From an uncultured bacterium (lineage in GTDB: Bacteria; Cyanobacteriota; Vampirovibrionia; Gastranaerophilales; Gastranaerophilaceae), in the NCBI GenBank assembly GCA_949300485.1, contig CASGEL010000001.1, positions 62,001-126,000 on the forward strand: a DNA stretch of 64,000 bases, given 5' to 3'. Below, piece by piece: positions 1-64,000 of this stretch (its first letter is position 1; each line of letters begins with the position of its first letter). A model generated the notes under the pieces. The model had not been told where the DNA came from, ran no database searches, and saw only the letters and a program-made list of their open reading frames with translations. The translations under genes and the position numbers were made by a program.

Positions 1-1
1 A

Positions 2-475
2 TTGAGAATTGAAGATGCTCTAAATGCTACAAGAGCTGCAAATGAAGAAGGTATTGTCCCTGGCGGTGGTGTTGCATTGTTAAGAGTTCAACAAGAATTA
101 AATTCTAAACTTGAAACTATTGATTTTGAATCAGATGATGAAAAAGTCGGATATAAAATCTTAACAGCAGCATTGGATGTACCTTTAAGAGCAATTGCTC
201 GCAACGCAGGTGCAAAAGCTGATGTTGTAGTTGATTGTGTATTAGAAAAAGAAGGCGCTTACGGATATGACGCTCTAAACAGCAAATATGTTGATATGTT
301 CCAAGCAGGCATTGTTGACCCGGCTAAGGTTACAAGATCAGCATTGATTAACGCAGCATCAGTAGGTTCTATGTTATTAACTACAGAAGCAGCTGTTGTT
401 GAATTACCTGAAGAAAAATCCGCACCTGATATGTCTGCTATGGCAGGAATGGGTGGTATGGGCGGAATGATGTAA
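2..475 (+). CDS. groEL: Chaperonin GroEL, C-terminal part (5' cut by window)
   Basis: This is the 3' end of the 60-kDa chaperonin, the ATP-driven cytoplasmic folding chamber that works with GroES. About 157 codons are visible and the frame runs off the left edge, so the first codon shown is not a real start. The conserved equatorial-domain stretch DALNATRAANEEGIVPGGG, the later GYDALNSKYVDMFQAGIVDP segment and the Gly/Met tail GMGGMGGMM identify it clearly. A strong hairpin terminator follows 32 nt after the stop, so it is the last gene of its transcript. Nothing looks unusual. Confidence 0.97.
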   Translation: MRIEDALNATRAANEEGIVPGGGVALLRVQQELNSKLETIDFESDDEKVGYKILTAALDVPLRAIARNAGAKADVVVDCVLEKEGAYGYDALNSKYVDMFQAGIVDPAKVTRSALINAASVGSMLLTTEAAVVELPEEKSAPDMSAMAGMGGMGGMM

Positions 476-507
476 TTAAAAATTCATCCAACCTATCAAT
501 ATAAGAA

Positions 508-543
508 AGACGGTCGAAAACTTATTCCGACCGTCTATTTTTT
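508..543 (+). terminator. Intrinsic terminator of groEL
   Basis: A perfect 9-bp stem, AGACGGTCG / CGACCGTCT, with an 11-nt loop is followed by a run of T. On the other strand it is followed by TTCTT, so it may also stop leftward transcription from the glycosyltransferase pair. Confidence 0.9.
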
Positions 544-594
544 AGAATTAAGAAATAGGGGTAAATGAACATAGAAATTATAAATATATTTTAT

Positions 595-1671
595 TTATAA
601 ATTTCCGCTTAATGTTTTTCTATAATCCTTTACTCTTGCCTTTAATCTATCTTTCTTTTCAATATAATGTTCTCTAGTTTTTCCAAAAGTAAATATTTTC
701 ATAACTTTACATTTCAAATAATTCAAATAAATTTCTCTTTGCCTTACAACATTCTTTATAGTATTGCGAGAAATCGAACTTCTACAATTTTTATAAATTA
801 TCTCTTCATAAAATGGGGTTTGTCTTGCATATTGCCAAAATAATCCGGAATATTCTAACCATGGCTGTTTCCAAGGTTTATACGCTCCCGCATAATGTAT
901 TATCTTTGGCTCTTCCCAAGATGTAATATAATTATTATAAATTTCTGCAGACATACGCTCTTTAGCATCTTGGTAATAATGAATACAATTCCATAACAAA
1001 TTGTAATTATAAGGAAGATATTTCACATGACCATCGCATACCTTATTTAAAACATCTTGATCAGGAAACAATGGAGTCTTTAATCTATCTAATACTTGTA
1101 TACATTTATCAAAAAAATTTATATTTTTAAGAGCATTTATATTAAATAATAAAACTCCTGTATTAAAATAGTTTTCTCTTTTTATATTTAAAACATTTTC
1201 TCTATATTTTTCACCAACATAATCCTGCATTTGTTGGGAGATATCCTGAACTGCGGCTATATAATTTTCCCCCAATTCAATATTATATAATTCTACAACA
1301 TCACAATTAAATATTACATCACCGTCTAAGTATAAAACCTTGTCATAATCAGTAAATAATTCCGAAATAAAGAATCGGTAATACATAGCATCCGTATAAT
1401 TCCAATGTGTATACCACAGATCTTTATACTTATCCATATACTCAGACATATCAAAAAATCTTATTGAAACATTTTCTTTTGATAATTGTGACAATCTTGA
1501 TATATTATAATCATTTATTTTGGAATATAGAATTACTATGTCATAATTATTAGTTATATTAGACTTTTCTATTAATGACTTTATTGCAACATATAAATAC
1601 GGAATAAAATTGTCATCTGTTGCAAATACTATTGGTATATAATTATTTTTAAAAATTTTTTTAATATTCAA
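595..1671 (-). CDS. Glycosyltransferase family 8 (LgtC-like)
   Basis: A predicted sugar transferase of 358 residues that would use a nucleotide-sugar donor to extend a surface glycan (LPS or capsule). The GT8 hallmarks are visible: PIVFATDDNFIPYL near residues 13-26, the metal-binding DxD as LYLDGD (DGD at 116-118), the YFNTGVLLFN segment around 168-177, FPDQDVLN around 202-209, and the late HYAGAYKPW motif (H259). The C-terminal 90 residues are Lys/Arg-rich, as in members that sit at the membrane surface. It overlaps the upstream CDP-glycerol-type transferase by 11 nt, so the two form an operon. The family is clear; donor and acceptor are not. Confidence 0.88.
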   Translation of the reverse strand: MNIKKIFKNNYIPIVFATDDNFIPYLYVAIKSLIEKSNITNNYDIVILYSKINDYNISRLSQLSKENVSIRFFDMSEYMDKYKDLWYTHWNYTDAMYYRFFISELFTDYDKVLYLDGDVIFNCDVVELYNIELGENYIAAVQDISQQMQDYVGEKYRENVLNIKRENYFNTGVLLFNINALKNINFFDKCIQVLDRLKTPLFPDQDVLNKVCDGHVKYLPYNYNLLWNCIHYYQDAKERMSAEIYNNYITSWEEPKIIHYAGAYKPWKQPWLEYSGLFWQYARQTPFYEEIIYKNCRSSISRNTIKNVVRQREIYLNYLKCKVMKIFTFGKTREHYIEKKDRLKARVKDYRKTLSGNL

Positions 1672-2959
1672 TTTTCAACTCCTTATCCAAATCATTAAGT
1701 ATATTTTTAGAAGCATTACAAACTAGATGTAATGAATCCAACATTTCTAAGCGTTTATCCTTGTTTATATCAATACCGTTTAAAACAACATCTTCCAAAA
1801 ATATTGATAATTCACCTAGATTATGAGCGTGATAGTAATACCTTGTAACCTTCTGGGCAAGAAAATTATATGGCCTTGCTATACCAGAACATAATAAGAT
1901 TACAGGATTTTTACTTGGCATATATTCAGTTAAAAAAGACCCGCAATCAGTAATCAAAACTTTTGATTGTTTGAACAACTCAATATAATCTGGTCCTTCA
2001 TACTTAATTCCAATATTTTTCCATTCATTATAATATTCCTCAACTTCTTGTTCCGATAAAATATCCTTAAACACCAATTCCTTTTGCAAGCGTGGATGAG
2101 GTTTAAAAATCCAATTAAGTTCAGGATGCTCTTTCGCAAAGTTTAAAATATATTTTCCATTCCATTCAAAAGTTGCATAATTTAATAATGTTCCGCCGCC
2201 TACAGACCAATGCGGAGCATATATAACATATTTTTTATCAGCATCAGAAATTTTTAAATAATTATCTAAATTTGGATAACCTACGGCCCTTAAATTATCT
2301 CCAGCATTTTGCATATAATGACTATATTCTTCTTTTAGGTCTTCATTTATAACATAATATTTCCATACCGTATTATGGAAATCATAACCCGCTTCAATTT
2401 TTACAGGAGAATTTGATATAAAATATGGTACATAACATGTTAAAGCAAATTTTGACACAAACTTAATATCATGCTCTCTATACAAACGCCAATGTCTTGA
2501 ATAAAAAATTATATCTGGAGAAAAAGTCTGTAAATTTACAGGTTTATTTTCCTCAAAATTATAAGCTAAATATGTTTCCATATTTTTTGACCTAAAAAAG
2601 TCAAAAATTTCCATTACCTCATTTCTAGTCTGATATTCAACACATGTTTCAGGAACATCACTTTTTCCAACAATAATAAATGGAGTATAAAATCTAGACG
2701 AGAGTAATAAATTATATAAATTTTGATATTTCCATTTCGTATCATTTACGTAAAAAGCAACTCTTATTTTCCTATTATACTTTTCTTGCTGAAGTTTTTG
2801 TAAAACTCTTTTATATCTTTTACTATAAGATCTATATAATTTTAATTGATATTTACCCCTCTTTAATTTTATTTTTATCCCACAAGCTGTTATTACTTTA
2901 TACTTTTTATTTTTTGTATTGGTAACAGAAAAAAAATTTTGTAATAAATTACAAGCCAT
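1661..2959 (-). CDS. CDP-glycerol glycerophosphotransferase-like protein
   Basis: A 432-residue protein of the CDP-glycerol:glycerophosphotransferase (TagB/TagF-like) superfamily. In Gram-positives these polymerise teichoic acids; in diderms, relatives add polyol-phosphate or sugar groups to LPS or capsule. Visible family features are YVIYAPHWSVGG in the middle, the nucleotide-binding FKPHPRLQ segment, the DYIELFKQSKVLITDCGSF stretch, and TEYMPSKNPVILLCS. The N-terminus carries a basic YKVITACGIKIKLK segment (residues 20-33) that resembles one in the TylF-type protein at 62364-63290. The gene is upstream of and overlaps the GT8 gene. AAGGATGG lies just before the ATG. The substrate cannot be named from sequence. 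Confidence 0.8.
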   Translation of the reverse strand: MACNLLQNFFSVTNTKNKKYKVITACGIKIKLKRGKYQLKLYRSYSKRYKRVLQKLQQEKYNRKIRVAFYVNDTKWKYQNLYNLLLSSRFYTPFIIVGKSDVPETCVEYQTRNEVMEIFDFFRSKNMETYLAYNFEENKPVNLQTFSPDIIFYSRHWRLYREHDIKFVSKFALTCYVPYFISNSPVKIEAGYDFHNTVWKYYVINEDLKEEYSHYMQNAGDNLRAVGYPNLDNYLKISDADKKYVIYAPHWSVGGGTLLNYATFEWNGKYILNFAKEHPELNWIFKPHPRLQKELVFKDILSEQEVEEYYNEWKNIGIKYEGPDYIELFKQSKVLITDCGSFLTEYMPSKNPVILLCSGIARPYNFLAQKVTRYYYHAHNLGELSIFLEDVVLNGIDINKDKRLEMLDSLHLVCNASKNILNDLDKELKIEY

Positions 2960-3083
2960 AAATCATACCATCCTTAATTCCAACAATACCTGATAAACAA
3001 TATCAAGTTAACTTCTTAATTCATGTCATGAAATATCATAATTGTCAACAATTTCTTGTCATTTAATCACATTATGACTATTC

Positions 3084-3106
3084 TCCTTAATAGGTAAGAT
3101 TAAGGA
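3084..3106 (+). promoter_or_regulatory. Inverted repeat covering the XRE gene's ribosome binding site
   Basis: TCCTTAAT (3084-3091) and ATTAAGGA (3099-3106) form a perfect 8-bp inverted repeat with a 7-nt loop. The right arm contains the AAGGA ribosome binding site of the regulator that starts at 3113. It could be an operator for autoregulation or an mRNA hairpin that hides the binding site. Confidence 0.5.
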
Positions 3107-3112
3107 TGTATT

Positions 3113-3442
3113 ATGAATGAACAACAACTTAAAAAATTATTCGGGCAACGAGTCAGAGAAATAAGAAAAAGCCAAAACCTTACTCAAGAGGAGTTAGCTG
3201 AACTCATCTGGATGGATCCGCAGCACCTTTGCAAAATGGAAAACGGCAACCACTTTCCGACTTTGAAAAATATTATCAAACTGGCAGACGTGCTTAATAT
3301 TGACGTCAAAGACTTGTTTTCTTATGACAACTCGGAAGAAAATATTATCCTTGATAAAATTAAAATTGAAATAAAAAAATTAGACCAAAAAGAATTAAAA
3401 TTTTTGTTAAAAACTATACTCTCTCTGCAGGATTTAAGATAA
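3113..3442 (+). CDS. XRE-family helix-turn-helix transcriptional regulator
   Basis: A 109-residue DNA-binding regulator. Residues about 10-68 form a Cro/C1-type HTH: RVREIRKSQNLTQEELAELI, then the recognition helix in DPQHLCKMENGNHFPTL, then IIKLADVLNIDVKDLF. The remaining ~40 residues are charged and probably helical (dimerisation). It stands alone, divergent from the glycan transferase pair, and ends 7 nt before the stop of the convergent EF-hand gene. Its targets are unknown; the inverted repeat at its own start suggests self-control. It could be a domesticated phage-type repressor, but no phage genes adjoin it. Confidence 0.9.
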   Translation: MNEQQLKKLFGQRVREIRKSQNLTQEELAELIWMDPQHLCKMENGNHFPTLKNIIKLADVLNIDVKDLFSYDNSEENIILDKIKIEIKKLDQKELKFLLKTILSLQDLR

Positions 3443-3449
3443 CATAACA

Positions 3450-4715
3450 TTATTGCTGAGAAAGTTCATCCTGAGTAATTGTACTATCATTATTTGCATC
3501 CAGTTCGTCAAATGATTTCATAGATTTTGTATCTATACCAGCCTCTTGAGCGGCCCGCATATAAACATCATATTCAGACTTATCTATTTTTCCATCACCG
3601 GTTAAATCATCATATTCTATTGAAAGATTTGCATTCTCACTTCCGTCTTGTCCCACAGCCTCAGCTATTTCTGAGATAAGATTAGTAAAAGATTCTGATG
3701 CATACTTTTTAAGTTCATCACTTGAAAGCTGTCCATCAGAATTGATTTTATCTATTTCATTAAAACTATTATTTATCAATCCGTCTACAATTGAACGGTT
3801 AGCATCAGAAACTTGTATTGTACCATCAGCTTCCAGCATCTTGTAAACATAATTTTTATACTCGTCACTGCTTAATGTTTGAGTATTATCTTTATCCGCA
3901 TCTTTTAGCATTGATGCGGCATCTTCATCATCAGTAGTTTGAGCGGCTGCAGCATTTAATTTGTCCTCATCTCCATTTGCAGCTTTAGCCTTTATTTCTG
4001 CTGCTGAAATTGACTGACCTTTACTATCTTTAAATTTAAGATTATCACCGACAAGCTCGGCTGTATAACCTTCAGGAAGTTCAAATCCTTTGCCGAATTC
4101 CTTTTCCAGAGCAGAATTCAACTTATCCTGATTTACATAGTTATTACCTCTTGTCTTAGATAATTGCGCTCCTATTTTATATTTGCCTGAAGAATTTTTT
4201 GCTACGGCATAAGTGCCTGTCGTTCCGTCAGAATTCTGAACAGTAGCAACATATGAAGGAGAACCGTCAACAGACCCTTGAGAAACACTGCTGATTGATG
4301 AACCGGCAGGAAGTCCAGATGTATCTATATCAGAAGCTTTTGGAGCCGTATCCGTTTGAAGAGTACTTCTATTATTATCAACAGTATCGGGGGTTGAAAC
4401 ACTTGAAGAATTATTTGATACAGACGAAGAGCCTGTCGGAACATACGTATTTTGAACCTGCGATACATTGGAAGAATCATCACCCCCCAATACTCCAAGT
4501 AAAAATTTTATACCGGTGCCAACAACCCCTCCTATAACTGCTTCTTTAGAAGGTCCAAAATTAAATTCTATATTTACATTTTCTGTTCCTTGATGAAAAG
4601 GCCTTGCTGCAGCAGCTTTTTCCGCGGCTTTCCGCATCATGCGCGAATTTACATTTTGTCTTCCGTAATGTACAGAAGACTGATATCTATCACCATAATT
4701 ATTAAATGTAACCAT
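3450..4715 (-). CDS. EF-hand protein with Gly-rich hydrophobic segment
   Basis: A 421-residue protein of unknown role with at least three calcium-binding-type loops in its C-terminal half: DADKDNTQTLSSDE, DLTGDGKIDKSE (370-381) and DANNDSTITQDE (406-417). A looser DKINSDGQLSSDE lies between them. The N-terminal 60 residues are basic and Ala-rich, followed by a short Gly-rich hydrophobic stretch (VIGGVVGTGIKFLLGVLGG, about 59-77) and a long Ser/Thr/Asn linker. There is no clear signal peptide. The final loop sits at the very C-terminus. Another EF-hand-type loop occurs in the unrelated 1261-residue protein at 55629-59414. A calcium-sensing or calcium-stabilised structural role is plausible; the exact function is not inferable. 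Confidence 0.75.
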   Translation of the reverse strand: MVTFNNYGDRYQSSVHYGRQNVNSRMMRKAAEKAAAARPFHQGTENVNIEFNFGPSKEAVIGGVVGTGIKFLLGVLGGDDSSNVSQVQNTYVPTGSSSVSNNSSSVSTPDTVDNNRSTLQTDTAPKASDIDTSGLPAGSSISSVSQGSVDGSPSYVATVQNSDGTTGTYAVAKNSSGKYKIGAQLSKTRGNNYVNQDKLNSALEKEFGKGFELPEGYTAELVGDNLKFKDSKGQSISAAEIKAKAANGDEDKLNAAAAQTTDDEDAASMLKDADKDNTQTLSSDEYKNYVYKMLEADGTIQVSDANRSIVDGLINNSFNEIDKINSDGQLSSDELKKYASESFTNLISEIAEAVGQDGSENANLSIEYDDLTGDGKIDKSEYDVYMRAAQEAGIDTKSMKSFDELDANNDSTITQDELSQQ

Positions 4716-4768
4716 AATAACAGTTTCTCTTCTTATACGTCATATATATAAAAAATTTTTAGAAACCG

Positions 4769-4785
4769 TTATTACACTGTAATAA
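4769..4785 (-). promoter_or_regulatory. Perfect 8-1-8 palindrome upstream of the EF-hand gene
   Basis: TTATTACA-C-TGTAATAA is a perfect 17-bp interrupted palindrome, 54 nt upstream of the EF-hand start codon. The leftward strand also has a TTGTAA hexamer nearby that could be a -35 box. The geometry (arms around one central base) is that of a Fur-family or other dimer operator; the regulator is unknown. Confidence 0.45.
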
Positions 4786-4808
4786 AATTTTGTTACAAAT
4801 ATTAACAA

Positions 4809-5456
4809 TTAGTTGCTTAATTTTTCTTTCAAAATTTCGACTTCAGCTTTTAATTTATTAATTTCGCATTTAACCGGATCAGGAATTCTGTTATGCATAA
4901 GATTCCCCTGCTTATCAATAACAGCTCTATGCACAACTCTGCCGGGGATTCCCACAACCGTTGAATGTTCCGGAACATCTTCAATAACAACAGAACCCGC
5001 TCCGATCCGGACATTATCACCTATTGTAATATTCCCTAAAACCTTTGCTCCTGCACCTACAATAACATTATTACCAAGTGTCGGATGGCGCTTGCCATGC
5101 TCTTTCCCAGTTCCGCCCAGTGTCACCTGCTGATAAATTAAAACATCATCTCCAACTATCGTTGTTGCACCTATTACAACCCCTTCACCATGATCAATAA
5201 AAAATCTCCGACCAATTCGGGCTCCCGGGTGAATTTCAATTCCCGTAACAATCCTTGTCAAATAAGAAATAACTCGAGGAATTAAAGGTATATGCCACTT
5301 GTATAACCTGTGTGCAAATCTGTAAGCAATCAGAGCATGAAGCCCAGGATAACATAAAATTACCTCTAACAAATTTGTTGCAGCAGGATCGTTATCATAA
5401 ATAACTTTTATGTCTTCTTTAACCTTTGTAATTCCTCGTTTTATAACCTTAAACAT
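4809..5456 (-). CDS. cysE: Serine O-acetyltransferase
   Basis: It makes O-acetylserine from serine and acetyl-CoA, the first step of cysteine synthesis in the cytoplasm. The 215-residue length matches the short EpsC/CysE type. An N-terminal helical part (to ~residue 60) is followed by left-handed beta-helix hexapeptide repeats. Catalytic-region motifs include FFIDHGEGVVIGATTIVGDD, the LGGTGKEHGKRHPTLG loop and IGAGSVVIEDVPEHSTVVG, ending in a coiled C-terminal tail. It starts 14 nt after the tyrS stop, so both are probably one transcript. Confidence 0.95.
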   Translation of the reverse strand: MFKVIKRGITKVKEDIKVIYDNDPAATNLLEVILCYPGLHALIAYRFAHRLYKWHIPLIPRVISYLTRIVTGIEIHPGARIGRRFFIDHGEGVVIGATTIVGDDVLIYQQVTLGGTGKEHGKRHPTLGNNVIVGAGAKVLGNITIGDNVRIGAGSVVIEDVPEHSTVVGIPGRVVHRAVIDKQGNLMHNRIPDPVKCEINKLKAEVEILKEKLSN

Positions 5457-5470
5457 TAGAGTTAACCCGT

Positions 5471-6694
5471 TTATTTTACCAATTTTGCGAACTTGCGTTT
5501 ACCTGCCTGCAAAATTATACTGTCCTCAACTGATATAGTATAAGCCATATCAGAAATTTTTTCACCGTCTAATTTTACACCGCCGCCCTGGATTAATCTT
5601 TTTGCTTCTCCGCGGCTTGCTGCAAATTTAAGCTCTGTTAATAAATCAAGGATATTTTTTCCTTGTTCAATTTTTACTTCTTGAATATCTTCTGGAATAC
5701 CCTTGTTTGAAACAACATTAATAAATTCTTCCTGAGCTTTATCCGCACCTTCTTTGCCATGGTATTCTGCAGTAATTTGATGAGCAAGCTGCATTTTTAT
5801 ATTTCTCGGATTAACAGAACCGTCAGCAATTTGCTTGTCATAAGTTTCTAATTCTTCTTTAGTTGCATCAGTCAGCAGGCTGAAATATCTTGTAATCATA
5901 TTGTCAGGAATACTCATCAGTTTACCAAACATATCTTTAGCACTGTCAGTTAATGAAATACAGTGTTCCGGATATGTTTTAGACATTTTAACTACTCCGT
6001 CCGTACCCTCCAATAGTGGTAACAATACAACCAACTGTGGGTATTTTTTACCGTATGCAGTTTGAATATCACGCCCCAATAAAGTATTAAATCTCTGGTC
6101 TGTACCGCCAAGTTCAATATCAGCATCTATTGCAACAGAATCATAAGCCTGCATTAAAGGATAGAAAAATTCAACAATAGAAATAGGCTTACCTTCAGCA
6201 TATCTTTTTGCAAAATCATCTCTTGTCATCATCTGAGCAACTGTAACCTGAGCTGATAATTTTAACAATTCTGTAAAACTCATTTTATGAAGCCAATCCG
6301 CATTATTAACAACTTCAGCATCTTTTACATCAAGAACTTTTGACATCTGTTCAAAATAAGTTTTAGCATTCTCTTCAACCTGCTCTTTAGATAGGGCAGG
6401 TCTGGTTTCTGTTTTGCCAGACGGATCGCCTACCATAGCTGTCGCTCCGCCAACAAGCAGAACAATCTTATGTCCTAAAGCCTGAAACTCTTTTAATTTA
6501 CGCATTACAACAGTATGTCCCAAATGCAAATCAGGTCTTGTCGGATCCATACCCAATTTAATTCTTAAAGGTGTATTCGTATCTGCTGCGTGCTGCAATT
6601 TTGCGGCTAATTCCTCTACTCCGCCAGGTAAAACTTCGGCATTTCTTGCTATATGCTGTGCCTGTTTTATAAATTCTTCTCTTATTTCTGTCAT
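5471..6694 (-). CDS. tyrS: Tyrosyl-tRNA synthetase
   Basis: It charges tRNA-Tyr with tyrosine. The 407-residue protein has the class I signature HLGH (57-60) in DLHLGHTVV, the KMSKT loop (236-240), tyrosine-site residues in VEFFYPLMQAYDSVAIDADI, and a C-terminal S4 RNA-binding domain containing AASRGEAKRLIQGGGVKLDG. The frame stays open 96 codons upstream, but that extension is hydrophobic and unlike the family. The start at 6694 is preceded by AGGAG, seven nt before the ATG, and gives the family's usual N-terminus. First gene of a tyrS-cysE transcript. Confidence 0.96.
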   Translation of the reverse strand: MTEIREEFIKQAQHIARNAEVLPGGVEELAAKLQHAADTNTPLRIKLGMDPTRPDLHLGHTVVMRKLKEFQALGHKIVLLVGGATAMVGDPSGKTETRPALSKEQVEENAKTYFEQMSKVLDVKDAEVVNNADWLHKMSFTELLKLSAQVTVAQMMTRDDFAKRYAEGKPISIVEFFYPLMQAYDSVAIDADIELGGTDQRFNTLLGRDIQTAYGKKYPQLVVLLPLLEGTDGVVKMSKTYPEHCISLTDSAKDMFGKLMSIPDNMITRYFSLLTDATKEELETYDKQIADGSVNPRNIKMQLAHQITAEYHGKEGADKAQEEFINVVSNKGIPEDIQEVKIEQGKNILDLLTELKFAASRGEAKRLIQGGGVKLDGEKISDMAYTISVEDSIILQAGKRKFAKLVK

Positions 6695-6797
6695 TTTCTT
6701 TCTCCTATCATTACTAAAAATTATAACAAAAAAATAGATGCAGCTGGCAAAAAATATTTTTATCAGACTTATAATAAACCAAGGAGAATTTCTGATT

Positions 6798-7361
6798 ATG
6801 GATAATATCAATTTTACAGGTTTAAGAAATATAGGTGCATACATGAAACCATTACCGTATGCAATGCCAAATACAACCAAAACATATATGATTGTTAACC
6901 TTACGGATGATTTTAACGGGAAAGATTTAACTGAATTTAAAAAAGCGGCAAAAAAATGTGAACCAATCATTGGCAAATGCATATTTCCTTATAATTCTAA
7001 ATTTATACACATAATGACCAATGTTATAAATAACGGAAAGGATCTTCCTGATTTAGCCGTAAACCATATTATAATCCCGGCACAAAGAGAAACTTTGTCT
7101 ATGTTCAGTTATATAGCAAAATTAACAAAAAGAATTGCACAAATGACTAATGAAAGTTTTGATATTCACAAAGATTTCAAATACGGCCCGGACGGTGATA
7201 ATTTTATCTTTCCTGCCGACAGAGTAAGTAATTTTAATCCTGAGAATCCCGAGAAAACACATGAATTTCTTGATGAAATATATTCCCCTGAAACAGACAG
7301 AAAAGTTGCAATAGTAATAAACAGACATATACAAGCTCGAATGGAAGACTATCTTAAATAA
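6798..7361 (+). CDS. Conserved-looking protein of unknown function, INFTG type
   Basis: A 187-residue soluble, mixed-charge protein with no family I recognise. The start is placed at 6798 because AAGGAG lies at 6781-6786. The frame's earlier start codon has no such site and lies in the tyrS promoter region. The N-terminus, MDNINFTGLRN, holds an F-T-G motif seen at the same place in other unknown proteins of this window (18232-18561; looser forms at 8589-9020 and 54738-55037). The remainder contains FNGKDLTEFKKAAKKC, which may be a cofactor-free alpha/beta fold. It is divergent from tyrS, single-gene, and ends at a bidirectional terminator. Confidence 0.75.
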   Translation: MDNINFTGLRNIGAYMKPLPYAMPNTTKTYMIVNLTDDFNGKDLTEFKKAAKKCEPIIGKCIFPYNSKFIHIMTNVINNGKDLPDLAVNHIIIPAQRETLSMFSYIAKLTKRIAQMTNESFDIHKDFKYGPDGDNFIFPADRVSNFNPENPEKTHEFLDEIYSPETDRKVAIVINRHIQARMEDYLK

Positions 7362-7363
7362 AA

Positions 7364-7396
7364 TAATGCCTGATGTCGTTAAAATATCAGGCATTA
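7364..7396. terminator. Bidirectional terminator between convergent genes
   Basis: TAATGCCTGAT / ATCAGGCATTA is a perfect 11-bp stem with an 11-nt loop and A/T-rich flanks on both sides. It ends the 6798 gene (rightward) and the tail-fibre-like pair (leftward). Confidence 0.85.
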
Positions 7397-7411
7397 TATT
7401 AATATTCAATT

Positions 7412-7786
7412 TTAAATCTGAGCCTCCAATGCTCCGAGTTCTGAGCGTAAATCTATAATTAAAGAATTATAATATTCAAGCCATGTTTCACCCGTCTTGA
7501 TATCTTTCACCTCAGATTCACAAACTGCTCTAATTCTTTTTTCATCCAATGTATCCAATTCATTATGTATTTCGTTTATTCTTTTTTCAATAGCAGCTTT
7601 TTGTTTTTCATTTTCATATTGAGGATTATCAATAATCGATCCGTTTAAGTATATATATCTGTACTTTTCAGCCAAATAATTTTCATATACGTCATCACTT
7701 ACTTCAATATTCAATATGGCATCATCAAGCTGCTCTGCCTCACCTGCACCATTTAATATTTCATTTTCAACATATATATATTTCAT
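7412..7786 (-). CDS. Small phage-tail-associated-like protein
   Basis: A 124-residue protein placed directly after the tail-fibre-like gene (3 nt between stop and start). It has an acidic N-terminal half (KYIYVENEILNGAGEAEQLDD) and a helical C-terminal half ending KTGETWLEYYNSLIIDLRSEL. In phages, small genes following the fibre gene often encode assembly factors or tail-fibre caps, and the C-terminal pattern resembles the tails of such proteins, but I cannot assign a family with confidence. The pair is bounded by its own promoter and terminator, so it probably works with the upstream gene. Confidence 0.6.
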   Translation of the reverse strand: MKYIYVENEILNGAGEAEQLDDAILNIEVSDDVYENYLAEKYRYIYLNGSIIDNPQYENEKQKAAIEKRINEIHNELDTLDEKRIRAVCESEVKDIKTGETWLEYYNSLIIDLRSELGALEAQI

Positions 7787-7789
7787 AAT

Positions 7790-8419
7790 TTATTTAACCC
7801 TCCTGTAAGCATGCAATTTTAATGTGTAATCCGTAGTATCATTAGCACTTGTTGTGTTATAGACTGAAATTTTTCTGCCACTGGAAGTTAATAAAGTGGC
7901 AATACCTGCTGAAAAAGCATATCCGTCAGCTCTTGATGCCCTGCAAATCGGCATATTAGTAGTCAAATAATCTGTTTTTAAATATAAAAAGAAACAAGAA
8001 TGCGAACCAGTATCTGATGTCGCCAGCATAGATACCAATATTTCGTATTTATTGGTTTTATCTGGCAAATAACTTGATAATGAAAAGGTTTGAGTTACAT
8101 CTTTAGTAATAGACTTGTTTGCAATAGTTGCCTGTTTAATTGTCCAAGACCCATCTAGAGCTGAAGTATTAGCTTTGGCATCAAACAGCTTTTGACCTGT
8201 TTTACTTATATTAGAAAGATCCAGATCTAATTTTTGTTCTGCTAATTCATCAATTTTATCCGTAACTTCGCTTATACTGGTATCTATACTAGTATTTGAA
8301 TCATCAATTCTAGCATTTGTATCTTCTATTTTAGACAACACATCAATGAAGTTCGCATTAACTTCATCTGCTTTTGCCTTTGTCCCCGGAACAAAAGAGT
8401 ATGGAACACTATATGTCAT
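7790..8419 (-). CDS. Phage-tail-fibre-like protein
   Basis: A 209-residue protein. Its N-terminus, PYSFVPGTKAKADEVNANF, is the characteristic opening of many phage tail-fibre or tail-collar proteins. It is followed by a coiled-coil segment rich in S/D/T (NARIDDSNTSIDTSISEV) and a beta-rich C-terminal domain that would be the receptor-binding or trimer part. The start at 8419 has AAAGGA 5 nt upstream; the frame extends 17 codons further up without such a site. No capsid, portal, tail-tube or lysis genes are near. It may be a relict, a cargo gene, or a domesticated surface fibre; the family call is from motif recognition. Confidence 0.65.
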   Translation of the reverse strand: MTYSVPYSFVPGTKAKADEVNANFIDVLSKIEDTNARIDDSNTSIDTSISEVTDKIDELAEQKLDLDLSNISKTGQKLFDAKANTSALDGSWTIKQATIANKSITKDVTQTFSLSSYLPDKTNKYEILVSMLATSDTGSHSCFFLYLKTDYLTTNMPICRASRADGYAFSAGIATLLTSSGRKISVYNTTSANDTTDYTLKLHAYRRVK

Positions 8420-8478
8420 AAATATCCTTTCTGACATATTCAATAGCGCAATTAAAATGGGGAAACTCAATTAACAGC

Positions 8479-8508
8479 ATTATACCATAATTAGAGGTCC
8501 TTCGTCAA
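8479..8508 (-). promoter_or_regulatory. Promoter of the tail-fibre-like pair
   Basis: On the minus strand: TTGACG (8508-8503), 18-nt spacer, TATAAT (8484-8479), with TGG just before the -10 (extended -10). It gives a leader of about 50 nt before the start at 8419. Confidence 0.75.
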
Positions 8509-8514
8509 GCAACA

Positions 8515-8550
8515 AAAAGGAAACTTCAATATTAACTGAAGTTTCCTTTT
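8515..8550. terminator. Bidirectional terminator, upstream of the tail-fibre promoter
   Basis: A 14-bp perfect stem, AAAAGGAAACTTCA / TGAAGTTTCCTTTT, with an 8-nt loop. It ends the leftward 8589-9020 transcript and separates it from the tail-fibre unit. Confidence 0.88.
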
Positions 8551-8588
8551 ATATATTATTTATTTATTTTTAAACAGGTCATCTCATA

Positions 8589-9020
8589 TTATGCAATAAT
8601 GTTTGCGTTAGCACCAGCAGGATTTGCATCCGGTTTTGGGGCTTTTTTACCTTTAAATAATTTTGCTATTGGCTCATAAGTATATTTAGTAATGGTATTA
8701 CCAACAACAGCTACATAATGACCTACTGTTTTCATAAAACCAGGTTTTGCTTTTAACTCTTCTTTTGATAATTCTTTAATAGCTTTAGGGAATACTTTTG
8801 GAAGAACTGCCAATGCTGCTGCAACTACAGCCAGCCCAACAATTGTCCCAACGACTTTTTTACCAGCTCCTGATTTCTTTTTATCATCAGCGGCTGTACT
8901 ATTAACTGCAGCTGAAGTTTGAGCTTCAGTTTTCGGCTTTGAAAATGCACCTTCTCTTTCTAAGATACTTGCCGGGCCATCACCAAAACGAACATTAGAA
9001 ATTGGACTAACTGCTAACAT
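8589..9020 (-). CDS. Small single-pass membrane protein of unknown function
   Basis: A 143-residue protein with an Ala/Gly/Val-rich transmembrane segment (GKKVVGTIVGLAVVAAALAVL, about residues 53-73) flanked by Lys. The disordered N-terminal part carries the short motif ISNVRFGDG close to the start, comparable to the F-x-G motif of other unknown proteins here. A basic C-terminal part ends in a Pro/Ala-rich tail. A very strong ribosome binding site (AAGGAGGT) precedes the ATG, so it may be highly expressed. Divergent from the large acidic protein at 9189. No known family was recognised. Confidence 0.75.
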   Translation of the reverse strand: MLAVSPISNVRFGDGPASILEREGAFSKPKTEAQTSAAVNSTAADDKKKSGAGKKVVGTIVGLAVVAAALAVLPKVFPKAIKELSKEELKAKPGFMKTVGHYVAVVGNTITKYTYEPIAKLFKGKKAPKPDANPAGANANIIA

Positions 9021-9188
9021 GAGAAAACCTCCTTACACACATTTACATTACACAACATATAAAACTCCTGATAAATTAATTTTGACTCATTAATATCAAT
9101 TTGCAAACATTTGTTACAAAAGTTTACATTATTTTTGGAATATTTCACAAATAAGTGTCATCTATAGAGATGTGGGAGGAAATTTATT

Positions 9189-12100
9189 ATGGCAGCAAAA
9201 CAAGAATCATTAATATATATAGATAAAGATAACATTACAGAAGCAGAATTTATGTCAAAAAGCTTTGTTAACAAAGAAGTTAAAAACAGAGCCTATATTA
9301 ATGCATTAGGTGCGGAATTGGTAATGAAATATATTGCATCTGAGGGAATAAACACTGAAGAAATACATAATATACACTCTATATCAAAAGTTCTTGAAAA
9401 AATCGATATTGCTGATATTTTGCTGCCAAACATTCATATCGATGCCAGAGTTATCTTTGATGAGAAACAAATATTCATTCCTAAAACCCACTTTTCACTA
9501 GAAATTACTCCAGATATTTATGTGGTACTTAAACTTGATCCAAAATTTGACCATGTGGAACTTCTAGGTTATTTTAAACCTAGCCAGATAAATAAACAAA
9601 ACGAAAACTCAGATTATTATTTCATTTCAAAGAATAAATTATCATCCCCTGAAACTTTAACAAAATTTATAAAAGACTTTACAGGACAAACTTCAAGAAA
9701 AATTTCTCAGGAAGATATATTAAGAGGAAGAGAATTATCAATTACGCTTGCAGATCACAACATTACTGATGATGAATTTAGAGAATTTTTAGAACTTCTA
9801 TTATTAAATGATACACTCAGAGAAAGTGTCTTAGAATTTGATAATTTCGAAACACTTGCATACAATGTTGCTTCAGAACTTAGCAGAACTCAAACAATAG
9901 AACCGCTTCAAACTTCCGATCAAAATGAATCGCAAAATGAAGAACATAATGAAAATCTTAATCTTGAATCTGAAGAAAATGTTACTAACGAAGAAATCAC
10001 ATTGACAGATATGAATTTGGGAGATGATGATATCTTATTAGATGAGTCCTTCTTTGATAGTGACAATGACTACACGAGTTCACAAGAAGAAACTCTTGAT
10101 GAACTAAACCACAACCAAGATAACACAGATATCCTACCAAATACAGAATCTACTATTACTGAACCATCCGAAGATCAGATGAATGAACAACTCGGTGAAT
10201 CTGATTTAAACATTGAAAAAACAATGGAACAAACCAACATCCAAGAAGATGATATTCAAAAGAATATCACAGACGATAATATTGCAAATTTCAATGATGA
10301 ACAAGATGACCTTGGAGAAGATTTGTTAAATAACGAAATAGATATTAAAACTGACGAAATAAATATCCAAGATAATGAACCAGTTCTTGACATTGATACG
10401 ACTTCTGCAGAAAACTCCATAACCTTGATGGATGAATCAATTGATCTTGGAGATAGCTTATTGGAAGATAACTTAAATATAGAAGAAACATACCTTTCAA
10501 ATGAAAATCAACAAAATACACTCCAAGAAGAACCTCTTCCTTTACTAAATGATGAGCCTTCAGATTTAGGAGATGATCTATTAAATGATGATATTACAAC
10601 AATAGAATCTGATATAATTGAAGAAGCTACTACCACCATAGAAGAAGACGCCGTAAACCCAAATACAGATGCAACAAACAGCAATAATACAGAAGAACCT
10701 TCTAGTGATACAGAAAAAACTTCAACAAATCTCGCAGAATCTATAACAAATGCTCTAAAAGATTCTTTATCTGAAACAACCACTGCTGCGACTGGAGCAA
10801 TGGCTACAGAAAAAGCATCTGCCGAAGCTATCAAACTCGCATCCGTTGCAGGTGACTTGGTAAATGATATTGTCAATAAAAATATAGAACAACAACAACA
10901 AAATCTTGACAGAATAGATTATGCAAAAACCACAACAGATGCAACTTCTGTACCAGAACACATATCAGCTCTGGCTCATGACCTGGCAGCTGCAAAATTA
11001 GAGGTCAATTTAGAAGCCGAAGAATCTGGACAATTTGATACACCTAAAGATCTTTCAGACCTAAAACCAATTGAAAACGTCCATCAAGAAGTTGATTTTG
11101 AGCAGGAAACAATTGAACTCGGAAATATGGAAACCGTTCAAACAGAAGAATTCACAGAAGATACAGGGAGCATAGTTAATCTTGAAAATTTAGCAAATAT
11201 TGATTCTCCTACAAAACCTGTTGAAAATCTTGAAGAACGCATTAAAGAACCAGAAATTGAAAAAATGGATCTTCCAAACCTTTCATCATTTGAAATAAAC
11301 GAAGATGGGACTTCATCATTTGATAATTTTGCAACAGATATTAACTTTAATAATGATGAAGAGCACTTAGTAGATTTTGGTATGCCTTCAAATGAAATAA
11401 AAATTGAAGATAATGATCCGATAGACTTTAATATCTCTGCTAATGAATCTGATATTACTCTTGATAATACAATTCTAGAAACCCAAGATACATTGTTTGA
11501 TGAAACACCAGAAATATCAGAAAACTTGAGTTTGAATGATACAATTACAGAAACAGACTTAACTTCTGACTCTGTCTTTGAAACGTCAACACCTCAAGAT
11601 GAAATTCAAATAACAGAAGAACCTTTAATAACTAATAGTGAAAGTGAAATGGTAACATCTCAAGAAGAAATTTCTCAACCCAAAAGTGAGTACAGCGACT
11701 TAGATATGGCAGATATATCAGAGTTATTGTCTGATTCTGATAATACTGATATGGATATATCATCAGAAATTCCAGAACAACAAGAACATGTGCAAAACAT
11801 GGAAATTTCTGACGACAATATTGAAATCCCGGATGAAATAAACCAAGAACAAACAGCTACAGAACACGATTGGATGGGAGATACAAATTATGACAACCTT
11901 CAAGATGTAACTGTTGAGCATAATGAACAAATTAACCCGGCTACAGAAATTCCTGACGAAGAACTAATTTCAGAACCTGAAGAAAATAATCAGAAAACAT
12001 TTGCAGTAAAAGAAAACTCTACAGTCATAAGTGACAGAACATTTTCTGTAGGAGAAATTCCTATCGATATCAATAACCCAAATATACAACAATTTAACGG

Positions 12101-12893
12101 AGAAAATGAATCTCTTGAAGATTTATATGACCCGGAAACAAAAGTTCCAGGAGCATCATTACTGCAAACTCCAGGAAGGCTTGGATCTTCATCTGGAGGC
12201 ACCAAAGCAGGCCTTGGAATCGGAATAAAAATTATAGGGGGCTTAATAGTACTAGCAATAGTATGTGCTATAGGATTTGGAGTAGCAAAATTATTTAAAA
12301 CTCCAACAGAAGAAGCTCCTCAGCCAATTACTGATGAAACAACACCAACAAGCCCGGATAATGGAGTGTCTGAAGCAAACACATTGAATGTAAATCCTGA
12401 TAATGTTGTAAAAATGGATAACAACACTAATGCACTGGCAACAACACAGACCACATCAACAAAAAAATCTGCTCAGCCAACAGCCGCATCTACTACAAAC
12501 CAAACAACTTCATTATCTCCTGCTCAAAAGAAATCCATAGCAGCAACAACATTTATAGAAGTGAAAAGATTAAGTTGGGAAGTTCCAGATTATATTTCAT
12601 ATAATTCTCAATTTAAACAATATTTCCAAGCTGCTGGCAAAAGCTTGAAATTATCTTTAACAAGTGATCTATTACTGGCAACAGATTATGCATATTCAAA
12701 TGAAATCCGAGTTAGTGTTACATTTGATAAAGACGGAACATTTAAAAATGCTCAAATTGTCACATCCAGCGGTTCAACCCAAATCGACAATATTGTGTTA
12801 CAAACTGTTAACCAAACTCTAAAAGTACTAAAAGCCCCTCATAGTGTGGGTAATGACGAAAGCACAACAGCTATACTTAAAATTTATCTGTAA
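9189..12893 (+). CDS. Giant acidic membrane protein with TonB-like C-terminal domain
   Basis: A 1234-residue protein. Residues ~1-225 form a folded N-terminal domain (KNRAYINALGAELVMKYI...HIDARVIFDEKQIFIPK). Residues ~230-1005 are a very acidic, Asn/Glu/Asp-rich low-complexity region with a repeated DLG(D/E)xLL motif (near residues 274, 374, 417 and 458). A single transmembrane helix lies near 1012-1036 (IIGGLIVLAIVCAIGFGV). A Thr/Gln linker leads to a ~110-residue C-terminal domain (IRVSVTFDKDGTFKNAQIV... ending in an even beta/alpha pattern) that matches the TonB C-terminal/energy-transducer style. TonB itself has an N-terminal anchor; here a ~1000-residue portion should be cytoplasmic and only the TonB-like part periplasmic. 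It leads a three-gene operon with a sigma factor and an NTPase, suggesting transenvelope signalling. Role is inferred. Confidence 0.85.
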   Translation: MAAKQESLIYIDKDNITEAEFMSKSFVNKEVKNRAYINALGAELVMKYIASEGINTEEIHNIHSISKVLEKIDIADILLPNIHIDARVIFDEKQIFIPKTHFSLEITPDIYVVLKLDPKFDHVELLGYFKPSQINKQNENSDYYFISKNKLSSPETLTKFIKDFTGQTSRKISQEDILRGRELSITLADHNITDDEFREFLELLLLNDTLRESVLEFDNFETLAYNVASELSRTQTIEPLQTSDQNESQNEEHNENLNLESEENVTNEEITLTDMNLGDDDILLDESFFDSDNDYTSSQEETLDELNHNQDNTDILPNTESTITEPSEDQMNEQLGESDLNIEKTMEQTNIQEDDIQKNITDDNIANFNDEQDDLGEDLLNNEIDIKTDEINIQDNEPVLDIDTTSAENSITLMDESIDLGDSLLEDNLNIEETYLSNENQQNTLQEEPLPLLNDEPSDLGDDLLNDDITTIESDIIEEATTTIEEDAVNPNTDATNSNNTEEPSSDTEKTSTNLAESITNALKDSLSETTTAATGAMATEKASAEAIKLASVAGDLVNDIVNKNIEQQQQNLDRIDYAKTTTDATSVPEHISALAHDLAAAKLEVNLEAEESGQFDTPKDLSDLKPIENVHQEVDFEQETIELGNMETVQTEEFTEDTGSIVNLENLANIDSPTKPVENLEERIKEPEIEKMDLPNLSSFEINEDGTSSFDNFATDINFNNDEEHLVDFGMPSNEIKIEDNDPIDFNISANESDITLDNTILETQDTLFDETPEISENLSLNDTITETDLTSDSVFETSTPQDEIQITEEPLITNSESEMVTSQEEISQPKSEYSDLDMADISELLSDSDNTDMDISSEIPEQQEHVQNMEISDDNIEIPDEINQEQTATEHDWMGDTNYDNLQDVTVEHNEQINPATEIPDEELISEPEENNQKTFAVKENSTVISDRTFSVGEIPIDINNPNIQQFNGENESLEDLYDPETKVPGASLLQTPGRLGSSSGGTKAGLGIGIKIIGGLIVLAIVCAIGFGVAKLFKTPTEEAPQPITDETTPTSPDNGVSEANTLNVNPDNVVKMDNNTNALATTQTTSTKKSAQPTAASTTNQTTSLSPAQKKSIAATTFIEVKRLSWEVPDYISYNSQFKQYFQAAGKSLKLSLTSDLLLATDYAYSNEIRVSVTFDKDGTFKNAQIVTSSGSTQIDNIVLQTVNQTLKVLKAPHSVGNDESTTAILKIYL

Positions 12894-12931
12894 ATATGAT
12901 ATAATACCGATAAAGTAGAGGAAGCTAAGTT

Positions 12932-13492
12932 GTGGAATTAACACAAGACAAGATTGATTTAATCAGCAAAATAATAAAAAATGATCGTAAATACCCTAAT
13001 AATGAGGATTTATACGACGATTTTTTCAATGAAACATGTAAACGTTCAGTGACAATTCTTAATGCAATTGAAACAGAATCCACATTAGAAGCTTACCTTA
13101 AACGAATTGTAACAACATCAATTGTTAATGTATTAAAAGATTCCGGACGATTAAGAAGAACCAGAGCCGGTTATATGTCGACAAAAGAAGTCGCATTAGA
13201 TGCTGATGACTCAGTTGACTATTCACAAATTAATATAAACTATGCAGGAATTAAAATACCTGAAAATCCTGAAGAAATCGTCATTCAAAAAGAAATTTTG
13301 GAATTTGTAGCAAATACAATACGTAAAATTGATGAAGATGCACCGGATAAAGACTATTTACATATTTATACTTTGCGCTATGATAAAGGCATGACTCAGA
13401 AAGAAATTTCTGAAGAACTCGGAATCTCTCAATCTGAAATCTCTAAAAGATTATACAAATTGATGGATAAAGTTAGAGAAGTTATTGAATAA
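12932..13492 (+). CDS. Sigma-70-family RNA polymerase sigma factor (ECF-like)
   Basis: A 186-residue protein starting with GTG behind AGAGGAAG. The N-terminal half matches a sigma region 2-like helical domain (DLYDDFFNETCKRSV...AYLKRIVTTSIVNVLKD). The C-terminal ~60 residues are a region-4 HTH: YTLRYDKGMTQKEISEELGI, SQSEISKRLYKLMDKV. These parts recognise the -10 and -35 boxes. It is 38 nt downstream of the acidic TonB-like gene and 9 nt upstream of the NTPase gene, so the three are co-transcribed. No dedicated anti-sigma factor is visible, unless one of the partners plays that part. A RNAP-like alternative (phage sigma) is less likely. Confidence 0.85.
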   Translation: MELTQDKIDLISKIIKNDRKYPNNEDLYDDFFNETCKRSVTILNAIETESTLEAYLKRIVTTSIVNVLKDSGRLRRTRAGYMSTKEVALDADDSVDYSQININYAGIKIPENPEEIVIQKEILEFVANTIRKIDEDAPDKDYLHIYTLRYDKGMTQKEISEELGISQSEISKRLYKLMDKVREVIE

Positions 13493-13501
13493 ATCTAAAC
13501 T

Positions 13502-16486
13502 ATGAAATGTCCGGTATGTAAAAAAAATATTCCCAATACGGCTCTCAAATGTCCTTATTGCAAAACTCGTACAGGGTTATTATGCAGTCAGTGCAACACT
13601 GTCAATCCTGTGGGAAATTTAGTATGCCAAAAATGCGGACAAGAATTATTAAAAATATGCCCACACTGTCATAGTGTCAATTTTCCAATAGCTACAAAAT
13701 GCAGGAAATGCGGTTCGCCTCTGGGAAACAAATCAAAAACAGAAAATAAAAAACAAAAATCTACAAAATTAGAATTTTTCCCTGAATATTTGTCTCAAAA
13801 CCAAGCGTTTGAAATACTTTCTGACGGCTTGCGTTCTAAAGACACAAAAATATTTTCAATAACCGGTGAAAAAGGCATAGGAAAAAGTTCATTACTAAAA
13901 AAAGTTATTAAAAATCTTGAAGCAGAACGTCTTGAATGGTGTATAGGGAAATGCACACCGCTTACACAGGTAACTCCTGGCGGTGTTATCCAGGATATGC
14001 TTCTAAATTTGTTTAAATTACCTAATTTCTATGTTAACAATGAAGAACTAAAAAATGATGCTTTGCAATTTTTCAGCAATGAATTCAGATTTTTACAAGC
14101 CAGTGAAATCAATGATTTCTTAAACTTTTTATACAACTCAAAAGATGGAAACTATGAAGATATAATAATCAATAAAAAACATACTTATGATATCTTAAAC
14201 AGAATTTTTGATGCATTCTGCCGTACAGGAAGATTTGTATTCGTTGTTGATAATTTTGATTTTATAGACGGATTTTCAATCGAATTTCTGTCAAATTTTA
14301 TGCAAAGAAGCAATAATTGGAAAAATTTAAAATTTATCGCTCTTTACAATGAAACAAAACCAATAAGCAGTTTTTTTGGATTCGAAACAAAAGAAATCAA
14401 AGCCTATCTTGATATAAACCTTACTCAAATTCCATCAAAAGAACTTGCACAAGGACTACAGTTAACTGGAGAAGCTGGAACTTATGTTTCTAACAGAGAA
14501 AAAGACGTTATCCTAGAAAAATGCAATGGAAATCCGGCCTTTGCGGAACAAGCTGTCAGTTATTGTTTTGACTGTCAAATTTCTGATAAAGCATTTTTAA
14601 TGCCTAATAAATTTCCTGACTTGATAAAAGAAAGACTGGAAACTCTCAAAAAAATAAATAAAGAAGCTCATAAAATGCTTTGTGGAGCCGCAATTTTAGG
14701 AGATAAATTAAACTTAGCATTATTAAAAGAAATCTTCGGTTATAAAAACCAAGAATTTAATGATATAATGTCATATCTTGTTAAAGCAAAATTTGTCAGA
14801 CCGTATAATGAAGTTTTTTATGAATTCAACAATCTGTTATTATGGGAAAATGTCTTAAAAAATATTCAACATGATATATGCTTTGAGGATTTAAATGTCA
14901 AGATAGGCAAAGCAATAAGTATCTTCAACCTAAATACAAATGCAACAATGGCAATGATTGCACATAATTTAAAAGAAAATAGAATGGCATTTGATATTTG
15001 GACAAAAACAACAAGACTGGCGGCATACATAGGAGATATAAATTTATACGTTATTGCTCAAAAACAATGTCTTGCTTTGCTAAATGAATTCAATGAAAAT
15101 GAGACCTTAAATATAAGATTCAATATAAGCGAACGACTCGGTAAATTATTAACAGAATACGACCCGGAAGAAGCTATAGAATATTTACCTGATGCAATTC
15201 AAAATGCAAAATCGCATAATGACGAAACAAAAGAAATTGAATTACTCGGATATTTAGCTTTATGTTGCAAAAAAACAGAGAATTATTTTGGGAATATCGA
15301 ATGTGCAGATAATGTCCTAAAAAAATTAACTCCTGGTCAGGAACTTGAAGCAGCCCTATTAAAAGCATCAAAATTGACATCATTAATAAATATAGGCAAC
15401 AGCGGAGAGATTATAAATCTTATTGATAATGAAATATTACCTGTTCTAAATCCGCATCTATCCAAACCAAAACTTAACAAGACAATTCCTTTAGGTTTTA
15501 TATACGATACCTGGTTAAGAGTATATTTATATTTGGCAACAGCTTTAGCTATGCAAGGAAATGACCGTTCTTTTGAAATTTTAACATCACTTTTTGAAAT
15601 AATTGATAGAAACCGGATTGACGACGAAGAACTTATATGTAAAGCTAAACTAGTTCTTGCTTATGCAAATACAATGAAAGGGAATTTTAAATCATCTGCT
15701 GAGGTTTTACAAGATATAAATAACCGATACAGTGTCAAATTATATAGTATAGATGAGCTAAGCTCTCAAAAAAGTGATATTATAACAATCTACAATATAA
15801 TCGATACCATAAATAAGTTATTGAAAAAAGAATATACCAATATACAAGAGTCATTATTTGAAGCCGTAAGATTTGCCAACGATACAGGAAATGAATTTGC
15901 AAAAAATATATTTAAAACCTTCTTGGGAAAATACTTTTATGATTCAAAACAAGCAAAACACGCTATTGAAATATATAATGAACAAATAACATATTTTGCA
16001 AATAAAAAAATGGCACTTGGCGCCCTTCTAAACTGGTATTTCATAGCAGAAGCAACAATAGTAACAGAAAACCCTAAAAATGCAATTGATATTGCACTTC
16101 AAACATTGGACATCGCACAAAATCCGAGAATAAATAATTCTTATTTTATAGTATTACTGAAAATTTTATTAGCAAAAGCATATATGTCTCTTTCGGATTA
16201 TGAAACAGCAAAAATCAATTTGGAAACTGGACTTATGCTTGCAAAGAAATACAATATGAATGACTTGTTATCTAAAATATACCTTCTTTACGGGAAATAT
16301 TATCAAGATCTTGGAACCGTAAATTCGCAAAACCAATTGGAATACTTAAAAGGTGCTGCAAAAATGTACGATAACGCAATGGATCTTGTTATAAAAGAAA
16401 CATGCAATGCAAGCCAAAGAGATAAAATTGAAAAACAGAAAAATACACTTCTGTCATACTGCGAAATTCATAATTTGAATTTATAA
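13502..16486 (+). CDS. Zinc-ribbon / STAND-type NTPase with C-terminal helical repeats
   Basis: A 994-residue cytoplasmic protein. Six CxxC pairs (C3/C6, C17/C20, C28/C31, C42/C45, C53/C56, C67/C70) make three zinc ribbons in the first 75 residues. A basic linker leads to a nucleotide-binding domain with Walker A GEKGIGKS (122-129) and Walker B FVFVVDNFD (245-253). From ~residue 440 there are degenerate TPR-type helical pairs (for example LALCCKKTENYFGNIECADN and KAYMSLSDYETAKINLETGL). This layout is that of STAND/AAA_16 signal NTPases such as MalT, but without a DNA-binding effector domain. The effector could be the sigma factor encoded 9 nt upstream. Partner assignment is inference from operon structure. 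Confidence 0.85.
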   Translation: MKCPVCKKNIPNTALKCPYCKTRTGLLCSQCNTVNPVGNLVCQKCGQELLKICPHCHSVNFPIATKCRKCGSPLGNKSKTENKKQKSTKLEFFPEYLSQNQAFEILSDGLRSKDTKIFSITGEKGIGKSSLLKKVIKNLEAERLEWCIGKCTPLTQVTPGGVIQDMLLNLFKLPNFYVNNEELKNDALQFFSNEFRFLQASEINDFLNFLYNSKDGNYEDIIINKKHTYDILNRIFDAFCRTGRFVFVVDNFDFIDGFSIEFLSNFMQRSNNWKNLKFIALYNETKPISSFFGFETKEIKAYLDINLTQIPSKELAQGLQLTGEAGTYVSNREKDVILEKCNGNPAFAEQAVSYCFDCQISDKAFLMPNKFPDLIKERLETLKKINKEAHKMLCGAAILGDKLNLALLKEIFGYKNQEFNDIMSYLVKAKFVRPYNEVFYEFNNLLLWENVLKNIQHDICFEDLNVKIGKAISIFNLNTNATMAMIAHNLKENRMAFDIWTKTTRLAAYIGDINLYVIAQKQCLALLNEFNENETLNIRFNISERLGKLLTEYDPEEAIEYLPDAIQNAKSHNDETKEIELLGYLALCCKKTENYFGNIECADNVLKKLTPGQELEAALLKASKLTSLINIGNSGEIINLIDNEILPVLNPHLSKPKLNKTIPLGFIYDTWLRVYLYLATALAMQGNDRSFEILTSLFEIIDRNRIDDEELICKAKLVLAYANTMKGNFKSSAEVLQDINNRYSVKLYSIDELSSQKSDIITIYNIIDTINKLLKKEYTNIQESLFEAVRFANDTGNEFAKNIFKTFLGKYFYDSKQAKHAIEIYNEQITYFANKKMALGALLNWYFIAEATIVTENPKNAIDIALQTLDIAQNPRINNSYFIVLLKILLAKAYMSLSDYETAKINLETGLMLAKKYNMNDLLSKIYLLYGKYYQDLGTVNSQNQLEYLKGAAKMYDNAMDLVIKETCNASQRDKIEKQKNTLLSYCEIHNLNL

Positions 16487-16619
16487 CCATATTTAAACTA
16501 AAGTAACAACTAAACTTTATAAATCTTTATAAGTATTCAATTTTGTAACGAAAAAATATATAATCTTTACAAGAAAACATGTTTATTTTAAAAATAAGTT
16601 ATAAAAAAAGGAAGCGAAA

Positions 16620-17261
16620 TTGTTAAATAATTTTGAAAGTTTTGATAACTCAGAAACTGCAACCAAAAAGGACATTGTCATCCAAGAGAGAGTAGAACTT
16701 GTATCTTCTCATATGTACAAGCAGTTTTTAGACTATCAGCATTCTACAGTAAATACGAATGATATATTTTCAAGAATGATTGATTGTCTAGAATTGGTTA
16801 CCAATAATTTAAAACAATCTTTTTCTTCAAGAGGGGTAACTACTCAAAATATATATGTAGATGCAGATGCATTGAAATCTACTGCGGTTGTAAATATCTT
16901 ATGGCACAAAATGAGTTTTACAACAAGATGTAACTTCCAACCACAAGCTCTGTATAGAGAAGATGGCAGACATATATTCTCTAACAGAATTATGGCAATA
17001 AGAGGTAATTATCACGATATCATCAAAGATGCCGAAGATAGAGAAGATGAAATTAAAAAACTTTTGGGAAGCGAAATTGCATCTTTATATGTACCTCCTG
17101 ATCAAAATCAAAAATGTATATTCAAAATCAAACACACAGGACAAGAATTTACATTAAATCAAACAGATGCTCCAAGAGAATTTGTTCTAAAAGTTGTAGA
17201 GACTGTATGCGGCGGAGGTTTATATCACCAAGACGGCTCTGTTAAAACTTTTGTCGTTTAA
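16620..17261 (+). CDS. Protein of unknown function downstream of the sigma/NTPase operon
   Basis: A 213-residue soluble protein that I do not recognise. The start is TTG at 16620 behind AAGGAAG. It has an N-terminal helical part (ELVSSHMYKQFLDYQHS...) and a C-terminal mixed part with two Cys (KCIFKIKHTGQEFTLN; ETVCGGGLYH). A 133-nt gap separates it from the NTPase gene, so it may have its own promoter or be the last operon member. The context with the signalling operon is suggestive only. Confidence 0.75.
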   Translation: MLNNFESFDNSETATKKDIVIQERVELVSSHMYKQFLDYQHSTVNTNDIFSRMIDCLELVTNNLKQSFSSRGVTTQNIYVDADALKSTAVVNILWHKMSFTTRCNFQPQALYREDGRHIFSNRIMAIRGNYHDIIKDAEDREDEIKKLLGSEIASLYVPPDQNQKCIFKIKHTGQEFTLNQTDAPREFVLKVVETVCGGGLYHQDGSVKTFVV

Positions 17262-17334
17262 ATTAAAATAATAAACAGTTGACTAAATGTAAAAAATAGC
17301 TAATATTATATATAATAAGGTTGTTAGGTTAGAT

Positions 17335-17592
17335 ATGAAATTAGTAGAAAAATTAAAAGAATACGAAAATCAGTATTTATTTATAAGATGGGCTACCGGT
17401 GGTGAATACGGAAAACTTATGTATGCCGGAGACGATTTTATCGAATTCAATATTATTGATGTGGACACAATGAGCTACAGAGAAACAATGCTTATTTATG
17501 CACCATTAATTCTTGAAGTTTCTATAGGTGGTGCAGATATTGCAAGAATTGTTGCAGAAGTTTCCTCCCAAATGACTCTGCATGAAAAATAG
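17335..17592 (+). CDS. Small (85 aa) protein of unknown function
   Basis: A compact 85-residue protein with a strand-rich core (YLFIRWATGGEYGKLMYAGDDFIEFNII). Its alternating pattern resembles a small beta-barrel, faintly like Sm/Lsm folds, but this is only a visual impression. Its leader has GGTTGTTAGGTTAG before the ATG. A TTGACT box at 17279 may be its -35, though spacing to any TATAAT-like box is not ideal. It follows the 213-residue unknown gene by 73 nt. Confidence 0.7.
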   Translation: MKLVEKLKEYENQYLFIRWATGGEYGKLMYAGDDFIEFNIIDVDTMSYRETMLIYAPLILEVSIGGADIARIVAEVSSQMTLHEK

Positions 17593-17721
17593 ACAAAAAA
17601 AAAGTCACAATTCTGCGACTTGAACAATAATCTTGGGAGGAGATTTTGGGATAGTTTGTACATGCATGATAAGCCAACCATGTCAAATTAGTTACATTAA
17701 TAACACAAATTTTAACAAAAA

Positions 17722-17749
17722 TTTACAAAAGATATTTTTATACTATAAT
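17722..17749 (+). promoter_or_regulatory. Promoter of aroQ, leaderless arrangement
   Basis: TTTACA (17722-17727), 16-nt spacer, TATAAT (17744-17749). Only seven nt separate the -10 box from the aroQ ATG at 17757, and no ribosome binding site is present, so the mRNA is likely to start at or next to the A of the ATG. Confidence 0.7.
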
Positions 17750-17756
17750 AAAAACT

Positions 17757-18212
17757 ATGGAAAAAGACTTAAATATACTAATAATCAATGGTCCGAACCT
17801 GAATATGCTTGGAGTAAGAGAGCCTGAACAGTATGGTTCTAAATCTTATAAAGATTTAGAAATGGAACTTTATGAATACTCTTTTGAACTCGGAATTAAC
17901 ATAGAAATATTCCAAAGCAATTTTGAAGGGGAAATTATAGAAAAAATACAGTATGCACTTGGCAATTTCGATGGAATAATACTTAATGCAGGGGCTTATA
18001 CTCATACAAGTGTAGCAATACGAGATGCATTGACTTCAGTAAAAATTCCCACAGTTGAAATACACATTTCAAACATATATAAACGTGAAGAATTTCGCCA
18101 CAATTCAATGTTTGCAGATGTTTGTGTGGGGCAAATAACTGGATTTAAAACCGATAGCTATAAACTGGGGCTACAAGGACTGGTTAACTTTTTAACCAGT
18201 GCAAATGATTGA
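17757..18212 (+). CDS. aroQ: Type II 3-dehydroquinate dehydratase
   Basis: It converts 3-dehydroquinate to 3-dehydroshikimate in the shikimate pathway (aromatic amino acids). The 151-residue length is typical of the flavodoxin-like type II enzyme. Visible motifs are ILIINGPNLNMLGVREPEQYG at the start, the catalytic-loop region FQSNFEGEIIEKIQ, the LNAGAYTHTSVAIRDAL segment with the active-site His, and VEIHISNIYKREEFRH. The gene has no Shine-Dalgarno sequence; the promoter abuts the start codon. It stands alone, between an unknown small gene and a convergent small gene. Confidence 0.95.
   Translation: MEKDLNILIINGPNLNMLGVREPEQYGSKSYKDLEMELYEYSFELGINIEIFQSNFEGEIIEKIQYALGNFDGIILNAGAYTHTSVAIRDALTSVKIPTVEIHISNIYKREEFRHNSMFADVCVGQITGFKTDSYKLGLQGLVNFLTSAND
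18179..18200 (+). other. Perfect hairpin over the 3' end of aroQ
   Basis: ACTGGTTAA-CTTT-TTAACCAGT is a 9-bp perfect stem with a 4-nt loop inside the last codons of aroQ, without a U tract. It may slow or end transcription, or be a chance result of the coding sequence. Confidence 0.35.
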
Positions 18213-18231
18213 TAATGAAAAAAGTTAACAA

Positions 18232-18561
18232 TTATTTTGTAACCTTAAATTCATTTCTATATGCATCTAACAATTGAGTTGCTTCTTCGTAAGAATGATT
18301 TTCCTGATATTTATCAAAAATCATATTAAGCTGAGCAACCTGAGTAGGATTTTTCAACAAAATATTCATATCATCCTCGATAGAATCTGTAGAAACCTGA
18401 GATTTTCCTAAAGTTGCAGCAGGCATATTTGTCAAATCTTTAATTTCCTTGGATTCGACAGGAGCAGCCGGAGTTTCAGGGGTTGCAGAAGTATCATTTG
18501 TAGATTTTTGGATACCTGTGAAGTTTAAACTATTAATGTTTTTGTTACCTATTTCTCTCAT
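18232..18561 (-). CDS. Small protein of unknown function, NFTG type
   Basis: A 109-residue protein. The N-terminus has INSLNFTGIQKS (residues ~9-20), the F-T-G motif shared with the protein at 6798-7361. A Pro/Ala/Thr-rich linker (TSATPETPAAPVESKE) is followed by a helical C-terminal part (QLNMIFDKYQENHSYEEATQLLDAYR). AAGGTGAT precedes the ATG. No recognised family, no membrane segment or signal peptide. The gene is convergent with aroQ. Confidence 0.72.
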   Translation of the reverse strand: MREIGNKNINSLNFTGIQKSTNDTSATPETPAAPVESKEIKDLTNMPAATLGKSQVSTDSIEDDMNILLKNPTQVAQLNMIFDKYQENHSYEEATQLLDAYRNEFKVTK

Positions 18562-18738
18562 AGTATCACCTTACTTTCAGAAAATTATATTCTCTAGTAT
18601 CTTCATGTTGGTTTTTGTATAGAAAACACCTAAACAATATTTTTTGCTACTTTTTGTACAAAAAAATTACAAAAATTTACATGTAATTATTCAATAGTTT
18701 TTCATGTTATTATGTATTATATACTATATAAAGGTTTA

Positions 18739-19866
18739 ATGCAAATTATGAACTTGGCTAAATTAATCAAAGATTTATGGTGGACGTTAAGCGCTTACAA
18801 AACAATCGATGAATTGCCTGATTCTTTAATCTTCGTTGATTCGGACGGTTTCATAACAAAATTTAATGAAAAGGCTAGAGAAGTTTTTGGCTTGCGTGAA
18901 GATGAAATTGTACCTTTAAGATTTAATGACATTATAGAAGAAGGTTTAAAATTCGCAAAAGCATCTATAGATTCATCAAAACCAATATTAACAATTGCTA
19001 AAATTCCAGGCAGAGAATTTTATGTAGAACTTAATGCTTCCAAAAAAGGGCATGGATTTTGTATCAGTCTTAGAGATATGACAAAATTAACAAACGAACT
19101 GATAAACGAAGACAAAACAATAAGATTTAATAACGAAAAAAATGCAATGCTTGTAAAACTTGAAGGTGATATAAAATCACCTATTACATCTATAAGTGGA
19201 TTTTCAAAAGGTTTATTGGACGGTCTTGGCGGTGAACTGACAGAAAAACAAACTAAATATGTAAAAATTATTAACTCTAATGCCGAAGAATTGTACCATT
19301 TTTTGGATAAATTGCTGGAATTTTCTAAAGCTGAATCATCTATATATGAAGAAAATTATAATACATTTGATATTGTTGAACTGTTTAAGTCTATAAGCAG
19401 GGATTTTGAGGATATAATTACCCAAAAAGAAATTTCATTTGATTTTGACTATTACAGTCTTGAAAAACGCAACGTTTTTACTGATATGAATGCAATTAAA
19501 GCTATTTACAAAAATATATTAGAAGTTGTTTTATCTATGACAGATTCAGGTTTTATTTCAGTAAAATTATCTCACCCTGATGAAATGACATGCATAAAAT
19601 ATAAACTTGATATAACTGCAGAAAAACAAAAATCTTACCTTCAACTCACAATAAGTGCTTCTGACGTTGGAATTGCTGAAGATGATATGAAATATTTATG
19701 TGAACCCTATGCTCAACTCGAAAAAGGTAAAAAGAATTTCTTAAGAGCTTTGATACTTGGAACGGCAAGTATTTTAACCAAAAGGGCTAATGGATTGATC
19801 AGTATAAAATCAGAAATTATGAAAGGTACTAAATACTGTATAGTACTTCCTATAGAAAAGGAATAA
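18739..19866 (+). CDS. PAS / histidine-kinase-like protein lacking the phospho-accepting His
   Basis: A 375-residue cytoplasmic protein. The start at 18739 follows AAGG; an upstream in-frame ATG has no such site and 18748 is also possible. A PAS domain spans ~20-120 ([24 protein letters not shown]). The HisKA-like helix pair follows, but where kinases read HELKTP this protein reads GDIKSP (G143 replaces His). The ATPase-like C-terminal half has only a weak G1 box ([10 protein letters not shown]), a poor N box ([12 protein letters not shown]) and no GLGL lid. It is therefore probably a non-catalytic sensor or scaffold. The ABC ATPase start codon comes 1 nt after its stop, which implies translational coupling. 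Confidence 0.8.
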
Positions 19867-19867
19867 A

Positions 19868-20866
19868 ATGAGCAGCGTAATTCTTAAAAATGTCCGTAAA
19901 ACATACGATAATAATAAAACAGTAATAAATAATGTTAATCTTGAAATAAAAGATAAAGAATTTGTTGTTCTTGTAGGAGCATCAGGATGTGGAAAATCCA
20001 CTTTATTGAGAATGATTGCAGGTCTTGAGGATATAACAGACGGGGAAATATATATTGATGACAAAAAAGTAAACAATATTCCGCCAAAAGACAGGGATAT
20101 TGCATTTGTTTTCCAAAGTTATGCACTGTATCCGCATATGACAGTAAGAGAAAATATTGCTTTTGGGCTTAAAATGAGAAAAGTTGATAAAGCAACTATT
20201 GAAAAAAAAGTACAGGAAGCGGCTGAAATTCTTAATTTGGGAGAATATTTAGACCGAAAACCCAAACAACTATCAGGCGGACAACGACAAAGGGTCGCAT
20301 TAGGCAGGGCAATTGTAAGAAATCCTAAAGTTTTTCTCATGGATGAACCATTATCAAACCTTGATGCAAAATTAAGAGTACAAATGCGCTCTGAAATAAA
20401 GAAACTGCATGAAAAATTGCAGACAACATTTATCTATGTAACCCACGATCAAACAGAAGCCTTAACAATGGGCGATAGGATTGTTGTCCTGAATAATGGA
20501 GATATACAACAGGCAGGAAGCCCTGAAGAAATATACAATAATCCTCAAAATACTTTTGTTGCAGGTTTTGTTGGCTCTCCTCAAATGAATTTTATTGAGG
20601 GAAAAGATATAGGACTTGATAAGAATATTTTATATGGAATACGTCCTGAAAAAATGACAAAACTTAACGGAGATATCAGACTAAATGTTAATGTTGAAAT
20701 CTCTGAAATGCTTGGAAGCGAAAAAATAGTATATTTTAGTATTGGCAAACAAAAATGCTCAGCCAGGGTAGATTCTGATTATAACATTGGCAAAACATTA
20801 GAAATATCAATATGCAGTTCTGATTTATATAAATTCGATGCTCAAACAGGTCTTCGCATCTCATAA
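19868..20866 (+). CDS. ABC transporter ATPase, UgpC/MsmK-like
   Basis: A 332-residue ABC ATPase of the carbohydrate-importer (CUT1) class that energises sugar or glycerol-phosphate permeases. Walker [10 protein letters not shown] (37-45), signature LSGGQ (135-139), Walker B VFLMDEP (155-161) and switch His (193, in [10 protein letters not shown]) are all intact. A C-terminal OB/TOBE-type region (GIRPEKM...) that often contacts regulators is present. No permease or binding-protein gene is adjacent, so it could serve several transporters, as multi-use MsmK ATPases do. The odd neighbour is the degraded histidine kinase immediately upstream. Confidence 0.92.
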
Positions 20867-20873
20867 CCAGCTG

Positions 20874-21041
20874 CTAATAGTACCTTTTATTTTCATGAGG
20901 TTCTTCTACCCATATAACCGTTACTTCCGGCCATTTATAAAACGGATTGTACCAGTGGCTTTCTTCGGTGAAATCCGCTATTGCATCATAATATGAAATC
21001 TTTTGAGATAGTATTTTTGTATATTTTAATAAATCTGTCAT
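20874..21041 (-). CDS. Possible small (55 aa) gene of unknown function
   Basis: A short reading frame with an aromatic-rich sequence (SYYDAIADFTEESHWYNPFY, then KWPEVTVIWVEEP). The chosen ATG at 21041 has TAGGAAA just before it; a further start at 21059 has none. It fills most of an otherwise empty gap and is convergent with the ABC ATPase gene. No family is recognised and it may be spurious. Confidence 0.45.
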   Translation of the reverse strand: MTDLLKYTKILSQKISYYDAIADFTEESHWYNPFYKWPEVTVIWVEEPHENKRYY

Positions 21042-21167
21042 AAATTTCCTAACTATCATAACATTTTTATTTTCGTATATTTTTCAAAACAAATAATCCC
21101 CAAAAAGTCCTGAGTTAAAGTTTTATATTCACCGAAAAGACTACTCCTTGATACAATTGAGATTTGT

Positions 21168-21183
21168 GATAACACGTATTATC
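21168..21183 (+). promoter_or_regulatory. Near-perfect palindrome in the rubrerythrin promoter region
   Basis: GATAACACGTATTATC is a 16-bp palindrome with one mismatched pair. It overlaps a TATTAT element 33 nt upstream of the rubrerythrin start. It is a candidate operator for a redox or peroxide regulator. Confidence 0.4.
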
Positions 21184-21215
21184 TTAATCATAAATGCAAA
21201 AGGAGAAATAAAGTA

Positions 21216-21794
21216 ATGAACAAAAATTTCAAAGGTTCAAAAACCGAACAAAATCTCATAAATGCCTTTGCCGGCGAATCTCAGGCAAGAAACAGATATA
21301 CATACTTTTCAAAAATTGCTAAAAAAGAGGGTTATGAACAAATAGCAGCAATATTTGCGCAAACTGCAGAAAATGAAATGGAACATGCTAAATTATTTTA
21401 TACTCATATAGGAAACAATCCGCTAGGACATGTTGACAATTTTTACCCATTTGAAATGGGAACAACTGAAGAAAACCTGAATAGTGCAATTGCAGGGGAG
21501 CTTGAAGAATATGATGTTTTATACAAAGAGGCAGAAGATATTGCACAAGAAGAAGGATTTGAAGCAATAGCAAACACTTTTAAAAATGTAAGAATTGCAG
21601 AGCAGCATCATGCAAAACGCTATAAATTACTGCTGGAGCAACTACAGGAAGGCACTATATTTGACAAAGATACAGATGTTACCTGGATTTGCAGAAAATG
21701 CGGATATGTATATTTAGGAAAGTCTGCACCAAAAAATTGTCCAAGCTGCCACCACCCACAAGCATATTTTGAAATTTTATGCGAAAAATACTAA
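21216..21794 (+). CDS. rbr: Rubrerythrin
   Basis: A 192-residue di-iron protein that reduces hydrogen peroxide using electrons from rubredoxin or ferredoxin partners; an anaerobe's peroxide defence. The N-terminal ferritin-like domain has the expected Glu/His ligand motifs (AFAGESQARNRY, ENEMEHAK, GELEEYD, RIAEQHHAK). The C-terminal rubredoxin domain has the two Cys pairs in WICRKCGYVY and NCPSCHHP. The site AAGGAG precedes the ATG. Single gene. Confidence 0.95.
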   Translation: MNKNFKGSKTEQNLINAFAGESQARNRYTYFSKIAKKEGYEQIAAIFAQTAENEMEHAKLFYTHIGNNPLGHVDNFYPFEMGTTEENLNSAIAGELEEYDVLYKEAEDIAQEEGFEAIANTFKNVRIAEQHHAKRYKLLLEQLQEGTIFDKDTDVTWICRKCGYVYLGKSAPKNCPSCHHPQAYFEILCEKY

Positions 21795-21813
21795 TAATGG
21801 AGGAGTATTTCTA

Positions 21814-21843
21814 TTGTACTTATCGGTCATATTATAATATAAT
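21814..21843 (+). promoter_or_regulatory. Putative promoter of the AsmA-like gene
   Basis: TTGTAC (21814-21819), 18-nt spacer, TATAAT (21838-21843). The -10 ends nine nt before the ATG at 21853, and no ribosome binding site is visible: possible leaderless transcript. Confidence 0.45.
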
Positions 21844-21852
21844 AAGTATGAT

Positions 21853-24800
21853 ATGAAGAGAAAGTGGAAAATTATAACAACATTGGGCATTGTTGCAGTA
21901 ACCTGCGGGTTTTATACCTGGGGAATTCCTGCAATTATCAATATTAAAACCCACAAAAGCTTCATAGAAAAAACTATCTTAGAAAATTCCGGATATAAAG
22001 TTAATATAGGTAATCCGGAACTTTCTATGGGAATATTTCCGTCAATTTGGATTGAAAGTGACAATATATCACTATTAAATGATGACAACACAAAAGCACT
22101 TTCAATAGACAACCCAAAGGTTAAAATTAAACTATTTCCTTTAATTTTCAAAAAGATTGAAATAGACCAATTTTCAGCAAGCAGAGAAACCGCATATTTT
22201 ACATATACAAAAGATTCTAAATTTCTGCTTGGCCAATATCAATTAAAAGCTACCAAAAGTAACAACTTTACGCTTTCCAAGATTAGTATGAATCTTGGAC
22301 AATACAATATTTATCTAAATGATTTAAACAATAAACAAAAGGTTGAACTTCTTGGAAATTATTTTACACTGGGCAGATATATTCAAAATAAACAAATTAA
22401 ATTCGCAACAGAAAGTAAGTTAAAAGTAGGAAACAAAACTACTAATATCTTTTCAGATATAGAGATTAATCTTCCTATAGACAGACTTTCTGAAGATAAA
22501 CTTAAAATAATTGCAAATATCAATAATTTTGATATTTCATCAATTTCAGAATATGTAAAAATACTTACTAAAGGTAAAATTACTGCAACAAAGGGGACTA
22601 TAGACTTTAGAGCAGATACAACTCCTGATAAATTCGGACATAAAAATATTACAACAAGACTTATAACAAAAAATCTTGAGATATTAGGTAAAGATAAAGC
22701 CTCATCTATTATATATAAAGATATTTTAACTGCGAATATCAATTTTGGAACAGTTGAAAACGGCATCCACTTCAAAGACACAACTCTTGACTCAAAAAAT
22801 ATTCACGCAAGAGTTAACGGAAAAATATTCTCTTTAGGAAGCAAAGCGCCAAAATATAATATTACCGCAGAAGTTAAAAACACAAGATTAGAAGATGTTG
22901 TAGCGATTTTGCCAGGTAGTGAAACACTCCTTCCGGACTTTAACTTATATAAATTAAAAAAATATGTATTCTACGGAAATGGAGAAGGTAAAGTAAACTT
23001 TGAAGGACAAGGAATAAGACCTAATGTCACAGGCGAAGTCAAACTTCGTGATGCATATCTTATTCATCCGATAAAGGGCTCTCCTGCAAATGCAAGAATT
23101 GATTTAAAATTTATCGGCAAGAAAATGTTACTTGATGTATTTGTCCCAACAAGTATTGGGCAAAGTGTCGATGTAAACGGAATGGTTTTAATTGACGGGA
23201 CAAAATATTCCGAACTAAATATAAAAAGTACAGATGCAGTTTTATTAGAACCTGCTCAGGAGGTTTTAAACCCTCTTCATGAGATTTTAAAATTCCAGCT
23301 GGGCCCTGTTCCGATAATGAAAATTGCAGGTGTCGGAAATATTGACCTTCGCTCTGCCGGGAAAAAGATTGATCCACACATCTGGGGAAAAATTAATTTC
23401 AAAAACGTACGAGCCTCATTCAATGAAATTCATAATCTTGAACTATATAACGGTTCTGGAGAGGTAATATTTAATAACACCCAGACAACTTTTAGAAGCT
23501 ATACTGCAATGATAAACGGCCGTCCGGTTGAAATTAAAGGAGACTGCACTGTACTTGGAAAACTCAACGTTTATGTAACAAGCAAAGGACAAAACATACC
23601 CAAAATGATAAAAGTTATAAATTCATCACCACTGCTTGTTGATATACAAAAAGTTATAAAACCATTTACTAATCCTAATGGTACTGCAGATTTATTTTTA
23701 TATATTTACGGAACCGCTAAAAACGCTGAAGAAATAGTATTTAACAAGGATTTATTTTCAAAAGGAACAATAACTCTGCACAATGCAAAAACAGTTATGC
23801 AAGACACATATCTTCCGTTCACTAATGTCAACGGGACTGTAAATTTTGATCAATACAATTCTGATTATGATATAACAGGATACGTAAGAAATTCAAAATT
23901 ACACGTAAAAGGAACAGGTACTAATTCTTTAATTGATTTAACGGCTCATTCCGACAAATTTGCAATCAAAGATATTTCTGATTTATTACACCCTGAATTA
24001 TCAATACCATACAAACAGGAACTTGGTAAACTTAATGTGGCATTTGATGCTTCTTATAAAGGGCCTGCCGATGCTGATAATATTGACTACAATAAAATTT
24101 TAGCTAACGGGAAATTCCTATCCAATATGAATACTTCAAACCCAATAAAACTTTCAGGCGGGAATTTTTCTATAAAAAACGGTTTATTTAAAACATCAAA
24201 ACTTCAAGGAACTTTTAACAACAACCCTTATATATTAACTCTCAGTGCCAAAGATATATATAAAGAAATCCCTACAATTTCTGATACAACATTCAACTTT
24301 AAACACTTTGATATAAGCACAGTAAATAATATTAAAAATCAGATTCAACTGCCTAAAAATTTAGCATCCCAAGTTGAAAATATAACAGATATGAAGGGGA
24401 TTATAGATATTCGAGGATCCATACGCAACAATAAAATTAATGCAGATACAAATATAGATAACATCAGTTTTGTATACCAACCGCTTGGAACTACGGTAAG
24501 AGTTTCTAACGGGGATATCTTTATAAGAAATAACAATTTATACCTTGACAAGATAAATTCAAGAGTAAGTTCGATGCCTGTATTTTTAGACGGCACAATA
24601 GCTAACTTTTACCAAAAACCTAATCTTAATCTGTCAATAAGCACAAAATTAACTCAGCCATTTTTTGACAGATTTTATAATTCAAAATTTGTATACCCCG
24701 TAAAAACAAGAGGAGATATAAATTTTTATACAAAACTAAAAGGTCCGATAAATGCAATCTCATCTAAATCAACTCTTAATTTAGGGGAAAATGCATATAT

Positions 24801-26349
24801 ATACTATATGGGAGCAACACTAGCAGGTGCGCCTACAGGAACAATGAACTCTGAAGGAATCACTACAAATCCTGTTTCAATCACTGCAGATGCTATATTA
24901 TATCCAAATAAAGTTAAATTAAATAATCTAAAATATAACCAAACAATCACCTCTCAAAATAAAAAACGTTCAGAACAAAATCAAGTTCAAGCCTCAGGTG
25001 AAATAGCACTGCTAAAAAATAACATTCTGGCATTTAAAAATTTAAAAATCAAAACAAACAACCCGACAAATGCTCGAATTTTTAATGTTTTGTTTAAAAA
25101 ACCAACCATCAAACAAGGAGTCTTCACATCTGACTTAACAATTAATGGGACCTCAAATGCTCCATATATTTTAGGATTTCTAAATGTTAAAAGCATAGAT
25201 ATTCCCCTCCTTGATGCAACAGTGAGAGATATTGACATTGATTTTAAAAAAGATTTTATAAATCTTAATTCAAAAGGTAATATATTAACAAGTGATATTT
25301 TATTAGATGCTAAAATCATTAATAAACCAGCATTTCCTGTTGAAGTTGAAAATGTTAATATACAAATGGATACACTGGATTTAAATATTATAACTAATAG
25401 GTTAAATGATTTTGATGCTGAAAATACAAGAAATAACCAAATAAAAACCAGCACCATTCCAATATTTGAACCTGATACTCTTCTTATAAAAAATGCTCAA
25501 ATAAATGCTGATAAAATTTTAATTAAAAAAGCAAATGCAACAGATTTTACATCTCATATAACTCTTGGAACAGATCAAGTACTAAAAATTGACAAATATA
25601 ATTTTAATATTGCAAATGGGACAGTAAATGGCAATATAAATTACGACTGTAAAAACTCTAAAGGCTGGGGAGAAATGCATATAAATAATGCGGATGCCCA
25701 AATTATATCAGATAACTTCTTTGACATGCCAGGTCAAATGTTCGGTAGAGTAACCGGTGATATGAATATGTCATGTTCAGGCATATCAAGCGTTGATTGT
25801 CTCAATACATTATCAGGAAACGGAACGTTTAAAGTTACAGATGGAAGAATGCCTAAACTGGGATCATTAGAATATCTGTTAAAAGCAGGAAACCTTCTAA
25901 CAGGAGGAATTACTGGGGTATCTATTAATGGAATCATAGATCTGATAACTCCTTTAAAAACCGGAAATTTCAAAAGTATAAGTGGGAATATACATGTTGA
26001 AAACGGTATAGCAAATGATATAAATGTTTATTCAAGCGGGCAAGATTTAAATATGTATATGACCGGAAGTTATAATCTTTCAACTCTCATTGCAGATATG
26101 GAAGTATATGGAAGTTTATCTAAGAATTTTTCAACAATATTAGGAAAAATAGCAAATTCTTCATTGAACACATTGTTTAATACAATACCAGGGGTTAATA
26201 TAAATGAAATAAATCCAAAATCAACAAGTAATATAAATAAAATCCCTAATTTTGATAAAACAAAAACTCTACGAGTATTCAAAGCTGATATTTATGGTGA
26301 TATTAACGGAAGTAATTATGTTAAAAGCTTCCGTTGGATAAAAGACTAA
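21853..26349 (+). CDS. AsmA/TamB-like large inner-membrane-anchored protein
   Basis: A 1498-residue protein that resembles the AsmA superfamily (AsmA, TamB, YhdP), bridge-like proteins linked to phospholipid transfer or outer-membrane assembly in diderms. It has a basic start and transmembrane helix (TLGIVAVTCGFYTWGIPAII, ~10-29), then the AsmA-type N-terminal domain (NPELSMGIFPSIWIESDNISL). A long series of beta-strand repeats follows. The C-terminal part has NTLSGNGTFKVTDGRMPKLG, typical of AsmA-like C-terminal domains. No signal cleavage site. It stops 2 nt before the convergent chromate transporter gene. Specific subtype not determined. Confidence 0.8.
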   Translation: MKRKWKIITTLGIVAVTCGFYTWGIPAIINIKTHKSFIEKTILENSGYKVNIGNPELSMGIFPSIWIESDNISLLNDDNTKALSIDNPKVKIKLFPLIFKKIEIDQFSASRETAYFTYTKDSKFLLGQYQLKATKSNNFTLSKISMNLGQYNIYLNDLNNKQKVELLGNYFTLGRYIQNKQIKFATESKLKVGNKTTNIFSDIEINLPIDRLSEDKLKIIANINNFDISSISEYVKILTKGKITATKGTIDFRADTTPDKFGHKNITTRLITKNLEILGKDKASSIIYKDILTANINFGTVENGIHFKDTTLDSKNIHARVNGKIFSLGSKAPKYNITAEVKNTRLEDVVAILPGSETLLPDFNLYKLKKYVFYGNGEGKVNFEGQGIRPNVTGEVKLRDAYLIHPIKGSPANARIDLKFIGKKMLLDVFVPTSIGQSVDVNGMVLIDGTKYSELNIKSTDAVLLEPAQEVLNPLHEILKFQLGPVPIMKIAGVGNIDLRSAGKKIDPHIWGKINFKNVRASFNEIHNLELYNGSGEVIFNNTQTTFRSYTAMINGRPVEIKGDCTVLGKLNVYVTSKGQNIPKMIKVINSSPLLVDIQKVIKPFTNPNGTADLFLYIYGTAKNAEEIVFNKDLFSKGTITLHNAKTVMQDTYLPFTNVNGTVNFDQYNSDYDITGYVRNSKLHVKGTGTNSLIDLTAHSDKFAIKDISDLLHPELSIPYKQELGKLNVAFDASYKGPADADNIDYNKILANGKFLSNMNTSNPIKLSGGNFSIKNGLFKTSKLQGTFNNNPYILTLSAKDIYKEIPTISDTTFNFKHFDISTVNNIKNQIQLPKNLASQVENITDMKGIIDIRGSIRNNKINADTNIDNISFVYQPLGTTVRVSNGDIFIRNNNLYLDKINSRVSSMPVFLDGTIANFYQKPNLNLSISTKLTQPFFDRFYNSKFVYPVKTRGDINFYTKLKGPINAISSKSTLNLGENAYIYYMGATLAGAPTGTMNSEGITTNPVSITADAILYPNKVKLNNLKYNQTITSQNKKRSEQNQVQASGEIALLKNNILAFKNLKIKTNNPTNARIFNVLFKKPTIKQGVFTSDLTINGTSNAPYILGFLNVKSIDIPLLDATVRDIDIDFKKDFINLNSKGNILTSDILLDAKIINKPAFPVEVENVNIQMDTLDLNIITNRLNDFDAENTRNNQIKTSTIPIFEPDTLLIKNAQINADKILIKKANATDFTSHITLGTDQVLKIDKYNFNIANGTVNGNINYDCKNSKGWGEMHINNADAQIISDNFFDMPGQMFGRVTGDMNMSCSGISSVDCLNTLSGNGTFKVTDGRMPKLGSLEYLLKAGNLLTGGITGVSINGIIDLITPLKTGNFKSISGNIHVENGIANDINVYSSGQDLNMYMTGSYNLSTLIADMEVYGSLSKNFSTILGKIANSSLNTLFNTIPGVNINEINPKSTSNINKIPNFDKTKTLRVFKADIYGDINGSNYVKSFRWIKD

Positions 26350-26351
26350 AA

Positions 26352-26894
26352 TTAAACACCTATCCAGTTAAAATAGCCAAGCCCAAATCCTACCGCAGCA
26401 GAAATTCCAAGAATTAATAAAGGATCTTGTTTTTTTATAAGGTTTATAATAATAAAAAACAATAGCAACAATGTTCCCAATAAATGCAAATTAGATGTAA
26501 AAATAAGTCTTATTCCAACAGCAGATAAAAGAGCACACCCTGCAGGTTTTATGCCCCTTACAGCCCCCTTAACATATCGGTTTGTTTTAAATTTATCAAG
26601 AACATTATAAACAATAGTAACTATAATAAATGAAGGAAGAATAACAGCCGTTGTTGCAATTAAAGAACCTATAATTCCTGAGGTCACAAAACCTGCAAAA
26701 GTAGCTACATTAACACCAACAGGACCAGGCGTAATTGACGATATCGCAAGCATATCAGTCAACTGCTTAGTTGTATACCAATGATATTCTTCAGAGATCG
26801 CATACAAAAAAGGTAACGTTGCATAACCACCACCAAATGAAAATACTCCGACATGGAAGAATTGTAAAAATAATTGCAAATATAATTTTAGCAT
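26352..26894 (-). CDS. Chromate transporter (ChrA), second half-protein
   Basis: A 180-residue membrane protein of the CHR family, one of two short halves. The family motif FSFGGGYATLPFLYAI lies near residues 17-32, followed by a helix bundle ending GFGLGYFNWIGV. Short-chain CHR proteins work as pairs in opposite orientation, exporting chromate or moving sulfate-like anions; real substrate uncertain. Its start overlaps the end of the upstream half by 7 nt, indicating translational coupling. Confidence 0.88.
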   Translation of the reverse strand: MLKLYLQLFLQFFHVGVFSFGGGYATLPFLYAISEEYHWYTTKQLTDMLAISSITPGPVGVNVATFAGFVTSGIIGSLIATTAVILPSFIIVTIVYNVLDKFKTNRYVKGAVRGIKPAGCALLSAVGIRLIFTSNLHLLGTLLLLFFIIINLIKKQDPLLILGISAAVGFGLGYFNWIGV

Positions 26895-27472
26895 TTATTC
26901 TTCTCCCCATCATCTTCAATCTTAATTTTATTCTTTTTATCTTCAAATTTTTGAAAAATAATACCTGAAATTAATGCAGTAATTATAATTAATGCAAGAG
27001 GAATTTTACCCCATAAAGCTAATATCGTACATATTATATATACAATAACCGAAAATTTATCTGTAACAGATTTGCTCCACATTTCTTTTACTGCCATAAA
27101 TAAAAGAGTAATAACACCTATTCCTACACCCCAAAATATATGTTGAACAGAAGGTTTTGTAACAAGTTCACTCAAGATACTTGCCAAAAGAACAATTGAT
27201 AAAAAAGCAGGCAGAACCATACCGACAGTTGCAGCAATTGCACCTCTTGTTCCTAATAATTTCTTACCTGTAAATATAGCAACATTAGCTGCAATAATTC
27301 CTGGTAAAGAAGCCCCGAGTGCATAATACTCACATAATTCGTCAGAACTTATCCACTGTCTTTTATCAACAAGTTCGCTTGTTAATAAAGGTAATATTAC
27401 ATATCCACCGCCCAATAACAATGTCCCAACTTTAAAAAATGTTTTAAAAATAGTATAAACATTCTTTTCCAT
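26888..27472 (-). CDS. Chromate transporter (ChrA), first half-protein
   Basis: The upstream partner (194 residues) of the split CHR pair. It has LLLGGGYVILPLLTSEL near residues 18-34, the ALGASLPGIIAANVA segment, several hydrophobic helices and a Lys/Asp-rich C-terminal tail. It would form the complementary half of the permease with the 180-residue product. Confidence 0.88.
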   Translation of the reverse strand: MEKNVYTIFKTFFKVGTLLLGGGYVILPLLTSELVDKRQWISSDELCEYYALGASLPGIIAANVAIFTGKKLLGTRGAIAATVGMVLPAFLSIVLLASILSELVTKPSVQHIFWGVGIGVITLLFMAVKEMWSKSVTDKFSVIVYIICTILALWGKIPLALIIITALISGIIFQKFEDKKNKIKIEDDGEKNKC

Positions 27473-27582
27473 ATCCTTGATATAACATAAAATTTGAACC
27501 GCGTAAACAAAGAAATTGTTACAAAGTTTTAAGAATATAAAAATTTGAGCAATTTCAATAAAAAAAAAAACTTTATATATAT

Positions 27583-27625
27583 GGTTAAAGGTTAAGGTTA
27601 GGTTATTATTTTTTGAAAGGGGTTA
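27583..27625 (+). repeat. Five GGTTA copies in a leader region
   Basis: GGTTA occurs at 27583, 27590, 27596, 27601 and 27621, just upstream of the start codon of the 230-residue gene at 27630. The last copy overlaps the ribosome binding site (AAAGGGG followed by TTAG). Function unknown. Confidence 0.55.
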
Positions 27626-27629
27626 GAAA

Positions 27630-28322
27630 ATGGTCTCTCAGGTAGGTTTAAACACAGGAATTTACAACAGTCCATATTCATTTAACAATAATATGGCTTT
27701 TCAGAATAATTCCACAAACAATTCAACAAATTCCTTATTTACAAATAATAGCACAGGGAATAATGGTTTATACAATCCGGTAGGAAACGATTATAGTGAT
27801 GATATAATGATGCAGAAATTTGATACAATGCTCAATTCTGCACTAAATACACAAGCTCAAAATCCAAGTCAAAATCTATCTGCTAATTACAATCCAATGA
27901 GTGACATGAATACAAATACATCATTCACTTCAAACGCATCGACAAATCAAACAGCTGATACCCAACAGCCAATTGATACAAGCGAGCTAAACGGATACCT
28001 TGCACAACAAGATAAAAATATAGCATATACAGAAAACAATAACGCATATCATAAGTCAAATACAGCAAAAAAAGCTGGAGCGGTATTAGGATTTCTGGCT
28101 CCGACTGCCGGAAAATTTATTCAACTGTTCAAAGGCGGAAAGTTTAAAGATTTATTTAAATTTAAACAACTTGCAATTGCCTGTCCTGCTTTAGCTCTTG
28201 CCGGACTAGCAATAGGGTCATTAGTTGACGGATATATTAATAGCAACAGAGCAAAAACTGCTGATCAAACTGCAGTAATGGCTAATCAAAAATCACTTCA
28301 AATGCAGCCCTATATTGCATAA
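27630..28322 (+). CDS. Asn/Gln-rich protein of unknown function with hydrophobic C-terminal segment
   Basis: A 230-residue protein. The first ~140 residues are low-complexity, rich in Asn, Ser, Thr and Gln. The C-terminal ~85 residues hold a basic stretch (KGGKFKDLFKFKQ) and an Ala/Leu-rich hydrophobic segment (AIACPALALAGLAIGSLVDG). There is no N-terminal signal. Its leader carries five GGTTA copies. The gene ends at a clear terminator and appears monocistronic. No family recognised. Confidence 0.7.
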   Translation: MVSQVGLNTGIYNSPYSFNNNMAFQNNSTNNSTNSLFTNNSTGNNGLYNPVGNDYSDDIMMQKFDTMLNSALNTQAQNPSQNLSANYNPMSDMNTNTSFTSNASTNQTADTQQPIDTSELNGYLAQQDKNIAYTENNNAYHKSNTAKKAGAVLGFLAPTAGKFIQLFKGGKFKDLFKFKQLAIACPALALAGLAIGSLVDGYINSNRAKTADQTAVMANQKSLQMQPYIA

Positions 28323-28356
28323 TTAATGAATTTTAATTTAAGAACCCCATAATTAC

Positions 28357-28390
28357 GGCGAAATAATCATATTTCGCCTTTATTTTTTGT
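28357..28390 (+). terminator. Intrinsic terminator
   Basis: GGCGAAAT / ATTTCGCC, an 8-bp stem with a 6-nt loop, followed by TTTATTTTTT. It ends the 27630 gene. Confidence 0.88.
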
Positions 28391-28453
28391 TAACTAGTTG
28401 AAATTATTATAAAATAGTTGTATAAAAATAAAAACAGCCAAAATAAGGACTAA

Positions 28454-29812
<1,359 letters not shown>

Positions 29813-29830
29813 AAAATAAGACTAAGTAAT

Positions 29831-29860
29831 AAAAAGACCTGTTTGTTAACAGGTCTTTTT
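29831..29860. terminator. Bidirectional terminator, gdhA and giant adhesin
   Basis: AAAAAGACCTGTT / AACAGGTCTTTTT, a perfect 13-bp stem with a 4-nt loop, gives U-tracts on both strands between two convergent genes. Confidence 0.93.
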
Positions 29861-29871
29861 ATTATTATTTA

Positions 29872-32800
29872 TTATAATGATTTAATCACTTTTCTTTGGG
29901 TTGTTCCCTGAACCTTTTGATTATCGTAATTAGGTTCTTTACCCAAAGCCCATCTGAAACCTGCTGTTAATACAATACCTGTTCTGCCGCCATTTCTTAT
30001 CATTGTTTGGAAAAATGCCGTAAATCTTTCACCCCAAGATTTTTGAACCCCAACACCATATTCAACATAAGGTTTTACAGACAATTGAGGGAGTCTAACA
30101 TCTTGAGCCATTACATCAGTTCTATCCATAATGCTCCAAACCATATTAACACCTAAATACGGCTGCCATCCGTTTTTCAAATTAGCAATAAATTTAACAC
30201 CAGGAACAATTGTTATTGCATGCAGCGGATCAGAGTCAATTCTAACACCTGCAGCATTTGTATAATCAAATGTATTAGCAAACGTATAACCTAAGAACAA
30301 TGACGGTTGAACTATAAATTTACCATCTTTCATTTCCCAGTTATAACCGGTTTTAGAAGCGATACCTGCGGTTAACATTGCAAAGTGATCTGTTCCGTAT
30401 TGTGTATAAGCATCACCGGCACTTGCACCTGCAGATAATGTTAAACCGGTAAAGAAATTACCTTTATACAAAGTTCCGGTTACACCTAATGCTCCTCCCT
30501 GCTGGTTCATACTTACACCGTTGAAGGACATATGAGAACCGTTATAACCTACAAAGGTTGATAACACCCCTTTAAAGCCATGTCCAAGATCAACAAGGTT
30601 GGAATCACCGCCGTACATAGCGCCGTAAGCAACATTAGAAACTCCTATTCCGCCTCTTAAATTAACCTGTTCAAATGTTGTATACGGTTGAATCCACATA
30701 GCATTTGAAGTTTCAGGAAGATTGCTTCTTCTATATGCAGGGATATCATTTATTGCATACCGGTTAGAATTTTCTGCAGTTAATCTCATCATATAAGGAT
30801 ATTTTGTATATCTGTCCATATGATAGAAACCGGCATTTAAAGTCTGTAATTGAGTTAAATAACCACCCAATTGAGTTGCAACAGGGGATGCCATAACGGC
30901 AGGGTTAACTGAACCAATATCAGGAGTTGAACCGCCTTGTCTTGCAAACAACAAGTTACCATTATTATACGATACATCATACTTTTGAATTGGTCCCATA
31001 ACAGTTGTTACACCTTGATCAAGAGCAACATGATTTGCTAAATCTCCATATGCAACTTGAACTGAAGTATTATTAAGCAAAGCATCACTTACCACATTCA
31101 AGCTATCCTGATCAAGGATTAAATTACCATTGCCATATACCCTGCCTGCACCGACCTTATCCGCAATTTCATTTTTCAAATCAATATCAATATCCAAATC
31201 TACATCACCTAATAAGGTCAAACTGTCAAAGTATAGATTTTCAATACTTGCAGGACTTGGATCTGTTGAATAGCTACCATTACCAAGGTCAACTACAGAT
31301 GTATTTTGTAAATTAATACCTGTTCCTGCAGCAAATTGAGCATCTGAAAGATTTCCTAACGTTGCGCCTGCTGCCATTGCGAAAACACCTTCATTTACAT
31401 TCAAGCTGCCGTTAAAATTATTATTTCCCCGGAATACCAATGCTCCTGATCCGTTTTTATCAACAGTACCTGTACCGTTAATTTTAGATAATGAAGCATT
31501 GTTATCAGCATTAACAACCAATGTACCGTTTTGATTTATATTAGTTGTACCTGAAATATATTTTGTATTATCTGAATTAAATATTACACTTCCGTTATTG
31601 ATATTAGCAGTACCTGTGAAGTTAGAGTTATCACCGGTCAGAGTCATATCATTTGAACCGTTTTTATTTAAAGTACCGCTTCCGCTAAATGAACCTGTTG
31701 TAATATCACTACGGTTATTGGTAATAGTAACAGTATTACCACTGCCAATATTTGTATTACCTAAAATGTATGTATCACTTGAGGAAGATTGAGTATAATT
31801 CATATCCCCATCCGCTATATTTAAATTACCGGTAAAGTCGTCGTTTTTACCTGACAAATTTAAATCATTATTCCCTGATTTATTAACAGTACCATTACCG
31901 GCAAGGCCGCTTGAAACTGAAACATCTTTATTAGCGGAAACAATATTAACAACTGTATCTTCACCTGCTGCATAAATATCGTTTTTACCGTTTGCATCTC
32001 TGTTACCTGAAAAATCAGTATCAATAATTGTCATATCATCAGCAGTATAAATAGCTCCCCCTAAACCGTTTGAGGTGTTATTTGTTATTTCAGAATTATT
32101 GATAATGAAAGATTCTGAATTTGTATTATTAATAACACCGCCATTGCCATTTGAAGAACTTGATGTAATATTTACATTATCTAAATTAACTGTAGAACTT
32201 CCGTTATTTGCAATAACGACAGATCCGCCATTATCTGAATGCGCATTTTCTATTGTCAAATCTTTAACTGTTAAATCAGTATTATTTTGAGTAACTTCAA
32301 AGAATGATTTTGTATCTTCTCCGGAAATTACAGTATTTCCATTTGTTTCGCCTTTTACAACAAATGAACCTGATGCAGTTGTTCCTAAGCTTTCACCTAT
32401 AATATACGGATCAGGATCATCTGCATGGAATTGGAAACCCCTGTCACCACTCTGATTATTCATTGCCTTTAATGAATTTTCATCAGTTGCTTTGATTGCG
32501 GTAAGAATAATATCCTGTCCGCCTTGAGCAATAGTTACGCGATATTCATAAGCGGAAGTTGCCCAAAAATCCAAACTATCATCATTATCTAAAGTTAAAT
32601 TACCGCCAAGAACATTAATATTATAGCTTTCTCCAAGACCGTTATCTGTTTTTTGATCATTTAAGTTAATATCTTTCAGTGCCAATTCCAAAGCTCCGCC
32701 ATTACCTCCCTTTGAAACTAATTTATCCGAGGTTCGAGTTGGTAGAGTCAAATCAACATCAATTTTTATTTCTGAACCTGAAGTTGTCAAGTTAGCAAAA

Positions 32801-35800
32801 GTTTTTGTTGCGGTATTGTCATCTATCAAATCAATTACTGAATCAGTAATTGAATAGCTTCCGTTATAAGTATCTCCGGTAAGCTCAATTGTCGAATTGG
32901 CAAAAGATACCTGATTTCCAGCATAATTTGCAAGATCTCCTGCTAAAGTATATGTACCTTCTATAGGAGAATTACTACTGAAATTAATTTGAGCACCGCT
33001 TGCACCATTACCAAACCCAACAACAGAAGAACCAGAGCCTACAGTAAGATTACTGCCAACAGCTGCTGCATAGTTAAGAATTGCAGAGTTATTTGCAATC
33101 ATATTAAAATCAAATGCGGTTGTTGATTTGCCTGAAACTTTCAGTGTTCCTTCATTTGCATTAGCTGTAAATGAAGTGTCAACAGTGCTTTTATTAGCAT
33201 CAAATGTTAAAATGCCGTTACCGCCTTTATTTAAAACACCTGAGCCTGAAACGTTTGCTAAAGTATCTTCAATACCGTCAGCAACATTGTAATTTAATTT
33301 TGCACCTGAATTTATGTCTGTTTTGCCGGCGAGATAAGAAGTATCTGCCTCTTTATTAAAGGTTACAGCACCGCTATTGATATCTAATGTACCTTCAAAA
33401 GTATCATTTTTACCACCTAAAGTAAGCGTTCCCTCACCGTCTTTTATAACAGAACCGCTGCCTAAATCTCTTCCTTCTTCATCAATATATGCCGTCAGAT
33501 TTGAAACATTTACATCATCAGAAGTTGAATTATTAATATATAACTCAGCCCCTTGAGCGATTGCATAAGAATTTGCATTGATAAAGTTATTGTTATCAGC
33601 TGATGTATAAGATAATCTGCCTCCGCCTATCATTACAGAACCGGTGAATGCTGAATTATCCCCAACAAGATTAAGATTTCCAGCACCAAGTTTTGATAAA
33701 GTACCTTCGCCGGATATTGCGGTTAGGTTATCATCACTATCTGTGCCAACAGAATATTCTAATGTACCGCCATGTTCAATAACGGTATTTCCGCTTACAT
33801 AGTTACCATTGTCATATGTGTAAGCAAGAATACCTTCTTTAATAGTTGTTGTACCAGTAAAGTCATTATCGCCTATAAGCTGGATTTTACCATCACCTGT
33901 TTTAATAAAGTTTTCATCATCGCCACCGGAGATATTACCTATAGTCTGACCATCAATATTATTACCTTCATCATCTTGTTCCAAAACATTTGCTTGTAAT
34001 GTTGCACCGTTTGAAATTATTGTATTACCGCCAAAATAAGTATCAGAAGTGTCATCTGCAAGATAAATTAATGTACCCTCTTCTATATTAGCAGTACCTG
34101 AAAAACCTGAACTATTTCCTGAAAGTGTTAAATCACCCGCACCCTGTTTATTAAAGTTAGAACCTTCTACACCTGAGATATTTGAAACTGTCTGGTTTGC
34201 AATATCTTGATTGATAATAAATGTTAAATTAGTACCTTCATTTGCAAGATTGGTTAAACCGCCAAGATACCTATCATTATCAGATGCGGCCTGATAAATT
34301 ACAGAACCGCCCTCAATTCTTGTTGTGCCGCCAAAACCTGAATTATTTCCAAGCAGATAAAGTGTTCCGTTATTTGTTTTAACGATAGTACCCGAACCGT
34401 CTTTTCCTGCTGAAACATTTTGCATAATCTGCTGTTGTAAAGTTTCAGATTGAGCAATATTCATAGTTAAAGTAGAACCCTGATTAACTCTTACAGCACC
34501 GCCTACAAAAGTATCACTATCATTTGCGGTATAAACAACATTACCTGCTTCAATATCAAAAGTACCCTTAAAATCAGAGTTTGAACCGTTCAAATTCAAT
34601 GTTCCGACACCTGTTTTTTCAAAAGTGGTTCCTGTATCACCTGCTATACCGCTATTGATAGTACTTGTTGTATCAGCAGCACTAGTTATAAACTCTACAT
34701 TAGCATTATTTGCAAGATAAATATCATTTTGTACGCCGTTATTATGAGTGTTTACAGCAGTTACACCGAAATTAGAATCAGTAATTGTCATATTAGCAGA
34801 CGTATAAATAGCACCGCCTAAACCAGTAGTTGCTCTGTTACCATCAACAGTTGCATTAGCTATTGTCATACCGGATGAAGCATTATAAATAGCACCGCCG
34901 TTTATTGCTGCATGGTTTCCGGTAATTATTGATTGATTTATTGAAAATTTACTACTGCTGTGGTTTGCAACAGCACCGCCATTACCTGCTAAAACTTCGT
35001 TTTTTACAAAATCAACATTATTTAAAGTAATTTCAGCAGCATCATTTCTTGCATAAATAACGGAACCGTCTTTTATATTAGTGTCTGAAGCATACCTTTT
35101 TGCTTTCTGAACAGATACATTATACATTAAGAAATCAGTATCATTCACAATCTCAAACATTGAACCGTTTGTTTGACCATCCGGAGTAAATTCACCGATA
35201 CTTATCCTGTACCCCGGATCAGTTGTACCATCAGGATTTGTAATAGTAATAGATTCCGGAGCTTGACTCAATTCTATGTCATTATAATACCACTTACCTT
35301 CATTTTCATCATGTCTAAGACTTTCATCATCAGCTAAGAGTTCAAGATCTTTCAAAATTCCTGATAATATACTCTTGTCTTGCCCGACTAAAGTACCCTG
35401 AACAGTAAATGTACCGGCTGATGTAGTATCAAGATCTCTATAGATATTGTAATTATTATTTTCCTGTTTTCCGTCTTTGGCAATAAAGCTGAAACCTCTG
35501 TTACCCCCGATACCGTTACCGGAAGGATCATATACATTCATATCTCTCAATGTATCAGTACTTGAAGTTCCTTCAGGAGTAATCTCAATACTATCTTGTT
35601 CATGTCCGTCTGCCGCACCACTTGAAGCTGAATTAACACCATATTTATATACGTTTGTTGCCCAACTTAAAATTTGTACACCGTCAGAATCCGCAACCTT
35701 TAAATCATTATTACCTTTAAATACTCTGATTACACCTTTGCTTTGTTCATTAGTATCAGGGTCAGTAATAAATAATCCGTTATCATCTGTTACAAATAAC

Positions 35801-38800
35801 CTTGTAATTTCAACGATACCTTCACCTGAATTTGCAGTGATTGTATCCGCAAACGGCATTGTTCCTGTATTTTCATTTAAGTAAAGGTTTACATCAAGTG
35901 TAATTCCTCCATCTATATCAGTTGCAGTTGCTCCGCCTGTGAAATTAAGACTATCAAATGTATAATTATCACCTGCTACCTGGTTAGAAAGATCAAGTAT
36001 TGAGCTATTCAATGTATAATCAGCACCTGCCAGATTATATTCTAAAGCTCCCTGATCATGCCTGTGTCCGTCAGTAATTTCAGAACCTTGAATATTATCC
36101 CCAAGACCAACAACAGAATTATCAAATGTAATACTGTCGTTAACGCCGGTATGATTATAAAGAGTATTCAAAATATATGTTGCATCACTGAATATCAAAT
36201 TATTAGCAATTGTTCCTTGGGAAGTCAGCCAGCCGCTGTTTAAAGTATAAGTACTTTCATCTCTGCCCCTGCCTGAAACTGAAACAGTACCGCCGTTTTC
36301 TAAAGTTATATTTGCAAAACCGGAATTAAAATCAAATGATGTGTCATCTGAATTATACGCAAATGTTGCAGGAGAATCAGCACCATCATTAGAACCGTCA
36401 ACAAGAATATTTGCTTTACTATTAAAGAATGTATTTGAAGTAGTCTTTTCAAAATTTACAGTTCCGTTATCAATATTTAAAATTCCACTGAAATCTTCAT
36501 TTTTACTGCCCTTTAAAGAAACCGCACCGGAACCTGTCTTGTTTATATTACCTGATCCTGAAAGATCTGCTGAAATCTCTGTATCAGAAGTATTATTTAT
36601 ATAAAATGTAGCATTATCTGCAACAGATATTGCACCATTATTTATATTTTTATTTCCTAACAAAGCACTTGCGCCGGAAGCTATGTTTAAAACAACACTA
36701 TCTAATGCGGATTCTGAATTGTTATTGCCATTAATAGTGAGCGAACCTGTTTGAACATTTACTGTTGAACTTGAAATCAGATTATTCAAAAGAATGCTGC
36801 CATTTGTCATAACAGCTCCGCCTGATCCTGTTATTTGATCAGCCAAAATCAATGAATGATTTTGAGCTGCATTCAAATTTAACATTCCGTTATTTGTAAT
36901 TACAGAATCTGCAGTACCGGTGTTTGTTAAAGTATAATCACCTGTTGCTGTTATTGTTAGGTTTCCTTGTGAACCGTTAAATATATAATTACTTGAATTG
37001 CCCTCAAAAGAAGCATCCGTAATAGTTGCCCTGCCAAGGTTATAGATAGCAGAACCGTTTTCAGCAGTATTATTTGAGAAAGTAACATTGGTTAATTCCA
37101 AATCATTTCCGGCATTATAAATAGCTCCGCCGTTTCCTGTTGCAGAGTTAGAAGCCAATGTAACATTAGAAAGATTTGTTTCACCGCCGGTTACATAAAT
37201 AGCACCGCCGTTAGCTGCTGAGTTTTTTTGTATTGTCGAATTTGTTATATTAACAGTTGAATTTTCATTACTCTGATAAATTACAGCTCCGCCCCTATCA
37301 GAAGAAGCTGCATTTTGAATTGTAATATCATCAATATTTAATGTGGTATCATTAACAACTTCAAACATTGACAAACCTGTAGCAGTAGAACTTGCATCAG
37401 TACGGCCGTTAATTGTATCCGCTCTATCATTAGTTCTTCCTTTAATATTCAAAGTTCCTGCTAATGTTTGCTCTAAAGCCTGGCCAATATAATATTGATT
37501 GTCAGCACCAGCGAGGTGGAAAGTTCTCTCGCCTGAAGTTTCATGGTTCAATGTGTACAAAGTATTACCAACATATCCGCTTGCAATAATAGTAATAGTG
37601 TCAGAACCAGTCACTGTTGAAACTGTATATTGATAAATATTAGAACTCAATACTCCTGAATAATTGTTAGCAAAAGTTATTCCATCTAAAACATCATAAG
37701 TTTCACTGACCAATAAACCGGTATCGTTATCCATATTTAATGCCTTGATACTGCTATCAGTCAATGTAACCTGAGCATTACCGCCGTTTGCAACAAGTTT
37801 ATCAAAGGCACCAAGTCCGCTGTTTGCAGTAAAGTCAAAATCAAGATTTAAGTTATTTGTACCTGTAGTTGTCAAATTTGCAATGGTAGTTGTTGTAATA
37901 CCGCCATTTGCAAGATTTAATGTTGAACCGCCGTTGAGTGCATAATTCCCGCTCAAGGTAACATCGTTTCCGACTATATTCACAGTAGTATTGCTAAATC
38001 CTGTCGTGTTACCTACAGCATTGGTTAAGTCTGATGAAAGATTATAACTTCCGTTTGCAAAATTTATTGTTCCGCCTGAATTTTCACTATCAAATTCAAA
38101 TGTAGAATCCGAATTTATATTATAAGTATCATTTGCAGCTGCATTAAAGTTTAGAGTAGAATTGCCGGCAACTTCAGCATTAAAGCCGAATGCATCTGCA
38201 TCTTCTGCCTGCTCATCAGCGTTAACAGTTAATGTTCCTGAATTAACATCTACTGTTCCTGTAAATTTATCCATATTAACGGTTAAATTACCTGAACCCT
38301 GTTTATCCAATGTTCCAACACCTGACAAAGATGATATTTTTTCATCACTCTGAAAATTTGTTGAATAAATCAGTTTAGAGTCTTTATTAGCAATATTTAC
38401 CCTGCCTGCAACAAATGAATTTGAATCGGATTTTGTAAATCCTAAATTTCCGCCGGAAATAAGAGTTTCACCTGTGAAACTTGAGTTATTGACTCCATCT
38501 GATGCAGTAACTAATGAATCTTTTACTCCGGATATTTCTAATGTTGCACCCTCAGAGCCTATTAAATTATTATTCAATTCAAATGTCGTAGTAGTAGATT
38601 TATTATCAACTCTAAATGTAGCTCCATCTGAAATATTTATATCTCCTGACAGCATTTTATCAACATCGTCAGCTGTATCATTAGCTACAAATTCCAATTT
38701 CCCGCCATTAACAAATGTAGCAACATTATTACCACGTCCGGAACCATTATACCAATCTCCGGTGATTTGTAATGTACCTTCACCATTTTTAACTAAATGA

Positions 38801-41800
38801 CCGCCAAAAGATTCAAATTTACTGCCATTTATTGTACCTGCAATAACATTTTCCGCAACATCAAAGATTAAATTAGTACCTTCATTGACTATATTTGAAG
38901 AACCAAAGAACTTATCATCATTAGAATCCATATTTACAATCAAACTGCCGGAATTAAGGTTCAACTTGCCTGTAAATCCTGAATTATCACCATTCACAGT
39001 AACAGAGCCCTTGTCTGTACTGTTACTGTCACCTATATTAAGAGTTCCGTTTCCTGTGAATGCACCGTTATTAAGATTCAAGTCTGTATCATTTTGAGTA
39101 AAGATATTAACACTTGATCCGCTATTTATATCTGTAACACCTAAAATATATGAATCATTCGTATCATCAGCCGTAAAATTGACAGAACCGCTGTTAACAT
39201 TCAAAGTACCGTTAAAGGCGCTGTTTGTTCCTGTCAGATTTAAGGTTCCGCTATTATTATTAACAACCCCGCCGCCTGCAATACCGCTTGATACATTATT
39301 GGATGTTCCGCTAAAGTTCACAACACCTGAATCTGCGATATAAATGTCATTTACACCTGTTGAATCTGTATTATTAGAAAACGTTGAATCCGTAATAAAA
39401 ATTGAAGTTTCCGTATAAATAGCACCGCCCAAACCGCCTGCGGTATTATTTGTAAAATCAGTATTAGAAATACTTAAACTTTTACCTGCGATTGCTGCAA
39501 TAGCACCGCCATCTCCGGCTGCTTTGTTATTAGTCAAAAGAACATTATTTATTGTAACAGTTGCCAATCCTGTTGTATTGTTCAAATAAAGAACAGAACC
39601 GTCTTTTATATCTTGATTTTGTCTTAGGGCATCTCGAATAGTTAAATCACGAATAGTTAAATCCGTATCATTAACTACTTCAAAGAATGAACCGTTAGTG
39701 CCTAAACTACTATCGTCCAAGCCGACATACTCATCTGCTCTTTCACCTGAAATTATTGAAGTTTTTTTGTCCGCACCATTAACTGTGAATTGACCTGCTA
39801 AAGTTGTATCCAAATCTCGTCCGATTTGATATGTTGAATTATTTACAACACTGAAACCTCTCAAACCGTTACGTTCATGGTTCATTGTACGTAAAGAATC
39901 AGGTGTTGCTGCTCTTACAGCATTAAATAGAATACTGTCATAAATATCAGAGCCCTGAGATCTGTCAGCACTAATACTGTACTCATAAACATTGGTTGAC
40001 CAATCAGCCATATGAGTGTCTTGACCAACAGCCAACTCTAAAGTACTTCCATTATTGTCAATAACCTGAATTGATTTACTACCAGATCCGTCATCATCAA
40101 TAATTGCAAAATTAGAAATATTTATCTGACCGCTTCCGCCTTTTACAATAAGTTTATCAGCTTCTCCATCACCTGCTAAAGATACATCAACTGACATAGA
40201 AGAATTATTCTCTGATGTAAAACTGTCAAATGTATATTCACTTATACGATCACCTGTAACACCTCTATCTGCCATCAAATTAAGAACAGAATTGTTAATT
40301 GTATAATTACCTTCATAGGCATTTTGATTCAAAGTAATATTTGCACTGTTCAAAATAACATTATTACCACTAGCACCTGCTATTGTATCTAAAGCTATAT
40401 TGCCTGCAGTAATACTTGCTGTTGCATTTTGAGCACCATTTACAAAATTCAATCTACCGTCTCCGCCGAGTGAGAGAGAGGAATCTGAACCTGCTGTATA
40501 ATTTAATGCTGCATTGTTTGAGATATTAGCTGTGAAATCCAAATTAGAAGCATTTGCATTTGTACTTGTTACAGTAAGAGTACCCTCTGAGATATTTGCA
40601 GTGCCTGAAAATGCTGAATTAGTTAAGGTTAGAGTCTGCGCACCATTTTTATTTATTGTTCCGATGCCTGTTATTTCACCATTGAGAGTTTCATCAGCGT
40701 TTGCGATATAATTCAACACGCTGTCAACAACAACGTGTCCGCCAAAGAAGGAGGTATTATCATTTTTAACAAAATTAGTTGTACCTCCATACAGATTAGC
40801 AGTCCCGGTAAATTCTGAGTTATTGCCTATAAGAGTAAATACTCCGCTGTCATTTTTATCGAACCTTACCCCTTCGCTTGAATCTGAGCGAAAGTTTCCG
40901 CCAGTATAATCAAGAGAAGAATCCATACCCGTCGAAATTTCGGCACCGTTAAGGAACTGAACCTCTCCGCCGAAAATTGTATCATCATTTGCGTCTGCTC
41001 TATATACAAGCTGGGTACCGTTTAAAACAGCATTACCTTTATAATCGGCATTATTACCAAGCAGCATAAAAACAATAGCGTCAAAGTTTAAAGCACCGGA
41101 ACCGGCAAAATGTCCGCCGGATAATAAACCTGCTCCTCCATCATTATCGATTGTTAATGATGAATCTGCACCTATGGTAATTTTTGAATCTGCACTATAT
41201 CCAAAGAATGAATCATTGCTATCTGCCGTATCAAATACAACAGAACCCTGTGCGATATTTACATTACCATGATATCCTGAGTTTTGACCGCTGATATTAA
41301 GAGTTCCCGCTCCTGTTTTGGTGAAAATGCTTGATGTTGAACCTGATGCAGTTTTAATACCGCTTAATAATTCAGATGTTACACCCTGACCAACAGTAAA
41401 TAAAACATTAGCATTATTTGCAAGGGTAATATCGTTATCACCGCTTGAATCTGTATTGCCTGAGAAGTTAGAATTTGTGATATTCAAATTAACGGCAGAA
41501 TAAATAGCACCGCCAAGCCCACCGGAGCTGTTACCTGTAAAATCTGCTCCGCTGATATTAACATGAGCAGCATTTTCTATATCAAAAGCACCGCCATTGC
41601 CTGCAGCATGGCTATTTTTAAATGCCGCATCTGTGATATTAATTGTTGCGTTATCAACAGATGAATAAATAATAGAACCGCCTTGAATAGTCTGACCTGT
41701 TCTATCTGCATCCTGAATTGTTATATCACGAATATTTAATTCAATAGCACCTTTGGTATCAGTCAATTCAAAGAAAGAACCTTTTTCATCTTCCGATATT

Positions 41801-44304
41801 ACATAACTTCCATCATCATCAGTATGATAGGTAAAAGTTCCATCACCATTATCCGTATAAGATACTCTTTGACCGGAAATAACACTTTTATCTTTACTTA
41901 CACCGTTAACAGTAAATATTCCGTATTCAGTTTGCCCCAAATCTCTTGCAATATGATAAACATCTGAATCCTGAACCAGTGAAAAACCTCTTGTCTGCTC
42001 TGCCTGATAATTATTCATTCTTTTTAAAGAATCAGGGGAAGCAGCATTTTGAGGATTGAAAGTTAGGCTGTCATAATAACTGTTTGCTTCATTTGATTTT
42101 GCAGCATCAATATTATATTCATAAACATTAGTTGACCAAGCTGCAATAGTCGGCTCCATTCCGTCTTCTAACAAGCTGACATTACTATTGCCGTTATTTT
42201 GAAGCACAAGAATATTCTTAGGATAACCCCTGCCATCATCATTAAGGATAGCAAGACTTTTTATATCTAAAATTCCGCTGCCACTATTAAAAATCAACAA
42301 ATCACTAACAGGATTAGCGCCAAGATTGACATCAATACTTAATGAAGAGCCGTTAACAGCACTAAAGTTATTAAATGTATAACTGCCAAGTGCTGAATTT
42401 GTATTTTGCGGGTTCATAACATTTAAATTAGTATTATCTAAAGTGAGGTTATTTAAAGTTGTAAGCCCGTTAGCTAGAGCCAAATCTGTATTTACAAATT
42501 CAACGGAAGAAAGTCTTGACCCTAAATCACTGTTTAACACAAAGTTGGCATTTGTATTACCTGTAAAACTCGCACTACTATCGCCGCTGGCAGCCGCGAT
42601 AAAAGAATCGTATACATTTGTTGTACCGGAATTTGCGGTATAGTTAAATGATGCACCGTTATTAAGTGTAAGGTTTGCGAAATTATCATTATCAAGGGTA
42701 TCAGATGATTGTGCGGTATAATTTAATGTATTTCCATTCAATGTAACATCTGCATCATCCGCAAAGAACTTATCACCATTAGTTCCGTTAAAAATTAAAT
42801 CGCCGCCTTGAATATTTGCATCACCGTGGAAATTTGAATTATCTCCTGATACGGTTAAACTTCCACTTCCGGATTTTGCAAGATTACCTTCTCCTGAAAT
42901 ATTATATAGGGAATCGTTAGTTGAATTTTGATAATTTAATGCCGCACCTTGAGCAATTTGATTTGAAGATGCATTGATATACCTCCCCCCCCTATAATTC
43001 AGAGTGCCGCCCAGTATGATTACATCTCCACTGAAAGATGAATGATAGCCATTCATCAAATTGAGGGTATTATCACCTGATTTTATAAACTGACCTTGTA
43101 CACCTTCAGTTGTTTCAAGTTTACCTGCAGCAAGATCATAGTCACCATTTGATGTATCAAATTCTACGGCACCGTTACTTCCGTTAACGAAAGTTCGCCC
43201 TACAAGAACAGATTGATCCAAATTGCCGCCGTAAGTTAATTTGCTATTTTCACCAATATATGCATTTCCATTATCAAAATCACTATTATCTCCCTCTAAT
43301 TTAAGTTTACCGCCATCAGAAAGAATAACATTAGATTTTCCGTTAGAAGCCAAACCGCTAGAAATAGTATTAACAGTATCAGAGCCGGTACCGTTAACTA
43401 AAAGATCCGCACTGGTATCCCCGCTTTGGTAAAAATAAATATCATTTGCCCTATTGCCATTGTTATCGGTATTGTTACTAAAAGTATTTCCACCTGCTAA
43501 TGTAATATCACCTGTTGTATATATCCCGCCGCCAAGAGCAGAACCTTGATTATTTTCCGAGCTAACACTGTTGCCATCTATAGAAACTCCGGTTAAAGTT
43601 AAATTGTGAGTGTTATAAATAGCACCGCCATAAGCATTTCCTGTATCACCCAAACTAAAAGTTGGCGACTGCTCTGAACTAACACTGTTGCCAGAAAAAA
43701 CACCACCATTTATGGATAAAGTTCCCTCATTAGCAATAGCACCGCCATATCCATTAACTACATTATTCGCGATAAGAGGAAGATAATAAGTTTCACCTCG
43801 CACGAGATTATCAGTATAAGAAACATTGTTCAGAACTACAGTACTGGCATTATCCTGAATATGCAAACCTGCACCATACAAAGAAACAGAAGATGATGAA
43901 GGGTTGTCATATATACCAAAGTTATCAAACTTCAGATTGTTCAGCGTCATACTGGAACCGTTATTTAAACGGTAGCCATAGTTAGTTGTACCACTTGTTA
44001 TAGTATAGACTTGCCCCTGACTTCCTCTAATAGTCAAATCAGTAATTCCATCAAGTGTAAATAAGTCATCACGTACGGTTATGTTATTCTCAACGTTTAA
44101 AATATTCCCGCTGGCATAATAATTTGTATTAAAAATACTCCCTTCAATTTGTGGCTGCCATGATTGGTCAGGTTGGTCATCATTTTTAATCATATATTCC
44201 GCCGCTAATGCCGAGTTCGCAGCAAATGCCACACTTCCGACTACTACAGCACAAGTTAATGCAAATTTTAAGACATCCTTCCTATTTAACGGTAATCTCT
44301 TCAT
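29872..44304 (-). CDS. Giant autotransporter adhesin (4810 aa) with five repeat modules
   Basis: A type V secreted surface protein. A signal peptide (cleavage near ALA|AE, residues 34/35) leads into a very long beta-helix passenger. The passenger is made of autotransporter beta-strand repeats (GAGTLNLSG-type) and polymorphic-membrane-protein-like motifs (GNGGAI, GLGGAIYT). A composite junction module recurs five times, marked by W(S/A)TNVYEY-type text, then SL-x-MN...RGF, the FTV-x-G line, and a FFEV-x-ND line. The ~280-residue C-terminal part is an autotransporter barrel (MWIQPYTTFEQVNLRGG... GFRWALG), followed by a ~22-residue tail. A G8 tract lies inside the frame. The leader has TTGACT-18-TAGTAT. 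It ends at a terminator shared with gdhA. Function: probable adhesin or surface layer; ligand unknown. Confidence 0.9.
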   Translation of the reverse strand: MKRLPLNRKDVLKFALTCAVVVGSVAFAANSALAAEYMIKNDDQPDQSWQPQIEGSIFNTNYYASGNILNVENNITVRDDLFTLDGITDLTIRGSQGQVYTITSGTTNYGYRLNNGSSMTLNNLKFDNFGIYDNPSSSSVSLYGAGLHIQDNASTVVLNNVSYTDNLVRGETYYLPLIANNVVNGYGGAIANEGTLSINGGVFSGNSVSSEQSPTFSLGDTGNAYGGAIYNTHNLTLTGVSIDGNSVSSENNQGSALGGGIYTTGDITLAGGNTFSNNTDNNGNRANDIYFYQSGDTSADLLVNGTGSDTVNTISSGLASNGKSNVILSDGGKLKLEGDNSDFDNGNAYIGENSKLTYGGNLDQSVLVGRTFVNGSNGAVEFDTSNGDYDLAAGKLETTEGVQGQFIKSGDNTLNLMNGYHSSFSGDVIILGGTLNYRGGRYINASSNQIAQGAALNYQNSTNDSLYNISGEGNLAKSGSGSLTVSGDNSNFHGDANIQGGDLIFNGTNGDKFFADDADVTLNGNTLNYTAQSSDTLDNDNFANLTLNNGASFNYTANSGTTNVYDSFIAAASGDSSASFTGNTNANFVLNSDLGSRLSSVEFVNTDLALANGLTTLNNLTLDNTNLNVMNPQNTNSALGSYTFNNFSAVNGSSLSIDVNLGANPVSDLLIFNSGSGILDIKSLAILNDDGRGYPKNILVLQNNGNSNVSLLEDGMEPTIAAWSTNVYEYNIDAAKSNEANSYYDSLTFNPQNAASPDSLKRMNNYQAEQTRGFSLVQDSDVYHIARDLGQTEYGIFTVNGVSKDKSVISGQRVSYTDNGDGTFTYHTDDDGSYVISEDEKGSFFELTDTKGAIELNIRDITIQDADRTGQTIQGGSIIYSSVDNATINITDAAFKNSHAAGNGGAFDIENAAHVNISGADFTGNSSGGLGGAIYSAVNLNITNSNFSGNTDSSGDNDITLANNANVLFTVGQGVTSELLSGIKTASGSTSSIFTKTGAGTLNISGQNSGYHGNVNIAQGSVVFDTADSNDSFFGYSADSKITIGADSSLTIDNDGGAGLLSGGHFAGSGALNFDAIVFMLLGNNADYKGNAVLNGTQLVYRADANDDTIFGGEVQFLNGAEISTGMDSSLDYTGGNFRSDSSEGVRFDKNDSGVFTLIGNNSEFTGTANLYGGTTNFVKNDNTSFFGGHVVVDSVLNYIANADETLNGEITGIGTINKNGAQTLTLTNSAFSGTANISEGTLTVTSTNANASNLDFTANISNNAALNYTAGSDSSLSLGGDGRLNFVNGAQNATASITAGNIALDTIAGASGNNVILNSANITLNQNAYEGNYTINNSVLNLMADRGVTGDRISEYTFDSFTSENNSSMSVDVSLAGDGEADKLIVKGGSGQINISNFAIIDDDGSGSKSIQVIDNNGSTLELAVGQDTHMADWSTNVYEYSISADRSQGSDIYDSILFNAVRAATPDSLRTMNHERNGLRGFSVVNNSTYQIGRDLDTTLAGQFTVNGADKKTSIISGERADEYVGLDDSSLGTNGSFFEVVNDTDLTIRDLTIRDALRQNQDIKDGSVLYLNNTTGLATVTINNVLLTNNKAAGDGGAIAAIAGKSLSISNTDFTNNTAGGLGGAIYTETSIFITDSTFSNNTDSTGVNDIYIADSGVVNFSGTSNNVSSGIAGGGVVNNNSGTLNLTGTNSAFNGTLNVNSGSVNFTADDTNDSYILGVTDINSGSSVNIFTQNDTDLNLNNGAFTGNGTLNIGDSNSTDKGSVTVNGDNSGFTGKLNLNSGSLIVNMDSNDDKFFGSSNIVNEGTNLIFDVAENVIAGTINGSKFESFGGHLVKNGEGTLQITGDWYNGSGRGNNVATFVNGGKLEFVANDTADDVDKMLSGDINISDGATFRVDNKSTTTTFELNNNLIGSEGATLEISGVKDSLVTASDGVNNSSFTGETLISGGNLGFTKSDSNSFVAGRVNIANKDSKLIYSTNFQSDEKISSLSGVGTLDKQGSGNLTVNMDKFTGTVDVNSGTLTVNADEQAEDADAFGFNAEVAGNSTLNFNAAANDTYNINSDSTFEFDSENSGGTINFANGSYNLSSDLTNAVGNTTGFSNTTVNIVGNDVTLSGNYALNGGSTLNLANGGITTTTIANLTTTGTNNLNLDFDFTANSGLGAFDKLVANGGNAQVTLTDSSIKALNMDNDTGLLVSETYDVLDGITFANNYSGVLSSNIYQYTVSTVTGSDTITIIASGYVGNTLYTLNHETSGERTFHLAGADNQYYIGQALEQTLAGTLNIKGRTNDRADTINGRTDASSTATGLSMFEVVNDTTLNIDDITIQNAASSDRGGAVIYQSNENSTVNITNSTIQKNSAANGGAIYVTGGETNLSNVTLASNSATGNGGAIYNAGNDLELTNVTFSNNTAENGSAIYNLGRATITDASFEGNSSNYIFNGSQGNLTITATGDYTLTNTGTADSVITNNGMLNLNAAQNHSLILADQITGSGGAVMTNGSILLNNLISSSTVNVQTGSLTINGNNNSESALDSVVLNIASGASALLGNKNINNGAISVADNATFYINNTSDTEISADLSGSGNINKTGSGAVSLKGSKNEDFSGILNIDNGTVNFEKTTSNTFFNSKANILVDGSNDGADSPATFAYNSDDTSFDFNSGFANITLENGGTVSVSGRGRDESTYTLNSGWLTSQGTIANNLIFSDATYILNTLYNHTGVNDSITFDNSVVGLGDNIQGSEITDGHRHDQGALEYNLAGADYTLNSSILDLSNQVAGDNYTFDSLNFTGGATATDIDGGITLDVNLYLNENTGTMPFADTITANSGEGIVEITRLFVTDDNGLFITDPDTNEQSKGVIRVFKGNNDLKVADSDGVQILSWATNVYKYGVNSASSGAADGHEQDSIEITPEGTSSTDTLRDMNVYDPSGNGIGGNRGFSFIAKDGKQENNNYNIYRDLDTTSAGTFTVQGTLVGQDKSILSGILKDLELLADDESLRHDENEGKWYYNDIELSQAPESITITNPDGTTDPGYRISIGEFTPDGQTNGSMFEIVNDTDFLMYNVSVQKAKRYASDTNIKDGSVIYARNDAAEITLNNVDFVKNEVLAGNGGAVANHSSSKFSINQSIITGNHAAINGGAIYNASSGMTIANATVDGNRATTGLGGAIYTSANMTITDSNFGVTAVNTHNNGVQNDIYLANNANVEFITSAADTTSTINSGIAGDTGTTFEKTGVGTLNLNGSNSDFKGTFDIEAGNVVYTANDSDTFVGGAVRVNQGSTLTMNIAQSETLQQQIMQNVSAGKDGSGTIVKTNNGTLYLLGNNSGFGGTTRIEGGSVIYQAASDNDRYLGGLTNLANEGTNLTFIINQDIANQTVSNISGVEGSNFNKQGAGDLTLSGNSSGFSGTANIEEGTLIYLADDTSDTYFGGNTIISNGATLQANVLEQDDEGNNIDGQTIGNISGGDDENFIKTGDGKIQLIGDNDFTGTTTIKEGILAYTYDNGNYVSGNTVIEHGGTLEYSVGTDSDDNLTAISGEGTLSKLGAGNLNLVGDNSAFTGSVMIGGGRLSYTSADNNNFINANSYAIAQGAELYINNSTSDDVNVSNLTAYIDEEGRDLGSGSVIKDGEGTLTLGGKNDTFEGTLDINSGAVTFNKEADTSYLAGKTDINSGAKLNYNVADGIEDTLANVSGSGVLNKGGNGILTFDANKSTVDTSFTANANEGTLKVSGKSTTAFDFNMIANNSAILNYAAAVGSNLTVGSGSSVVGFGNGASGAQINFSSNSPIEGTYTLAGDLANYAGNQVSFANSTIELTGDTYNGSYSITDSVIDLIDDNTATKTFANLTTSGSEIKIDVDLTLPTRTSDKLVSKGGNGGALELALKDINLNDQKTDNGLGESYNINVLGGNLTLDNDDSLDFWATSAYEYRVTIAQGGQDIILTAIKATDENSLKAMNNQSGDRGFQFHADDPDPYIIGESLGTTASGSFVVKGETNGNTVISGEDTKSFFEVTQNNTDLTVKDLTIENAHSDNGGSVVIANNGSSTVNLDNVNITSSSSNGNGGVINNTNSESFIINNSEITNNTSNGLGGAIYTADDMTIIDTDFSGNRDANGKNDIYAAGEDTVVNIVSANKDVSVSSGLAGNGTVNKSGNNDLNLSGKNDDFTGNLNIADGDMNYTQSSSSDTYILGNTNIGSGNTVTITNNRSDITTGSFSGSGTLNKNGSNDMTLTGDNSNFTGTANINNGSVIFNSDNTKYISGTTNINQNGTLVVNADNNASLSKINGTGTVDKNGSGALVFRGNNNFNGSLNVNEGVFAMAAGATLGNLSDAQFAAGTGINLQNTSVVDLGNGSYSTDPSPASIENLYFDSLTLLGDVDLDIDIDLKNEIADKVGAGRVYGNGNLILDQDSLNVVSDALLNNTSVQVAYGDLANHVALDQGVTTVMGPIQKYDVSYNNGNLLFARQGGSTPDIGSVNPAVMASPVATQLGGYLTQLQTLNAGFYHMDRYTKYPYMMRLTAENSNRYAINDIPAYRRSNLPETSNAMWIQPYTTFEQVNLRGGIGVSNVAYGAMYGGDSNLVDLGHGFKGVLSTFVGYNGSHMSFNGVSMNQQGGALGVTGTLYKGNFFTGLTLSAGASAGDAYTQYGTDHFAMLTAGIASKTGYNWEMKDGKFIVQPSLFLGYTFANTFDYTNAAGVRIDSDPLHAITIVPGVKFIANLKNGWQPYLGVNMVWSIMDRTDVMAQDVRLPQLSVKPYVEYGVGVQKSWGERFTAFFQTMIRNGGRTGIVLTAGFRWALGKEPNYDNQKVQGTTQRKVIKSL
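32430..42060 (-). repeat. Five diverged junction modules inside the giant adhesin
   Basis: The modules lie near 42000, 39880, 37540, 35520 and 32450 (plus-strand positions). Each opens with a W(S/A)TNVYEY-like line, then a DSLxxMN...RGF line, then a line with FTV-x-G and ISG, then FFEVxND and the GNGGAI/GLGGAIYT lines. Spacings are about 2.1, 2.3, 2.0 and 3.1 kb. They are diverged at protein level, suggesting old duplication. Confidence 0.7.
42985..42992 (-). repeat. G8 homopolymer inside the adhesin frame (C8 on plus strand)
   Basis: Eight C in a row on the plus strand give G8 in the coding strand, encoding ...YRGGRY... around residue 438. It is the longest G/C run I noticed in this AT-rich window. 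Loss or gain of one base would cut the protein at about one tenth of its length, so it is a potential phase-variation site. Confidence 0.65.
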
Positions 44305-44552
44305 CCATCCAACCTTTCGATACTTTTACCCTAATTCTATAAAAATACTAACATAATTTATAAATTACAGTCAATATTGATAATTAGCAGAAATAATACA
44401 AAAATTTTGTCATTAAATTCTTGTATTAAAAGGGTTTTAAATACAAACAACACATTCATTATTTAACAAAAATCATCCATTTGGCTAATAAATCAATGAA
44501 GATAATTGAAACCTTGTTCATAATGACATAATATTTGAGCGACAGTAGTACA
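44305..44552. other. Intergenic region between kinase and adhesin genes
   Basis: About 250 nt without a gene. It holds the adhesin promoter (44345-44374) and a hairpin-like inverted repeat at 44421-44446 (TTGTATTAAAA, GGG loop, TTTTAAATACAA with one bulged A). It has no U tract. A dimer regulator or attenuation is possible; I see no RNA gene. Confidence 0.4.
44345..44374 (-). promoter_or_regulatory. Promoter of the giant adhesin
   Basis: Minus strand: TTGACT (44374-44369), 18-nt spacer, TAGTAT (44350-44345). It lies about 41-70 nt upstream of the start at 44304. Confidence 0.6.
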
Positions 44553-45722
44553 TCAAATTATATTTGAGGATTGTTCGCTCTTTATACATTTTGATACAGG
44601 CAGTTTAAATCCGAAAATACAGGTTCCGTTTTCAAAACTCCTGGCATATATCTCACCTTTATGCTTTTTTATTACTTGTCTTGCTAAATATAACCCCAAG
44701 CCGGTACCCGTCTTGTTAAAGTGAGAAAATTTCGTCTTCTTAAATTTGTCAAATATCGTCTTCAATTCGCTTTCAGGTATCTGCTTACTCTTATTTTCAA
44801 TAAATAAATTTATACTGTCTTCATGATTTTCAAATACAACCTTTACCGGAGTTTGCGGATATCCATATGTTAATGCATTCGATAACAAATTAACAATAAC
44901 TCTTTTTATTTGAAGCCTGTCAGCATAAACAATACATTTATCACAAGTTTTCTTAAATTCAATTTTTTGTCCATTTTCAGACATTATATTGGAATTACTG
45001 CATAATTCACAAATTAAAGATATTATATCAAATTCTTCAAACTTTAACTCAATCTGCCCCGAATCATAATTATACGTATCCAATATCGTTGCTATTAAAT
45101 CCGCCATATACTGGCAGGAATCCTTTGTAAGCGTTATCATATGCCTTTGCTCTTCATTTAATTTCCCGAATAGCCCGTTTAAAAGCATATTCAATGTACT
45201 TAACTGTGCATTTGTAGGAGTCTTTAAATCGTGAGTCAGAGTTGCAACAAAAGATTCCCTGCTGGATTCTGTTTCGCACTCTTTATCTATATTTAGTAAA
45301 AATACAGCAAAACCTATTACATTTTTACTCTCGTCAAACATTGGAGTCTTTAATATCCGATAAGAATGCTTTTTATTCAAAAATCGAATTTCTCTCTGAG
45401 TTGAAATAGATTCTTTTGTTTTTGAAATCAAGGAATCTTCTCTTACAATTGTTTCTATATATTCCTTTGAAAATATATCAAAAATATTACCGCCAGCTAA
45501 CTTTTCTTTTGAAATGCCTGTCATTTTTGAAAATTCATTATTGGCAAGTAAAATATTACCTTTCAAATTTCTAAAATATAAACCTACCGGTAAATTTTTT
45601 ATCAGAGTTTCCATATAGATATCTTGCTTTTTAAAACCCTTAAGATACCTGTTTTGACAATATAAGTATATTGCAACTCCTGCAATAATACTAAACACTA
45701 TGAACCAACTCGTATTAAACAT
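44553..45722 (-). CDS. PAS-domain sensor histidine kinase
   Basis: A 389-residue sensor kinase. An N-terminal transmembrane helix (FIVFSIIAGVAIYLYC, ~7-22) precedes a PAS domain (~33-150). The HisKA motif FVATLTHDLKTPT has H164, then the ATPase domain with N box VNLLSNALTYG, F box IFDKFKKTK and G2 box GTGLGLYLARQVIKKH. All catalytic motifs are intact, in contrast to the kinase-like protein at 18739. No cognate response regulator lies beside it. It precedes the adhesin gene on the same strand after 248 nt, so it might regulate it, but that is inference. Confidence 0.9.
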   Translation of the reverse strand: MFNTSWFIVFSIIAGVAIYLYCQNRYLKGFKKQDIYMETLIKNLPVGLYFRNLKGNILLANNEFSKMTGISKEKLAGGNIFDIFSKEYIETIVREDSLISKTKESISTQREIRFLNKKHSYRILKTPMFDESKNVIGFAVFLLNIDKECETESSRESFVATLTHDLKTPTNAQLSTLNMLLNGLFGKLNEEQRHMITLTKDSCQYMADLIATILDTYNYDSGQIELKFEEFDIISLICELCSNSNIMSENGQKIEFKKTCDKCIVYADRLQIKRVIVNLLSNALTYGYPQTPVKVVFENHEDSINLFIENKSKQIPESELKTIFDKFKKTKFSHFNKTGTGLGLYLARQVIKKHKGEIYARSFENGTCIFGFKLPVSKCIKSEQSSNII

Positions 45723-45784
45723 AATTTAATTTGAATATATCTTATTATATTTTATTACTTATGCATATTACCCGACTGGAGAAT

Positions 45785-45810
45785 AAAAAAGCCGGCTGTA
45801 TACAGCCGGC
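45785..45810 (-). terminator. Terminator of the reverse rubrerythrin gene
   Basis: GCCGGCTGTATACAGCCGGC is a perfect 20-bp palindrome; on the minus strand it is followed by six T. It stands out as GC-rich in AT-rich surroundings. Confidence 0.92.
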
Positions 45811-45842
45811 AGATTTCATACTCCATTATTCAACGGATAATC

Positions 45843-46379
45843 TTAGCTAAAATATCTTTTCAATAAACCGTCAAAGCCTTTACCATGACGAGCTTCATCT
45901 TTAGCCATTTCATGAACTGTATCATGAATTGCATCATAACCAAGTTCTTTTGCTCTTTTTGCTATTGCTAATTTACCTTCACAAGCACCATGTTCTGCTT
46001 CTGCTCTTAACTCAAGGTTTTTCTTAGTAGAATTTGTTACAACTTCACCTAACAACTCAGCAAATTTAGATGCATGCTCTGCTTCTTCCCAAGCATATCT
46101 TTTGTATGCTTCAGCAACTTCAGGATAGCCTTCTCTTTCTGCTACTCTTGCCATTGCCAAATACATACCAACTTCTGTGCATTCACCGTTGAAATGTGCT
46201 CTTAAGCCTTCCATTACCTCTTTATCTTCAACTACACCGTCACCTACATTATGTTCACAAGCGTATACTTTTTCTCCGCCGCCAACTTCTTTAAATGTAG
46301 TAGCTCCGCATAATGGACATCTTTCAGGTGCTTTATCAGCTTCTGTTGACCAACCGCAAACTGTACATACGTATTTCAT
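45843..46379 (-). CDS. Reverse rubrerythrin (rubredoxin domain first)
   Basis: A 178-residue peroxide-reducing protein with the order rubredoxin then ferritin-like domain, as in clostridial reverse rubrerythrin. Cys pairs C5/C8 (YVCTVCG) and C21/C24 (RCPLCG) bind iron; the di-iron domain has [39 protein letters not shown] and [13 protein letters not shown] motifs. The start chosen at 46379 has AAAGGTGG about 8 nt upstream; the in-frame GTG at 46391 has none. Promoter and operator lie upstream. Works in anaerobic oxidative-stress defence, complementing rbr at 21216. Confidence 0.93.
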
Positions 46380-46431
46380 AACTATTTCCACCTTTCTTTT
46401 TCATTAAATATCTCTCATTTTTACATGACTA

Positions 46432-46460
46432 ATTATAACAAACTATTTTTATTTTGTAAA
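46432..46460 (-). promoter_or_regulatory. Promoter of reverse rubrerythrin
   Basis: Minus strand: TTTACA (46460-46455), exactly 17-nt spacer, TATAAT (46437-46432). Leader about 45 nt. Confidence 0.8.
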
Positions 46461-46480
46461 GTGGAAATAATTTTCACTTT
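46458..46480 (-). promoter_or_regulatory. Fur-family-like 7-1-7 palindrome at the -35 box
   Basis: The core TGGAAATAATTTTCA (46462-46476) is a 7-1-7 inverted repeat with one mismatched pair; flanking AAAG / CTTT extends the symmetry to 23 bp. It overlaps the -35 region by 3 nt. Fur and PerR operators have this shape. A peroxide or iron regulator is the natural guess. Confidence 0.55.
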
Positions 46481-46507
46481 TAACTTCTTTACAATTCCAC
46501 AGGGGTT

Positions 46508-47215
46508 TTATATATTTGCACCACCATCATTTTTTATTTTATCAAGAACCTTTTTAGACCCTTCCTGCTCTTTTGTATATTCAATAACAAAAGCGCTGGC
46601 TTCTTGATCTCTTGCTATTGATTCCTTTACTGATAAAATATCTTCCATAGAAAATCTTTTTAAAATATTACCTGAACTGTCTGAAATATATTTTTTAAAC
46701 AATTTTTGAGCTCTATACTCAAAGCCCGGCAAATTAGATTTAAGAGAATACCAACGATAAAAATTATGAAGCATATAATATTTATCAATATCACCATCCC
46801 TTAATACGAACATTGCAGGAGTCTTAAAACTTACTCCCATACCAACCATCAAAGACAAATATAATGCTCCAAATCCTTCCTGTTCACAGATTAAACCTTC
46901 TTCCTCCCCAATAAAAGATAAAATTTTGTCTGCATTATTTATCTTATAAATCGGAGTTTTTGCTGCTTTAATATATGATAAAAGTTCTTCCGGGTTACAA
47001 TCTGTCTTTTTAACAATAGCTGCAACATTATTTCTAACTTCATTAATAAGATTATTTGTTTCAGCATTCAATGTGACATCTGCGGCAGAACCTATAATCC
47101 GTTTTGAAGTCTTATTTTTATAGCTTTGTTTCGTAATCTTTTTTAATTTTTCTTGACGCTTTTTTTCTTTAATCGACTTAAAAAAATATTTAACATTTTC
47201 AAATAAACTTACCAT
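46508..47215 (-). CDS. Protein of unknown function (235 aa)
   Basis: A basic N-terminal region (KYFFKSIKEKKRQEKLKK) is followed by a mixed soluble region with a short hydrophobic part (GALYLSLMVGMGVSFKTPAMFVL, ~115-137), then a charged C-terminal region. It has no signal peptide. It lies upstream of the reverse rubrerythrin operator region on the same strand and divergent from the TolC-like gene. No family recognised. Confidence 0.7.
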   Translation of the reverse strand: MVSLFENVKYFFKSIKEKKRQEKLKKITKQSYKNKTSKRIIGSAADVTLNAETNNLINEVRNNVAAIVKKTDCNPEELLSYIKAAKTPIYKINNADKILSFIGEEEGLICEQEGFGALYLSLMVGMGVSFKTPAMFVLRDGDIDKYYMLHNFYRWYSLKSNLPGFEYRAQKLFKKYISDSSGNILKRFSMEDILSVKESIARDQEASAFVIEYTKEQEGSKKVLDKIKNDGGANI

Positions 47216-47276
47216 AGTGAAATTATATATAAATTTATTTGAAAAGTTTACATCTAAATATATGATTAAAATTTTA

Positions 47277-47285
47277 TGTTATAAT
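47277..47285 (+). promoter_or_regulatory. Extended -10 promoter of the TolC-like gene
   Basis: TGTTATAAT (47277-47285) is an extended -10 box ten nt before the ATG at 47296, with no Shine-Dalgarno sequence in between. Likely a very short or absent leader. Confidence 0.5.
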
Positions 47286-47295
47286 TTTATATGGT

Positions 47296-48588
47296 ATGAA
47301 AAAATTCGCCCTGATATTAATACTCCTTACATTAACTCAAACAGCTTCTTTTGCAATAAATGATTCTATAAAAAAAGTATATCTGCAAGAAGCCATTGAT
47401 GCTGCATTAAAAAATAATATAGATCTGCAAGCAGCACAGTTGGATATAAATATTGCAAAAAATGATATTAAATCAGCCAATAGACTTCAAAACCCAGAAT
47501 TCAACGCATTTTACAACTTTGGTGCTTCCGGCTGGACCGAACCAAGAACTCTTGGGCTAAGCCAAACAATTGAAATAGCCAAAAGAAATGCCCGAAAAAA
47601 TCTTGCTAAATCTAATTTAAAACTGGTTGAAACAAATGTAGGATATACAAAATTTGATCTGAAGCTTGATGTCAGAGAAGCATACATCAACCTTGTTGCA
47701 GCAAAATCTGTTCTGGCTACTTTAGAACAACAACAACACCTGCAAGAAGAACTTTTAACTATTGCACAAAAAAGAGTTAAAGCAAAAGAAGTGCCTGAAA
47801 TCGACGTTATTCAGGCTGAAATTGCGCTTAATCAAATGATAACACAGGTTAATACCGCTAAAGTCAATGTGAAAAGTGCATTATCAGACTTTAATAAAAT
47901 TATAAACGATCCTAATAATATAATATATGACAGTATGGATAAACTGTTTTCCGAAGAAAATAATTTCGATGAAATGCTCACTCCTGCACCTGATACAAAA
48001 TTCCCAACCTGTGATGAAATAATTGAAGAAGCATTGGAAAACCGATATGATATTCAAATTGCAAAACAGGAAATTGATGTTGCGGAGAAAAATCTTACGG
48101 TTGTTTCAAGACAAAGAATTCCAGATATTCAAATTTTAGGCGGATATGGATACCAGACAGCTACACATACCGACGACGGAAGATTCAACAGCGGAGGTTA
48201 TGCTGGAGCGAATATAGTTAACATCCCGTTATTTTATAACTATTCACCGGAAATTAAAAATGCAACATTGAAACTTCATCAAGCAGAGCTAAAATACCAA
48301 TCTACTCGCAATAAAGCAATAAAAGATATCTCTGCCGCCTACGACAAATTTTTAACAGCAGCGGAAAATCTTAAATATTATGAATCAAAAATATTAATAA
48401 GCTCTGAAAAACTTATTGAAATATCAAAAGATGCTTATGAATCCGGAGAATCCGATATTACCAGCCTTATCGTTATGAAACAGTCGTATAAATCTATCAT
48501 CGTAGGTTATACCTATGCACTTGCCGAATACTATAACAGCTGGACAAATTTCTTACGTGAAGTCAACGATGAAAACTTTGACCTATAA
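47296..48588 (+). CDS. TolC-family outer-membrane efflux protein
   Basis: A 430-residue secreted outer-membrane channel component that exports small molecules with an inner-membrane pump. The signal peptide (MKKFALILILLTLTQTASFA) is followed by the two-fold repeated alpha-barrel domains (LQEAIDAALKNNIDLQAAQL..., then CDEIIEEALENRYDIQIAKQEID), the hallmark of the TolC/OEP family. No partner pump genes adjoin it, so it might serve transporters elsewhere. Monocistronic with its own promoter and terminator. Confidence 0.9.
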   Translation: MKKFALILILLTLTQTASFAINDSIKKVYLQEAIDAALKNNIDLQAAQLDINIAKNDIKSANRLQNPEFNAFYNFGASGWTEPRTLGLSQTIEIAKRNARKNLAKSNLKLVETNVGYTKFDLKLDVREAYINLVAAKSVLATLEQQQHLQEELLTIAQKRVKAKEVPEIDVIQAEIALNQMITQVNTAKVNVKSALSDFNKIINDPNNIIYDSMDKLFSEENNFDEMLTPAPDTKFPTCDEIIEEALENRYDIQIAKQEIDVAEKNLTVVSRQRIPDIQILGGYGYQTATHTDDGRFNSGGYAGANIVNIPLFYNYSPEIKNATLKLHQAELKYQSTRNKAIKDISAAYDKFLTAAENLKYYESKILISSEKLIEISKDAYESGESDITSLIVMKQSYKSIIVGYTYALAEYYNSWTNFLREVNDENFDL

Positions 48589-48623
48589 AAAAAGAGAGAA
48601 TGTATATACATTCTCTCTTTTTT
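48587..48623. terminator. Bidirectional terminator, TolC-like and pepA
   Basis: A long near-perfect palindrome, AAAAGAGAGAATG / CATTCTCTCTTTT around TATATA, with A/T runs on both sides, between convergent genes. Confidence 0.92.
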
Positions 48624-48630
48624 AATTTAC

Positions 48631-50025
48631 CTAACGGGTTATATAACTTAGCAATGTTCTCACCCCTGCACCTGTTGCCCCTTTACAAAATTCTTTATTA
48701 GGTTTTTCTAAAAAGGCTGTGCCCGCAATATCAATATGAGCCCATTTAACACTATCCGTAACAAATTCTTTTAAGAACATTCCTGCAGCAGAAGCTCCGC
48801 CATATCTTGTTCCAGTATTTTTCATATCAGCAACATCACTGTTCATATTATCTCGATATTCTTGCCACATAGGTAATTGCCAATATTTTTCACCTGAAGA
48901 TGCACCGATTTTTACAAGATCACTTACAAATTCATCATTGTTACCCATAATTCCTGAAGCCGCAGTACCCAATGCCACCATACATGCACCGGTTAAAGTT
49001 GCAATATCAACAACTTCATCCACTCCAAGCTCGCAAGCGTAACACAGAGCATCTGCTAATGTTAATCTTCCTTCTGCATCTGTATTATCTACTTCAATTG
49101 TTTTACCGTTTTTCGCAGTCAAGATATCACCCGGTTTATATGAACTTCCTGAAGGCATATTCTCACATGCAGCAATGATTCCATGAACCTCAACATCCGG
49201 TTTCAATTTTACCAAAGCTTTCATTACGGCCAATACACAGGCAGCTCCTGACATATCATCTCTCATGTTTAACATTGATGCTGGAGGTTTTATATCCAAC
49301 CCCCCACTATCAAAACATAAACCTTTTCCAATAATTGCTATGCGCTTTTTAGGGTTATCAACAGTGTATTTCATATGTATAAATTTAGGAGGTTCAACAC
49401 TTCCTTTTGCTACCGCTAAATATGCGTTCATACCCAATTCTTTTATTTTGGATTCATCATAAACTACTGTTTTTATACCCTCCAAACCTTGAGCAATTTC
49501 AGCAAGTTTAGAAGGAGTAGCAAAAGCTGCAGGTTCATTGGCTAAATTTCTTGCAAGTTTCACAGAATCTGCAATAATTTTGGAAGTTTCAATAATTTCT
49601 GAACTAACCCTTGATATATAAAGCTCGGAAATTCTATGTTCTTTTTTCGTTTTATATTTATCAAAATGATAGTTTGCAATTGAGGCTCCAATAATTGCAC
49701 ACTCGCCAAATGCATAATCGGTTTCTATATCAAAGGCTATTGTTTTCGCCTTCATCTCAATACATTTTTTTACCGCCTTAGCAATATTTTCACGAATAAC
49801 ACTATTATCTACCTCTTGTTCTTTGCCTAAACCGATGGCAAGAATATACGTTGACGGATACTCTTTTTGAGTATGAATAACAAAGATTTCACCTTTTTTG
49901 CCGGTAAATGTTTCAGGCGCAAAACGATTCACTAAAGGGTTTGAAGTCTGCTTACCTTCAAATTTGTTGATAATTAATACATCACAGGAAATATCCCTGG
50001 TATTGTCTACAACTCTAATTTCCAT
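48631..50025 (-). CDS. pepA: Leucyl aminopeptidase (M17)
   Basis: A cytoplasmic metallopeptidase that removes N-terminal residues from peptides and helps protein turnover (in some bacteria also a DNA-binding factor). 464 residues. The C-terminal catalytic part has the metal ligands in GKGLCFDSGGLDIKPP, MRDDMSGAACV and the signature NTDAEGRLTLADAL. AAAGGAGAG precedes the ATG. Ends at the shared terminator with the TolC-like gene. Confidence 0.95.
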   Translation of the reverse strand: MEIRVVDNTRDISCDVLIINKFEGKQTSNPLVNRFAPETFTGKKGEIFVIHTQKEYPSTYILAIGLGKEQEVDNSVIRENIAKAVKKCIEMKAKTIAFDIETDYAFGECAIIGASIANYHFDKYKTKKEHRISELYISRVSSEIIETSKIIADSVKLARNLANEPAAFATPSKLAEIAQGLEGIKTVVYDESKIKELGMNAYLAVAKGSVEPPKFIHMKYTVDNPKKRIAIIGKGLCFDSGGLDIKPPASMLNMRDDMSGAACVLAVMKALVKLKPDVEVHGIIAACENMPSGSSYKPGDILTAKNGKTIEVDNTDAEGRLTLADALCYACELGVDEVVDIATLTGACMVALGTAASGIMGNNDEFVSDLVKIGASSGEKYWQLPMWQEYRDNMNSDVADMKNTGTRYGGASAAGMFLKEFVTDSVKWAHIDIAGTAFLEKPNKEFCKGATGAGVRTLLSYITR

Positions 50026-50096
50026 AATAAACTCTCCTTTTCGGATTTATTATAACACTAATAATCATTTATAAAATAGACTCAATAATGTAAAAA

Positions 50097-51290
50097 TTAT
50101 TTCTTTTGCTCTGCCATCATTGATTTAATTGCATATGAACGTAAATCATAAGCTTGAGTATTATTAGGATCTATTTTTATTATAATATTTAAATCATCAA
50201 TTGCAGCTAAATATAAACCCCTTTTACAATAAATAATAGCTCTGGTTAAATATTTTTCAACATCTTTATCATCAAGTTTTATTGCACTATTTAAATCTTG
50301 TTCAGCCTTTTGAAGATCGCCACCGGATTTACTTATCAATGCTCCTCTTTCTGCATAATAATCAGCATTATCAGAGTTTAATTCTATTGCTTTTGTATAA
50401 TCATCAATTGCAGATACATAGTGTTCAAGTTTTGCTTCTGCTATTCCTCTTTCGTAATATGCAGAATCGTTTTTAGGATCAACTTCCAATTCTTTTGTAA
50501 AATCTAGTATTGCATCTTCGTATTTTTTAATGCCTAATTTTGCAATACCTCGATTGTAATATGCCCTTTTGAAAGCTTTATCTAAATCTATAACTTTCGT
50601 ATAATCCAAAATTGCTCCATTATAATCTTTTAAATAAAATTTTGCGACTCCGCGATTATTATAAGCATCCACATTTGAAGGATCAAGCTCTATAACTTTC
50701 GTATAATCATCAATTGCACCTTTATAATCATTATTACTGCGTTTTGCAACACCTCTGTTATAATATGCAAGTTCATTTTTAGGATCTAATTCTAATGCCT
50801 TTGAAAAATCTGCAATAGCATCACTATACTGCTTTAATAAAACTTTAGTAGAACCTCTGTTAAGATATGCATTAACATTATCAGGATTTAAGTCAATTTC
50901 TTTAGTATAGTCCTCTAAAACTTCTTCATATGCTTTTAAATTAGATTTAGCTATCCCTCGATTATAATAAATATTCTCTCTTGTAGGATCCAGCTCTAAA
51001 GCTTTTGTATAATCCTTCACTGCATTTTTATAATCTCCCGACAAAGACCTCGCATTACCTCTTTGAGCATAAGACTCAGCATTTTCCGGATTTAAGTCTA
51101 TTGCTTTTGTATAATACTCTATAGCCAAATCATACTGTTTAGATTCAAAACTTGACTTTGCAGCTTCAATATACGAAAACTCCTTTTTCTGTTTTCTGGT
51201 TAATCTAGCAGCATAAGCTTCCGGAATAAATGAAATATTACTAACCAGAAGACCTAATAATATTATACTTGTAAATACTTTCTTTTTCAT
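50097..51290 (-). CDS. Secreted TPR-repeat protein
   Basis: A 397-residue protein. A signal peptide (cleavage after AYA near residue 27) is followed by about ten 34-residue tetratricopeptide repeats with the NRG-AK signature (YYNRGIAKSN, YNNRGVAKFY and similar, ending ...ALELDP). TPRs mediate protein-protein contacts; in the periplasm or envelope this may scaffold a complex. Promoter at 51336-51364. It ends 71 nt before pepA starts, and pepA is downstream on the same strand but has its own strong ribosome site. Repeat units are well conserved, which points to recent expansion. Confidence 0.88.
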   Translation of the reverse strand: MKKKVFTSIILLGLLVSNISFIPEAYAARLTRKQKKEFSYIEAAKSSFESKQYDLAIEYYTKAIDLNPENAESYAQRGNARSLSGDYKNAVKDYTKALELDPTRENIYYNRGIAKSNLKAYEEVLEDYTKEIDLNPDNVNAYLNRGSTKVLLKQYSDAIADFSKALELDPKNELAYYNRGVAKRSNNDYKGAIDDYTKVIELDPSNVDAYNNRGVAKFYLKDYNGAILDYTKVIDLDKAFKRAYYNRGIAKLGIKKYEDAILDFTKELEVDPKNDSAYYERGIAEAKLEHYVSAIDDYTKAIELNSDNADYYAERGALISKSGGDLQKAEQDLNSAIKLDDKDVEKYLTRAIIYCKRGLYLAAIDDLNIIIKIDPNNTQAYDLRSYAIKSMMAEQKK

Positions 51291-51335
51291 AAGCTAAAAT
51301 TCCAAAAGTAATGAATTAACATTACAAGTATGTAA

Positions 51336-51364
51336 AGAATATTACAAACAAAACAAATTGTCAA
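51336..51364 (-). promoter_or_regulatory. Promoter of the TPR gene
   Basis: Minus strand: TTGACA (51364-51359), exactly 17-nt spacer, TATTCT (51341-51336). Confidence 0.75.
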
Positions 51365-51402
51365 AAATAAGAATTCATTCAAGAAAATTCTGTTATTACG
51401 GA

Positions 51403-51430
51403 AACGAGCCAGAGTATACTCTGACCCGTT
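51403..51430 (-). terminator. Probable terminator of adhE
   Basis: A 13-bp stem that is fully paired only on the leftward transcript (two positions are G-U pairs there and mismatches on the plus strand). The trailing U-tract is short (GUUUCC). It sits 28 nt after the adhE stop. Confidence 0.7.
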
Positions 51431-51457
51431 TTCTATTTTATTTATTCAGATGATAAA

Positions 51458-54142
51458 CTATTTTGATTTTTTAGCTGATGGATAATAATCCCTTACAACA
51501 CCTTCAAATGCATCAATATAAATTTGTCTCATATCTGACATTATAGGATATGCAGGGTTTGCACCAGTACATTGATCGTCGAATGCTAATTCAACCATTT
51601 CATCTAATTTGTCATAGAAATCTTTTTCTGTTATACCAAAATCTTTAATTGAATTTGGAAGGTTAATAGCTTTCATTAATTTATCAACAGCTTCGATTAA
51701 CAATTCAACTTTTTCATCATCATTCTTACCACCCAATCCTAATTCATCTGCTACTTGAGCATATTTAGTTTTAGCATTAGGGAATTTGTATTGAGGGAAG
51801 ATTGCTTGTTTTTTCGGACAGTCAACAGCATTGTATTTAATTACCTGTCTGATTAACAATGCATTAGCTACACCATGAGGCACATGGAACATTGCACCTA
51901 ATTTGTGAGCCATAGAGTGACACAATCCTAAGAAAGAGTTTGCAAATGCCATACCAGCAATTGTTGCTGCATAATGCATTTTTTCTCTTGCTATAGGATC
52001 ATTAGCGCCCTCATTGTATGATCTTTCCAAATATCTGAATACTAATTTAGTAGCTTCTAAAGCATTAGAATTTGTGAAGTTAGTAGCCATACAAGAAACA
52101 TAAGCTTCTAATGAGTGAACTAAAGCATCAATACCAGAAGCTGAAGTTAAACCTTTTGGCATACCGTCAACAAAGTTAGGATCGATGATTGCCATATTAG
52201 GAGTTAATGCATAATCAGCAATAGCGTATTTAACTTGAGTTTCATCATCAGTGATGATAGCAAATGGAGTAACTTCTGAACCTGTACCTGATGTTGTAGG
52301 AATAGCAACCATAGTTGCTTTTTTACCCAATTCTGGAATTCTGCAGATTCTTTTTCTGATATCCATAAATCTCATTGATATGTCTTCAAATACTGTATCA
52401 GGCTGTTCATACATCAACCACATAATTTTAGCAGCATCCATAGGAGAACCGCCGCCTAATGAGATGATTACATCAGGTTCATAAGGTCTGATCATTTCCA
52501 TTGCTTGATTAATTGTAGACAATGTAGGATCAGGTTTAACATCAAAGAAGATTTGATAATCAATGCCGATTTCATCTAAAACATTAGTGATGTTATATAC
52601 AGCGCCAGAATTGAATAAGAATCTATCTGTTACAATAAATGCTCTTTTCTTTCCTTCAAGTTCACGAAGAGCTAAATCAGTAGCACCACGTTTGAAGTAA
52701 ATTTTTTGAGGAACCTTAAACCATAACATGTTTTCTCTCCTTTCAGCAACAGTTTTGTAGTTCAATAAATTTTCAACACCGATATTACCAGATACGGCAT
52801 TTTTACCCCAAGAACCACAACCTAATGAAAGTGACGGTTCAAGCTTAAAGTTAAACAAATCTCCAATACCACCTTGAGCTGAAGGTGAGTTTATTAAAAC
52901 TCTGCAAGTAGGCATTTTTTCTGCATATTTATCAATTCTTTCCTGATGACGAGCATCTGTGTATAAATCTGCAGTGTGGCCTGCTCCGCCTTTTGAAACT
53001 AATTCGTAAGCCATTTCAGCTGCTTCTTCAAAGTCTTTTGCTTTATACATAGTTAAAATCGGAGATAATTTTTCTCTAGAGAACGGATCTTCCCAATCAA
53101 CAGAAGGTCTTTCTGCAAGTAAGATCTTAGCAGTTTCAGGAACACTAAATCCTGCAAGTTCGGCAATTGTATGAGCACTTTGCCCAACAATCTTAGGATG
53201 AGCTGTTCCTCTTTTTGGATCAATAAATGGAAGATCTATCAGTTTCTTTTCATCAGAAGCGCTTAACAAATGAGCTCCTCTGTAAATAAATTCTTTTTTA
53301 ACTTCTTCATAAACACTGTCAACAACAACAACAGATTGTTCAGAAGCACAAATCATACCATTATCAAATGTTTTTGACATCAATATTGAAGATACTGCCA
53401 TTTTAATATCAGCTGTTTCGTCAATCACTGCTGAAGCATTACCAGGACCAACACCTAATGCAGGATTTCCTGAAGAATAAGCTGCAGTAACCATACCAGG
53501 ACCACCTGTTGCTAATATACAAGCTATTGATTCATGTTTCATTAATTGATTAGATAATTCAATAGAAGGAACATCAATCCATCCGATAATATCTTCCGGA
53601 GCTCCTGCCTTAACTGCTGCTTCTAAAACTAATTTAGCTGCTGCTATTGTACATTTTGTAGCTCTAGGGTGTGGTGAGAAGATAATACCGTTTCTGGTTT
53701 TTAATGCTATTAATGATTTAAATATTGCAGTTGAAGTCGGGTTAGTTGTAGGAATAATACCTGCAATAACACCTAAAGGTTCAGCAACAATCTTAATTCC
53801 ATTTGTTTTATCTTCTTTGATAATTCCACAAGTTTTTGCATTTTTATGTTTGTTGTAAATGTATTCAGAAGCAAAGTGATTTTTAATAATTTTATCTTCT
53901 AATACACCCATACCTGTTTCCTCAACAGCCATTCTTGCAAGAGGAATACGAGCTTTGTCAGCTGCTGTAGCTGCTGCTTTAAAAATTTTGTCAACTTGTT
54001 CTTGACTGAAAGTTGCATAAAGTTTTTGAGCCTTCTTTACTCTTTCAATCAATAGTTCCAATTGTTCTGCGTTGTCAACGATGTTAGGCTGATTTAAAGC
54101 TTTTTCCAGGTTTTCAACGGTCTTCTTACTTTTTGTTGTCAT
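51458..54142 (-). CDS. adhE: Bifunctional aldehyde-alcohol dehydrogenase
   Basis: It makes ethanol from acetyl-CoA in two NADH-using steps and thereby recycles NAD in fermentation. 894 residues, the full two-domain length. The N-terminal CoA-acylating aldehyde dehydrogenase has catalytic C265 in GMICASEQS and PTTNPTSTA. The C-terminal iron-dependent alcohol dehydrogenase has GGGSPMDAAKIM, PTTSGTGSEVTP, and the iron-binding His residues in LGLCHSMAHKLGAMFHVPHGVANALL. Long assemblies (spirosomes) are known for this family. A Rex-like operator lies upstream; a promoter for NADH-dependent control fits the role. Confidence 0.97.
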   Translation of the reverse strand: MTTKSKKTVENLEKALNQPNIVDNAEQLELLIERVKKAQKLYATFSQEQVDKIFKAAATAADKARIPLARMAVEETGMGVLEDKIIKNHFASEYIYNKHKNAKTCGIIKEDKTNGIKIVAEPLGVIAGIIPTTNPTSTAIFKSLIALKTRNGIIFSPHPRATKCTIAAAKLVLEAAVKAGAPEDIIGWIDVPSIELSNQLMKHESIACILATGGPGMVTAAYSSGNPALGVGPGNASAVIDETADIKMAVSSILMSKTFDNGMICASEQSVVVVDSVYEEVKKEFIYRGAHLLSASDEKKLIDLPFIDPKRGTAHPKIVGQSAHTIAELAGFSVPETAKILLAERPSVDWEDPFSREKLSPILTMYKAKDFEEAAEMAYELVSKGGAGHTADLYTDARHQERIDKYAEKMPTCRVLINSPSAQGGIGDLFNFKLEPSLSLGCGSWGKNAVSGNIGVENLLNYKTVAERRENMLWFKVPQKIYFKRGATDLALRELEGKKRAFIVTDRFLFNSGAVYNITNVLDEIGIDYQIFFDVKPDPTLSTINQAMEMIRPYEPDVIISLGGGSPMDAAKIMWLMYEQPDTVFEDISMRFMDIRKRICRIPELGKKATMVAIPTTSGTGSEVTPFAIITDDETQVKYAIADYALTPNMAIIDPNFVDGMPKGLTSASGIDALVHSLEAYVSCMATNFTNSNALEATKLVFRYLERSYNEGANDPIAREKMHYAATIAGMAFANSFLGLCHSMAHKLGAMFHVPHGVANALLIRQVIKYNAVDCPKKQAIFPQYKFPNAKTKYAQVADELGLGGKNDDEKVELLIEAVDKLMKAINLPNSIKDFGITEKDFYDKLDEMVELAFDDQCTGANPAYPIMSDMRQIYIDAFEGVVRDYYPSAKKSK

Positions 54143-54199
54143 ACTTTTTCTCCTTTTTAGTATATAGCATGTTACTATTAATAAGCTTACCTGTATAAT

Positions 54200-54217
54200 T
54201 TGTGAAATTTATCACAA
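54200..54217 (-). promoter_or_regulatory. Rex-like operator upstream of adhE
   Basis: TTGTGAAATTTATCACAA (as on the plus strand) is an 18-bp palindrome that matches the Rex consensus TTGTGAA-N4-TTCACAA at all but one position. It lies 58 nt upstream of the start. It also fits a CRP-type site (TGTGA-N6-TCACA), but Rex fits adhE better. It overlaps the probable promoter. Confidence 0.65.
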
Positions 54218-54653
54218 TTACATTTTACAGCAAAGATTTAATTAAATCAAGTGTAAAATTTACAATCTTTATCTTTTCTTTATAAAAATATAACCAATAA
54301 ATACATAACTTCCTATCACAGATTGAAATTATCACCTATACACCTGATATTGAATACACTATTAATAATAAAAGACGAGGACAGCATGCCCTCGTTGGAA
54401 TTAAGAATAGCTGGAAGTATGAAAAAGATTTTTTATTATTAAACGTTATAAATACATTTATAACAATTAGACACTTCGGCAATCAGTTTAGTCCAAATGG
54501 GTGATTTTTCAATAACATTTTTATAATTCTTGAGTATTAATCATTCACTAAAAGCAGGTTATAACTCAATAATAAGTGTAATTTTTGCACTTTATCCTCA
54601 AATGCAGTTATATTAAATAATTTAACCCACTTAACAAATGTTTACAATAGGGG
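54218..54653. other. Intergenic region between adhE and the 54738 gene
   Basis: About 430 nt, with no convincing long gene. It contains a hairpin at 54374-54396 (GACGAGG...CCTCGTT) that is an intrinsic terminator only for leftward transcripts (followed by TTTTATTATT on that strand). It also contains a tiny leftward frame at 54537-54590 (17 codons, GTG start with GAGG before it, Leu-rich). No leftward gene lies between the hairpin and 54738 to need this terminator, so a small RNA or leader is possible. Confidence 0.4.
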
Positions 54654-54682
54654 TTGACAAAAAAAATAATATAGTTTATATT
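54654..54682 (+). promoter_or_regulatory. Consensus sigma-70 promoter
   Basis: TTGACA (54654-54659), 17-nt spacer, TATATT (54677-54682), for the 54738 gene. Confidence 0.82.
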
Positions 54683-54696
54683 GAAAGTGTTAAATG

Positions 54697-54715
54697 AAGT
54701 GTTAAAAAAACACTT
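54697..54715 (+). promoter_or_regulatory. Hairpin in the leader of the 54738 gene
   Basis: AAGTGTT-aaaaa-AACACTT, a 7-bp stem; a copy of AAGTGTTAAA stands just upstream. The ribosome site AAAGGAGG begins 9 nt later. Confidence 0.45.
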
Positions 54716-54737
54716 AATAACAAAGGAGGTAATTAAT

Positions 54738-55037
54738 ATGATTACAATAAGTCCAGTAAAATTTAATAATACAAGAAAATATATAAGCTTTGGTGAAGGC
54801 TCTAATTTAAATAACATTAATTCAAAAGTTGGTTTGATGTCATTAGATAAAAACGCAAATGCTAAAATCAATTTTGAAAAAGACTTACATGAAACAAAGA
54901 ATGCTGATATGGTTCAATCAAACCCTATCAAAGCTCTCGGATATAATTTTGTAAAGGCTTATAATATACTATGTACGCCTAAAAGACGTACAACCCAAAC
55001 CGAATCAAATTATATTCACATACCTTATATGGCATAG
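54738..55037 (+). CDS. Small protein of unknown function, ISFGEG type
   Basis: A 99-residue protein with an excellent ribosome site (AAAGGAGG) and a consensus promoter, so it may be abundant. N-terminal text MITISPVKFNNTRKYISFGEG holds an F-x-G motif comparable to other unknowns here. The rest is Asn/Lys-rich with a helical region near KALGYNFVKAYNILC. A long leader holds a hairpin. No family recognised. The frame extends upstream of 54738, but only to a TTG within the -10 box. Confidence 0.72.
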   Translation: MITISPVKFNNTRKYISFGEGSNLNNINSKVGLMSLDKNANAKINFEKDLHETKNADMVQSNPIKALGYNFVKAYNILCTPKRRTTQTESNYIHIPYMA

Positions 55038-55092
55038 TGAATAATTACAATTGACAAGACTTAACTCTTTTCATTTACCCCAATATAGCTAA

Positions 55093-55111
55093 AGCAATTA
55101 AACTAATTGCT
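55093..55111 (+). other. Perfect inverted repeat upstream of the rhodanese gene
   Basis: AGCAATTA-AAC-TAATTGCT, an 8-bp stem in the gap between the 99-residue gene and the rhodanese gene; no U-tract. Confidence 0.35.
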
Positions 55112-55138
55112 AAGGTTAAAATCTCGAATTAATAATAT

Positions 55139-55160
55139 CCTTTCTTTGAAAAAAGAAAGG
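55139..55160 (+). promoter_or_regulatory. Hairpin with GAAA tetraloop over the rhodanese ribosome site
   Basis: CCTTTCTTT / AAAGAAAGG, a 9-bp perfect stem with a GAAA loop, followed by seven T just before the ATG at 55170. It is both a terminator-like structure and a cover for the AAAGG ribosome binding site. Confidence 0.55.
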
Positions 55161-55169
55161 ATGTTTTTT

Positions 55170-55553
55170 ATGAACGAAAAAATTAAAGAAATGAGATTTG
55201 ATACAAATTCGGCACAAAACTATTTTATTAAAAGACTTGCTTATACACTTGGGCCAGTTGAATTAAAGAATTTCATGGAAAAAGGTGGTGTAAAAGTTAT
55301 AGATGTTAGAGATGAAGCCGATTATAAAATCGGACACATCCCAGGAGCAATATCTATTCCAAAAGAAATGATTGATAAAAATCTTGATAAACTATCAAAA
55401 GACGAAATTAATATTGTTTATTGCTATAATCAGCAGTGCCACCTTGGTGATAGTGCCTGCTTAAATATTGCACAATACGGATATCCAGTCATGCTTATGG
55501 AAGGAGGTTTTGATGTGTGGGTAAATGATTTTCGATTTACTACAACGCAATAA
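55170..55553 (+). CDS. Rhodanese-like sulfurtransferase domain protein
   Basis: A 127-residue single-domain rhodanese. Family landmarks are the VKVIDVRDEADYKIGHIPGAI segment, the active-site region NIVYCYNQQCHLGDSA with the reactive Cys in YCYN, and GYPVMLMEGGFDVW near the end. It transfers sulfane sulfur, or acts as a redox sensor. The start at 55170 has AAAGG 9 nt upstream; the start at 55161 would leave no spacing. The ribosome site is inside a hairpin. Confidence 0.88.
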   Translation: MNEKIKEMRFDTNSAQNYFIKRLAYTLGPVELKNFMEKGGVKVIDVRDEADYKIGHIPGAISIPKEMIDKNLDKLSKDEINIVYCYNQQCHLGDSACLNIAQYGYPVMLMEGGFDVWVNDFRFTTTQ

Positions 55554-55567
55554 AAGGAACATTATCT

Positions 55568-55597
55568 GGTATAGCATGACTAAAATCATGCTATACC
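55568..55597. repeat. Perfect 12-bp inverted repeat between convergent genes
   Basis: GGTATAGCATGA / TCATGCTATACC with a 6-nt loop. Neither strand has a U-tract right after it, so it may be an unusual convergent terminator or a protein-binding site. Confidence 0.5.
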
Positions 55598-55628
55598 ACT
55601 AATAAAAAATTTATATTACTTTGATCAA

Positions 55629-58600
55629 TTATCCTCGTGAAGAAGCAGAAACAGCTACAACTTTTTTCTTTTTCTTTTTAGACTCAATAATACTATCGTT
55701 ATTAAATCTGGCAAGACGCTTATCTTCTTTTTCGTCTGTAGAAGTAGAATTATTAATATTCACATTTGTTGAAGCAGACGCAGCTAACACCGTTTCATCT
55801 TCCGGCGAATATGCAATTATTTGCTCTTCTTCACCACGCGGTTTATTTTGAGTATTTATCTGAGTTTCATTGTTCGTAGCGCCGGTTTCTGCAGAAAGAT
55901 CAGAATCCGTATTCTCCGCCATCTGATTAGTTACATCTTGAACCTTTTTATCTGCATCTTTATATTTTGTATTTGCAGTTTTCAATGAAGCTTCCGCTTC
56001 TTTTGCAACATTATCAGCATTACTGTTAGATACTAAACCATTTGAACCGGCTACTGTTGCAGCAGTTCCTGTAGATGTTTCTAAAATACCTTTGGCTAAT
56101 TTTATTTGTCCTATAGCAATCTGAGCTGCACCTGCTTCAAATGTGAACGGATTTGATAACATTGTAGTCCCTACAGCAATAAGATTTGAGCCCATAACTG
56201 TATTGGTAACTCCAATAGCGCTTGTTCCAATACCTACAATGAGAGTATTTCGAGCCACATCTAGTTGATTTGCAATCTTTTTATCCAATGATGAAATATT
56301 AGAATCTAATGTTTTCGCATTTGATTTAAATGCAGTTAACTGTTGAATTCCGTTTGACACTGTTTTATTAACAGTTGTTGCTGTTTGCTCCTCAGAAGAA
56401 GACACTGATTCAATTTGTGTAGCTATATTCTGCATCTGACTTTGAGAGGCTAAAGAATCATCCTCCGCTTGAGAATTTTGAACTTGAGATTGAACTTGTT
56501 GATATTCCTGAGATAAAGTTTGAGCTTGCAGAAGTACTGATTCATGGTTTGAAACCGCCTGATTTGAAGCTTTTTCAACAGATTTAACAAGATCTTCACT
56601 TTTTTTAGTTTGAGCAGAAACAGAATCATTATAATCTTCAACTTCATTTTGAGAGTTTGTCATATCCTGAGTTGCTTTTGATGTTGTCACTGTTGCATTG
56701 ATTGCATTTCCTGAATTAAATGCAATTGAAACCGAATATGAGCTATCCTCATTTGATTTTTCTTGCTGATTTGCTTGAGCTTGCTGTTCTTCCTGAGTTT
56801 GTTCTGTTTCATTAGACTCGCCTGTTGAAGTCGTTTCACCAATCTGGGCCTGATCTGCTGCCGCAACTTGATTTGGATTTTGCACTGTTTCAGACTTATT
56901 TTCTTCTGAAGCCATGCCTGCGCTATCAGCCTGATCAGAATTATCAGTATTATTTTGAACAGATGTTTCATCTGCAGCTAAAATTTGTTCATTGCTTTGA
57001 GAGGATAGATCAGCATCTGCTGTTTGGGCTGTCTGCAAAGACATTTGACCTGACATTTCTGTTACAACTTGAGGAGCAAAAGATGATTCGGTTTGAACAG
57101 CTTCACTGCCAGCAATATTACCCATATCTAGCATCGGCTGCGAAGCATCAACCATACTTCCTGAGATTTCACCTGCAGTTGAAGAAATTTCTGAAGCCCC
57201 AGAGATTCCTTGACCTGATTGACTGACAGTTTCTCCATTTTGGCCTAATGCTTGCTGTGCGGATTTTATTATTTGATTATTCTCTTTTGAAACCTCATTA
57301 AAATTTTTCAAAGTTGCTTTTGAAATAATAACATTATCATCGGCAGAAGAACCCGAAATCATACCAGCAGTTGCGGATACGGTAGCTCCTACACCTGATA
57401 TACTTTCTTTTATTCCACGATTTTGCAAATTTCTGCCTGCAATAGCTAATATCATTCCGGTATTATACGTAAACGGATTTGACATCATAGCTATACCAGT
57501 TGACAACATAGAAGTTCCCAATGCATTATTGACAACTCCAAGAGCAAATGTTCCGGTTCCGACAAACATTGTATCTTCAGAAACATTCTGAACATTTTTA
57601 GCTCGTTGTTCCAGTTCAGAATTTCGTTCATCAAGAATTACAGCTTCCTTTTGATATTTTGTATTTGAAGTTAGATTCTTTGATAATGTTTCTTCAAGCT
57701 TAGAAGAATCTTGTTGATCTTGTTCATTCAAAGCTGTAAGTTGTGATATCGTTTCCTGCATCTGGTCAGAATTAGTTTCGCTTTCCTTATTGCTATTTTG
57801 AGACACCTGCTGAGGTTGAGATCCAACTGCCACATTATTTGAAATAGTAGAATTATCTTCCGGCAAATAATTTTCTGCAACAGGCACCGCAGTATTATTT
57901 GCATTATCTTCAGTTGATGTAGTTGCACCCTGCTGTAAAGTGTCAAGTTCTGCAAGGAAAATTTCTGCCTGCTGCAAATTAGCAGTTCTCTTTTGTTGAG
58001 TTGCAGAAATCTCTTTTGTTAAATTTTGAATATCTTTATTCGCATTTGTCAATGACTTCTTAACAGATTTATCTGCTTCAGTTGTCTTAGATTTGTGAGA
58101 ATTCAATTCTGTTGTTGCCTTAATAGTAGTAACAGATGACTGAATTGCATTTGTATATGAAAGATTAGTGCTTACATTATAAGATGTTTGCTCTTTAGAA
58201 GATTTTACAGCTTGTTCGCCCTCTACATTTTGTTGCTGGGTATTATCATTTTCTTCAGGTGAAGAATTATAAGCTTCTCCCATAGTATTTTTAGTGTTAT
58301 TTTGCATATCCTGCGCTTGGGCAGAATATGCAGTGGCAAATTCTGTTAAACTGCTATTGGTGCCATTTTTTAATTCTGAAGAAAGACCATCCGAATAAGA
58401 TTCCAATTCAGTGCCTTTTTCAATTGCTAAATCAGCAACTTCATCTCCTACAACACCGAACAAAACATCGGATAATAACCCGGTATCTTTCATTACAACA
58501 CCGGTAGTAATATGCGGAGATTGGTTGCTATTATAATTTTTCGAAAATTTTCCCAGTTCTCGCCCTGATTGAATTACATCTTCGCTAATTTCAATATTTT

Positions 58601-59414
58601 TATCAATTTTTGTATTCAATGAATCCAGAGAGTTTAGAAAATCATCTAATTCAGCACTATCTTGCTGAATGTTAGCAACTAAACTTCCGTCTTTACCATT
58701 TAAAAGTTTACCAAGTTCTGTATATCTTTTTTGTTCACTCTTTGATAACGTTCCGTTTTTATTTTTATCATCAAGAGTCTTCCATTCGGAAGTCAATTCA
58801 TTAATTTGATTCATTGACTCCTTAAATGAATCTTCTTTTTCTTTTTTTATTTCATTTGCCCTTTGAACTTTTTTCTGAAATTCATCGGTTAACTGCTGAG
58901 TTTCTTTAATGGAATTATCTGCCTGAGTTACATATTTAATTGTTTTTTGCCTGATATTATCAAGAGAATTATCGTCTTTTGCCTCTTCTGTAGAAGAATA
59001 ATCATCAGTTGATGCATCATCAGTTATAACAATATATGAAGTTACATCAGCTTGCTGTTGAGCATGAGCCCATTGCAAAACTTCATCAGGAATCTTGTAA
59101 CCATTATTCTCCATTTCAATAATTTCTTCATAAGAATAACCGGCCCAATCCGGATCAGAAATTTCATATATAGAGCCTACATTACTATAGATTTCTCTAT
59201 GTGCTCCCTGCATCTTTTGCAGTTCTAAGCTTCTTGCATAATCAAGATAATATGCATCAGAAAAAGTATATTGCCCCTGATATTTAGCTTTTAATTTTAT
59301 GGCCGTATTTATGGCACTCTGAGGATATTGAGCAAGCAATTCTTCCTCAAGGGTAACTCCTGATGTTGAATAACTACCGGATACTGTTAATTTTATAGCA
59401 GGTTTGACAGCCAT
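55629..59414 (-). CDS. Large Ser/Gln/Asn-rich coiled-coil protein with duplicated hydrophobic unit
   Basis: A 1261-residue protein of unknown function. The N-terminal ~220 residues are mixed and include an EF-hand-type loop (DKNKNGTLSKSE, ~215-227). Coiled-coil/low-complexity Gln/Ser/Asn text follows. A unit occurs twice (about 408-690 and 888-1125). Each copy starts with SY(N/S)VS-type text, has a coiled coil, and contains a Gly-rich hydrophobic stretch that reads GTGTFALGVVNNALGTSML in copy 1 and GIGTSAIGVTNTVMGSNLI in copy 2. No signal peptide. The pattern (coiled coils plus Gly-rich hydrophobic helices) faintly resembles pore-forming or translocator proteins; this is a weak analogy only. 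Confidence 0.75.
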   Translation of the reverse strand: MAVKPAIKLTVSGSYSTSGVTLEEELLAQYPQSAINTAIKLKAKYQGQYTFSDAYYLDYARSLELQKMQGAHREIYSNVGSIYEISDPDWAGYSYEEIIEMENNGYKIPDEVLQWAHAQQQADVTSYIVITDDASTDDYSSTEEAKDDNSLDNIRQKTIKYVTQADNSIKETQQLTDEFQKKVQRANEIKKEKEDSFKESMNQINELTSEWKTLDDKNKNGTLSKSEQKRYTELGKLLNGKDGSLVANIQQDSAELDDFLNSLDSLNTKIDKNIEISEDVIQSGRELGKFSKNYNSNQSPHITTGVVMKDTGLLSDVLFGVVGDEVADLAIEKGTELESYSDGLSSELKNGTNSSLTEFATAYSAQAQDMQNNTKNTMGEAYNSSPEENDNTQQQNVEGEQAVKSSKEQTSYNVSTNLSYTNAIQSSVTTIKATTELNSHKSKTTEADKSVKKSLTNANKDIQNLTKEISATQQKRTANLQQAEIFLAELDTLQQGATTSTEDNANNTAVPVAENYLPEDNSTISNNVAVGSQPQQVSQNSNKESETNSDQMQETISQLTALNEQDQQDSSKLEETLSKNLTSNTKYQKEAVILDERNSELEQRAKNVQNVSEDTMFVGTGTFALGVVNNALGTSMLSTGIAMMSNPFTYNTGMILAIAGRNLQNRGIKESISGVGATVSATAGMISGSSADDNVIISKATLKNFNEVSKENNQIIKSAQQALGQNGETVSQSGQGISGASEISSTAGEISGSMVDASQPMLDMGNIAGSEAVQTESSFAPQVVTEMSGQMSLQTAQTADADLSSQSNEQILAADETSVQNNTDNSDQADSAGMASEENKSETVQNPNQVAAADQAQIGETTSTGESNETEQTQEEQQAQANQQEKSNEDSSYSVSIAFNSGNAINATVTTSKATQDMTNSQNEVEDYNDSVSAQTKKSEDLVKSVEKASNQAVSNHESVLLQAQTLSQEYQQVQSQVQNSQAEDDSLASQSQMQNIATQIESVSSSEEQTATTVNKTVSNGIQQLTAFKSNAKTLDSNISSLDKKIANQLDVARNTLIVGIGTSAIGVTNTVMGSNLIAVGTTMLSNPFTFEAGAAQIAIGQIKLAKGILETSTGTAATVAGSNGLVSNSNADNVAKEAEASLKTANTKYKDADKKVQDVTNQMAENTDSDLSAETGATNNETQINTQNKPRGEEEQIIAYSPEDETVLAASASTNVNINNSTSTDEKEDKRLARFNNDSIIESKKKKKKVVAVSASSRG

Positions 59415-59535
59415 ATTACCTTTGTCCTTATGATTTTATACACTTTATAAATCGGTATTTTTATCAAAAACTTTAGATAATATAGCTGTAGTTAAAGTTT
59501 ATATTTACAAAATTTTACAATTTAAAATGAACAAC

Positions 59536-59859
59536 TTAAATATGCTTTTCTATATTAGAAATTATTGTTGATTTCGGCATTAATCCGGTCATTCTCTCAA
59601 CAGGTTCACCGCCTTTGAATACTAACAAACTCGGCAATCCGCTTATTGAATATGTTTTTGCAGTTTCTAAACACTCTTCAACATTAACTTTCACAAATTT
59701 CACTTTACCTGCATAAGATTCTGAAATCTCATCAATTACAGGACCTAACTTTCTGCAAGGCCCGCACCAAGTAGCCCAAAAATCAACTACAACAGGAATA
59801 TCTGAGTGCAAAACTTCCTGTTCAAAAATAGAATCTTCTAAATCTATAACATTACCCAT
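59536..59859 (-). CDS. trxA: Thioredoxin
   Basis: A 107-residue cytoplasmic disulfide reductase. FWATWCGPCRKLGP contains the active-site CGPC; the cis-Pro loop is SGLPSLLVFKGGEPVERMTG. Length and layout are standard. Divergent from the exonuclease gene at 59954. It probably draws electrons from a thioredoxin reductase elsewhere. Confidence 0.96.
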   Translation of the reverse strand: MGNVIDLEDSIFEQEVLHSDIPVVVDFWATWCGPCRKLGPVIDEISESYAGKVKFVKVNVEECLETAKTYSISGLPSLLVFKGGEPVERMTGLMPKSTIISNIEKHI

Positions 59860-59953
59860 GATTTATCCCCATTTATTAAATTACACTTCACAATCTTATC
59901 ATGGAAAAATTTTTTATGCTATTATCTATACAGAAGATACTTAGGATTAAAAA

Positions 59954-60871
59954 ATGGCAAGAAAAAAAGTAATTGAGATAGTTTTAGATACTGAAACAAC
60001 GGGATTGGATTATACAAGAGAAAGAATGGTTGAATTTGCCGCAGTAAGATTGGAAAACGGCAAAATTAAGGATGAATTTCAAACACTTATTAACCCGGAA
60101 CAGCATATTAGAAAATCAAGTATTGCAATTCACGGTATTACTCAGGAAATGGTTGAGGATGCACCAAAAGAAGATGAAATTATGCCAAAAATTTTAGAAT
60201 TTATAGGCGACTACCCTATTGTTGCCCATAATGCCATTTTTGATTATTCATTCATCAATGAAGCTTCTAAAAGAACAACCGGAAAAGAAATTTCAAACGA
60301 AAGAATTGATACCCAGCAAATGTTTAAAGAAATTTACCCTGAGTTAGAAGCCCACGGACTCAATGCATTAACAGAAAAATTCAAAGTCGAATTAAAAGAT
60401 CATCATAGGGCAATGGGTGATACTATGGGGCTTGCGTTGGCTTATCCTAAATTAAAAAAATTATATAATCAGAAATATGACTGGGAAAATAAACAGCTTG
60501 ATAATGTAGAATATTTATTTGAAAGATTTTTAAGAATTCAACAAACAGTTACAACCTTGCAATCTGAAATGCAGGATTTGAAATCTGTTTTCAAATTATA
60601 CTTTGACCAAGGGGGATCTCCAATTACATCGCAAGAAGGAGATATGCTAATTTATAATTCAAAACAAACTTTCGGATATGATTTTAACACTGTAAAACCT
60701 ATACTGGAAGAAGTCGGAGCCTTAGAAAAAGCTGTTAAATTAAATACAGGTTTTATAGACAGACTCGTTAACGGAAAAAGTTTGGACGATGAAAAAAAAG
60801 AACTTATAAAAAATGCAAGAATAGAATTAACTGAAACAAGAAATATCCAAATAATTAAGAATAACAAGTAG
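59954..60871 (+). CDS. PolC-type DEDDh 3'-5' exonuclease
   Basis: A 305-residue protein. The first ~170 residues are a DnaQ/PolC-type proofreading exonuclease with DEDDh residues in VLDTETTGLD, VAHNAIFDYSFI and HHRAMGDTMG. A ~130-residue C-terminal region is Lys/Glu-rich and helical. Such stand-alone proteins act in DNA repair or replication; not necessarily the polymerase subunit. TTAGGA lies before the ATG. The antiporter gene starts 13 nt downstream, so they may be co-transcribed. Confidence 0.85.
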   Translation: MARKKVIEIVLDTETTGLDYTRERMVEFAAVRLENGKIKDEFQTLINPEQHIRKSSIAIHGITQEMVEDAPKEDEIMPKILEFIGDYPIVAHNAIFDYSFINEASKRTTGKEISNERIDTQQMFKEIYPELEAHGLNALTEKFKVELKDHHRAMGDTMGLALAYPKLKKLYNQKYDWENKQLDNVEYLFERFLRIQQTVTTLQSEMQDLKSVFKLYFDQGGSPITSQEGDMLIYNSKQTFGYDFNTVKPILEEVGALEKAVKLNTGFIDRLVNGKSLDDEKKELIKNARIELTETRNIQIIKNNK

Positions 60872-60884
60872 GAGAAATTTAAAC

Positions 60885-62306
60885 ATGTTAAAAAATTTAC
60901 TGGCTTTTTATAAAGAGCCGCCTGTAAAAGAAGAAATACAGGATTCCGAAAAAGTTGCATCCATGTATAAACATTGGAGATTAAGAATATTTTATGCCTG
61001 CTTTATAGGATATACAATATTCTATTTATGTAAGAAAAATATAGCAGTAGCCCTGCCGGGTATTATGAAAGAGTTTGGATACTCTGCCACTGAACTCGGA
61101 TTGTTAGGAAGTTCGCTATATTTAACTTATGGCATAGGTAAATTTGTAAACGGTGTATTGGCAGACGGATCAGATGTAAGAAAATTTCTGCCTACGGCAC
61201 TACTAATGACAGCTTTGGCAAATATAGCATTTGCACTTGCTCCAAGTGCTGTAAGCCTTTTGGGATTAAGCACAAAAATGTCAGCAATGCTTTTACTATG
61301 GACACTGGCATTTTTATGGGGTGTTAGCGGATGGTTTCAATCTGCAGGTTTCCCAGCAGTTGCCAAAAGCTTAACATATTGGTACTCAAACTCAGAAAGA
61401 GGCACAAAATGGTCATTATGGTCATGCTCTCATCAAACAGGAACATTCCTAAGCTTTATTATTGCAGGACATATTGCAGCTCATTTCGGATGGAGAGCAG
61501 CATTCTTAGTTCCGGGAACCTTAGCCATCATAACAGCAATTTGGCTGTATGACAGACTTAGAGATAGACCACAATCATTAGGATTACCGGATGTCGAAGT
61601 TTATAGAGAAGAACCTGTAAAACAGCAGGCACCTGAAGATAAAAAAGCTGAAGATGATATGTCTTATGTTCAAATCTTTAAAAAATATATCCTATGCAAC
61701 AAAACAATCTGGATGCTTGCAATAGCTTATATTTTTGTTTATATCATAAGATTTGGTGCAGAAGACTGGATGATTATGTATTTGAGTAATGCAAAAGGTG
61801 ACAGCCTTGCAGATGCCACAAATAAAATTGCATCTTTGCCATTGGTTGGAATAGCCGGAACAGTTTGTGCAGGTTTGGTTTCAGATAAACTATTCAAAGG
61901 AAAAAGAGCACCCGTTAACCTTATTTATTTGGTCGGTGTAATTATTTGTATTATTGCACTAAAATTCAATACAATAAGTGCATTGGATTATGTAATAATA
62001 GGTCTATTAGGAGCATTTACATACGGACCTCAAATGATGATAGGCGGGCTATGTGCAGTTGAATCAAGCTCTAAAAAAGTCGCCTCTGCAGCTACAGGCT
62101 TCACCGGAACATTTGGTTATATCGGAGCATTTTTATCTTCAACAGGAACAGGCTTCATTGTTGATAAATTAGGTAAAAACGGAGAAGCTGACTGGAACGG
62201 AGCAATTTATTTCTGGCTTGCCTCAGGAATTATCTGTTTAATTATCTGTGCAATCCTCGCAATCGAAGAATATGCAAAAGATAAGAAAAAAATGAAAGAA
62301 GCTTAA
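60885..62306 (+). CDS. MFS organophosphate:phosphate antiporter family protein
   Basis: A 473-residue, about 12-helix membrane transporter of the OPA family (GlpT, UhpT, UhpC relatives) that takes up phosphorylated sugars or glycerol-3-phosphate in exchange for phosphate. Family features are GYTIFYLCKKNIAVALPGIM near residue 45, SLYLTYGIGKFVNGVLADGS, SGWFQSAGFPAVAKSLTYW and an inner-half repeat with DWMIMYLSNAKG. The exact substrate cannot be told. AGGAG precedes the ATG. Ends at a strong terminator. Confidence 0.88.
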   Translation: MLKNLLAFYKEPPVKEEIQDSEKVASMYKHWRLRIFYACFIGYTIFYLCKKNIAVALPGIMKEFGYSATELGLLGSSLYLTYGIGKFVNGVLADGSDVRKFLPTALLMTALANIAFALAPSAVSLLGLSTKMSAMLLLWTLAFLWGVSGWFQSAGFPAVAKSLTYWYSNSERGTKWSLWSCSHQTGTFLSFIIAGHIAAHFGWRAAFLVPGTLAIITAIWLYDRLRDRPQSLGLPDVEVYREEPVKQQAPEDKKAEDDMSYVQIFKKYILCNKTIWMLAIAYIFVYIIRFGAEDWMIMYLSNAKGDSLADATNKIASLPLVGIAGTVCAGLVSDKLFKGKRAPVNLIYLVGVIICIIALKFNTISALDYVIIGLLGAFTYGPQMMIGGLCAVESSSKKVASAATGFTGTFGYIGAFLSSTGTGFIVDKLGKNGEADWNGAIYFWLASGIICLIICAILAIEEYAKDKKKMKEA

Positions 62307-62310
62307 ATAA

Positions 62311-62345
62311 AAAAAGAAGAACCTTAAAAAAGGTTCTTCTTTTTT
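62311..62345. terminator. Bidirectional terminator
   Basis: AAAAAGAAGAACCTT / AAGGTTCTTCTTTTT, 15-bp stem with a 4-nt loop, between the antiporter and the methyltransferase genes. Confidence 0.93.
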
Positions 62346-62363
62346 TATTCTTATTCTGATACG

Positions 62364-63290
62364 TTATAATATTTTAACTGCCACTTGCTCTAAAGTATAC
62401 ACATAACCAAGGTATTCATATTTTAATCCGCTATCTGTAATAAATTCCTGAAAGGCTTTATATTCATGATTTTGCCAATTCGGATAATTGAAATACTCAT
62501 CAAAAACAATAATAGTTCCCGGTTTAATACTATCTTTTAAATTTTCAAAAATAGTTTTTGTTGATGAATATAAATCACAATCTACATGCAAAAAAGCACA
62601 TTGTCCATTATGATCTTTTACAAATTCCGGTAATGAATCATCAAACCAGCCCTTGATAAGTTGAACATTCTCCCGAACCTCAGGTAAAATATCTTTAGCA
62701 AACTTACCTTTTTCAAATCCTGAGCGCCAACTCTCCGGCAATCCTTCAAAACTATCAAATCCATAGACCGCAACATCTGGACGAGCTTCTGCAATATGAT
62801 TGATAGTATTGCCTGAATACACACCAAATTCTAAATACAAACCATCCAGTGTAACTTTTGATAACGCATAAGACAATAAATCATATTTATTTTTGAAATA
62901 AGGCACTGCCGGCATATTCTCAATAATATAACGAGCAGTTTCCATGCCTGCAAATTCATATAAATATTTTCTTATATTTTGAACAGGTTTTTCTGTTATG
63001 TAAGATTTTACAGAAGCTAATTCTACACTTAATTTATCGCATTTCTTAAAAATCACATCAAAAGCGGAAGAATTAGCTTGCTCTAATTTAATTAAATCTT
63101 CTGCATATTTACTAAGTAGTTTAAATTGTTCAGAATATTTTTTAAGTTCTATTTCCTGAGCATTTAACCTATCTACAAGAATTTTGTATTTATTTTTAAC
63201 TTTAAAATTAAAGCCTAATAAAGTAGTAACTTTATAGATTCCTTCATTTTCAACAGAAAATATTGCCTTCAGTAAACCTTTTTTCTTCAT
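62364..63290 (-). CDS. TylF/MycF-type methyltransferase-like protein
   Basis: A 308-residue protein. Residues ~135-308 form an S-adenosylmethionine-dependent methyltransferase domain of the macrocin O-methyltransferase (TylF) family: LYLEFGVYSGNTINHIAEA (cofactor loop), VYGFDSFEGLPE, CAFLHVDCDLYSST and IVFDEYFNYPNWQNHEYKAF. These enzymes methylate sugars, often in surface glycans. The N-terminal ~100 residues are a helical extension with YKVTTLLGFNFKVK (19-32), similar to one in the glycan transferase at 1661-2959. The start at 63290 has AGGAG 7 nt upstream. Probably works on the glycan built by the neighbouring GT4. Confidence 0.82.
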   Translation of the reverse strand: MKKKGLLKAIFSVENEGIYKVTTLLGFNFKVKNKYKILVDRLNAQEIELKKYSEQFKLLSKYAEDLIKLEQANSSAFDVIFKKCDKLSVELASVKSYITEKPVQNIRKYLYEFAGMETARYIIENMPAVPYFKNKYDLLSYALSKVTLDGLYLEFGVYSGNTINHIAEARPDVAVYGFDSFEGLPESWRSGFEKGKFAKDILPEVRENVQLIKGWFDDSLPEFVKDHNGQCAFLHVDCDLYSSTKTIFENLKDSIKPGTIIVFDEYFNYPNWQNHEYKAFQEFITDSGLKYEYLGYVYTLEQVAVKIL

Positions 63291-63437
63291 TGTTGCTCCT
63301 GCCATCTTCTCAAATTCCAACAATAAAAACTATTTCAATAGAATATTATATAAATTATATCATAAAATTATTAATAATATTTAATATTTTATATTTAATA
63401 AGTTAATAAAAATATCTTTATGATAATATCGAAATAG

Positions 63438-63485
63438 GAATTAAGAAATTTATACACTAGATATTTTATTTATTGGAATTAAGAA
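63438..63485 (+). repeat. Two GAATTAAGAA copies between the TylF-like and GT4 genes
   Basis: GAATTAAGAA occurs at 63438-63447 and 63476-63485, in the AT-rich divergent intergenic region 63324-63514. On the minus strand upstream of 2959, GAATTAAGAA (3022-3013) and GAATTAAGGA (2980-2971) stand in a similar pattern. Confidence 0.5.
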
Positions 63486-63514
63486 CATTTAGAGAGGCAA
63501 AGGAGACTATAATC

Positions 63515-64000
63515 TTGAAAATTTTACTCTATAACTGGGTTCAGTTTGATAATAAAGAAAAAGCCGGCGGAGGAGTTTCTGTATATATAAAAAATTTAAT
63601 TGAATATTTGATAAAAGATCATAACCATATTGTATATTTTCTAAGCAGCGGGAATAAATATGATCCATTAGTTTCTGAGCCTTATATAAAAAAATCAAAA
63701 AATATATTCGGTAATAGATGTCATACATATGAAGTAATAAATTCTGATATCATAGGGCCTCTAGGAACTTTATGCTGGGATCTTGACAGATATTTAGAGG
63801 ATACAAGAACCACAAAAATTATGGAAGACTTCATTAAAAAAAATGGTCCCTTTGATATTATACATATTCATAATATTGGCGGATTTGGCCAAAATTTTTT
63901 AAGGATGAAAGAAAAATTCCCGAATACAAAATTCATCTTCGATTTGCACAATTATAATTGTTTTTGTATGAATAGTTATCTTTTTAATCAAAAAGAACAA
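63515..64000 (+). CDS. Glycosyltransferase family 4, N-terminal part (3' cut by window)
   Basis: The start of a GT-B-fold sugar transferase; 162 codons are visible and the frame is open at the edge. It starts with TTG at 63515 behind AAGGAG (63499-63504). The N-terminus KILLYNWVQFDNKEKAGGGV, followed by SVYIKNLIEYLIK, is the typical glycine-rich nucleotide-sugar-enzyme opening, and FDIIHIHNIGGFGQNFL fits the next strand. Later motifs (EX7E) lie outside the window. Divergent from the TylF-like gene, so part of a surface-glycan locus. Confidence 0.8.
   Translation, partial: MKILLYNWVQFDNKEKAGGGVSVYIKNLIEYLIKDHNHIVYFLSSGNKYDPLVSEPYIKKSKNIFGNRCHTYEVINSDIIGPLGTLCWDLDRYLEDTRTTKIMEDFIKKNGPFDIIHIHNIGGFGQNFLRMKEKFPNTKFIFDLHNYNCFCMNSYLFNQKEQ

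What the first reader, a model, noticed from the sequence alone, without database searches (positions are those of the whole stretch)
6798..7361. Short N-terminal F-x-G motif shared by four unrelated unknown proteins
Close to their N-termini, proteins at 6798 (INFTGLRN), 18232 (LNFTGIQK), 8589 (VRFGDG) and 54738 (ISFGEG) each have a hydrophobic residue, then F-(T)-G. Outside that they share nothing. A sorting, anchoring or processing tag is a possible explanation; four in 64 kb seems more than accident in proteins of this size.
Basis: partly seen in the sequence, partly recalled or inferred. Interest (0 to 1): 0.5.

Follow-up and report, generated by a model that had tools for sequence, protein, structure and literature searches.

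The report
Shared N-terminal tag in gut bacteria
Dozens of otherwise unrelated proteins in a little-studied order of gut bacteria begin with the same short, evolutionarily preserved tag; what it does is untested, but it may mark them for export through a leftover flagellum-type secretion gate.

Summary
All four proteins are where stated, and F(x)G is kept at the same N-terminal place in 19 of 21, 17 of 22, 19 of 26 and 20 of 25 family rows. They belong to a genome-wide feature of Gastranaerophilales: unrelated proteins with a hydrophobic residue near the start, an N/P/Q-rich linker, then Φ-[SNT]-F-(x)-G: 27 of 617 genes (5.4 expected) here, 21 of 324 (4.1 expected) in families f2-f7, but no enrichment (7 of 713, 12.1 expected) in nine genomes outside the order.

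Function is inferred. The genus almost lacks flagellin (1 of 25 genomes) but keeps a type III export gate (FlhA, FlhB 25 of 25; FliP 23 of 25). The order has a standalone FlhA-C protein; in 15 of 19 family loci the next gene is homologous to a tagged glucanotransferase-like protein. I propose an export signal (0.35). An intracellular docking tag is nearly as likely: the FliE, FlgB, FlgD and FlgE seen lack the tag, gate-bearing genomes of other orders lack it, and one genome of the same family shows 1 of 114.

The parts
6798..7361 (+). Tagged protein of 187 aa; alpha/beta body without a Pfam match or a PDB fold match at E<=0.001; tag MDN-INFTG-LRNIG
   Evidence: 19 of 21 family rows keep [IV][NST]FTG or NNFTG
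6807..6821 (+). Motif INFTG (residues 4-8); F6 T7 G8 N11 are invariant in 18 aligned sequences, the first strand of the model starts at residue 9
8589..9020 (-). Tagged protein of 143 aa with a hydrophobic segment at about residues 56-73; tag MLAVSPISN-VRFG
8982..8993 (-). Motif VRFG (residues 10-13); F invariant in 22 of 22 aligned sequences, strict F.?G in 17 of 22
18232..18561 (-). Tagged protein of 109 aa, no Pfam match; tag MREIGNKNINS-LNFTG-IQK
18514..18528 (-). Motif LNFTG (residues 12-16); strict F.?G in 19 of 26 rows, mostly NFKG
54738..55037 (+). Tagged protein of 99 aa; leader MITISPV, then ISFG
54783..54794 (+). Motif ISFG (residues 16-19); strict F.?G in 20 of 25 rows, FRN in 3

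Best explanation
Shown: an N-terminal tag, often bipartite (I or V near residue 3, variable polar linker, then Φ-[SNT]-F-(x)-G; A, S, R or K in place of G is also enriched), is carried by an estimated 40-50 proteins of this genome, recurs in other families of Gastranaerophilales, and is preserved in orthologues. Inferred: it is a recognition peptide for export. A docking factor of the type III machinery, for which the order-specific standalone FlhA-C protein is the best candidate, binds the F-x-G element on flexible N-termini and passes the proteins to the divergent FlhA/FlhB/FliP gate that the genus has kept although it almost lacks flagellin. The tag would thus be the address label of a flagellum-derived, non-motility type III secretion route carrying lineage-specific proteins and a few enzymes, among them starch/glycogen-type ones.
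For: Tag enrichment, limits of its spread and orthologue conservation. Leader of 50 pattern hits against 973 others: N 1.85-fold, P 1.69-fold, Q 1.35-fold, E 0.38-fold; residue 3 is I or V in 21 of 50. Own genus: flagellin in 1 of 25 genomes, but FlhA 25 of 25, FlhB 25 of 25, FliP 23 of 25; own genome also has FliE, FliF, FliH and an FlgC-like rod gene with rod-like neighbours that I named by eye from similarity. A standalone FlhA-C protein (about 490 aa) is found in 40 of 40 genomes of the order by FHIPEP match and full-length in 19 of 19 of the own family, 0 of 58 of other orders. Directly downstream of it in 15 of 19 family loci lies a homologue of the tagged GH77-like protein L018:9453 (E 4e-10 or better), with FxR kept in 16 of 16 family members but F(x)G in only 2. 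FlhA-C takes part in substrate recognition in Salmonella (PMC10965912, abstract). In Chlamydia the GH77 enzyme MalQ and other glycogen enzymes carry type III signals (PMC4829429, passages); here a GH77-like and a GH13-like protein are tagged.
Against: The FliE (5 genomes), FlgB (4), FlgD and FlgE (1 each) seen in the samples of the order do not carry the tag; FliE of the own genus has only FD[TS]GFG near residue 20 and FlgC a resembling SFxGLM near residue 50. Five gate-bearing genomes of other orders (families f9, f10, f11, f12, f14) show no tag enrichment. G061, same family, with FlhA, FliP and standalone FlhA-C, shows it in 1 of 114, and variants with R, K, A or S in place of G do not rescue it. 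Co-distribution of tag and standalone FlhA-C is one evolutionary event, so weak. In Salmonella FlgD, hydrophobic signal and gate recognition motif need at least 19 residues between them (PMC8983047, passages); here F stands at residue 6-14 in 21 of 50. Known type III signals are not sequence motifs of this kind (recalled). A Cdc48/PAN-like AAA ATPase with a looser tag (VSFTA) suits a cytosolic site. The GH77-like neighbour is missing in 4 of 19 loci, among them both of the own genus. No interaction was tested; the model of the standalone FlhA-C is poor (pLDDT 66).
Confidence: 0.35

Rival explanations
1. Intracellular sorting or docking tag: a short linear motif by which proteins bind one shared scaffold, membrane site or storage body (for instance a glycogen granule) inside the cell; nothing is exported.
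For: Same anatomy: flexible N-terminus, invariant F, variable linker. Cargo includes glucan-type enzymes and, with a looser tag, an AAA ATPase that would suit the cytosol. The tag does not follow the gate into other orders.
Against: No scaffold candidate found; most bodies are unknown, so no common compartment can be named. Explains the standalone FlhA-C only as coincidence.
Confidence: 0.33
2. Processing leader: the N-terminus up to F-(x)-G is cut by a dedicated protease, as with double-glycine leaders.
For: G, or the small residues A or S, after F(x) are enriched; D, E and L, I, V are not.
Against: R or K are also enriched; FG and FxG interchange within one orthologous family, odd for a cleavage site; in 6798 the cut would fall at residue 8 with N11 also invariant. 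No protease was sought.
Confidence: 0.12
3. Common descent: the tagged proteins are diverged members of one superfamily and the motif is the start of its first strand.
For: In 6798 the first strand begins right after FTG; 6798 and L004:11695 are paralogues.
Against: Only 1 homologous pair among 29 pattern hits at E<=0.01; bodies include GH77-like, GH13-like and alpha/beta hydrolase, and the hydrolase carries the tag in an N-terminal stretch that a related hydrolase of the same genome does not have (domain from residue 114 against 46).
Confidence: 0.05
4. Chance or composition effect: F and G happen to follow polar N-termini.
Against: Refined pattern p=1e-6 in families f2-f7; most near-miss patterns flat; conservation in four orthologous families.
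Confidence: 0.02

Closest known systems
Early (rod/hook) flagellar type III export signals: hydrophobic N-terminus plus gate recognition motif
   Same: [quoted passage not shown]
   Different: Spacing is often below the 19 residues that Salmonella FlgD needs; the second element is F-(x)-G, not the FLTLL of FlgD; the FliE, FlgB, FlgD and FlgE seen in these genomes lack the tag
Type III signals of Chlamydia glycogen enzymes (MalQ, GlgX, GlgA, GlgB, GlgP)
   Same: Enzymes of alpha-glucan metabolism with an N-terminal type III signal and no signal peptide (PMC4829429, passages)
   Different: No shared sequence motif was mentioned in the passages seen; export of the proteins here is untested
Flagellar basal bodies of Buchnera
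   Same: Basal body and type III export genes kept in a symbiont, role unknown (PMC8109811, abstract; that they lack a filament is recalled)
   Different: [quoted passage not shown] here a tagged protein set is at hand as candidates
Sec/Tat signal peptides
   Same: N-terminal targeting
   Different: [quoted passage not shown] motif after a polar stretch

Membership tests
Type III (flagellar-type) export substrates | Export gate FlhA/FlhB/FliP in the same genome | tested here: met
   G000 has a match to each over the family cut-off
Type III (flagellar-type) export substrates | Signal at an unstructured extreme N-terminus | tested here: met
   6798 model only: residues 1-10 mean pLDDT 65, residues 1-3 below 50; leaders of 50 pattern hits N/P/Q-rich, E-poor
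Type III (flagellar-type) export substrates | Bona fide substrates of the same genomes carry the same signal | tested here: not met
   FliE, FlgB, FlgD, FlgE seen in the samples lack it; FlgC has SFxGLM near residue 50 (names partly by eye)
Type III (flagellar-type) export substrates | Hydrophobic signal and gate recognition motif at least 19 residues apart | tested here: not met
   F at residue 6-14 in 21 of 50 pattern hits; rule from PMC8983047 passages
Type III (flagellar-type) export substrates | Tag occurs wherever the gate occurs | tested here: not met
   Five gate-bearing genomes of families f9, f10, f11, f12, f14 without enrichment; G061 1 of 114
Type III (flagellar-type) export substrates | Gate-dependent secretion | not testable with these tools
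   needs a secretion assay
Non-flagellar type III secretion system (injectisome) | Secretin, needle, translocon | not tested
   No search for secretin or needle families was made
Sec/Tat signal peptide | Hydrophobic core within the first 30 residues | tested here: not met
   By eye on the four sequences; the 50 pattern hits were chosen without one, so they are no test

The most novel reading that the evidence does not exclude
Gastranaerophilales run a dedicated, flagellum-derived type III secretion system. Its substrates, some 40-50 in this genome, carry a readable sequence barcode, and a freed FlhA-C domain serves as soluble barcode reader. What was read as an incomplete or lost flagellum would be a general protein exporter of a gut order.
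Probability: 0.25. Interest if true: 0.9.

Novelty: new variant of a known kind. Interest (0 to 1): 0.62.

Why it matters
Gut Gastranaerophilales are hardly cultured, as far as I recall, and 27 of 30 tagged proteins scanned have no Pfam domain above cut-off. A tag readable from sequence alone gives a list of proteins that may go to one place or partner. If export is right, it turns the incomplete flagellar gene sets of published gut Melainabacteria genomes (PMC3787301, PMC4040986, passages) into a secretion system with predicted cargo, and offers a type III signal defined by sequence.

Tried and rejected
Unbiased k-mer comparison of N-termini was swamped by signal peptides and membrane segments. 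EM motif discovery found a glycine-rich motif as its best (score 223); runs seeded with SFxG or SFG scored 208-212 on real and 82-92 on shuffled N-termini, but the seeds blurred, so this is no independent support. That tagged proteins are unusually often membrane proteins was dropped: 8 of 50 against 121 of 948. Recent shuffling of 5' gene ends was not seen at DNA level beyond the one homologous pair and marginal matches at E 0.03. A DNA or RNA signal at the motif was rejected: F codons as background, G codons roughly so. Foldseek with the 6798 model: no match at E<=0.001; PDB profile search, best E 0.12. The model of the standalone FlhA-C was too poor for a fold search. Rfam: nothing in the window at gathering thresholds. 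The equation with the gate recognition motif was rejected on spacing.

Rows dropped or doubtful: rows of each family include the query itself. In the 6798 family L030 (start uncertain) and L038 lack the motif, and L032 and L040 are one sequence found twice; one search counts L030 as a hit by chance (20 of 21), I use 19 of 21. In 54738, L313 has a wrong start and L326 is distant; both are counted as misses. L004:11695 (MQVNFTG) falls outside the pattern used for counts because its motif begins at residue 3. The 30 tagged proteins scanned with Pfam were hand-picked from the listings and include looser variants (for example VSFTA, TFRAT, VFKSN); the 10 controls were picked by hand from 20 randomly drawn untagged genes. 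The only genome outside the class that was sampled (G080) is unnamed; that it is a photosynthetic cyanobacterium is my presumption.

Full report
What the window is. The window is G000:C1:62001-126000 of a 2.05 Mb draft genome in 27 contigs. A glutamate dehydrogenase from it matches Candidatus Gastranaerophilales best (83% identity), so I place it in the Gastranaerophilales (Melainabacteria).

The observation. The four proteins and motifs are as described. Listing the hits showed a tighter form: Φ-[SNT]-F-(x)-G within about 60 residues, on proteins without a hydrophobic N-terminus, often after a start such as MKISAIN, MNLSVNP or MITISPV. With the pattern [VILPQC][SNT]F.?G this occurs in 24 of 586 soluble-start genes outside the window (4.1 expected from internal tiles, 8.8 from shuffles), and in 21 of 324 genes of families f2-f7 (4.1 and 4.7), which were not used to choose it apart from a gene list seen. 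Five altered patterns are flat; [SNT]F.?A and [SNT]F.?K are mildly enriched in the own genome, and one intended control, [ILV][DEKA]F.?G, is enriched there against tiles but not against shuffles. Nine genomes outside the order (eight of other orders of the class, one from outside the class) give 7 of 713 against 12.1 expected. With the window included the own genome has 27 of 617 (5.4 expected, 9.0 by shuffling); the excess, scaled from 43% of the genome, is about 40-50 proteins (my estimate). After Φ-[SNT]-F-(x), G, A or S, and R or K are enriched in the own genome and in f2-f7; D or E and L, I or V are not. Leader and tag occur together more often than chance (16 against 6.4, p=2e-4).

Conservation. 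Relatives of each of the four proteins were sought in 40 genomes. The motif stays at the same place: 6798 family 19 of 21 rows, with F6, T7, G8 and N11 invariant over 18 aligned sequences down to 20% identity; 8589 family F in 22 of 22, strict F.?G in 17 of 22, with FG, FRG, FTG, FCG and FKG replacing each other; 18232 family 19 of 26; 54738 family 20 of 25. In the 6798 model (mean pLDDT 92) residues 1-3 are below 50, the first ten average 65, and the first strand starts at residue 9: the invariant block lies before the fold. Codons for F follow the background, those for G roughly. Of 29 pattern hits in this genome only one pair is homologous; some of the 29 are ordinary proteins hit by chance, as the expected number demands. 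So the tag is a selected, protein-level, short element on unrelated bodies.

What carries it. Of 30 hand-picked tagged proteins, looser variants included, 3 have a Pfam domain above the curated cut-off (GH77, alpha/beta hydrolase, AAA); of 10 untagged controls, 9 have. Sizes of 50 pattern hits in the order run from 80 to 1970 residues. A 1386-residue tagged protein matches (neo)pullulanase over about 100 residues (E=2e-8). The tagged hydrolase has its domain from residue 114, an untagged relative in the same genome from residue 46.

The export machinery. FHIPEP (FlhA) is found in 40 of 40 genomes of the order, FlhB in 40 of 40, FliP in 38 of 40. The 25 own-genus genomes have only a divergent set, without the high-scoring FlhA class that 13 of 15 genomes of the other families also have. 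Flagellin is found in 1 of 25 own-genus genomes (G014, contamination 6%) and in 14 of 15 of the others. In G000 the FlhA gene lies with FliE, FliF and FliH, and rod-type genes exist. Earlier papers report incomplete flagellar gene sets in some gut members and read them as loss of the flagellum (PMC3787301, PMC4040986, passages). In addition every one of the 40 genomes has a standalone FlhA-C protein of about 490 residues; full-length relatives are in 19 of 19 own-family genomes and in 0 of 58 of other orders, where at most FlhA itself matches. Downstream of it, in 15 of 19 family loci, lies a homologue of the tagged GH77-like protein L018:9453; the F followed by x-R is kept in 16 of 16, F(x)G in 2.

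Mechanism. I propose that the tag is an export signal read by FlhA-C-like docking. Shown: tag, conservation, limits of its spread, gate with almost no flagellin in the genus, standalone FlhA-C, gene neighbourhood. Inferred: binding, export, destination. The case against is serious. The FliE, FlgB, FlgD and FlgE seen lack the tag. Five gate-bearing genomes of other orders lack it. G061, with FlhA, FliP and standalone FlhA-C, has 1 of 114. The spacing rule of a known early flagellar signal is not met. The co-distribution is a single event, and the GH77-like neighbour is absent in both own-genus loci seen. A cytosolic docking tag explains the anatomy about equally well.

Novelty. Searches of the held library for Gastranaerophilales or Melainabacteria with N-terminal motif, type III secretion, flagella and secretion system, or FlhA listed no paper whose title or abstract start describes such a tag or export role; most subscription papers are not in that library. 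As an N-terminal address tag it is a new variant of a known kind.

Noticed in passing
G000:C7:69665-71140 (L135:9662-11143): Order-specific standalone FlhA-C protein with an extra N-terminal part of about 130 residues (small domain and helices in a poor model), no membrane half; in G000 two GNAT-like genes (weak Pfam matches) lie beyond its 3' end on the other strand.
   Followed up: partly
L128:7226-8083: A further, shorter FHIPEP-like protein (285 aa, 73 bits) in G000; similar pieces were found in G018 and G037.
   Followed up: no
G000 to G024: Own genus almost lacks flagellin (1 of 25) yet keeps the export gate.
   Followed up: partly
L166:13652-14437: Protein next to fliE with several helix-turn-helix matches; it starts MLINNNIHNNLTDKQNIYFSGK, close to the tag.
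   Followed up: no
window 29872-44304: Giant ORF of 4810 aa on the minus strand with a signal-peptide-like start.
   Followed up: no
window 7412-8470: Two small genes that look like phage tail or fibre genes (judged by eye only) close to the 6798 protein.
   Followed up: no
L132:1691, L170:962, L157:2610, L190:1380: Proteins starting MGLAASQAR or MGLAASQGR in genomes of the order and in G041 of another order; possible structural substrates of the gate.
   Followed up: no
L136:19244-19687 and relatives: FlgC-like proteins of the order have SFxGLM near residue 50, resembling the tag; the relative in G047 (other order) has PFSEVM there.
   Followed up: partly
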